Positions 1 through 39,391 of a stretch of 39,391 nucleotides of DNA are shown piece by piece. Below the pieces are notes generated by a model. It made no database searches and was not told where the DNA came from. It saw only the letters and a program-made list of their open reading frames with translations. This DNA is from Bacillota bacterium (GTDB taxonomy: Bacteria > Bacillota > SHA-98 > Ch115), in assembly GCA_012842565.1 (NCBI GenBank), contig DUSO01000084.1, forward strand, positions 1 through 39,391. Reading direction: 5' to 3'. Numbering within the stretch: position 1 is the first letter of the stretch; every line of letters starts with the position of its first letter. A program made the translations under genes and the position numbers.

Positions 1-170
1 ATCCACGCCTGAGCCTGGTGAACAGCCTCGAGAAGTCCTTGCAGGCGCCCCTCGGGGGTTGGGGTACGCCCCGTAGGCGCTGAGAAGCGTGTGAGCACCC
101 GCCATTGGTCATCCACTACCGCTGCTTTTGAGAATGTGCCCCCCAGGTCAGCACCGATCCGGTACATCAT
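1..170 (-). CDS. ROK family sugar kinase/regulator, N-terminal part (runs off window edge)
   Basis: Minus-strand reading from ATG at 170 gives MMYRIGADLGGTFSKAAVVDDQWRVLTRF..., with the ROK/ASKHA GADLGGT phosphate-1 motif; open to the window edge. Confidence 0.7.
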   Translation of the reverse strand, partial: MMYRIGADLGGTFSKAAVVDDQWRVLTRFSAPTGRTPTPEGRLQGLLEAVHQAQAW

Positions 171-187
171 TGTCTGCGAGGCTCGTG

Positions 188-1447
188 CTACCGCGCCCGG
201 TCCAGGAGCTGGCGAGGCGTCCAGCGATCCTGCTGCACGAGCGGCACGAATTCATCGAGTCCTTCCGGCGGGAATTTCACGGCAGTCCCAAGCTCGGCAG
301 AGCGGTATGCGGCCATGAGGAGCTGAGTTACGAGCAGGCCGTCAAAAAGCGTCTCCCTCGGCATCTCTCCTCGCGAGAACGCAGCCGTCATATGCTGGTT
401 TTCGGCCGTATAGCCATAGACGTGGGCTTCATCCCCCAGAAAAGGCATCTGCCCTTGTTCTGCAGCTTGCTTCTCCACAAGGTCCTCACCGGCCTCGCCG
501 ACAACGTTGCGGCTGAAAAAGATCTTTGACTCGGGATCCAGCGTATTAATCGCAAGAGAGTACTCGGGCCCCAGGAGCTCGAATGTGAGGCGCAATCCCG
601 CGCCCGAATAACTCCATGACGTACTCGCCTGCCCGATTATCAAATCGCCATGAGCCGTCTCATAGACAATTTCGGCGCTCGCATAGTCTTCAGCCGGTGC
701 GCGGGAATAGTCCACCTCGCCGCCCGTCTCGCGCCGCAGGATCTCGGCATAATGGGGCCGGGCCCACTTGAGGTTGGCGATTGTGGCAAGTACAGCTACT
801 GGCCTCAAATAGTCCTTCTGGTCAGGCGCAGTGAGAAGGTAACGGCCCGCCTCAACTGAGTGGCACATCATGTCACTCAACACCCCACCGCCCTGGAGAG
901 GGCCCCGCCAGAACCAGGGCCGGTGGGGACCACCATGTTCCTCAGCGGCCCGAGCCAAATACGGTGGCCCGGCGATCTTGGCACCCCTACGCCATGCGAT
1001 CTCCTTACCACGTGTAACCGACGGCGCGAAAACCTGGTTTTCAAGATAGCCATGCAACAGGCCTGCCCCTTCAACCAGCTCCACCAGGCGCCGCGCTTCG
1101 CGGACATTCCGGGCCAGCGGTTTTTCGATAGCTACAGCCCTAACCTTCGAGCGCCCGGCTTTCACTTCATTCACGATGGCTTCCACCACAGAAATCCTCT
1201 CGTAATTGGGCGCCGTGATCCAGACAGCCTCGACGTCGCTCTGCTGTACCATTTTTGCTACATCGGTATAAACAGTGGGCTCGCCTACGTCCAGGCTCCT
1301 ACAGAGATCCGCGAATTCCCGTCCTGATTCAGGGCGTCTCGATGCGACCGCCACGATGTCCCCGTCCCTGACGCCTTTCCAGCTTCTCGCATGAAACTGG
1401 GCTATGAACCCGCTTCCTACAAAGCCGACCCCGATTCGTCTGGCCAT
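188..1447 (-). CDS. Gfo/Idh/MocA family NAD(P)-dependent oxidoreductase
   Basis: N-terminal Rossmann motif IGVGFVGSGFIAQFHARSW; EKPLARNVREARRLVELVE typical of the family. Confidence 0.9.
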   Translation of the reverse strand: MARRIGVGFVGSGFIAQFHARSWKGVRDGDIVAVASRRPESGREFADLCRSLDVGEPTVYTDVAKMVQQSDVEAVWITAPNYERISVVEAIVNEVKAGRSKVRAVAIEKPLARNVREARRLVELVEGAGLLHGYLENQVFAPSVTRGKEIAWRRGAKIAGPPYLARAAEEHGGPHRPWFWRGPLQGGGVLSDMMCHSVEAGRYLLTAPDQKDYLRPVAVLATIANLKWARPHYAEILRRETGGEVDYSRAPAEDYASAEIVYETAHGDLIIGQASTSWSYSGAGLRLTFELLGPEYSLAINTLDPESKIFFSRNVVGEAGEDLVEKQAAEQGQMPFLGDEAHVYGYTAENQHMTAAFSRGEMPRETLFDGLLVTQLLMAAYRSAELGTAVKFPPEGLDEFVPLVQQDRWTPRQLLDRAR

Positions 1448-1496
1448 CTCAATACCATCTCCTCGATATAGATTTTGATTGCAGTATGCTCTTGCC

Positions 1497-2507
1497 TTAC
1501 TGTCGCAGCCGGCGCTGTCGCCCGTAAGCCGCCAGTAATAATATCAGGACAAGGCCGTGTATAACCTGACGTCCTGCTGCACCCATCCTCAATGTAGTGA
1601 GAATAGCCACCAGGACGGTCAATACTACTGCCCCCGCCACCGATCCCGTGTAGCTGCCTGTGCCGCCGGCGAGGGATGTGCCTCCTACCACTACGGCAGC
1701 CACCGAACGCAAGACATAATCACCGCCGATGTCGAGAAACACGGTGGTAGTGTAGCCGACGAAGAGATAACCGGCCAGCGCGGCAAATACGCCGCTCAAT
1801 GCGTATACAGCCACTATCATCTTTGAGACCTGGATACCCGAGAGTGCCGCAGCCACCCGATTTGCTCCGACAGCGTACAGGCGCCGGCCGAATGACGTAT
1901 GACTGAGAAGTACTGCCATGGCGACGGCCAGAAGCATCCAGATGAACAGGATTCCCGGTATTCCCATTACCCAGGGATGCGTTACAATCTCATTGAGTAG
2001 CGGCGCCGCTCGCCCCTTGGGTTGCCCTTGCGTGTAGACCAGGGTGAGTCCTTGCACGACGCCTGCCATGCCCAGGGTCATTACAAGAGGGGGGATGCGC
2101 AGGTAGGCAATTCCCAGCCCATTGATGCTGCCGAGGATCAGGCCGGCCAGGATGACCTCAAATAGAGCCCGGAGCAGCAGCGCATCACGCGCTAATGTAA
2201 TGTGAGCAGTCATGACGGCCGCCAGGCTCATTACAGCTCCCACAGACAGGTCGATACCTTCCCCTCCGGCTAAGACGACGAGCGTCTGCCCTGCGGCTAC
2301 GATCCCCAAAAACGACGCGACTCGGAGTACGTTGAGTATCTGGGAGTAGCTCAGGAAGCCGGGAGACAGCACCTGACCCACCACAAACAAGGCTCCTGCC
2401 AGCAGGAAAGCCACCAGCACGGGGTTCACGAGCCAGCGTTTTGCCGGGATACCGCGATTACTGCCCGGCGGTAGCCCGGTTGCTTCGGTGCTCGGCAGCT
2501 GCCTCAT
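1497..2507 (-). CDS. Sugar ABC transporter permease (RbsC-like)
   Basis: Hydrophobic, GQTLVVLAGGEGIDLSVGAVMSLAAV and AVVVGGTSLAGGTGS motifs of RbsC-type permeases. Confidence 0.9.
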   Translation of the reverse strand: MRQLPSTEATGLPPGSNRGIPAKRWLVNPVLVAFLLAGALFVVGQVLSPGFLSYSQILNVLRVASFLGIVAAGQTLVVLAGGEGIDLSVGAVMSLAAVMTAHITLARDALLLRALFEVILAGLILGSINGLGIAYLRIPPLVMTLGMAGVVQGLTLVYTQGQPKGRAAPLLNEIVTHPWVMGIPGILFIWMLLAVAMAVLLSHTSFGRRLYAVGANRVAAALSGIQVSKMIVAVYALSGVFAALAGYLFVGYTTTVFLDIGGDYVLRSVAAVVVGGTSLAGGTGSYTGSVAGAVVLTVLVAILTTLRMGAAGRQVIHGLVLILLLAAYGRQRRLRQ

Positions 2508-3520
2508 GCAGATCGCCTCCTTACCCCGCCCACAGCCGCTATTGCCAGGGCACCAATTACGATTAGCCCGAAGACGAAGTCCTGATAGAATGGAGGCACA
2601 TTGGCGAAGAAGATGATATTGCGTATGAGGCCGAGTATGATCGCACCGGCGATCGAGCCACCGGCCCCTCCGAAGCCCCCGGAAAGGCGTGTCCCGCCGA
2701 TGACGACTGCAGTAATTGACGATAGAGTAAGGGGTCCCCCTACGAGCGGGTCACCAGACGCGATGTCAGCTGTCAGGGCAATCCCCGACATGCCTGCAAA
2801 CAGGCCGCATAACGCATATGCAGCTACCACTACGCGCTGCACATCAATGCCTGTGGCGTAAGCACTCGCCTGCGACCCTCCCACAGCATACAGATAACGC
2901 CCCAGCTTTACCCGACTTATCACCCACCATATCCCCACTGTAACGACCAGAAGCCAGCCTGCAACCGGCACCCCGAGGAAATACCCGCGGTACGTCCGGT
3001 AGACCAGCTGGGGGATACTCCCTCCCGGCGTAGGCAAGACGTAGAGCGCGAGCCCCATCCAGACGAAATTGGTGGCAAAGGTGGCGATAATCGCCTGCAG
3101 CCTGAGGTAGGCCACCAGGAATCCATTGACCAGTCCCGCCAGGATACCCACCAAAAGACCGCCGGCAAGGGCTAGCAGCACAGGTCCGTCACCATCCATT
3201 CCCACCAAGAGCCCGAACAGGGTTACCGTCACCACATTTACCAGTGTGACGATTCCCCCGATGGAAAGGTCAATCGACCCGGTCAGTACGACCAGCGTCT
3301 GTCCGACAGCCGCCATGATGAGCGGCAGGAAGGTTGAAATATTAGAGCGTACAACTGCGCGATCGAAGAAGTTGGGTTGGAGCACCCTGCTCACCAGAAC
3401 TACTATGGCTAAAACGGACAGGCTCATCAAAAGGGGAAGGCCACGTCTCACCCTGGTTGCCCAGGACGGAGGTTTTACCTCATATTCTGACGGAACACTA
3501 TTGATGATGGATTTATTCAC
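2504..3520 (-). CDS. Sugar ABC transporter permease (RbsC-like)
   Basis: GQTLVVLTGSIDLSIGGIVTLVNV and AVVIGGTRLSGGFGGAGGSIAGA; overlaps neighbours by a few nt as in an operon. Confidence 0.9.
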   Translation of the reverse strand: MNKSIINSVPSEYEVKPPSWATRVRRGLPLLMSLSVLAIVVLVSRVLQPNFFDRAVVRSNISTFLPLIMAAVGQTLVVLTGSIDLSIGGIVTLVNVVTVTLFGLLVGMDGDGPVLLALAGGLLVGILAGLVNGFLVAYLRLQAIIATFATNFVWMGLALYVLPTPGGSIPQLVYRTYRGYFLGVPVAGWLLVVTVGIWWVISRVKLGRYLYAVGGSQASAYATGIDVQRVVVAAYALCGLFAGMSGIALTADIASGDPLVGGPLTLSSITAVVIGGTRLSGGFGGAGGSIAGAIILGLIRNIIFFANVPPFYQDFVFGLIVIGALAIAAVGGVRRRSA

Positions 3521-5090
3521 CCCAAGTGGTCTCCCCCCTCGTGCTGTTGTGGGCTGAAGCAGTCATTCGGAGGCCCGCTGCTACGAGATTCGCTTCATTC
3601 AGATCATCACCGGTCAGTTCGTCGACGATTTGTCCTTCATACAGCACTAATACACGATCGCAGACGGCGAGGAGCTCCGCGTTATCAGTCGAATTGATCA
3701 ATACGCCGACATCCCGTGAGCATAGCTCCTTTATGACACGGTACAATTCGAGCCGGGTCCGGACGTCAACCCCCTTGGTTGGGTCATCCATTAGCAATAC
3801 TTTAGGGTTATTCAGAAGCCACTTGCCGATTACAACCTTCTGCTGGTTGCCCCCGCTAAGTGTAGAGACGGGCTGATAAATGTCAGCTACCTTTACCTCG
3901 AGTCGCTGGATGACTTCGTTCGCCGCCCGTCGTTCTCTTGACGCTGATAAGAGCCCGCATCGAGAACGATGTTCCAGGCTTGGCAGCGTCGTATTCTCAA
4001 ACGTCGAACGAGGGAGACAAAGCCCCTCATGCGCTCGATTCCCGGGTACAAGTACCACACCGGCTCGAATAGCGTCAGCTGGCCGGCGTATCCTGGCCCG
4101 GCGCCCTTCGATCTCAATCAGCCCTGATTCCAATGGATAAGCACCGAAGACTGCCTTCAGGAGCTCAGATTGCCCCTGTCCCTGCAGTCCGCCCAGCCCG
4201 ACCACTTCTCCCGCCCTCACGGTGAATGATACTTCACGCAGGACCCTTCCTGCACGGAGTTTCTCGACCTTCAATACAACACGCCCCGGAGATACTTCCT
4301 TATGGACTCGCTCCGGCCGCTCGGTCTCGCCAACCATGAGTTGCAGGAGTTCATCGGGGGAGGTAGTCTTCAGGTCCACTGTGGCCACAGTCTGACCGTT
4401 TCTCAATACAGTAGCACGGTCGCACAGTCGGAAAACCTCCTCCATGCGATGGGAGATAAAGATGACTGTACATCCCTTGTCTTTCAGCCCCCGCACAAGC
4501 TCGAAGAGGGCCTCTACTTCGCGACTGTGGAGGGATGCAGTTGCTTCATCCAGAATAAGCAGGCGTGGCGATCGTGAAAGTGCCTTGGCGATTTCTACCA
4601 GTTGTTGCTCGGCCGGACTGAGTTCTTCTACTACCGCGTGTATAGGCAGAGAACGCCCGAGACTGCGAGAGAAATGCTCGAGTAACCGCGCGGCTTGGGC
4701 CCAGATTGCCCGGTTATCGATCAGGCAGGCACGGGTGGCTTCGTGGCCAAGGAGGATGTTCTCCGCCACGGAGAGCTGAGGGATGAGACTCAATTCCTGA
4801 TAGACCGAGGCGATTCCCAGCCGGTACATGTCGGCTGGTCCCGAGACCGTCACCGTCTGGCCGTCAACCCGGATTTCGCCAGCATCCGGGGCCACTACGC
4901 CCGTGATAATCTTGGCAAGCGTGCTCTTCCCGGAACCATTAGCTCCGAGAAGAGCATGTACCTCCCCGGGTGCGCAAGCGAAATTAGCGCCATTTAAGGC
5001 CACAACCCCTCCAAATCGCTTGTGGATACCGAGTGCCTCAATGTATGCCAGAAGAATCCCTCCCCGTCCCGCCGCCGTTATGCGAGACAC
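3513..5090 (-). CDS. Sugar ABC transporter ATP-binding protein with two ABC domains (RbsA/MglA-like)
   Basis: Walker A GANGSGKST, LSPAEQQLVEIAKAL, second-domain signature LSGGNQQKVVIGKWL; GTG start. Confidence 0.93.
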   Translation of the reverse strand: MSRITAAGRGGILLAYIEALGIHKRFGGVVALNGANFACAPGEVHALLGANGSGKSTLAKIITGVVAPDAGEIRVDGQTVTVSGPADMYRLGIASVYQELSLIPQLSVAENILLGHEATRACLIDNRAIWAQAARLLEHFSRSLGRSLPIHAVVEELSPAEQQLVEIAKALSRSPRLLILDEATASLHSREVEALFELVRGLKDKGCTVIFISHRMEEVFRLCDRATVLRNGQTVATVDLKTTSPDELLQLMVGETERPERVHKEVSPGRVVLKVEKLRAGRVLREVSFTVRAGEVVGLGGLQGQGQSELLKAVFGAYPLESGLIEIEGRRARIRRPADAIRAGVVLVPGNRAHEGLCLPRSTFENTTLPSLEHRSRCGLLSASRERRAANEVIQRLEVKVADIYQPVSTLSGGNQQKVVIGKWLLNNPKVLLMDDPTKGVDVRTRLELYRVIKELCSRDVGVLINSTDNAELLAVCDRVLVLYEGQIVDELTGDDLNEANLVAAGLRMTASAHNSTRGETTWGE

Positions 5091-5356
5091 CTGGCGAGGT
5101 TAAATGGATCCATGCAGGCCGAAGGCACTCACGGAGTTACCCGGTCCCCGCCGGTCGCTATGCCACGTTTCCTGCAGCCTCAGACCATGTCTTTCGATCC
5201 CCCGGGCAAGGAGTGTCCGTGAAGGCCTCCCGGGTAACCGGGTAACCCTACAAAGATGGGATATAGAGTCCTCAATGACTCGCCAGGTGTCGTGCCCTGG
5301 AAAGGTGCCGCACGTCTTTAGACTTCAGTGATACCAACCCCGGCTTGCATGAGCGA

Positions 5357-6412
5357 CTACTTAAAGTAGGATTGTGCCTCTTCCTCAGTCAGCCACCCGT
5401 CCAGCACGTATGCATCAGACTTGTCCTTGTACTTCGCCCATAGTTCGTCGAAGTTCTCATTGGTTATCGTCCCCGGGATTGGTACATAACAAGTGTTGCC
5501 GCGTGCCAGGATGCCATCTTTGAACTGGCGCCCTTGCAGTATCTGCATGGCAATACGCAGCCCGCTTGCTGCGATACCAGGTGGGTTGACGACACCAATC
5601 GTGGAGAAGCCTTTCTCTTGTTTTAGCTGGTTCCAGAGACGCATGTAGCCTATACGAGCTTCTCCTACCATAACCGGGAGCTTACGCCCCGAGGCGAGCA
5701 CAGCACGAAGGGCTCCTTCGGCCATTCCATCCTGGACCCATACCCCATCGATATCGGGGTAGGTGGCAAGCAAGTTTGACATCACCTGCTGGCCAGTCGC
5801 TTGATCCCAGTTGGCATGAGTCATGGTCAGGATCTTGATGCCTGGATAGCGGCCGAAGACCTCACGGGCTCCACGCCAGCGGTCTTCATTGGCGGGGTGG
5901 CCTGCCAGGCCATTAATCGCAACGATATTGCCCTTGCCATGCAATTTTTCAACCAGCCACCGCGCGGAGATACGGGCCCATTCTGCCTGGTCGATCACAA
6001 CGTTTATGGCACGGGGGCTTGTGACTTCCTGGTCGACGACGATTACAACGATGCCCCGCTCAGCCGCCTCTTCGATAACCGGATTTAGAGCCGTTTGTGA
6101 ATTCGGGTTGATGATGATGACATCAAAACCTCGGTTTATCATATTGCGGATCTGGGCTATCTGGGCAGTCACATCGGGGCCGGCATGGTTTACGTACAAT
6201 TCACCTTTCACAAGGCCCTGCTTCTTATACTCTTCAAAGACTTTCTTGGCATCCTCAACCATCTGGATACGCCATTCACTGCCCACAAAACCGTTGCTGA
6301 TAGCTACTGTGTATGGTCCCTTCTTGGCGGCGAACCCCGGGCATCCCATAAGGGCGAATACTATGGAGATGACTACGATACCTGTCAGCCAGCGATACAT
6401 TGCCTTTACCAT
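5357..6412 (-). CDS. Sugar ABC transporter substrate-binding protein (periplasmic-binding protein, RbsB-like)
   Basis: Signal sequence with LMGC lipobox-like site; VAISNGFVGSEWRIQMVEDAKK...INRGFDVIIINPNSQTALNPVIEEA. Confidence 0.9.
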   Translation of the reverse strand: MVKAMYRWLTGIVVISIVFALMGCPGFAAKKGPYTVAISNGFVGSEWRIQMVEDAKKVFEEYKKQGLVKGELYVNHAGPDVTAQIAQIRNMINRGFDVIIINPNSQTALNPVIEEAAERGIVVIVVDQEVTSPRAINVVIDQAEWARISARWLVEKLHGKGNIVAINGLAGHPANEDRWRGAREVFGRYPGIKILTMTHANWDQATGQQVMSNLLATYPDIDGVWVQDGMAEGALRAVLASGRKLPVMVGEARIGYMRLWNQLKQEKGFSTIGVVNPPGIAASGLRIAMQILQGRQFKDGILARGNTCYVPIPGTITNENFDELWAKYKDKSDAYVLDGWLTEEEAQSYFK

Positions 6413-6591
6413 GGCTTAGGCTTGCCTCCTTTTAACAGCTTACCGTTTTCTAATTCCCAGCTGACCGGACCTGTTGGTTCTCCTTCTGAAAGCGACTACC
6501 TGTTCTTTACCCGTATAAATGTTCCTCACCTTTCCTCGTATGAGCGCCTTCACCTCCTTCGGAGATTCTGGACTCCCACTTATACGTTCAT

Positions 6592-7803
6592 TTACGTCGC
6601 GAGCCGCCTCAACAAGAGTTCCTTGGCTTGTGTCGAGGCAAGCGCGGCAGCCCCTATCAACCCGGCTTCTTCAGCCAAACCCGAGACGCGAAGCACCGGG
6701 ACAATGGGGGAAAGTCCATGCATCCGTTGTTCCAAGAGAGGTATCAACCGCTCTGCGAAAGACCCTATAGGGCCTCCCAGGAAGATCACATTTGGGGCTA
6801 CCACCAGCATGACATTCACAAGCGCGCGCGATAGCGTTTCGATTAATTCGTTGAGGATAGAAGTAGCCGGCTCCTCTAGGTGTTCAGCCTGGGCCAAGAG
6901 TCCTTCAAACGCCAGTCGGTACTCATGCTCACTAGCTGGCGGTGAAGCTACCCCTTCTGCGACCATCCGCTCGACAATACGAGAGAGCGCGACCCTCCGC
7001 TCCAGCTGCCCGAATCCCTCCTGGCCTTCCAGGGGGGAGGGGGTGTCTACCACAAGGTAACCGATCTCCCCTGCGAAATTACCAAATCCCCGGTGAAGCC
7101 GCCCGTCTATCACAAGGCCGGCACCTACACCGGTTCCAATCCAGACATATACAAAAGTCGGGATCGAGCGGCCGGCGCCGAAACGGAGCTCAGCGAGGGC
7201 GGCCGCGTTTACGTCGTTATCAATGTAGACCGGCAATCCAAGTTCCTCTGAGAGATAGGAGCCAACAGGGGCCTCCTGCCAACCTAACGCCGGAGCAAGC
7301 TTGACTTCTCCGGTGGCCGGGTCGGCAACGCCCGGCACCGCTACTCCTACGCTGTATACACGGTCATAAGGTACTGCGGACTTACTGATGAGGCTCCTTA
7401 CTTGATCACCGAGGAGTCTTACGGTCTTTGCCGGGGTTTCGGCCCGGGGAAGTACGCCGTAGTCGCGAGCGACCTGGCGTCCTCCGAGAGTGAATAGCGC
7501 GAGCCGTGACTGTGTGCCGCCCAGGTCTATTGCAACTACATAACCCACCTCATCGTTAAACTTCAGCATCACCGGACGGCGTCCGCCTCGGGAGGAACCT
7601 AGGCCTACCTCGAGGACCAGCCCGGCCTTTACCAGCTCGGCTACGACTTCAGAGACGGTAGGCTGGCTCAGGCCCAGAAAATCCGCCAGTGCCACCCGGG
7701 AGATAGAGCCTTCCCGCTCAATGAGTTCAAGCATGGCCCTGCGGTTTTGAATACGTGCGCTTTGAGGGGTCGCGCTCCTCAAGGAGGGCAGGTTTTTATT
7801 CAT
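6592..7803 (-). CDS. ROK family transcriptional repressor (NagC/XylR type)
   Basis: N-terminal wHTH (GSISRVALADFLGLSQPTVSEVVAELVKAGLV) plus ROK domain (VVAIDLGGTQSRLALF, GFGNFAGEIGYLVVD). Confidence 0.93.
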   Translation of the reverse strand: MNKNLPSLRSATPQSARIQNRRAMLELIEREGSISRVALADFLGLSQPTVSEVVAELVKAGLVLEVGLGSSRGGRRPVMLKFNDEVGYVVAIDLGGTQSRLALFTLGGRQVARDYGVLPRAETPAKTVRLLGDQVRSLISKSAVPYDRVYSVGVAVPGVADPATGEVKLAPALGWQEAPVGSYLSEELGLPVYIDNDVNAAALAELRFGAGRSIPTFVYVWIGTGVGAGLVIDGRLHRGFGNFAGEIGYLVVDTPSPLEGQEGFGQLERRVALSRIVERMVAEGVASPPASEHEYRLAFEGLLAQAEHLEEPATSILNELIETLSRALVNVMLVVAPNVIFLGGPIGSFAERLIPLLEQRMHGLSPIVPVLRVSGLAEEAGLIGAAALASTQAKELLLRRLAT

Positions 7804-7805
7804 GG

Positions 7806-7838
7806 CAACTTACTTAGGTCTCCTTTCTAAGTAAGTTG
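7806..7838 (-). promoter_or_regulatory. 12-bp perfect inverted repeat directly upstream of the ROK repressor (candidate operator / RBS-region hairpin)
   Basis: CAACTTACTTAG-N9-CTAAGTAAGTTG; the arm ends 2 nt before the ATG at 7803. Confidence 0.6.
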
Positions 7839-8007
7839 GTTCGACAGACCGCGCGGGAATCCTGCTACAAGTGGCGGATTATTCGAATTCCACATTAGAT
7901 GGGCATTCTCGGCCCCGATAAGGCCCCTGCCACAGCAAAAGGGAATCCGGGCTGGCAGTCGGGCCCTCGGTCGTGGTCCTAAACGTTTTTCGGAAGTATT
8001 GATCGAG

Positions 8008-8368
8008 TCATACGATACGCCCCTCCACCTCACATGAGAATGGCCCGGGGAGTGACTCTATGTATCCCACCAGGGCATCGAGATCGACCCTACCGACCTC
8101 CTGGTCCTTTGCTTCTTTGAATTCTGTAAAGTTGTCGCCGCCTGCTGCAATGAAGCTATTGGCCACCGGAGTATAGGTCTCATCCTTTTCGATCAGCCCA
8201 GACCGTCACGATCCCGCCTGTTGCACGGACAACGTCTCGCGTCCTGCAGTTGATCACGAGATCAACGTCGGCAAAGGCCGTGCCCTTACTATATACCTGG
8301 ACCATCGGTTTACCGTCAACCTCGCCATTCAGGCATGTATGCGTATGTCCGCTGATGACCACATCCAC
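8008..8368 (-). pseudogene. Degraded bifunctional metallophosphatase/5'-nucleotidase: GHTHT fragment plus C-terminal domain in another frame
   Basis: 8180-8368 encodes VDVVISGHTHTCLNGEVDGKPMVQVYSKGTAFADVDLVI; 8008-8190 in a different frame encodes GLIEKDETYTPVANSFIAAGGDNFTEFKEAKDQEVGRVDLDALVGYIESLPGPFSCEVEGRIV*; N-terminus and middle absent. Confidence 0.75.
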
Positions 8369-8380
8369 CTCATTTCCCCT

Positions 8381-9472
8381 TCACGGGGTGGCGGGAGCGG
8401 CGATGGCAGCCGTTACCTCGTTGCTCCTGAGGCTCTCATTCCCCGACAGGTCCAGTGCGGTTACAACATAGGCATAGCTGGAACCCACCCGGACCTCTGT
8501 GTCCCGATAGGACGTTTCAAGTCCTGTTCGAGTTAGCTCCCGGTAGCCGTCGAAAGGCAACTCCCGCCGGTAGACTACATAGCCAGCAAGGTCATTTTCC
8601 TCAACCACCGGTGCCTGCCACGACAGGTTTACCGCTTCCTGTAACACTGTACACCCAAGCCCGGCCGGGGCAGGGGGAACACTGTCGTAATCTACTGCTA
8701 TTGCCGCGCTACCGCTGGAGAAATCCCAGTTTATCACGGTAGTCTTACCTGGGCGGACTTCTACGCTTGTCCAGGGGCTTTCGTAAAGTACATCACCTTC
8801 TGGTGTATAGAGCTTTATCATCATGTCGTATACCTTCGGAGGAATTCCTGTGAGCACAGTATGTACCACCATAGATGAGGGATCTCTTATGATGTCTACC
8901 TGGCTGCGGAGGTTGGTAGAGTCTTTGTAGAGCTTGACTTTGTAGACTCTTTCCTGGGAGGGCACATTACTTATGTCTGCATAGAAGTCCACGCAACCGC
9001 TGGCTGGCATGAGGGTAATATTGACACTCGCTTCCTGGCCCTTGTAAACCGGCAGGCGAGTCGTCCCCGTATACACCACATCGCCCGCGTCATCCTTTAT
9101 ATTAGCGGTGACTGACCAGTAACCTACCAGCACCCGGGGGAAGCCGACCTCTGCACTTCCGTTTTGGAGCAGTGCTTTCTGGGAGAGAACCGTGACACCA
9201 TTGGTGAGGCTTACTTCCACTTCAGAAAAGGCGAGCTGTCTCGTGAAAGACTGGGGTGCAGTGATTACTATCTTGACCGATCCAGCGTCGGGACTAGGGG
9301 CCGCCTCCCAGCCAGAGAAACACCCGGCCAGGGCCAGGAGGCAACATGGCATGAGAAACCAGACGAATGCTACGCTAACACACCTCCTGAATGGATTGTG
9401 AGGGGAGCATGGACGCCAAATAAAGCGGGATCGACCGGCAGGGTAGAATCGCGATACCAGGGCTCTTTTCAT
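8381..9472 (-). CDS. Lipoprotein with a C-terminal fibronectin type III-like domain
   Basis: Lipobox LALAGC; C-terminal VPPAPAGLGCTVLQEAVNLSWQAP...YRDTEVRVGSSYAYVVTALDLSGNESLRSNEVTA. Confidence 0.7.
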   Translation of the reverse strand: MKRALVSRFYPAGRSRFIWRPCSPHNPFRRCVSVAFVWFLMPCCLLALAGCFSGWEAAPSPDAGSVKIVITAPQSFTRQLAFSEVEVSLTNGVTVLSQKALLQNGSAEVGFPRVLVGYWSVTANIKDDAGDVVYTGTTRLPVYKGQEASVNITLMPASGCVDFYADISNVPSQERVYKVKLYKDSTNLRSQVDIIRDPSSMVVHTVLTGIPPKVYDMMIKLYTPEGDVLYESPWTSVEVRPGKTTVINWDFSSGSAAIAVDYDSVPPAPAGLGCTVLQEAVNLSWQAPVVEENDLAGYVVYRRELPFDGYRELTRTGLETSYRDTEVRVGSSYAYVVTALDLSGNESLRSNEVTAAIAAPATP

Positions 9473-9712
9473 TGATATCGCCTCCCGTAAAGTGTGGATG
9501 ACCGTATGGGTCTAGATTACATTGCTTCCATTTTAATACATAAGGGCCGGCGACTCAACCTACCCGGTATCTCATTTCGGGCCGGGGTTGTGGCAATGCG
9601 TCATGGTTTCCCATTCCTTTGGGTTTTTCTTGGCACTTCACGATTTCCTGTAAATTTATGTCAAAGATATGAGCCGCGTACACACAACCCGCGGCGGGAG
9701 GGTGGAAAGGGG

Positions 9713-10828
9713 TCAGGCCGTGCCGAGGACCCTCGCAACCTCCTTAAGCCGCGCTATGATTGGGATGTGCTGGGGACACTTGGGTTCGCAGGCCCCACAC
9801 TCCAGGCAGTATTCAGCCTTGAGACCCCTGTTGTCTGCTCCCTCACGCATATCTCCCGGAGAAGCGAGTTGGCTGTATCCTTCACGTGCATAGTCGCGGA
9901 GCCCATAGAGTCGGAAATAGTTCATGTAGGCAAAGTTCTGGGGGATATCGATGCCATTAGGGCAAGGCATGCAATAGTTGCACCCGGTGCAGTAAAGTTC
10001 TGCCAGGCCTTTCTTTTCATTCAAGGCCTCTTGAATCTGCTTGTATTCTACGGGAGTCAAGGGTTCCTGTCGCGACGCTGTTCTCACGTTTTCAAGCACC
10101 ATCTTCATACTACCCATTCCGGACAGGGCGACTGACACATTGGGGTTGGCGAGCACAAAACGCAGGGCCAACTCCGGGGTGCTTTTTGTGCCGCCGGGTA
10201 TCAATCTTTGGACTTCGTCGGACGGCATGGCAAGCCTGCCTCCGCCCACAGGCCCCATGATGGCAACGCCCATGCCCTTTGCATGGGCGTGAGCTATGGC
10301 TTCCTCATACTTCCGGTCAAGAAGGTTATACTGGAGCAGCACTGTATCGAAGACCCCTGTGTCGATGAGCTTGATCACATTTTGAGGTTCATCATGGGAG
10401 GAAAAGCTGAGATGGCGGATCATCCCGCGACTGCGGGCCTTAATAGAAGCGTCCAGTGGGCCTCCGGGCGCGATCACCTTGGTCTCATACTCGGTAAGAT
10501 GGAGGTTGTGCATATGATAGAAGTCGATACAGTCCACCCCCAGCCGTTTCAGGGACGTCTCAAGTTGTCTCATCCAGGTATGGCCTGAGGCATCCTTTAT
10601 AGGGTTTTTCGTGGAGAGGAAAACCTTGTCCCGGCGTCCTCTTATAGCCTTGCCCACCCTGATCTCGCTATCTCCATACCCAAAGGCTGTGTCTATATAG
10701 TTCACGCCAAGGTCAATAGCCATCTGCATGATCCTGATAGACTCCATCTCGTCGTTGGGTAGCCTCATAGCTCCAAATCCCAGGGCCGACACCTTTATGC
10801 CCGTCTTCCCGAAATCACGGTACTCCAT
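9713..10828 (-). CDS. Aldo/keto reductase with C-terminal 4Fe-4S ferredoxin-type domain
   Basis: MEYRDFGKTGIKVSALGFGAMRLP, YIDTAFGYGDSE; CTGCNYCMPCPNGIDIP and CLECGACEPKCPQHIPI. Confidence 0.92.
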   Translation of the reverse strand: MEYRDFGKTGIKVSALGFGAMRLPNDEMESIRIMQMAIDLGVNYIDTAFGYGDSEIRVGKAIRGRRDKVFLSTKNPIKDASGHTWMRQLETSLKRLGVDCIDFYHMHNLHLTEYETKVIAPGGPLDASIKARSRGMIRHLSFSSHDEPQNVIKLIDTGVFDTVLLQYNLLDRKYEEAIAHAHAKGMGVAIMGPVGGGRLAMPSDEVQRLIPGGTKSTPELALRFVLANPNVSVALSGMGSMKMVLENVRTASRQEPLTPVEYKQIQEALNEKKGLAELYCTGCNYCMPCPNGIDIPQNFAYMNYFRLYGLRDYAREGYSQLASPGDMREGADNRGLKAEYCLECGACEPKCPQHIPIIARLKEVARVLGTA

Positions 10829-11047
10829 TGCCTGTCAACCTCCCGGACGTTATTATATCTCAATCCAATGGTAGATACGGACATATAGTAGGTACGAATG
10901 ATAATGCAAGTGCGTGGATGCGAGTAGGTATGTCGGCGGGCCTGGCTACGTTCATTCGACAGCATGTAGCTAGAAGGATACGGCATCCGGAGGGAGGGGG
11001 GTCGTACCAATAGACAAAAACTCGAAGAAAAAAGATTCTTGGATCTA

Positions 11048-11076
11048 TTTACTTTGAGGACCTATGTGTGTATAAT
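11048..11076 (+). promoter_or_regulatory. Candidate sigma-A promoter for the tad operon
   Basis: TTTACT-N17-TATAAT just upstream of the riboswitch aptamer. Confidence 0.55.
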
Positions 11077-11116
11077 GGAATTGATACCAGAATAGACAAG
11101 CTCATAGAATTGTTTC

Positions 11117-11216
11117 CGATAAAGGCAAACTTGTCGAAAGGCAAGGACGCAAAGCTACGGGTCTAAGGCCAGGATTAGAGGTTATGGTTCCTGGTTATGA
11201 TCGCCGGGTTGCCGAA
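11117..11216 (+). ncRNA. Cyclic-di-GMP-I (GEMM-I) riboswitch aptamer
   Basis: AAAGGCAAACTTGTCGAAAGGCAAGGACGCAAAGCTACGGGTCTAAGGCC...GATCGCCGGGTTGCCGA: GGCAAAC, GAAA tetraloop on P2, GGACGCAAAGC, CTAAGG and closing GGTTGCC match the GEMM-I consensus. Confidence 0.9.
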
Positions 11217-11232
11217 GAAATAGGGCTTTCTG

Positions 11233-11280
11233 TAAGCCTGTTTTCTCCGTTTTGACACGGCGAGAGCAGGCTTATTTGTT
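11233..11280 (+). terminator. Intrinsic terminator (expression platform) downstream of the riboswitch
   Basis: TAAGCCTG...CAGGCTTA stem extended by TTTTCTCCG/CGGCGAGAG, followed by TTATTTGTTT. Confidence 0.7.
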
Positions 11281-11386
11281 TAACTGGTTATTCTCAGTTT
11301 TCTTTGCGAGAGTTTCGGGGCGGAATCCAGGGCTGGCAACCCCGGAGCCAATTGGGCATGGATTTAGATGGGCAAGGAGGTGAACA

Positions 11387-11563
11387 ATGGTGGACAAGCT
11401 CCTCAAGAGGCTCTTTTGTGAGCAGGATGGGCAGGGAATGGTGGAGTATGGCCTAATCATTGCACTCGTGGCTGTGGTCGTGATCGGAGCACTAACCTTA
11501 CTTGGCGACCAGCTAAAGGCCCTCTTTGACGGGGTTAAGGGAAAGATCGTGCCTCCATCATAG
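11387..11563 (+). CDS. flp: Flp/Fap-type major pilin (58 aa)
   Basis: Not in ORF track (below length cutoff). RBS AAGGAGGTGA; MVDKLLKRLFCEQDGQGMVEYGLIIALVAVVVIGALTLLGDQLKALFDGVKGKIVPPS with the G-x4-EYGLI pilin motif. Confidence 0.88.
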   Translation: MVDKLLKRLFCEQDGQGMVEYGLIIALVAVVVIGALTLLGDQLKALFDGVKGKIVPPS

Positions 11564-11613
11564 GATCACAAGATATACAGATTATACATACCCTTGCCAG
11601 TCAAACCCCCAGA

Positions 11614-11659
11614 GTCGCCTCCAGTACCTCACCCCCCGCCCCCAGGTCCTGGAGGCGGC
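11614..11659 (+). promoter_or_regulatory. Strong intercistronic hairpin between flp and tadE
   Basis: GTCGCCTCCAGTACCT / AGGTCCTGGAGGCGGC, about 15 of 16 paired including one G-U; no U-tract. Confidence 0.55.
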
Positions 11660-11873
11660 TCCCCCCTTCACATTCGGAGGGATGGGGGCAGGCGACGAGG
11701 AGCTCCTTTAATCCCGGGTACCAGTACAGAGAATTCGGGGCGATCATATTAAGGACCCGGGAAAGATTTGTTACCTTCCCATATTCCATCGCAATTGGAC
11801 TCGGCATCCTATCCAGCATTGCATTCTGCTAATACTTTTTGCGGCCTGTCACCCAGGCGGGTCCTCCTTATAA

Positions 11874-12338
11874 GTGTTGCTGGTATTAAGGAAGGGCGAA
11901 GATGAGACGATGCATATGATGACGGCACGCCAGTCAAAGCGCGTCTTGTACCTTCTTACTCAACAGGAGAATGGCCAGGCCCTTGTCGAGATGGCGGTTG
12001 TAGTCATGATGCTCATCCTTCTTCTCGGAGGGGTCGTTGAATTCGGCCGTATCTTGAATGCCTCTATAACGGTGGTTCATAGTTCCCGGGAGGCTGCTCG
12101 TGTCGGCATCCTCGGCAAGGACGACGACGAGATTATCCGCGTGGCAAAGGAGTCAGCAGGAGGTCTGGACCCGGCGCGCCTTGTCATATCCATCGAACCA
12201 CCAATGGCGGAACGCGTACGCGGGCGGGAGCTTACCGTGGAGGTTGGGTACCCCGTGGATGTTGTCATCCCCGTTATTGCCAATATCGTCCAGAGCCCGT
12301 TCTTAGTAAGAGGTCGAACCACCATGCGCATTGAGTGA
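11874..12338 (+). CDS. TadE-like pilus assembly/pseudopilin protein (start may be downstream, e.g. MHMMTARQ)
   Basis: QENGQALVEMAVVVMMLILLLGGVVEFGRILNASITVVHSSREAARVG, typical TadE N-terminal TM. Confidence 0.88.
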   Translation: MLLVLRKGEDETMHMMTARQSKRVLYLLTQQENGQALVEMAVVVMMLILLLGGVVEFGRILNASITVVHSSREAARVGILGKDDDEIIRVAKESAGGLDPARLVISIEPPMAERVRGRELTVEVGYPVDVVIPVIANIVQSPFLVRGRTTMRIE

Positions 12339-13336
12339 AGTCGGGGCAGGGGGTGTATAATGTGTCCCGGTCCGTTGTGCGCTGGGAGATGGGATTCCCG
12401 GGTTGCCTCATAAGCTTCACCCAAAGGCGCATCAGGGACGAACGTGGCAGCGCTGTCATTATAGTGGCCCTGGCAATGATGGTGTTGTTTTCATTTGCGG
12501 CCCTTGTCATAGACCTGGGGCTCATCTACCTGACGCGGGCGAGACTTGTCAACGCCGCTGATGCCGCTGCCCTTGCGGGAGTTGGGGCATTGCCCGATGA
12601 TCCCGCCGAGGCCAGGACCCTTGCAGAGTCTTTTGCGGTCCATAACGGAGTCGCCCCTGGCCGTATCTCTGTAGGTATCTCTGAAGACAGACGCGAGATC
12701 GCGGTTGAGCTTTCGCAGGACGTGGAGTTAAGCTTCGCTAGAGTGTTTGGCATTTCAACCGTCCGGGTTGGCGCGAGATCCCGGGCGGAGGTCGGCATCG
12801 TCAGGGGTCTCTGGGGGGCGGTACCCTTCGGCGTGAAACAACAGGATCTTGAGTACGGGGTGCAGTATACGTTGAAGTATGGCGCAGGCGGCGAAGGGGT
12901 GCCCTATCATGGTAACTTCGGCGCCCTTGCCTTGGGCGGGCGAGGCGCGAATAATTACCGCGCCAACATTATCTCGGGATACCAGGGTATACTGCGGGTG
13001 GGCGATGAAGTGGGTACAGAACCTGGAAATATGGCGGGTCCCACAAGGCAGGGAATCCAGGACCGGATAGGCCGGTGTCACCATTCCCCTCCCTGCACAT
13101 ATCAGCATTTTACTCCCGGGTGCCCGCGTGTCATATACGTTCCTATTATAGATTCCCTGGACGTCCACGGCAGGGGCACTGCCACTATTGTAGGGTTTGC
13201 AGCCTTCTTCCTCGAGGGGATAGAAGGCCAGGGGGGGCATGCCGACGTGGTGGGTCGTTTCCTAAGGCTAGTTACTGATGCTGAAATTGGAGGGAACCAG
13301 GACTTTGGCTTGCGGTCATCGAGATTGGTGGAATGA
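12335..13336 (+). CDS. TadG-like pilus assembly protein (Flp pilus-assembly TadE/G)
   Basis: DERGSAVIIVALAMMVLFSFAALVIDLGLIYLTRARLVNAADAAALAGVGAL. Confidence 0.88.
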   Translation: MKSGQGVYNVSRSVVRWEMGFPGCLISFTQRRIRDERGSAVIIVALAMMVLFSFAALVIDLGLIYLTRARLVNAADAAALAGVGALPDDPAEARTLAESFAVHNGVAPGRISVGISEDRREIAVELSQDVELSFARVFGISTVRVGARSRAEVGIVRGLWGAVPFGVKQQDLEYGVQYTLKYGAGGEGVPYHGNFGALALGGRGANNYRANIISGYQGILRVGDEVGTEPGNMAGPTRQGIQDRIGRCHHSPPCTYQHFTPGCPRVIYVPIIDSLDVHGRGTATIVGFAAFFLEGIEGQGGHADVVGRFLRLVTDAEIGGNQDFGLRSSRLVE

Positions 13337-13348
13337 GGTGGGAGCGAG

Positions 13349-14392
13349 ATGAGAGGACGCAGGCTCATCTTGTTGATGGCGGTTCTCCTGGGGACACTCA
13401 GCGCCGTTGTCAGCTATCATTACCTAAAAGGTATCACCGCTTCTATGGCCGAGAATGCCCTGCCCAAGATGGTGAGGGCTGTAGTGGCCACGAAGAGGAT
13501 CCCGCCCCGTACCTCGATAGAGTCTGACATGGTTTACTTGAAAGACATTCCTCAAGACCTACTCGGCTCGGACACGGTGACTAGTCTTCAAGACGCCGTT
13601 GGGGCGGTCACCAGGACGGAGATACTGCCGGGCGAACAGGTACGCCAGTCGAGGTTGCTGAAAAAGGGTGAATCTGCCGGGCTTGCCCTCTCTATTCCCC
13701 CAGGAAAACGTGCAGTCACCCTGGGGATGAACGAGGCCGCCGGCGTAGGCGGGTTCGTCAAGCCCATGGATCGCGTGGATGTCCTGGGTACATTCAATGC
13801 AAGCGTGGCGGGGACCGACACCGCCGTCACAGTAGTAAAAGATGCAGAAGTCCTCGCGGTCTCGCAGGAGATGCAGGATAAGGACAGGGAAAAGGCCAGG
13901 ATTCCAACCAGTGTCACCCTGGCGGTCAGTCCCCAGGAAGCCGAGAGGCTCGCTCTTGCAGAGGAGATTGGAACCTTAAAACTTGCACTACGTCCTGTTG
14001 CAGAGTCAGGCCGGCTCTTGTCCGCGTCCTCAACCGGAGTCGAAAGCACGACAAGGAAGATCTTGGCAAAGTCGAGGGTGACAACTGCCGATATCCTGCA
14101 GATGCCAGTGCGAACCGAGACACCGAGGCCCTCCCCTATCCGGGTAACCGCTCAGGTACCTCAGACTGTGGCTCAGGTACCTCAGAGTGTTGGCTCTGCC
14201 AGCCACGCTGGAGCCGCTACTCATGTTGGCGCCGCTGTTAACGTAGGAGCGGCTGCCTACGGCGGCGCGGTTGAGAAACCGGTGACGGCGGGGAAGTCGG
14301 AGGTGGTGAAGAAGCCGAAGGTAGTGGAAATCATTCGAGGTGTCGAGAGGAGTTATGTGACGCTCGGGGAGGCTAGCGAGGGGCATGAATAG
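13349..14392 (+). CDS. cpaB: Flp pilus assembly protein CpaB/RcpC (SAF domain)
   Basis: VVATKRIPPRTSIESDMVYLKDIPQ, LPGEQVRQSRLL, AVTLGMNEAAGVGGFVKPMDRVDVLGT. Confidence 0.9.
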   Translation: MRGRRLILLMAVLLGTLSAVVSYHYLKGITASMAENALPKMVRAVVATKRIPPRTSIESDMVYLKDIPQDLLGSDTVTSLQDAVGAVTRTEILPGEQVRQSRLLKKGESAGLALSIPPGKRAVTLGMNEAAGVGGFVKPMDRVDVLGTFNASVAGTDTAVTVVKDAEVLAVSQEMQDKDREKARIPTSVTLAVSPQEAERLALAEEIGTLKLALRPVAESGRLLSASSTGVESTTRKILAKSRVTTADILQMPVRTETPRPSPIRVTAQVPQTVAQVPQSVGSASHAGAATHVGAAVNVGAAAYGGAVEKPVTAGKSEVVKKPKVVEIIRGVERSYVTLGEASEGHE

Positions 14393-17003
14393 ACAATACC
14401 TGCTCCACATTCGAAAAAGTTTCCTGCATTCTTATGTTATGAAGCCGAGCATAGCAGGTACGGGGCCATATATGCCAGGTGCAGGATCACGCGTAGCTGA
14501 TGGGAGATCACATATGGCCACACTGATGGCTTTTGCTTTATTGCTGGTTACTCTCTTGCTTTCGACCCCTGGCATGGCTCAGGCTGTAGCTCCCGGAGGT
14601 CCAGGGGGAGCCTCCCCGCAGGAAGTCATGGCAGCCGAAGAGAGGGCCGAGATACTCCCAGTCATTGCGGGATGGAGCAGGCTTCTTCGCTTTGAAGATC
14701 TTTCGAGGGCGGCAGTGGGCGATCCGGGTATAGCAGATGCTGTGGTTATATCCAGTAAGGAGCTCGTGGTCAATGGGAAATCCCCCGGCATCACGACGCT
14801 CCATATATGGGACGCACGGAAGGTTCATATCTTTCGTGTCGAGGTCCATAGGGACTTAAAGTCCGTTGCCGAGAGGGTAAGGGAGCTCATCGGTATCCCT
14901 TCGGTTTCGGTGAAGGTTGCCAATGAGACCCTTTTGCTGGAGGGGTCGGTTGGGAATGATGAGGATAAGGCGCGAGCTTCCGGGATTGCCAGGGCGTTTT
15001 GCAGCAAGGTCTTGGATTTTATCTCAGTCGTGAGAGAGCCAGGGAGGGCGAGGCCGGGTGAGCCCGAAGAGCCCAGTCCGGGGGAGGAGAAGGCAACGCC
15101 TCCTCTCCTTTCGGCAGCTATCTCTGAGAAGATCGGAGATCCCAGGGTAAAGGTGATGTCTGTCGGCGATGCGGTTCTTCTGGAGGGCGTTGTGGACGAT
15201 GAAAGGGAGAGGGTCCGCGCGGAGGCAATAGCACGGCTGTTTACCGGCCGTGTCACCAATCTCATTGAGGTGCCGGAGCGCTTTGAGGTGCCTGAAGGCC
15301 CAGAGGACGAGACCGTTAAGCCCTTGCCGGGACCGGCATTTATGGCCACCCCTGCTGAGGAGGGGGTGGCCCCTATCAAGCGGGAAGTCATCTCTGCGAA
15401 GCAAGAGGCTGTTCCCGTTACACAGGAGGCCACCACTGAAAAACGGGAGGAGCAGAAACCGGAGCCTTCATTACAAGATCTCGTGCCAGAGATAGTCGAG
15501 ATGATAGACATTCCAGAGGTAAGGGTCAAGGTCGCCAGGGGGACCCTCATCCTGGAGGGCACTGTTGACAGCCGGGACAAGTCAGAAAGGGCCGAGAAGA
15601 TCGCAAAGGCATATACCGGTAAAGTCATAAACGTGATAACTGTAACAACGCCTCCCGCAACGCTTGAGATGCCTGAGAAGGTAAGGCTGGCTCAGGAGGT
15701 GAGGGAGGCTATCGGGATCCCCGGCGTCAGTGTCAGGGTGGCCAACAAGACCGTGATCCTTGAGGGAAGAGTCCAGGACCAGGGCGAGGCGGACAGGGCT
15801 GAGGAAGTGGCGAGGGCATATGCAGACAGGGTATTAAACTTCCTTACGGTCGAGAGATTAGAGCGCAAACCGGAGGGCAAGGAAGAGCCTCAACTGAAGG
15901 CCCCAGCCGCCGAAGTCTCGACACCCGGGACCGCGACGCCAGGGGAGCCTCTGGCCCCGCCACCAGCCACCGTCATTTCAGGTAAGGATGGCAGCCGGCC
16001 TGTCGAGGAGATCGTGAAATCACTCATAGGGGTAGAGGGTGTGAAGGTGGTGTCCGCGGGCGATTCGCTCCTCCTTGAAGGGGAAGTTGCAACACAGAAT
16101 GATGCGGCGCGCGCCAAGACTATCGCGGAGCTTTTTGGCAAGAAAGTGGTTAGCCTGATACGAGTGAGGAACCCGATCCAGGTGCTCCTGCAGGTCCAGG
16201 TTGTCGAGGCAAGGCGTAATCTCGGGCAGGACCTCGGCATCAGGTGGGAAGGGGTGACGGGCCAGGAAGCCATTGGGCTCCCGGCTACGGAGATGGTACC
16301 TTCTGTAAGCTCCACCCAGAGCCTCCTGTCTCCCCAAATCGGATTGATCGGGGAGGTCTTTGCCGGGTCTCCATTAGAGCGTTTGAGCTTGTTCAGGGCA
16401 CGAATCGACGCCCTCGCCCAGAAGGGACTGGTCAGGTTGCTGGCAGCCCCGAGCATGCTCACTCTGGGAGGGCAAGAGGCAAATTTCCTCGTGGGAGGCG
16501 AGATACCTATCTTCCTGGGACAAGAAGACGGGAAGATCAAGTTTGAGTGGAAACCCTATGGTGTCCGTCTCAGCATAACCCCGGCGGTCGATGACTTGGG
16601 TAACATCGATGTGAGAGTGAGTCCTGAAGTAAGCAGCTTCGACTGGGAAAATGCCCTACTTGTGAGCGGGTGGAAGATTCCAGCCTTTAAGACGAGGCGG
16701 GCGGAAACCCATCTTGTCGTGTCGGATGGAAGTACGATAGCCCTGGGGGGCCTCATTCAGGCAGAAGACACGAAGGTCCAGGATAAGATACCCCTCCTTG
16801 GTGACATTCCCGTGATAGGGGCGTTGTTCCGCAGCGAGAGATTCCAGAAACAAGAGACCGAGCTCCTGATTTTCGTAACGCCACGGATCGTGAGACTTGG
16901 TGAGACGGTTCCTCCCGGGGGCCTTATAAGGCCGCCTGTGCTGAAGGACATGCCGGATAGTCTCACCGACCCGGAGCATCTCACTCGCGATGTGAGGCGG
17001 TAG
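14385..17003 (+). CDS. cpaC: Flp pilus secretin CpaC/RcpA with multiple BON-like repeats
   Basis: C-terminal secretin domain (LLAAPSMLTLGGQEANFLVGGEIPIF...GLIQAEDTKVQDKIPLLGDIPVIGALFRSERFQKQETELLIFVTPRIV); true start may be internal. Confidence 0.92.
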   Translation: MNRQYLLHIRKSFLHSYVMKPSIAGTGPYMPGAGSRVADGRSHMATLMAFALLLVTLLLSTPGMAQAVAPGGPGGASPQEVMAAEERAEILPVIAGWSRLLRFEDLSRAAVGDPGIADAVVISSKELVVNGKSPGITTLHIWDARKVHIFRVEVHRDLKSVAERVRELIGIPSVSVKVANETLLLEGSVGNDEDKARASGIARAFCSKVLDFISVVREPGRARPGEPEEPSPGEEKATPPLLSAAISEKIGDPRVKVMSVGDAVLLEGVVDDERERVRAEAIARLFTGRVTNLIEVPERFEVPEGPEDETVKPLPGPAFMATPAEEGVAPIKREVISAKQEAVPVTQEATTEKREEQKPEPSLQDLVPEIVEMIDIPEVRVKVARGTLILEGTVDSRDKSERAEKIAKAYTGKVINVITVTTPPATLEMPEKVRLAQEVREAIGIPGVSVRVANKTVILEGRVQDQGEADRAEEVARAYADRVLNFLTVERLERKPEGKEEPQLKAPAAEVSTPGTATPGEPLAPPPATVISGKDGSRPVEEIVKSLIGVEGVKVVSAGDSLLLEGEVATQNDAARAKTIAELFGKKVVSLIRVRNPIQVLLQVQVVEARRNLGQDLGIRWEGVTGQEAIGLPATEMVPSVSSTQSLLSPQIGLIGEVFAGSPLERLSLFRARIDALAQKGLVRLLAAPSMLTLGGQEANFLVGGEIPIFLGQEDGKIKFEWKPYGVRLSITPAVDDLGNIDVRVSPEVSSFDWENALLVSGWKIPAFKTRRAETHLVVSDGSTIALGGLIQAEDTKVQDKIPLLGDIPVIGALFRSERFQKQETELLIFVTPRIVRLGETVPPGGLIRPPVLKDMPDSLTDPEHLTRDVRR

Positions 17004-17005
17004 AC

Positions 17006-18220
17006 ATGCAAGACAAGGTGAAGGCCTTTCTGGTTTCAAGTGATGCCTCTATTATAGATGGCATAAGGTCATCCCCGGGCCTCCAAGGGGACGTTGAATT
17101 CGTGGGGTCGGCTCCAGGTGCTGAGGAAGCTCTCGGCGTGATAGGCATGCTCAGGCCTGACGTAGTTCTGGTAGACATAGATACGCCCGCTGGCCCGAAT
17201 GCCGGCATAATCTCTACTATTCTTGCCGGAGCCCCCATGGTTACAGTGATCGCCATCTCCGCGAGTAGTGAGGTGTCGTCGCTGCGCCAGGCCATGATAG
17301 CCGGCGCGAGGGAATACCTCCTAAAGCCCATTGAGAGGAATGAACTTCTCGCGTCGGTAAGCAAAGCCTATGATGCGGACAGGATGCTAAGGAAACTAGA
17401 ACATGGGGCAGGCGCGGTGAGTGCCACTTTCAAGCCCCTCCAGCACAAGGGGAAGGTGATTGCGGTTTTCAGTACAAAGGGCGGGGTGGGCAAGACCACA
17501 ATCGCCGTTAACCTTGCGGTAAGCCTGGCCAGGGAAACTCGTGAGAAGGTATCAATTGTCGACCTCGACCTTGAATTCGGCGACGTGGCATTACTCCTGG
17601 ACGTAGTGCCCCCCCGGACGTTTGCCGATATCGCGAGGAGAGGGAATATAGACAGGGAGTTTGTCGAGTACTGCCTTGTGTCACATGCTTCTGGGCTTAG
17701 GATCCTGGCAGCTCCTGGGAGGCCGGAACTAGCGGAACTGGTCGGGGTTGAACATGTGCGCCGTACCCTGGGTATCCTGAAGGAGTCTTTTGACTATATT
17801 GTCGTAGATACAGCTCAATCCTTTTCAGAGAATGTACTTTCGGCCCTTGACACTGCTGACGTAATCCTCCTTGTGACTACACTAGAAATTCCTTCCATAA
17901 AAAACACAAGGATGTGCCTTGACTTGATGAAGTCCCTTCGTTATCCCGAAGAAAAGACAAAAATAGTAGTCAATCGTTCCTCACGCGAGATAGGCATAAA
18001 CCCGAGAGAGGTAGAAAAGACCCTCGGGCGCACAGTGGATGTACATGTTCCCAGCGACGGGAGGGTCGTGGTGCCGTCGGTAAACAGTGGTGTGCCGTTC
18101 GTAATGGCTGCGCCAGGGTCGGCGATTGCCAGGAGCATACGAGACCTTGCCAGGTCCCTCGCAGGTACCAGGGAGAAGACAAGGTCGTTCGCCTTGCCGG
18201 GATTCAGGTTTGCGGAATAG
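17006..18220 (+). CDS. cpaE: Pilus assembly protein CpaE/TadZ: receiver-like N-terminus plus MinD-like ATPase
   Basis: KGKVIAVFSTKGGVGKTTIAVNLAVSLA Walker A; N-terminal response-regulator-like fold (PDVVLVDIDTP, LKPIERNELLASV). Confidence 0.9.
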   Translation: MQDKVKAFLVSSDASIIDGIRSSPGLQGDVEFVGSAPGAEEALGVIGMLRPDVVLVDIDTPAGPNAGIISTILAGAPMVTVIAISASSEVSSLRQAMIAGAREYLLKPIERNELLASVSKAYDADRMLRKLEHGAGAVSATFKPLQHKGKVIAVFSTKGGVGKTTIAVNLAVSLARETREKVSIVDLDLEFGDVALLLDVVPPRTFADIARRGNIDREFVEYCLVSHASGLRILAAPGRPELAELVGVEHVRRTLGILKESFDYIVVDTAQSFSENVLSALDTADVILLVTTLEIPSIKNTRMCLDLMKSLRYPEEKTKIVVNRSSREIGINPREVEKTLGRTVDVHVPSDGRVVVPSVNSGVPFVMAAPGSAIARSIRDLARSLAGTREKTRSFALPGFRFAE

Positions 18221-18262
18221 GGATGTGAGCTGGGAGAAAGGAATTAGGGGAAGGGAATCGCT

Positions 18263-19690
18263 ATGTCGCTGCTCAGCAGGCTAGAACATGTCGCTTTTCC
18301 ATCTGCCGGGGAGGGCAATCTTTCGCTTCCGAGGGGAGGCAATGAACTCATAAGGCGCCTTAATATTTCAACGACCGGGCGCCTTCCGATATCCCCCGGG
18401 CAGGACGATCCTTATAGGTCTCTCAAGCAAAAGATCCACAATCGCCTGGTAAAAGAGGTTGACAGGGAACTCATTGAGAAGAGTAACCAACCGGACGAGA
18501 GGGTAAAGCTGCAGGAAAAGGTAGAATCCATAGTTACGGCAGTGCTGAACGAGGAGGAAAAGACCCTCCCGAATTCCAGCCGCCAGCAGATCATATCGGA
18601 GATACTGGATGATGTCACGGGATATGGTCCAATAACGGGGCTTTTACATGATCCCACCGTAACTGAAATCATGGTCAACGGGCCTCATCAGGTATATGTT
18701 GAACGTGACGGGAGGCTCGAGCTGGCTGATGTAACGTTCAGGGACGTTGACCACGTTATGCACGTAATTGAAAGGATCGTCTCGCCGCTTGGCAGGCGGA
18801 TAGATGAGGCGAGCCCTATGGTGGACGCGAGGTTACCGGATGGATCCCGCGTAAATGCTATCATTCCGCCGCTTTCATTGGTCGGGCCCTGCATCACGAT
18901 AAGGAAATTTTCTAAAGACCCGTTTACCATAAGGGACCTAATCGAGTTCGGGACGCTCACAGAGGAGATGGCCCTCTTTTTGGAGGCCTGCGTCAAGGCC
19001 AGGCTCAACATAGTAATCTCCGGCGGCACTGGCAGCGGCAAGACGACCACGCTAAATGTGCTATCGTCTTTCATACCCGAGGATGAGAGGATCATAACGA
19101 TAGAGGATGCAGCCGAGCTTCAACTTAGGCAGCAGCATGTGGTCACGCTCGAGTCGCGCCCGCCAAACATAGAAGGGAAGGGCGCTGTGACGATTAGGGA
19201 CCTTGTCCGGAATGCACTCAGGATGCGACCTGACAGGATAGTGGTCGGGGAGGTAAGGGGAGGCGAGGCACTTGACATGCTCCAGGCCATGAATACCGGG
19301 CATGATGGCTCGCTTACCACCGGGCACGCCAATTCTCCGCGAGACCTCCTGGCTAGGCTCGAGACCATGGTACTGATGGCCGGGATGGATTTGCCTGTGA
19401 GGGCTATCAGGGAGCAGATAGCATCAGCCATAGACCTTATTATCCACCAGTCCCGGCTTCGTGATGGCACCAGGAAAGTGACCCAGGTAACCGAGGTCCA
19501 GGGGATGGAGGGCGATGTGATCGTAACCCAGGATATATTCGTCTTTGAGCAGCTTGGCGTCGATGAAGATGGACATGTGATTGGGAGGTTCCGCGGCACC
19601 GGGATAAGGCCCAAGTTTGCCGATAGGTTCGAGGCTTATGGAGTTCGCCTGCCGGCAGGCATTTATGGTCAACCGGCTCTAAGGGGGTGA
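18263..19690 (+). CDS. cpaF: Tad secretion ATPase CpaF/TadA
   Basis: LNIVISGGTGSGKTTTLNVLSSFIPEDERIITIEDAAEL; GHDGSLTTGHANSPRDLLARLETM. Confidence 0.95.
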   Translation: MSLLSRLEHVAFPSAGEGNLSLPRGGNELIRRLNISTTGRLPISPGQDDPYRSLKQKIHNRLVKEVDRELIEKSNQPDERVKLQEKVESIVTAVLNEEEKTLPNSSRQQIISEILDDVTGYGPITGLLHDPTVTEIMVNGPHQVYVERDGRLELADVTFRDVDHVMHVIERIVSPLGRRIDEASPMVDARLPDGSRVNAIIPPLSLVGPCITIRKFSKDPFTIRDLIEFGTLTEEMALFLEACVKARLNIVISGGTGSGKTTTLNVLSSFIPEDERIITIEDAAELQLRQQHVVTLESRPPNIEGKGAVTIRDLVRNALRMRPDRIVVGEVRGGEALDMLQAMNTGHDGSLTTGHANSPRDLLARLETMVLMAGMDLPVRAIREQIASAIDLIIHQSRLRDGTRKVTQVTEVQGMEGDVIVTQDIFVFEQLGVDEDGHVIGRFRGTGIRPKFADRFEAYGVRLPAGIYGQPALRG

Positions 19691-19694
19691 TTCA

Positions 19695-20654
19695 GTGATA
19701 CCTGGTGTGATAGCGGGCTTAACCTTTCTGGCGACGGTCCTGGCGGTTATAGGGATATGGGGCGGCCCCAGCTATGGCGGGTCCTCAGTGACCGGGAGAC
19801 TGCGCAAGTATGCATACAGCACTGCTCCTTCAAAGGCGGCAGGGGGGCAGACATTGAAGGTGCTCAGGGCGACCCTCAGCAAATTGGGGAAAACGTTTGG
19901 GACTGGAGACTACACGGTAAAGTTCGAGGAGAGGTTAGAGCAGGCTGGTATCCCCCTCAGTGGCTCAGAGTTCATGGTTCTCGATATCCTCGTTGCAGTA
20001 GTATCCCTGGCGCTCATTCTTATGCTTACCGGGAGTCTTCTCCCGAGCGTCCTCATGGCATCTCTCGGCGCTACCATCCCGTGGGTGTATGTCCAGATAC
20101 GCCGGCAGAGGCGGGTTGCGGCGTTTAACCGTCAAATCGCGGATGCCCTGACTACCATATCCAATTCCTTGCGGGCGGGTTACAGTTTCCTTCAGGCCAT
20201 GGATGTGGTATCCCGGGAAATGTCAGCACCGATTTCGGAGGAATTTTCCCGTACCTTGAAGGACATGAGCCTTGGGGCGACAACGGAGGAGGCCCTCACC
20301 AACCTGGCCGGGCGAGTAGGAAGCGACGACCTTGATCTTGCGGTAACAGCGATAATTATACAAAGGCAGGTCGGCGGCAATCTCTCTGAGGTCCTCGACA
20401 ATATTGTTGTTACCATACGAGAGAGGGCCAGGATCAAGGGGGAGATAATGACGCTGACCGCCCAGGGGCGCCTGTCAGGCCTGATAATTGGGCTGTTACC
20501 GCTGGGACTGGCCCTTTTTCTCTCTGCCGTCAATCCACAGTATATCAGGCTCCTTTTCTCCCATCCCTTGGGGAGGCTTATGCTGTTGTATGCGATCTTT
20601 AGCGAGATCATAGGAGTGGTCCTGGTCAGGAAAATTGTGGGAATCGAGGTCTAA
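19695..20654 (+). CDS. tadB: Type II secretion system F family protein TadB
   Basis: T2SSF domain: FNRQIADALTTISNSLRAGYSFLQAMDVVSREMSAPISEEF; position after cpaF. Confidence 0.9.
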   Translation: MIPGVIAGLTFLATVLAVIGIWGGPSYGGSSVTGRLRKYAYSTAPSKAAGGQTLKVLRATLSKLGKTFGTGDYTVKFEERLEQAGIPLSGSEFMVLDILVAVVSLALILMLTGSLLPSVLMASLGATIPWVYVQIRRQRRVAAFNRQIADALTTISNSLRAGYSFLQAMDVVSREMSAPISEEFSRTLKDMSLGATTEEALTNLAGRVGSDDLDLAVTAIIIQRQVGGNLSEVLDNIVVTIRERARIKGEIMTLTAQGRLSGLIIGLLPLGLALFLSAVNPQYIRLLFSHPLGRLMLLYAIFSEIIGVVLVRKIVGIEV

Positions 20655-20669
20655 GAATCGAGGTCTAAC

Positions 20670-21629
20670 ATGAGAATGTCTATATCAGGTATAATTGTTG
20701 TGTCAATCCTTGTATTCATTGTAGTCACATGTCTCATGCTCGGGATTTATTCCTACCTGGAGGCCGGGAGGGACCGGGTGAGGCGCCGGCTGGTAAGGAT
20801 CAGCGGTGAGGGTGAGAGGCCAGGCACCGTGAGGGGATCACGGGTGGAACCCCTTGCCCCTATAACTCAAAGGCTGGTCCTCCCGCCCTTGAGAAAGGCT
20901 GCTGGCATTATAGCGGGCTTTACCCCCCAGCGCATTAGATTATCCCTCGCAAAAAGCTTGGAGTCCTCCGGACGTCCGGGGGATATCGACTTTACGGGAT
21001 ACTTGGTATCCAAGATGCTCGCAGCCATCATATCATTCTCAGTCACGCTTTTCCTTTCTTTTTCTATGCACCTGCCGTCACAGAAGGCGTTCGTAGTATG
21101 GATGTGCGGGCTCATAGCAGGATTTATGATCCCGGATATAGTAATCAGACGGAGGCGGCTGGCCTGGGAAAAGGAGATAAGAAAGGCCCTGCCCGAGATC
21201 CTTGACCTCCTGACAGTCAGCATGGAGGCGGGCCTGGGTTTCGACAGCGCCGTCGCCAAGGTCATTGAGAAGAGGAGTGGCCCGCTGTCCACGGAGTTAG
21301 GGGTGCTGCTCCAGGAGATTCGGGTGGGAAGGCCGAGGCGGGAGGCGCTCCGGGCGCTGGCTGAAAGGACAAGGATCCAGGAGATATCGATACTGGTCGC
21401 CGCCATCATCCAGGCCGAACAGCTCGGCGTAGGAATCGCCAACACTCTGAGGGTCCAGGCGACTCAGCTTCGATTAGCGAGACGGCAGCGGGCCGAAGAA
21501 GCCGCCATGAAGGCACCGGTCAAAATGCTGTTTCCACTGGTCTTCTTTATATTCCCCACGATCTTTATCGTGCTGCTCGGGCCGGCTGCCATCCAGGTGA
21601 TTACAACTTTTGTGATGCTGGGGAAGTAG
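20670..21629 (+). CDS. tadC: Type II secretion system F family protein TadC
   Basis: T2SSF domain: IRKALPEILDLLTVSMEAGLGFDSAVAKVIEK; multiple TM; after tadB. Confidence 0.9.
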   Translation: MRMSISGIIVVSILVFIVVTCLMLGIYSYLEAGRDRVRRRLVRISGEGERPGTVRGSRVEPLAPITQRLVLPPLRKAAGIIAGFTPQRIRLSLAKSLESSGRPGDIDFTGYLVSKMLAAIISFSVTLFLSFSMHLPSQKAFVVWMCGLIAGFMIPDIVIRRRRLAWEKEIRKALPEILDLLTVSMEAGLGFDSAVAKVIEKRSGPLSTELGVLLQEIRVGRPRREALRALAERTRIQEISILVAAIIQAEQLGVGIANTLRVQATQLRLARRQRAEEAAMKAPVKMLFPLVFFIFPTIFIVLLGPAAIQVITTFVMLGK

Positions 21630-21632
21630 AGC

Positions 21633-22082
21633 GTGAAGTCCTATATACTGGCCTCCGGCTGGCGCGATCGAGGTTTGAAAATACGTAGCATGAGAGGGGA
21701 GTTCTTGCCGGAGCAACACATCATCAACAAGACCAAGGGAGTTGCCCTGGCTCACAGGGCCCGCATATCCTGCACCTTTGGAACGCGACTCGTAGGCTTG
21801 CTTGGAAGGAGGTGCCTCGAGAGAGGGGAGGGGATGATCCTCATCCCCTGCTCGAGCATACACACCTTTTTCATGCGGTTCCCCATAGACGTCCTGTTTC
21901 TTGACGGCGAATCCCGCGTGGTATTCCTGGCGAAAGGGTTGAAGCCATTCAGAGTGAGTCCCCTCGTGCTGGGGGCTCGTTGTGCCATTGAATTGCCGGC
22001 AGGGACCATAGAAGAAACCGGGACGGAGAAGGGGGACCTGGTCATTGTTGAGCCGCCCGGGGAATTGCCTCACTTTCCGTAG
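21633..22082 (+). CDS. DUF192 family protein
   Basis: FGTRLVGLLGRRCLERGEGMILIPCSSIHTFFMRFPIDVLFLDGESRVV...CAIELPAGTIEETGTEKGD. Confidence 0.88.
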   Translation: MKSYILASGWRDRGLKIRSMRGEFLPEQHIINKTKGVALAHRARISCTFGTRLVGLLGRRCLERGEGMILIPCSSIHTFFMRFPIDVLFLDGESRVVFLAKGLKPFRVSPLVLGARCAIELPAGTIEETGTEKGDLVIVEPPGELPHFP

Positions 22083-23751
22083 CCGCTCCGACCTCTCCAC
22101 GACCTGTAGCGCCCCCGTTCAGCCCCAGCTCCCTGTGGGCGGCCGCCGTCATCCTCCCCACGATGACCTCGGCGATATTCCCGGAATGATCGGCAATCCT
22201 GACCAAGCTGTTGATCACGTCGAGGTGGATGGAGCTGGTCGCCCGGGACCGCTCGAGGCCCGCCTGGAGGCGCGCTATATGGCTCAACCTCAGGCGCCTT
22301 TCCATCCTGAGGATCTCGGGTATTGTACGGATCACATGTTCAGCGATATTTGAATCCCACTTTGCAAGTGCCTCAATTGACTCGCTGAGCACCTTTTGAA
22401 CCGCCCGATACATGACCGCGATTTCTTCCTGGCCCTCATGGGAGAAAGAGAGGTTGGAGTCCTCCTTCTTTCGTGCAAAGTGACTCAGGTTTACGAGGAT
22501 ATCTCCGATGTGCTCCAGGTCGTTGATGACATAGAGGAGGTTCATGTTGGTCCTTGATTCCTCGTCATCCAGGTCCCCCTTGGAGACATCCACCAGGTAA
22601 CCTGTTATCTCCTTGAAGAGCGTATCCACCACGGTCTCCCTTGCCATTATCTTCCGGGACGCGCCTTCTGGATCCTTCCCAAAGAGTCCTTCGCCGTAGC
22701 CCACCATCTCGAGCACTATCCTGCCTGCCCGGTTTACCTCCTTGGAAGCATTATCGAGGGCGACTAGCGGGGTCTCGATGGCGTGCTTATCCAGGTAGAG
22801 CGGCTTTGATATTATGGAGCTTTCTACAGCCTCCGGGACCAGCCACGTGACCAGTGTTGCCAGCTTGGGGATGAGTGGCAAAGATAGAAGTGTCATGCCT
22901 ACATTGAATATGGTATGGGCATTGGCAATCTGGCGCGGGAGCGTGCTGGCGCTCAGGGCTGCGATACCCGCTACCTCTCTCATAAGTGGAATGAATATGA
23001 CCACGCCAAGGATCTTGGTGATCACGTGGGCAACGCCCACCCGCTTCGCCTCGGTGGTCCCCCCGATTGTGCTGAGGAGAGCCGTGGCGCACGTGCCCAG
23101 GGTCGCTCCCATGATTATGGGAACGGATGTGTTTAGTGAGATGAGGTCTTGACGCCCCAGTGAAAGCACAAGTGCCATAGTGGCATTGCTGCTTTGTGTG
23201 ACGGCGGTGAACATGGCTGCGCCCAGGATTGCCAGGACCGGATGCCGGTCTAAGCCCAGGAGGAAGCCACGGAAGATGCTGCTCGACTGGAGAGGCCTCA
23301 GGGCGGAAGACATTACGCCCATTCCAAAGAATACAAGGCCGAAACCGAGGGCTATCTGCCCCAAAGACCGGTGTCTCCTGCGGGGGCTCGCGGTCATGGC
23401 CATGAACCCCAGGGCCACCAGGAGAAGGGCATAGTCTGTGACGTCGAACGTGATGAGTTGCACCGTGAGAGTAGCCCCCAGGTTGGCCCCCAGGATGATT
23501 CCAATCGTCTGTCTGAGCTGCATCAGGGCGGCATTCGCAAGGCCCACCATCATTGCGGTGGTTGCACTGCTGCTCTGGGTAAGTACTGTGATAATAGAAC
23601 CAAGCAGGAGGCTTACGCCGACATTGCGCGTCATCCTCCGTAGCGCAGCCTTTAGCCCACTTCCTGCAGCCTTTTGCAGGCCTTCACCCGCAAGTCTCAT
23701 TCCCAGGAGGAATATCGCAAGCCCGCCTATTGCACCGAAGAAAGTCCGCAT
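22042..23751 (-). CDS. Na/Pi cotransporter family protein with C-terminal PhoU-like domain
   Basis: GGLAIFLLGMRLAGEGLQKAAGSGLKAALRRMT and two QSSSATT/QSSNATM repeats; PhoU-like helices at the C-terminus. Confidence 0.93.
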   Translation of the reverse strand: MRTFFGAIGGLAIFLLGMRLAGEGLQKAAGSGLKAALRRMTRNVGVSLLLGSIITVLTQSSSATTAMMVGLANAALMQLRQTIGIILGANLGATLTVQLITFDVTDYALLLVALGFMAMTASPRRRHRSLGQIALGFGLVFFGMGVMSSALRPLQSSSIFRGFLLGLDRHPVLAILGAAMFTAVTQSSNATMALVLSLGRQDLISLNTSVPIIMGATLGTCATALLSTIGGTTEAKRVGVAHVITKILGVVIFIPLMREVAGIAALSASTLPRQIANAHTIFNVGMTLLSLPLIPKLATLVTWLVPEAVESSIISKPLYLDKHAIETPLVALDNASKEVNRAGRIVLEMVGYGEGLFGKDPEGASRKIMARETVVDTLFKEITGYLVDVSKGDLDDEESRTNMNLLYVINDLEHIGDILVNLSHFARKKEDSNLSFSHEGQEEIAVMYRAVQKVLSESIEALAKWDSNIAEHVIRTIPEILRMERRLRLSHIARLQAGLERSRATSSIHLDVINSLVRIADHSGNIAEVIVGRMTAAAHRELGLNGGATGRGEVGAATESEAIPRAAQQ

Positions 23752-23788
23752 TTTTGTTGGACGGCTCCTTCCATGCGTCTTTTAGGGT

Positions 23789-23830
23789 AAAAAAAACTAT
23801 CCAATACGTGGCATCCCCCGTACTGGATAG
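23789..23830 (-). terminator. Intrinsic terminator in the minus-strand leader of the Na/Pi symporter gene (candidate attenuator)
   Basis: Minus strand CTATCCAGTACG-loop-CGTATTGGATAG (12 bp, one mismatch) followed by TTTTTTTT, about 38 nt upstream of the gene start. Confidence 0.65.
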
Positions 23831-24001
23831 GACTTGATCATATCTTCTCCCGTCCCACCGACAGGAAAGGAAAACATCATGTTGTTCTATGGGTAGGAAA
23901 GAGACCCCCCTACCGGTTATAATCAATATATATTCGCCATCTGCTTCAAAATCCTCCTTGTCGAAGCGGTATTTTTTGAAACCATTGGATAGGGTAGGAG
24001 G

Positions 24002-24634
24002 GTGAAAATGGTTACAGAACTATTCTCACGACTCAAGCGTCACCCGATAATTGCCGGGATAAAGGACCCGGCGCTGATCGAGAAGGCCTTTGCCAGTGAT
24101 ATCGAGGTCTTATTTGTATTCACCGGAACCATCTTTGACCTGGCGCACCTGGCCAGGCGTGCGAGAGAAGAAGACAAGGTCCTCCTTGCCCATGTCGACC
24201 GCATCGAGGGGATCGGCAAGGATGCTGCCGGGATGAGGTTTCTCGCAGAAGAGATCGGAATTGACGGGGTTGTGACTACCAGGACCTACCTGGTGAAGGC
24301 GGCAAAGCAGGCGGGCATGCTCGCGGTGCAACAACTCTTCTTGGTGGATTCAGAGGCTCTCAAGACCGGGATGAATATAGCGAGGGCGTCGAAGTTCGAT
24401 GCCCTCGAGATACTGCCAGCAGTAACCATACCCGGGGTGATTCACAGGCTGCCGCCGGAGGCCGCCGGGAAGGTAATCGCAGGGGGGCTGGTTGAAACTC
24501 GTGAAACCGTAGAGCAGTTACTCTCCGTGGGGGTTGTCGGCATATCCACGAGCAAGGAGTATTTATGGCCGAAGGCGCCTGGATATGGCAATTCATCCGG
24601 ATATGGCAGCTCATCTCAGCCGCTGAGCAGATGA
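24002..24634 (+). CDS. Glycerol-3-phosphate-responsive antiterminator GlpP-like protein
   Basis: Reads VTELFSRLKRHPIIAGIKDPALIEKAFASDIEVLFVFTGTIFDL...HVDRIEGIGKD...GVVTTRTYLVKAAKQAG...EILPAVTIPGVI. Confidence 0.9.
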   Translation: MKMVTELFSRLKRHPIIAGIKDPALIEKAFASDIEVLFVFTGTIFDLAHLARRAREEDKVLLAHVDRIEGIGKDAAGMRFLAEEIGIDGVVTTRTYLVKAAKQAGMLAVQQLFLVDSEALKTGMNIARASKFDALEILPAVTIPGVIHRLPPEAAGKVIAGGLVETRETVEQLLSVGVVGISTSKEYLWPKAPGYGNSSGYGSSSQPLSR

Positions 24635-25119
24635 CGTTTTACGTGATTGCTCACGCAGGCCCCGGAGACCCATTCTGGGCGGTAGTCCAACGCGGGGTGC
24701 AGGATGCAGGTAAGCTGCTTGGCGTCCGTGCCATTTTCCAGGGGCCCCCTACAGGTAATATACCCGAGCAGGTCAATATGTTCCGCGCTGCCATGGCGGC
24801 GAATGCCACGGGAATTGCTACGACTATCAGCGATCCGCGTGCCTGGGTTGCCCCAATACAGGTAGAGGTCTCGGATGTTGTACAGCAGCTCGCGAGGCCG
24901 TCAGAGGACCTCTTGTCATTATTGAAGGGCGGCCATTACTTTGACATCGTACGACACCTGCTTGCCCGGGAGGTGCGGGATGAGGTGAAACGGCGGATTG
25001 AAGATCTGGCCCCAGGCGGAGGGTTTGTATTTGCCGCTGTTCACAATATCCAGGCAGATGTCCCTCCCGAAAACCTGGAGGCTATGTGGGAGGCGATCGA
25101 AGAATACGGAGAATATTGA
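24631..25119 (+). pseudogene. Chimeric ORF: N-terminal half of a sugar-binding protein joined to the C-terminus of a uroporphyrinogen decarboxylase-like protein
   Basis: MTFYVIAHAGPGDPFWAVVQRGVQDAGKLLGV...EQVNMFRAAMAANATGIATTISDPRAW then VAPIQVEVSD...REVRDEVKRRIEDLAPGGGFVFAAVHNIQADVPPENLEAMWEAIEEYGEY; ATG overlaps the GlpP stop (ATGA). Confidence 0.65.
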
Positions 25120-25433
25120 CCACTACATGGTGAAAAAAGAGGGGAACAGGATGCCCATGGTCAAAGGCACAGACAGGACATCCCATCCCCTTTCGAATCC
25201 CGAACCTCTACGGAACGGGAGGGCGGGGCTTGCGGTAAGAATATGGCGCCTGGCAAGGCCAGGCCCGCCTGTAACCCGAGCAGGACTAGGCCGGCCGCCG
25301 CGCGGGCGACTGGCGTGGTCACCCCGAGGCCAGGAACCGGAATACATGGAACTGGTCTCCGAGGACACATATGACGCTCTGGACGCCACAGTTGACTGAC
25401 GTCGTGTATAATACTACGCCATGCTATGGCCGG

Positions 25434-27089
25434 CTATGTCTCCCCTCCATGCTCTTTGTCTTGCTTCTCCTTCTCCTTCTCCTTCTCCTTCTCCTTCTCC
25501 TTCTCCCTCCCGGCCTCCCTCTCCTGTTTCCCCAGCCCGGCCACACACTCCTTTGCTTTTAAGGAAAATAGCTTTTCCCTCAACTTTTTGGCGCCGGCTA
25601 TGCCGGGCCGGGTCATCTGGTCTGGAGACAGGATCACGTTGAGTTCCTCTTCTGTAAGTATTTTTGTCTCCAGCACCAGGTCCCGGATGGGTTTCCCGGT
25701 CGAGAGGGCTTCCTTGGCTATCTGAGATACAACGTCATACTGGAGGTAGGGGTTAAGCGCCGTCAATATGCCGATGTTGTTCTCCACAACAGCACGGCAG
25801 CGGTCTTCATTCGCCGTTATGCCGGACACGCACTTGTCGGTGAAGGTATTTACGGCGTTTCCGAGGATGTCGATGGACTGCAGGAGGTTGAAGACGAGCA
25901 CGGGCTCAAACACGTTCAGCTCGAGCTGGCCCGCCTGCGCTACCATCGTGACGGTGAGGTCATTGCCGATGATCTGGAACGCGACCTGGTTCACCACTTC
26001 AGGGATTACAGGGTTGACCTTCCCCGGCATTATGGAAGATCCGGGTTGGACCGGCGGGAGATTTATCTCCTTGAGCCCCGCGAAGGGCCCAGAGGCCAGG
26101 AGCCTCATGTCATTCGCGATCTTGGAGAGGGTGACGGCGCACATCTTGAGCGCCGTGGAAACCTCGGTGAAGACGTCCACATTCTGTGTGGCGTCCACCA
26201 GGTTCTCGGCGGCCTCGAGTGGGTAGCCGCATATATCCTCCAGCTCGCGCCTTACGAGGTGTATATACTCAGGGTCGGCGTTCAGCCCGGTCCCCACAGC
26301 CGTGGCCCCCAGGTTTATCACCTCGAGGCCGTGTGAGCTTCGCTCGATCCTCTCGAGGTCTCGCTTGACTGCTTGAGCCCAGGCGCTAAACTCCTGACCG
26401 AGCGTTATCGGCACTGCATCCTGCAAGTGGGTGCGCCCCATCTTGATGACATCTCTGAATTCCTCGGCCTTCTCCCGCAGGGCGTGTACCAGCCTGTTCA
26501 GGGCCTTTATCGTCGGTTCGAGTTGAAAGAGCATGGCGAGGCGCGCGGCCGTCGGGAAAGCATCATTTGTGGACTGGGACATGTTGACGTGGTTTAGCGG
26601 GTGGACGATGTCATAGTCACCCTTTTTGCCGCCGAGGATCTCGATCGCCCTGTTGGCAAGGACCTCGTTGGCGTTCATGTTCATTGATGTCCCGGCCCCA
26701 CCCTGGATCACGTCGACAATGAAGGCGTCATGTAGCTTTCCTGCAATTACCTCGTCTGCAGCGGCTACGATGGCCTCGCCGATGTGCTTTGGAAGGTAAC
26801 AGAGCTTCATGTTTGCGAGTGCGGCGGCCTTCTTTACCATGGCGAAGGCCTTGATAAGCGCAGGGTGCATTTTCAAGCCCGTTATGGGGAAGTTTTCGAA
26901 ACTACGAAGTGTCTGTATACCATAGTAGGCATCGGCCGGGACTTCCTTCTCGCCAAGCAAGTCCCTTTCAATCCTCATCTTAGGCCGTGCGGAAGGAGCT
27001 TCATCTACCGCGGCCTTATCCGTCCCGATAGGGGCAGGGGACAATTGTGCCTCACCCCTCCCAACCTGCTCTCCCGCATTTCTAGCCAT
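25434..27089 (-). CDS. aspA: Aspartate ammonia-lyase (aspartase), with N-terminal extension and C-terminal (EK)n tail
   Basis: MRIERDLLGEKEVPADAYYGIQTLRSFENFPITG; GGAGTSMNMNANEVLANRAIE; GSSIMPGKVNPVIPEVVNQ. Confidence 0.92.
   Translation of the reverse strand: MARNAGEQVGRGEAQLSPAPIGTDKAAVDEAPSARPKMRIERDLLGEKEVPADAYYGIQTLRSFENFPITGLKMHPALIKAFAMVKKAAALANMKLCYLPKHIGEAIVAAADEVIAGKLHDAFIVDVIQGGAGTSMNMNANEVLANRAIEILGGKKGDYDIVHPLNHVNMSQSTNDAFPTAARLAMLFQLEPTIKALNRLVHALREKAEEFRDVIKMGRTHLQDAVPITLGQEFSAWAQAVKRDLERIERSSHGLEVINLGATAVGTGLNADPEYIHLVRRELEDICGYPLEAAENLVDATQNVDVFTEVSTALKMCAVTLSKIANDMRLLASGPFAGLKEINLPPVQPGSSIMPGKVNPVIPEVVNQVAFQIIGNDLTVTMVAQAGQLELNVFEPVLVFNLLQSIDILGNAVNTFTDKCVSGITANEDRCRAVVENNIGILTALNPYLQYDVVSQIAKEALSTGKPIRDLVLETKILTEEELNVILSPDQMTRPGIAGAKKLREKLFSLKAKECVAGLGKQEREAGREKEKEKEKEKEKEKQDKEHGGET
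25465..25506. repeat. Hexanucleotide microsatellite (TTCTCC)x7 inside the aspA 3' end
   Basis: Seven perfect TTCTCC copies on the plus strand, encoding (EK)7 on the minus strand. Confidence 0.95.
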
Positions 27090-27141
27090 GAATAACCTCT
27101 CCTCTTCCCATCTGTAATTCCTGTAGTCGCTTTGCGTCCCT

Positions 27142-28083
27142 TTATTTCACTATTCTCGTCCCCGTCTCGCCCTTTATGGCGCGCTTCAAGCATTCGGGCG
27201 AGGTAATGATCACTTCCTCTCCGCCTTTCTCCAGGAACTGGATTGCAGCCCTTATCTTGGGGCCCATGCTCCCGGCGGGGAAGTGACCCTCATCCAGGTA
27301 CCGGCGGGCCTCCTCGACGGTGATGATATCAAGATCCTTCTGATTGGGTTTCCGGTAGTTCAGAGATACCTTCTCGACGGCGGTGGATATTAAAAAGAGA
27401 TTTGCCCCTATGCTGCTCGCGAGGAGGCTCGAACCATAGTCTTTATCAATTACGCCCTCCACTCCCCGGAGGTTTCCTTCCTCGTCTCTTACCACAGGGA
27501 TTCCGCCGCCGCCCACGGCAATCACAACTATCCCCGCATCAATCAAGGCCTTTATGGCATCCCGTTCCACAATCTCCCTGGGTATCGGCGAAGGAACCAC
27601 GCGCCTCCAGCCCCTGCCCGCGTCTTCGCGTATATCCCAGCCCCTTTCCTTGCGGTACCTTTCTGCCTGTTCTTCGGTGTAGAAAGGACCGATCGGCTTC
27701 GAGGGGTTTTGAAAAGCCGGGTCGTCCCTGTCCACGATAGTCTGAGTCACTACAGTCGCAGCCTTCTTGTCTATGCGTCGCTTCCTGAATTCGTTATAGA
27801 GGGCCTGCTGGATCCAGTAACCGATCGCACCTTGAGTGTCGGCCCCGCAGGTATCGAGGGGGATTACGTGGACCATGTGGCTTGCCAGCTCAGACCGCAA
27901 GAGCAGGAATCCTACCTGCGGTCCGTTGCCGTGGGTTACCACGACCTCCCAACCTTCCTCGATCATCTCTGCTATGTGGGAGCACGTTTCGGCCACCGCA
28001 GCCATCTGATCCGGAATGGTGGGGTGAGCCGAATCCTTTATCAACGAATTGCCACCTATCGCCACAACGGCGACTCTGCGCAC
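27142..28083 (-). CDS. arcC: Carbamate kinase (ORF track extends to 28113; GTG at 28083 preferred)
   Basis: VRRVAVVAIGGNSLIKD; VVVTHGNGPQVGFLLLRSE; AVGGGGIPVVRDEEGNLRGVEGVIDKDYGSSLLA; AGSMGPKIRAAIQFLE. Confidence 0.93.
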   Translation of the reverse strand: MRRVAVVAIGGNSLIKDSAHPTIPDQMAAVAETCSHIAEMIEEGWEVVVTHGNGPQVGFLLLRSELASHMVHVIPLDTCGADTQGAIGYWIQQALYNEFRKRRIDKKAATVVTQTIVDRDDPAFQNPSKPIGPFYTEEQAERYRKERGWDIREDAGRGWRRVVPSPIPREIVERDAIKALIDAGIVVIAVGGGGIPVVRDEEGNLRGVEGVIDKDYGSSLLASSIGANLFLISTAVEKVSLNYRKPNQKDLDIITVEEARRYLDEGHFPAGSMGPKIRAAIQFLEKGGEEVIITSPECLKRAIKGETGTRIVK

Positions 28084-28087
28084 AGGC

Positions 28088-29017
28088 TTACACCATCCTT
28101 TCTTTCCAGGCAAGTCCTACGATCTCTTTGGGCGAGCCGAACCCGTGCCCTGCCAGGTATGACTCTATGCCATCGACAATCTCCAACATCACCAGCGGGT
28201 TACGGAAGCTGGCCACGCCAACCGCCACAGCGCTTGCCCCGGCCAGCATGAACTCTATGGCGTCTCTTGCGTTGCTTATGCCGCCCATTCCGATAATGGG
28301 TATGTCCACTGATTGTGATGTCTCCCAAATCATTCTGAGCGCAACCGGCTTTATGGCAGGTCCTGAAAGCCCGCCCACCACGTTGCCGAGGACCGGCCTC
28401 CGGGTCTCCACATCTATGGCCATGCCGATAAGGGTGTTGATCATTGATATGATATCTGCCCCTGCCTCTCGAGCGATCCCGGCCATCTTTACAATATCGG
28501 TAACGTTGGGTGAGAGCTTTGCTATTATGGGGAGGGTTGTGCTTTCTCTTACGGCTTCTACGGTGGCCCTCATGAGCTTCTCATCGGTTGCAAATGGCAC
28601 TCCGTGCGTGAGATTGGGGCATGACAGGTTTAACTCCAACGCGGATACCTGCCCCCTATACGGGTCCAGCATCCTTGCAACCGTTGCAAACTCCTCTACC
28701 GAATCCCCGGCGATGCTCACAATGAGCGTGGTATCTATCTGCGCCAGGGCTGGCAGGGTTACTTCGATGAAATGGTGTATGCCCTCTGAGGGGATGCCCA
28801 CCGCGTTCAAGAGCCCGGCCGTGACTTCGTGTAACCTTGGGGCAGGATTGCCCGGCCGCCTTTTTAGGGTCACGCTCTTGGCCACCATCGCCCCGAGCCT
28901 CGCGAGGTCAAACAGCTCACGCTGTTCCTCGCTGTACTCGAAGGTCCCTGATGCCGGCATGACAGGATTCTTAAGGGTGAGAGGTCCCAGCTGAACGGTG
29001 AGATCTACGTCCGGCAC
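28088..29017 (-). CDS. pyrD: Dihydroorotate dehydrogenase, catalytic subunit (class 1B)
   Basis: DLTVQLGPLTLKNPVMPASGTF; ELNLSCPNLTHGVPF; IAKLSPNVTDIVKMA; GGLSGPAIKPVALRM; IIGMGGISNARDAIEFMLAGASAVAVG; GTG start overlaps the pyrK stop. Confidence 0.93.
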   Translation of the reverse strand: MPDVDLTVQLGPLTLKNPVMPASGTFEYSEEQRELFDLARLGAMVAKSVTLKRRPGNPAPRLHEVTAGLLNAVGIPSEGIHHFIEVTLPALAQIDTTLIVSIAGDSVEEFATVARMLDPYRGQVSALELNLSCPNLTHGVPFATDEKLMRATVEAVRESTTLPIIAKLSPNVTDIVKMAGIAREAGADIISMINTLIGMAIDVETRRPVLGNVVGGLSGPAIKPVALRMIWETSQSVDIPIIGMGGISNARDAIEFMLAGASAVAVGVASFRNPLVMLEIVDGIESYLAGHGFGSPKEIVGLAWKERMV

Positions 29018-29796
29018 TAGACAACCACCCTCCTCACGGGAAAGACAGGGCCATCTTTGCATACATATTTGTATGCCTCTTCCCCATCCTCTCCCCTGAC
29101 CTTGCAGATGCACCCCTTACATGCGCCGGTCCCGCATGCCATATGCGATTCCATGGCTACGTACCCCCTGAAGCCGTATTCCATTTCCAGCGAGGCTACA
29201 GCCCTTGTCAGGCGCCTGGAGCCGCAGACGTAGACGGCATCGAACTTCTTATGTGCGGCAACTTCAGCCAGCATATCGGTGACCAGCCTATCCTTTGCTT
29301 CCGGCATATCGTCCGTCAGGACGAAGGTTTCGGCCGAGACTTTCTCAAGCTCAGCGTGCGCCAGGAGCAGTTCTCGGGTCTTAGCTGAGAGGAAGCTCTG
29401 GACCTCCACACCGCCTTTTGCTGCTTCTTCGGCAAGGGCTAGCATCGGCGCGATACCTATTCCCCTTGCTACAACCGCGATCCTCTCCGCTCCGTGGGGA
29501 ATCTCGAACCCATTCCCAAGGGGGCCGCGGATATAGACCTCGTCCCCGGTCGAGAGCCTGGTCATGAGCTCCGTTCCCCTGCCTCTCACCTTGTAGAGGA
29601 TCTCAAATTCACCCTTTTCCGGGAGAAGCCTGTGAAAGCTAAAAGGCCGCGGGAGCAAGGGGTCATATGTGTCCCAGGCCCGGATCATCGCAAACTGCCC
29701 GGGCCTTGCGCCAAAGGCTACGGGTACACGCAGCCTGAGACGATAGTAGCCCGGCACAATGGAGCTCTGGTCGGTAACCCTGCCCTTTATCCACAA
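29017..29796 (-). CDS. pyrK: Dihydroorotate dehydrogenase electron transfer subunit
   Basis: FAD/NAD domain (PRPFSFHRL, GNGFEIPHGAERIAVVARGIGIAPMLALAEEA) and 2Fe-2S cysteines MACGTGACKGCICK...KYVCKDGPVFP. Confidence 0.93.
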   Translation of the reverse strand: MWIKGRVTDQSSIVPGYYRLRLRVPVAFGARPGQFAMIRAWDTYDPLLPRPFSFHRLLPEKGEFEILYKVRGRGTELMTRLSTGDEVYIRGPLGNGFEIPHGAERIAVVARGIGIAPMLALAEEAAKGGVEVQSFLSAKTRELLLAHAELEKVSAETFVLTDDMPEAKDRLVTDMLAEVAAHKKFDAVYVCGSRRLTRAVASLEMEYGFRGYVAMESHMACGTGACKGCICKVRGEDGEEAYKYVCKDGPVFPVRRVVV

Positions 29797-29841
29797 GACT
29801 GCCTCATCCTCTTTTCGCTTTTCCCACGAATGTGATTCTTC

Positions 29842-30774
29842 TCACCAACGCGGTTCGCCCTTCAGGCACAGGTGGAGGAGCGCCATCCTTACGGCCACGC
29901 CGTTTGTGACCTGGTCCAGGATCACGGAATTCTTGCCATCGGCCACGGTGCCCTCTATCTCCACTCCTCTATTCATCGGGCCGGGGTGCATCACCACCAC
30001 ATCCGGCTTTGCCTTTTTCAGGCGATCCTCGGTGAGGCCATAGAGCTTCGTGTATTCGCTGAGCGACGGGAAGTATGCCTTCTTCTGCCTTTCCTTTTGA
30101 ATGCGTAGCATGTAGAGGACATCTACCTGCGGTATGATTTCATCCAGGTCATAAGAGACATCGACGCCGAGATCCTTGAACTCGGCAGGCACAAGGGTCG
30201 GGGGTCCGGCTACGGTTACCTTGGCTCCCATCTTGAGAAGCCCATGGATATCAGATCGGGCCACCCTGGAATGCAGGATGTCGCCAATTATGGCAACATG
30301 TATCTTCTGAAAGTCCAGGCCCTTCTCCCACATGGTGAAGAGGTCGAGAAGCCCCTGGGTGGGGTGTGCATGGGTGCCGTCGCCGGCGTTCAGCACGCAG
30401 GCGGAGGTGTTTTCCGCGACAATCTTGGGTGTGCCGGTCTCAGAATGCCTGACCACCATAGCATCGACATTCATTGCATCCAGTGTTTTTACCGTGTCTA
30501 CAATGCTCTCGCCCTTGCTCAAGCTGCTAGCCTCGGCGATGAAGTTCACCACGTGCATGCCGAGTCTGAGCCCGGCGAGCTCAAAAGAGATCCTGGTCCG
30601 GGTGCTGGCCTCGAAGAACATATTCACGAGAGTATAGCCGTTTAGGAAATCAAAGCTCTTTGCCGGGTGGCTCTTCATGGATTCTTTGAACCGCTTGGTG
30701 ACATCAAGGACAGTCTCTATCTCCTCCTTTGTAAAATCCTCTAAGTCCAGAACATGTTTCCTTGTCCAGCCCAT
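29842..30774 (-). CDS. pyrB: Aspartate carbamoyltransferase catalytic subunit (ORF track extends to 30843; ATG at 30774 preferred)
   Basis: FFEASTRTRISFELAGLRLG; SSLSKGESIVDT; HAHPTQGLLDLFT; YMLRIQKERQ; MHPGPMNRGVEI. Confidence 0.95.
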   Translation of the reverse strand: MGWTRKHVLDLEDFTKEEIETVLDVTKRFKESMKSHPAKSFDFLNGYTLVNMFFEASTRTRISFELAGLRLGMHVVNFIAEASSLSKGESIVDTVKTLDAMNVDAMVVRHSETGTPKIVAENTSACVLNAGDGTHAHPTQGLLDLFTMWEKGLDFQKIHVAIIGDILHSRVARSDIHGLLKMGAKVTVAGPPTLVPAEFKDLGVDVSYDLDEIIPQVDVLYMLRIQKERQKKAYFPSLSEYTKLYGLTEDRLKKAKPDVVVMHPGPMNRGVEIEGTVADGKNSVILDQVTNGVAVRMALLHLCLKGEPRW

Positions 30775-30919
30775 AATCACAACCTCCCTGGTATAGCGAT
30801 CTTCGTGTAACGGGTTTCCGTATGGCGGAATAAGGTTCCACACGTTACTAAACGATTATTTCGTCCTTTTTTGAAGAATTCCTTCTGCCAATTAAATGTT
30901 ATTGGCCCAGCCTGAAGGG

Positions 30920-30960
30920 TTGACAAGAACATTGACGCCGACGCCGGGCGGATATATACT
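30920..30960 (+). promoter_or_regulatory. Candidate sigma-A promoter for the aroM-like gene and downstream genes
   Basis: TTGACG (30932-30937)-N17-TATACT (30955-30960); a further TTGACA at 30920. Confidence 0.6.
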
Positions 30961-31040
30961 TGCTTTCAAGGCCTGCTTAAGGTCACGTGATTGTAGGCCG
31001 GTCCTGCGGCCGGCATGTATCGCTCAAGGTAGAGGGTGGG

Positions 31041-31757
31041 ATGGGAGCCTTGTCCTGCAAGATCGGCTTGATAACCATCGGTCAAGCGCCAAGAAGTGAC
31101 ATCACACAAGATATCCGCGCGGTACTCGGGGATTCGGTTGAGCTTGTCGAGGCGGGGGCCCTGGATTTTCTCGGGGATTCCCCCGTTCCTGAGGCTTTAT
31201 TGCATAAAGATGCAGGGAAACATGCAGTCACATACGTGAGCCGCCTCAGGGACGGGCGGGTCGTCGAGATGACGGAGAAGGCGCTTATCCCGTTGTTGTG
31301 GCTCTCCATCGAAAGGCTCCGCGCCGAGGGGGTTACCATCTTGGGCCTCCTGTGCACCGGCGAATACCGGGCCCTCGCAAAGGCCCGTGACCTCATCAGA
31401 CCCTATCCGTTGATCCATAACCTCGTGGATGCGGTATTGCCGGAGGGGCACCTCGGGGTGATAGTGCCCGTCGAAAGCCAGGTCCGGCTGAAACAAAGGG
31501 AGTGGGCGGCCGTCAACAGGTGCTGTACGGTCGAGTGGGCTTCTCCGTATAAGCAAGACTCCTCCGGTGCACAGAAAAGCAGGTTGTTGGAGGTCGCGAG
31601 GGCCATGGAAGACAATGGGGTGGAGTTGATCGTCCTGGATTGTCTTGGGTTTTCCATGGAAATGAAGGAAATGATTCAACAGGTGGTCAAATGCCCGGTA
31701 CTGCTGCCGCGCTCAGTGTTGGCCTGGACGCTCAGGGAACTATGCAGGCAGGCCTGA
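31041..31757 (+). CDS. AroM family protein (ORF track start 30987)
   Basis: KIGLITIGQAPRSDITQDIRAVLGDSVELVEAGALDFL; VILGLLCTGEYRAL-type core; LDCLGFSMEMKEMIQQVVKCPVLLPRSVLAWTLREL. Confidence 0.85.
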   Translation: MGALSCKIGLITIGQAPRSDITQDIRAVLGDSVELVEAGALDFLGDSPVPEALLHKDAGKHAVTYVSRLRDGRVVEMTEKALIPLLWLSIERLRAEGVTILGLLCTGEYRALAKARDLIRPYPLIHNLVDAVLPEGHLGVIVPVESQVRLKQREWAAVNRCCTVEWASPYKQDSSGAQKSRLLEVARAMEDNGVELIVLDCLGFSMEMKEMIQQVVKCPVLLPRSVLAWTLRELCRQA

Positions 31758-31945
31758 AGGATTTATGCCTGCAATGTCGAATATAGATGTATACGCCTTT
31801 TCCACTACGAAGAATGAATTCCCGTCCTGCAAAAACAGGCAAGGATGGGTCGGCCGGGGAAGAACGCGGGAATAGGGCGGGCGAAGCCCCGCAAGGGGGA
31901 TATACGGCAGGACAATAGCCTGGTTGGGGTGAGAAGAGCACCTGT

Positions 31946-32791
31946 ATGCAGATCATCAATCGCCTGATCGAAATCTTGTTCGCGCTCGCAGATGCCAGGA
32001 CCGGCCTCGGTATTACTGAACTGGCGGAGACTGTGCGTCTCCCCAAGAGCACGGTGCACAGGATACTCCAGTCCCTCCTAAAGTATCGATTTGTGTGCCA
32101 GGATGAGGAGACGAAGAAGTACCGCCTGGGACTGGGAATTCTGGCGCTGGGGACCAGCCTGCTCAACCAGATCGATATCCGGTCGGTTATCCTGCCCTAC
32201 CTGGAAAGTCTATCTGAAAGGCTTGGCGAGACGGTATTTCTGACGGTCCTCGAGGGTGACCAGGCCATATGCGTGGAAAAGGTAGAATCACAAGAAAAGC
32301 GCGTCCGCTTTTTTGCCCAGATAGGCAGCGTCATGCCCTTTCACTGCACGGCTTCCGGCAAGGCGATCCTGGCTTTCCAGCCCAAGGCAGTCGTAGAAAG
32401 AATACTGTCAGGTTATAATTTTGAGCGGTATACGGCATCCACCATCACCTCCCGGGAGGAGTTGGAGAAGGAGTTAGCCGGGGTGAGGGAAAAGGGGTAT
32501 GCCGTCTGCGACCGGGAAATGGAGGGCCTCGTGCGGGCGGTGGCAGCCCCTATTCGTAGAGACAGCGGCCGCGTTACTGCCAGCATAACTGTCATCGGGC
32601 TGATAGACCGTTTTGATCGCCACTTCATGGCACGGGCGGCACGATTGACCATGGAATGTGCTGACCAGATATCGAGGCAGCTGGGCTACCGGGATCCTTC
32701 CGGAGGGGTCGGTCCCGTGTCATGTCCGACGGAGAGGAGGCTGGGGCTCGAAGAGAGGCCCGTGGAGGAGGCCGCCGGGGTGTGCGAGTGA
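31946..32791 (+). CDS. IclR family transcriptional regulator
   Basis: N-terminal wHTH GLGITELAETVRLPKSTVHRILQSLLKYRFV; C-terminal IclR effector domain (MPFHCTASGKAILAF, EKGYAVCDREMEGLVRAVAAPI). Confidence 0.93.
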   Translation: MQIINRLIEILFALADARTGLGITELAETVRLPKSTVHRILQSLLKYRFVCQDEETKKYRLGLGILALGTSLLNQIDIRSVILPYLESLSERLGETVFLTVLEGDQAICVEKVESQEKRVRFFAQIGSVMPFHCTASGKAILAFQPKAVVERILSGYNFERYTASTITSREELEKELAGVREKGYAVCDREMEGLVRAVAAPIRRDSGRVTASITVIGLIDRFDRHFMARAARLTMECADQISRQLGYRDPSGGVGPVSCPTERRLGLEERPVEEAAGVCE

Positions 32792-32905
32792 CGGGCTGAG
32801 AGAGCCTGATCGCTCAGAGAGCTTGAACGATAAACACAAGGGTTACTGACCCCTGGCCGCATTCCCGCGCCTGGGGTTGGTGGTAGAAGATAGCAGGGAG
32901 AGGAG

Positions 32906-34060
32906 GTGAAACAGATGTTGCACAGAAAACGTCTCATGGGCGTTGTGGCTTTCCTGATCCTTGGCCTATGCCTTTCCTCGGTAACCTACGGCGCCCCACC
33001 TATAAAGATCGGGATTGTGGCACCGCTTTCGGGCGGAGCTGCCATGGTGGGCGATACGCAGGTCAAGGGAATCGCCCTCGCCATAAAGCAGATCAATGCC
33101 CAGGGTGGTATCCACGGCCGGCAGGTGGTCTACTATGCCGAGGACGATGAGCAGATTCCGGCCAAGTCGGTCAATGCCGTGAATAAGCTGGTTTACCAGC
33201 AGAAGGTTGACGCCGTCATCGGGACGGTAAACAGCTCCTGCACGCTTGCCAACATGGAGATTACCAAGCGGGCCGGTGTACCTCAGATCACTCCTATATC
33301 AAGCAATCCAAAGATCACAAGGCTTGGGAATCCATGGATATTCCGCCTGCAGGCTTCCGATGATCAGCAGGCCGAGGCCATCGTCAATTACGCGGTGAAC
33401 GTGCTGAAGCTCAAGAAAATGGCCATCATGTACCAGTCAGATGACTACGGTACGGGTGGCAAGGATGTCATCGTGAGGCGTCTCAAGGAGCTCGGGCTGG
33501 AGCCGGTGGCAGTCGAGGCGTTTAACCCCGACGCCAAGGACATGAGCGCACAGATCCTTAAGATTAAGAATGCCGGGGCCGATGGGCTCTTCATGTGGAC
33601 CATGTATGCTCAGGGAGCGCTGATAGCGCGGCAGTCCAGGCAGCTTGGGCTCAAGGTGCCTCTTATGGGCGGAGGCGGGCTTACCAATCCAAAGCTGGTA
33701 GAGCTCGCAGGTGAGGCGGCGTATGGGCTGCTCAATACCCAGACCTTCTTCCCGGATCCAGAGGGTGCTTCCCCGGAGGCCAAGGCGTTTATCGAGGCCT
33801 ACAAGAAGGAATATGGCATCCTCCCGGACTCCAACGCTGCTATGTCCTATGACTCCATGATGATCCTCGCGGAGGCGATGAAGAAGGCGGGACCCGCCCT
33901 CAACAAGAAGGAGGTCCGCGATAATATCGCGGCGACCAAGAATTACCGCGGGGTAACCGGCGTCATCACGATAGACAAGTATGGTGATGCCAACCGCGAC
34001 ATCCTCATCATCCGCGTCAAGGAAGGCGGCGGGTACGAGGTGGTCTGGCCTAAGCACTAA
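32906..34060 (+). CDS. Branched-chain amino acid-type ABC transporter substrate-binding protein (LivJ/LivK family)
   Basis: Signal peptide; PPIKIGIVAPLSGGAAMVGDTQVKGIALAIKQINAQGGIHGRQVVYYAEDDEQIPAKSVNAVNKLV. Confidence 0.92.
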   Translation: MKQMLHRKRLMGVVAFLILGLCLSSVTYGAPPIKIGIVAPLSGGAAMVGDTQVKGIALAIKQINAQGGIHGRQVVYYAEDDEQIPAKSVNAVNKLVYQQKVDAVIGTVNSSCTLANMEITKRAGVPQITPISSNPKITRLGNPWIFRLQASDDQQAEAIVNYAVNVLKLKKMAIMYQSDDYGTGGKDVIVRRLKELGLEPVAVEAFNPDAKDMSAQILKIKNAGADGLFMWTMYAQGALIARQSRQLGLKVPLMGGGGLTNPKLVELAGEAAYGLLNTQTFFPDPEGASPEAKAFIEAYKKEYGILPDSNAAMSYDSMMILAEAMKKAGPALNKKEVRDNIAATKNYRGVTGVITIDKYGDANRDILIIRVKEGGGYEVVWPKH

Positions 34061-34120
34061 GCCTTATGGCCGGGGTCAAAGCGGCCCGGCTTGGGCTTAA
34101 GACGCCAGGCCTGCAAAACC

Positions 34121-34153
34121 GGGTTAAGCGGCGGCTGACCCGCCGCTTAACCC
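34121..34153 (+). promoter_or_regulatory. Perfect 14-bp intercistronic stem-loop between the substrate-binding protein and first permease genes
   Basis: GGGTTAAGCGGCGG-ctgac-CCGCCGCTTAACCC, no U-tract. Confidence 0.7.
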
Positions 34154-34174
34154 CCGAGGTGTTAAGGAGGCAAC

Positions 34175-35032
34175 ATGCTACTACAACAACTCATTCAAGG
34201 ACTGGCAATAGGGAGCGTGTATGGGCTCCTGGCCTTGGGCTATGTGCTTATGTGGCAGGCATGGGCGGTGCTGGACTTTGCCCGCGGTGACGCCGCCATG
34301 ATGGGGGCGTTCTTCCTCCTCATATTCAACGTTTTTCTTAAGATACACATCCTCTTGGCGTTCCCGCTGGCCATAGCAGCAAGTGCCCTGACCGGATTCA
34401 TAATCGAGAGGCTGGCTTATCGCCCGCTGGTAGGGGCCCGGGAGATCAACAGGCTGATAGCGACCATCGGGGCGGGAATCCTCATAAGAAATCTTTACCG
34501 TGTCATGTTCGGCGCGGATCCGTTCCCATTTCCGACCATCTTTGGTGAGCACCCGATCTACATCAAGCACCTTATGATCGTGCCACAGAATCTTTGGATT
34601 ACCGGCATTGGCTTTGCGCTCGCAATTCTGTTGAGGCTTTTTCTCCTAAAGACCTGGAGAGGGAAGGCCATGCGTGCCGCAGCCCAGGACCGGGAGACGG
34701 CTGCGCTCATGGGGATAAGGGTGAAGAATAGCATGACCCTGACCTTTGTGGTTGCTACCGTCCTGGGGGGCATTGCCGGGATGCTGATTGCGCCATTATA
34801 TTTTGTCATGGCAGATATGGGGGTCCTAATCGGCCTTAAGGGCTTTGCGGCAGCAGTACTCGGGGGCATCGAGAGCGTGACTGGAGCGATGGTGGGTGGG
34901 ATAATTCTCGGGATCGCCGAAAACCTGGCAGGCGGGTTTATTTCTTCCGGTTACCAGACTGCCATCGCGTTTGCCCTGATGATCCTCGTTTTGATCTTCC
35001 GGCCGTCCGGCATCATGGGCCGGCGACTGTAG
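34175..35032 (+). CDS. Branched-chain amino acid-type ABC transporter permease (LivH family)
   Basis: LLQQLIQGLAIGSVYGLLALGYVLMWQAWAVLDFARGD; VLGGIESVTGAMVGGIILGIAENLA. Confidence 0.92.
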   Translation: MLLQQLIQGLAIGSVYGLLALGYVLMWQAWAVLDFARGDAAMMGAFFLLIFNVFLKIHILLAFPLAIAASALTGFIIERLAYRPLVGAREINRLIATIGAGILIRNLYRVMFGADPFPFPTIFGEHPIYIKHLMIVPQNLWITGIGFALAILLRLFLLKTWRGKAMRAAAQDRETAALMGIRVKNSMTLTFVVATVLGGIAGMLIAPLYFVMADMGVLIGLKGFAAAVLGGIESVTGAMVGGIILGIAENLAGGFISSGYQTAIAFALMILVLIFRPSGIMGRRL

Positions 35033-35047
35033 GAAGGGGGAGAGGAA

Positions 35048-36043
35048 ATGCGGTCTTTATACAGCAAGCTTAAAATACCGGTCATGCTAGTCGTGCTTTA
35101 CGGGCTGCCCTTCGTGACTCAGGATCCTTATGTTATGCACCTCGCCAATATGGCGATGATATATTCGATTTTGGCCTTAAGCTTGAATGTGTTGACCGGG
35201 TTTACGGGCCAGTTCTCCGTGGGGCATGCGGCCTTCTATGGTATCGGGGCCTATACCTCCGGGCTCATAACGGTTAAGCTCGGATGGCCGATCTGGGCCG
35301 GATTCATAGCGGCTGGGGTTATCGCCGGGCTTGCGGGCTTGCTCCTTGGCATCCCCACCTTGCGGCTGCGGGGCCTCTACCTGGCTGTAGCCACCCTGGG
35401 CTTTGGCGAGATCGTATACCAGATCCTCGTCAACTGGGTCAGCCTCACTAACGGGCCTAAGGGCCTCACCGGGGTTCCTTCTCCGACCATAGGCCCCTGG
35501 AGGCTGGACATGTACCATAGTTACTATTACCTTTCAGCAACGGCGCTTATAGTCGTTGTGTTCCTTGTATACAGGCTCTACTATTCACGGGTAGGGCGCG
35601 CCATGCTGGCGATTCGCGAGAATGAACTCGCCGCCGAGGCTATGGGCATAAACTCGACTTACTATAAGATTACGGCATTTACCATTAGTTCCTTCTTCGC
35701 AGGGATCGCTGGGGCTCTCTATGCCCATGAGATCATGTTCGTAAGTCCGGAATCTTTCGTAAATGCCGAGTCCGTATCCATTCTCTGTATGATGGTAGTT
35801 GGCGGAGTTGGTAGTATTCCTGGTTCCATTGTGGGTGCGATAGCACTAACGATAATCCCCGAATACCTGCGGGCTGTTGGGGACTGGAGGCTGGTGCTAT
35901 ACGGCGCGGTCATCGTACTTATGGTCACTTACGCTCCTCAAGGCCTTGGCGGGTGGATCACGGCACTTGACCACTGGCTTGCTGGAACTGGACACTACCG
36001 TTCCGGCCGCGCCAAGAAAGACAAGGTAGCGGCGGAGGTGTAG
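35048..36043 (+). CDS. Branched-chain amino acid-type ABC transporter permease (LivM family)
   Basis: YSILALSLNVLTGFTGQFSVGHAAFYGIGAYTSGL; MMVVGGVGSIPGSIVGAIALTIIPEYLR. Confidence 0.92.
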   Translation: MRSLYSKLKIPVMLVVLYGLPFVTQDPYVMHLANMAMIYSILALSLNVLTGFTGQFSVGHAAFYGIGAYTSGLITVKLGWPIWAGFIAAGVIAGLAGLLLGIPTLRLRGLYLAVATLGFGEIVYQILVNWVSLTNGPKGLTGVPSPTIGPWRLDMYHSYYYLSATALIVVVFLVYRLYYSRVGRAMLAIRENELAAEAMGINSTYYKITAFTISSFFAGIAGALYAHEIMFVSPESFVNAESVSILCMMVVGGVGSIPGSIVGAIALTIIPEYLRAVGDWRLVLYGAVIVLMVTYAPQGLGGWITALDHWLAGTGHYRSGRAKKDKVAAEV

Positions 36044-36047
36044 GTTT

Positions 36048-36815
36048 ATGGGTACGCCACTGCTCAAGACGCAAAGCCTCTCCATTTCCTTTGGTGGTGT
36101 CCATGCCGTTGATAAAGTCGACATGGAGGTGGAAAAGGGCCAGGTCTTTGCCATTATCGGGCCTAATGGGGCTGGCAAGACGACCTTTTTCAACCTGGTA
36201 TCGGGTTACTATTTCCCCACAGGGGGGACCGTTACATTCAAGGGCGAGGATATAACCAGGCTCAAGGCGTATGAAAGGACCAGGAGAGGGATCGGGCGGA
36301 CATTCCAGAATATCATGCTTTTCAGGGAGCTCTCGGTCTTGGACAATGCAATGGTCGGCTTGCATTCGAGGCTTAAGAGCAACCTCATTGGGGCTTTTCT
36401 GAGGACCCGGGCGACTCGCGAAGAAGAAGAACGTGGCCGTGAAGAGGTCAGAGAACTCCTGCATTTCGTCGGACTTGATGGTCATGAGGATAACCTGGCG
36501 AAGAACCTCCCGTATGGAATGCAGAAAAGGCTTGAGATTGCGCGGGCCCTTGCCACTAGGCCGGAACTCTTGCTCCTCGATGAGCCAGCGGCAGGGTTAC
36601 CCACTCAAGAGCTCAGCAGCCTCGTGGAGATAATCCAGAAGATCCGTGACCGGGGAATTACGGTCATTTTGATAGAGCACAAGATGGATGTGGTCATGAG
36701 CATCTCCGACCGCATCATGGTGCTGAATTTTGGCGAGAAGATCGCAGAAGGCACCCCCGAAGAGGTCCGCCACAACCAGGCCGTTATAGAGGCCTATCTT
36801 GGGAAGGAGGAATGA
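36048..36815 (+). CDS. Branched-chain amino acid-type ABC transporter ATP-binding protein (LivG family)
   Basis: Walker A GPNGAGKTT; RGIGRTFQNIMLFRELSVLDNAMVG; LPYGMQKRLEIARALATRPELLLLDEPAAGL. Confidence 0.93.
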   Translation: MGTPLLKTQSLSISFGGVHAVDKVDMEVEKGQVFAIIGPNGAGKTTFFNLVSGYYFPTGGTVTFKGEDITRLKAYERTRRGIGRTFQNIMLFRELSVLDNAMVGLHSRLKSNLIGAFLRTRATREEEERGREEVRELLHFVGLDGHEDNLAKNLPYGMQKRLEIARALATRPELLLLDEPAAGLPTQELSSLVEIIQKIRDRGITVILIEHKMDVVMSISDRIMVLNFGEKIAEGTPEEVRHNQAVIEAYLGKEE

Positions 36816-37576
36816 CCGTGCTTGAGCTTGAAAACATCCAGGTGTTTTATGGCCCGGTTCAGGCCCTTCACGGCATCTCGCTCCACGTGGACGAGGGGGA
36901 GATAGTTACCATAATCGGCCCCAACGGAGCCGGCAAGACAACTACACTGAAGACGATCACCGGACTTGTCCGTAGCAGGACCGGGAGCATTAAGTTTCAG
37001 GGAAAGAGGATAGATAGACTCTTGGAGGACCAGATCGTCGGGCAGGGTATTTCCCTGGTCCCCGAGGGGAGGCGCGTCTTCCCCCGTCTCACTGTCCTGG
37101 AAAACCTCGAGATGGGGGCTTATCTGAGGCGGTCGGACCGGGCGGGCATCCAGGCAGACATAAAGCGAATGTATGAGATATTCCCGCGCCTGGAGGAAAG
37201 GAAGGCCCAGCTGGCGGAGACCTTGAGCGGCGGTGAGCAGCAAATGCTTGCCATCGCAAGGGCCCTCATGTCGCGGCCGAAACTCCTGATGCTCGATGAG
37301 CCGTCGATGGGGCTTGCACCCCTTGTTGTCAAAGGCATATTCGAAATCATTCAAAAGATCAACGAGGAAGGCACCACCATTCTCCTGGTTGAGCAGAATG
37401 CGAGGATGGCTCTAAGGGTCGCGGATCGCGGCTACGTCCTTCGCACCGGTGAAATCGTGATGGAGGCGTCGGCGGCCGATCTGATGAAGAACGAGAGTGT
37501 GCGCAGGGCTTACCTCGGAGAAGGCATATATAGTCTGGAGAAAAACAACGGCAGTGTCGCGGGAACCGGTGCGTAG
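36812..37576 (+). CDS. Branched-chain amino acid-type ABC transporter ATP-binding protein (LivF family)
   Basis: IIGPNGAGKTTTLKTITGLVR; LSGGEQQMLAIARALMSRPKLLMLDEPSMGLAPLVV; overlaps the LivG-like gene by 4 nt. Confidence 0.93.
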   Translation: MTVLELENIQVFYGPVQALHGISLHVDEGEIVTIIGPNGAGKTTTLKTITGLVRSRTGSIKFQGKRIDRLLEDQIVGQGISLVPEGRRVFPRLTVLENLEMGAYLRRSDRAGIQADIKRMYEIFPRLEERKAQLAETLSGGEQQMLAIARALMSRPKLLMLDEPSMGLAPLVVKGIFEIIQKINEEGTTILLVEQNARMALRVADRGYVLRTGEIVMEASAADLMKNESVRRAYLGEGIYSLEKNNGSVAGTGA

Positions 37577-37680
37577 GCATATGTCCATGCCTGCCACCGG
37601 GGCGCGTTTGTGCCTGTGCTCAGGGTGTCTCTGGGGACGGCGTCGACGAGGACAATACAGTAATGGGGGGTTCTGTCTAT

Positions 37681-38976
37681 ATGGTAAAAACACTGATCAA
37701 GAATGGCAGGCTGGTCGATCCAGCAAACGGAATTGACGATAACCTGGACGTCTTATGTGTCGACGGCAAGGTAGCCCAGGTGGGCAGGAACATCGAGGTG
37801 AGCGACGCCGAGGTCATAGATGCCAGCGGCAAGGTGGTTGCCCCGGGATTGGTAGATATACACTGTCATCTCAGGATTCCCGGCAACCCGGAGCGCGAAG
37901 ACCTGAAGACCGGCAGCCGGGGAGCCGCTCTGGGAGGATTCACTACCCTGGTCCCGCTTCCCAACACGAGACCGGTCACGGACAACCCCATGGTGGTGGA
38001 GCACGTCCGCAGGCTTGCAGCCCGGGATTCAATCGTCAATATCATCCCGGCGGGGGCGATCACCAAGGGTGAAGAAGGCCAGGAATTAAGTCCGATGGCA
38101 GCTCTAGCTCAGGCAGGGGTGCCAATCTTCTCGGATGACGGGCAGCCGGTGGCTAACGCCGACCTGATGCGGAGGGCCCTGGAATACAGCCAGATTACCG
38201 GCCGCGCGCTCTCCGTCCACAGTGAGGACAAGTCTCTGACGGGCGATGGCGCCATGAATGCCGGGGCCTTGGCCAATAGATTGGGATATCCTGGCATTCC
38301 CAGCTCGGCAGAGACGGTTATGGTCGCTCGGGATATCGTGTTATCCAAGGAGACGGGTGGACACGTCCATGTCTGCCATGTGGGCTACGGGGCAACCGTG
38401 GATATTATACGATTTGCCAAGAGCTGGGGCGCGAATGTGACCGCTGAGGTCACGCCACATCATTTCACCCTCACCGAAGCTGCGGTCGCGGAGAAGGGGA
38501 CCAACGCGAAGATCAACCCGCCGCTGGCCGGGCCCGAGGATGTCGAGGCTATCAAGAAAGGTCTAAAAGACGGGACTATCGATGTGATCATCACGGACCA
38601 TGCTCCTTATACCCCCGAGGAGAAGAGCAGGAGCTTTACGGCGGCTCCCTTTGGCCTGATCGGCTTTGAGACCGCCCTTTCCCTGGTAATCTCTGAACTC
38701 GTTGATACGGGAGTGCTCACCCTGTCGGAGGCTCTGGCAAAGCTTACGATCAACCCATGCCGTATCCTGGTGGGCGTTGATAAGGGCCATCTCAGCGTAG
38801 GGGCGGACGCCGATCTAATTGTGATCGACCTCAACAAGAAGTGGGTGGCGGATCCCGACAAATACCAGTCCAAGAGCAGAAACTGCCCTTACGGCGGCCG
38901 CACGATGAAGGGCAAGGTTGACCTCACCATGGTCGGCGGCAGGATAGTTGTGCGGGATGGGGCGCTGGTAGTATAA
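37681..38976 (+). CDS. pyrC: Dihydroorotase, class I (PyrC-like amidohydrolase; ORF track start 37663)
   Basis: VKTLIKNGRLVDPANGIDDNLDVL; APGLVDIHCHLRIPGNPEREDLKTGSRGAALGGFTTLVPLPNTRPVTDN; VTAEVTPHH; IITDHAPYTPEEK. Confidence 0.88.
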   Translation: MVKTLIKNGRLVDPANGIDDNLDVLCVDGKVAQVGRNIEVSDAEVIDASGKVVAPGLVDIHCHLRIPGNPEREDLKTGSRGAALGGFTTLVPLPNTRPVTDNPMVVEHVRRLAARDSIVNIIPAGAITKGEEGQELSPMAALAQAGVPIFSDDGQPVANADLMRRALEYSQITGRALSVHSEDKSLTGDGAMNAGALANRLGYPGIPSSAETVMVARDIVLSKETGGHVHVCHVGYGATVDIIRFAKSWGANVTAEVTPHHFTLTEAAVAEKGTNAKINPPLAGPEDVEAIKKGLKDGTIDVIITDHAPYTPEEKSRSFTAAPFGLIGFETALSLVISELVDTGVLTLSEALAKLTINPCRILVGVDKGHLSVGADADLIVIDLNKKWVADPDKYQSKSRNCPYGGRTMKGKVDLTMVGGRIVVRDGALVV

Positions 38977-39145
38977 GATGTAGGGCGGGCTGGATACCGG
39001 CCTAAACAGCTTCGGGCCGTGGTGGCGCGCCGGGTCCCAATCCTGTTGCAAGCTAGCGGCATCAATGATGTGGCAGGGGCGTCGATGATCGAAGGCCGGC
39101 ATGCCACCTACCATCGCCTGCGAAAAGGTTGTAAGCTCCTTACCA

Positions 39146-39391
39146 TCAGGGCCGGCTCACGGCCCTTTTCAACTCCGCTACGACCTCTCCTGCGCGGGCG
39201 CTAGCCGCCCGGGCATCTCTCGCCTTTGACACCTGGTCGATGAGGGCGCTCCCCATGATCACGGCGTCGGCGATCCTTGAGGCCTCGCGTGCCTGGTCCG
39301 GCCCTGATATGCCGAAGCCCGCCGCCAGGGGTAGGTCCGTATGGCGTCTCCCCCTTTCAATCAGGGGGGCCAGGCGGTCTGAAAGTGTAGC
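39146..39391 (-). CDS. trpA: Tryptophan synthase alpha chain, C-terminal part (runs off window edge)
   Basis: Minus translation [81 protein letters not shown]. Confidence 0.88.
39148..39169 (+). terminator. Putative intrinsic terminator of the pyrC transcript, overlapping the trpA stop codon
   Basis: AGGGCCG-gctca-CGGCCCT-TTTT. Confidence 0.5.

Follow-up and report, generated by a model that had tools for sequence, protein, structure and literature searches.

The leader that precedes the flp-tad operon in the window, the whole stretch of 39,391 nucleotides of Bacillota DNA that was analysed, is probably a class I c-di-GMP riboswitch that works by transcription termination and has the anatomy of an OFF switch, a reading to which we give a probability of roughly two in three. 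The aptamer, the terminator and the operon are present in the window by computation; the ligand, the co-transcriptional timing and the OFF polarity are inferred. In the proposed mechanism, the 3′ strand of the aptamer (11201-11228) would pair, without ligand, with 11234-11263, which covers the 5′ arm and the apex of the downstream terminator hairpin, and this antiterminator pairing would delay the terminator, allowing RNA polymerase to read through into flp-tad. Bound c-di-GMP would keep 11201-11228 in the aptamer, the terminator (11232-11275) would form and transcription would stop near 11281. The interest lies in a recurring regulon combined with the predicted OFF polarity, the latter being testable and somewhat unexpected.

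The leader is the intergenic stretch between an aldo/keto reductase-like open reading frame on the minus strand (9713-10828) and flp; the contig, C62, belongs to a draft genome of 2.55 Mb. Sequence analysis of the window placed a sigma-70-like promoter, a GEMM-I aptamer, a terminator hairpin and flp in this order upstream to downstream, and the preliminary description, which had named a promoter, a GEMM-I aptamer, an intrinsic terminator and then flp and the tad genes, was borne out on all four elements and on their order. The predicted sigma-70-type promoter (TTTACT-17 bp-TATAAT, 11048-11076, plus strand) was called by consensus match only, at 10 of 12 positions, and since six promoter-like sites were seen in the scanned 1.5 kb versus 1.7 expected, it is by itself weak evidence. 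The leader 3′ of the terminator was also searched for further RNA families, with none near threshold.

The flp gene (11387-11563, plus strand) encodes a Flp/Fap pilin of 58 aa (PF04964, 43.8 bits, cutoff 32.2) and has AAGGAGGTG as its Shine-Dalgarno sequence. It opens a single run of genes for Flp, TadE/G, CpaB, RcpA, TadZ, TadA, TadB and TadC, that is, a Tad/Flp operon, all on the plus strand: tadE (11910-12338, PF07811), a tadG-like gene (12335-13336, PF13400), cpaB/rcpC (13349-14392, PF16976), rcpA for a secretin with BON repeats (14385-17003; PF00263, PF04972 and PF13629), tadZ/cpaE for a receiver domain with a MinD-like ATPase (17006-18220, Pfam), the ATPase gene tadA (18263-19690, PF00437), and tadB and tadC for the platform proteins (19695-21629, PF00482 twice). 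A gene for a DUF192 protein lies in the same run (Pfam). In the RcpA protein (872 aa), several BON repeats separate the N-terminal domain from the secretin domain.

The class I c-di-GMP (GEMM-I) aptamer was located at 11115-11217 on the plus strand with the Rfam GEMM covariance models, the scoring that the preliminary description had proposed; both models gave scores above their gathering cutoffs, RF01051 (c-di-GMP-I) with 82.9 bits (cutoff 35) and RF03167 (c-di-GMP-I-GGC) with 72.2 bits (cutoff 59, E 2.3e-15). Rfam clan competition outputs solely the name c-di-GMP-I-GGC for this aptamer, and the window does share AAAGGCAAAC and a UGCCGAA 3′ strand with RF03167. This label speaks for an alternative ligand of the aptamer, either a different cyclic dinucleotide, for instance 3′,3′-cGAMP, or the one favoured by the GGC subclass, as does the statement in PMC9262584 that single bases can tune GEMM-I selectivity. 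The bases in question are, however, canonical in the window: the equivalents of Vc2 G20 and C92 are G11124 and C11212, and position 47 is A, where the RF03167 consensus in the cmscan alignment has G, while RF01051 yields the greater number of bits. The numbering of A47 and C92 follows the Vc2 structure, and "GGC" presumably denotes bases 20, 47 and 92, to judge from the RF03167 consensus. Because of the A at position 47, the default label is misleading, and the GGC name is rejected as the true subclass of this aptamer. As for cGAMP, its binding in the GEMM-I fold goes with A at position 20, as in G20A mutants, according to PMC6274999, whereas the window has G there, as do 18/18 of its flp-linked relatives. 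The earlier argument that a G at this position favours c-di-GMP over cGAMP stands, and it gains strength from A47 and C92, which together with G20 are invariant in these 18 phylum-wide aptamers.

These 18 aptamers, which lie outside the model-building sequences, also share C93 and a GAAA loop, the latter present in the window as well. Helices P1, P2 and P3 are strongly supported by covariation: in an alignment itself fitted to the model, 15 of 24 pairs were changed on both sides and 98.1% of cells were paired, and 0 of 500 shuffles reached this level. As G20, A47 and C92 are kept in the window and its relatives, c-di-GMP is the expected ligand on sequence grounds, and a different ligand appears very improbable. 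One canonical-looking aptamer of the phylum (L027) has U at the equivalent of Vc2 C92 and retains G20 and A47. The labelling also holds a warning, since clan competition can give the GGC name to c-di-GMP-I aptamers that are canonical and carry A47.

The placement of such an aptamer before flp is conserved. A Flp pilin was found in 26 of 41 near genomes, and in 15 of these 26 the aptamer lies directly upstream and co-oriented. A phylum-wide draw of 199 genomes contained 102 with Flp, from which 80 upstream fragments were taken; 17 of the 80 held an aptamer, in one case a tandem pair, and always co-oriented with flp (17/17), where about 0.03 would be expected by chance at about 3 aptamers per genome (our own estimate). 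Tandem GEMM-I aptamers stand upstream of flp at L197:222-319 and 400-497, on the minus strand. Among named genomes, reached through a search with TadA, the arrangement also occurs in Neobacillus muris, Fredinandcohnia onubensis, a Clostridiales MAG and HGW-Firmicutes-9, with about 1 kb between the aptamer and the flp that follows it in the last two; the best named TadA matches were unclassified Firmicutes MAGs, at up to 73% identity.

Folding identified an intrinsic terminator on the plus strand, made up of a hairpin (11232-11275) and the U-rich tail UUGUUU (11276-11281); the 73 nt region has a folding energy of -27.7 kcal/mol (z -4.5), and 0 of 200 shuffles were as stable. Terminator-like hairpins follow within about 100 nt 3′ of 34 of 41 related aptamers versus 36 of 164 dinucleotide-shuffled sequences; 39 aptamers of this set precede flp-tad, while two, the second aptamer of the window's genome and that of G001, serve together with that of G002 as unlinked comparisons. 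The terminator of the window starts about 16 nt past the 3′ strand of P1 and those of 21 lineage representatives 14-36 nt past it, so that aptamer and terminator can coexist, and in the window the two can form together as in Cd1. Some related loci (G147, G176, G119 and L089) have no close terminator. The last of these is the flp leader of Neobacillus muris (L089:1966-2061), in which the aptamer is present and a strong nearby terminator absent, and which may act on translation. Five flp leaders of one family of the same class (L044, L045, L046, L048 and L049) show a further arrangement, in which the 3′ strand of P1 together with its extension (CCGAAGAGAAGGGAC) can pair with a post-terminator segment (GUCUCUUCGG), giving a long helix that encloses the terminator.

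Nascent folding predicted an antiterminator on the plus strand at 11201-11263, a helix between 11201-11228, which comprises the aptamer 3′ strand and linker, and the segment 11234-11263. It has 23 bp, UCGCCG with CGGCGA included, and is mutually exclusive with both the aptamer and the terminator; its cross-domain gain is -7.8 kcal/mol at the nascent length just past emergence of the apex, and in the predicted series of folds the antiterminator comes first and the terminator follows once its hairpin is complete. The antiterminator of the window by itself is at chance level, with p 0.56 for cross-domain folding against shuffles and p 0.19 against shuffled apices, and the case for the window rests on its relatives. 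The complementary segment of the window lies mainly within the P3 3′ strand; the relatives use GUUGCC. A short hairpin at 11223-11239 was considered as a stand-alone anti-terminator and rejected; it is not conserved in G003 and is nested inside the larger predicted antiterminator.

In these relatives, the terminator apex shows complementarity to the aptamer 3′ strand, the strand with C92 and P1. Across 21 representatives this complementarity exceeded that of shuffled apices (Fisher p 1.7e-8) and was better for the leaders' own aptamer and apex than for swapped partners (p 5e-5 to 1.5e-4); a stricter whole-leader shuffle with cross-domain folding gave a weaker result (Fisher p 4.5e-6), and the combined p values are optimistic because some of the 21 are related. 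The pairing partners covary, being GUUGCC/GGCAAC in sister families, G002, G073, G087 and L107, GCUGCC/GGCAGC in G032 and G019, CCACCG/CGGUGG in G182, CCAGUUG/CAACUGG in G059 and CCGAAA/UUUCGG in L084. Covarying complementarity between aptamer and terminator apex is thus conserved across lineages.

The comparative structure favours OFF control of flp-tad. Landgraf et al. (PMC9262584) set Cd1 of C. difficile, an OFF switch in which aptamer and terminator coexist and it is the antiterminator that takes the aptamer strand, against pilM, an ON switch in which the terminator does so. In topology the flp leaders agree with Cd1, and c-di-GMP is therefore predicted to lower flp-tad transcription. The same riboswitch with the same ligand could also be ON, with c-di-GMP binding raising read-through and Tad pilus production, as the general association of c-di-GMP with surface attachment would suggest. 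An ON switch of the pilM type, however, depends on its terminator using up the aptamer 3′ strand, whereas this strand is predicted here to pair with the terminator apex, and the spacing described above lets terminator and aptamer coexist; we consider ON control unlikely.

A further alternative is a genuine aptamer with little regulation in vivo, either because another promoter mainly drives flp-tad or because the terminator is constitutive. The chance-level antiterminator of the window is in keeping with this, and the Bc1 riboswitch offers a precedent, expression downstream of it in B. thuringiensis being reported as unresponsive to c-di-GMP in PMC11218506. Aptamer and terminator have, however, been kept over many families with covariation, and no promoter-like site was found when the interval from 11280 to flp was scanned for an internal promoter. 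We regard such weak regulation as improbable, and the preferred reading remains the OFF switch.

c-di-GMP usually promotes attachment, and an OFF switch before flp-tad would run contrary to this positive link with adhesion. If correct, it would amount to an inverse RNA-level coupling of c-di-GMP to an adhesive pilus, opposite to the ON control of Geobacter pilM. OFF control would suit a pilus that acts early in attachment, or one with another role. Tad pili of Caulobacter act while adherence is still initial and reversible, ahead of the c-di-GMP spike, according to PMC13234629, and Flp pili of Micrococcus are involved in transformation, according to PMC6916266.

The genome that contains the window has the machinery for this second messenger. 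A domain search gave 4 GGDEF, 8 HD-GYP-type and 1 PilZ matches, and no EAL domain was found genome-wide, and c-di-GMP breakdown appears to rest on the HD-GYP-type proteins. A second GEMM-I aptamer of the genome, with a terminator after it, lies at G000:C172:7728-7826 on the minus strand (L060); downstream of it are a gene for a receiver with a KaiC/RecA-like ATPase and a gene for a GAF histidine kinase, functions assigned by sequence alone. The genome also has a second tad locus (L061:2125-3589, on G000:C24), for which the whole-genome search found no aptamer. This locus has a CBS-CBS-GGDEF gene for a putative diguanylate cyclase just upstream of its flp, and encodes a shorter version of RcpA than that of the window.

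Switch class, platform type and operon are each already known, and early GEMM surveys may list such flp-linked loci. The searchable literature yielded no account of Flp/Tad pili being controlled by a c-di-GMP riboswitch, but it omits many subscription papers, and this silence carries little weight. The analysis gives the c-di-GMP riboswitch a recurring regulon, the Flp/Tad pili, in Bacillota-like bacteria in which such pili have received little study. The broader proposition, that in many families of the phylum of the window and in other Bacillota class I c-di-GMP riboswitches shut off the Tad/Flp operon at high c-di-GMP, we hold to be evenly balanced.

Three systems invite direct comparison. 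Cd1 resembles the window leader in its class I aptamer, its compatible terminator downstream and an antiterminator between the aptamer 3′ strand and a downstream strand, predicted in the case of the window; it differs in governing the C. difficile flagellar operon, whereas the window leader precedes Tad pili, in having a longer interval to the decision point, and in being OFF by experiment, where the window switch is a prediction (PMC9262584). The pilM riboswitch of Geobacter metallireducens, a GEMM-Ib member, shares the GEMM-I fold, the transcriptional mode and the position upstream of pilus genes, but it has cGAMP as its ligand, is ON, uses up the aptamer strand in its terminator and serves a pilus that is not of the Tad/Flp type (PMC9262584). 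The Bc1 c-di-GMP-I riboswitch of Bacillus thuringiensis likewise comes from a Bacillota genome and has intrinsic terminators after a class I aptamer, but there are two terminators and a translational effect, and it precedes mcpE (PMC11218506).
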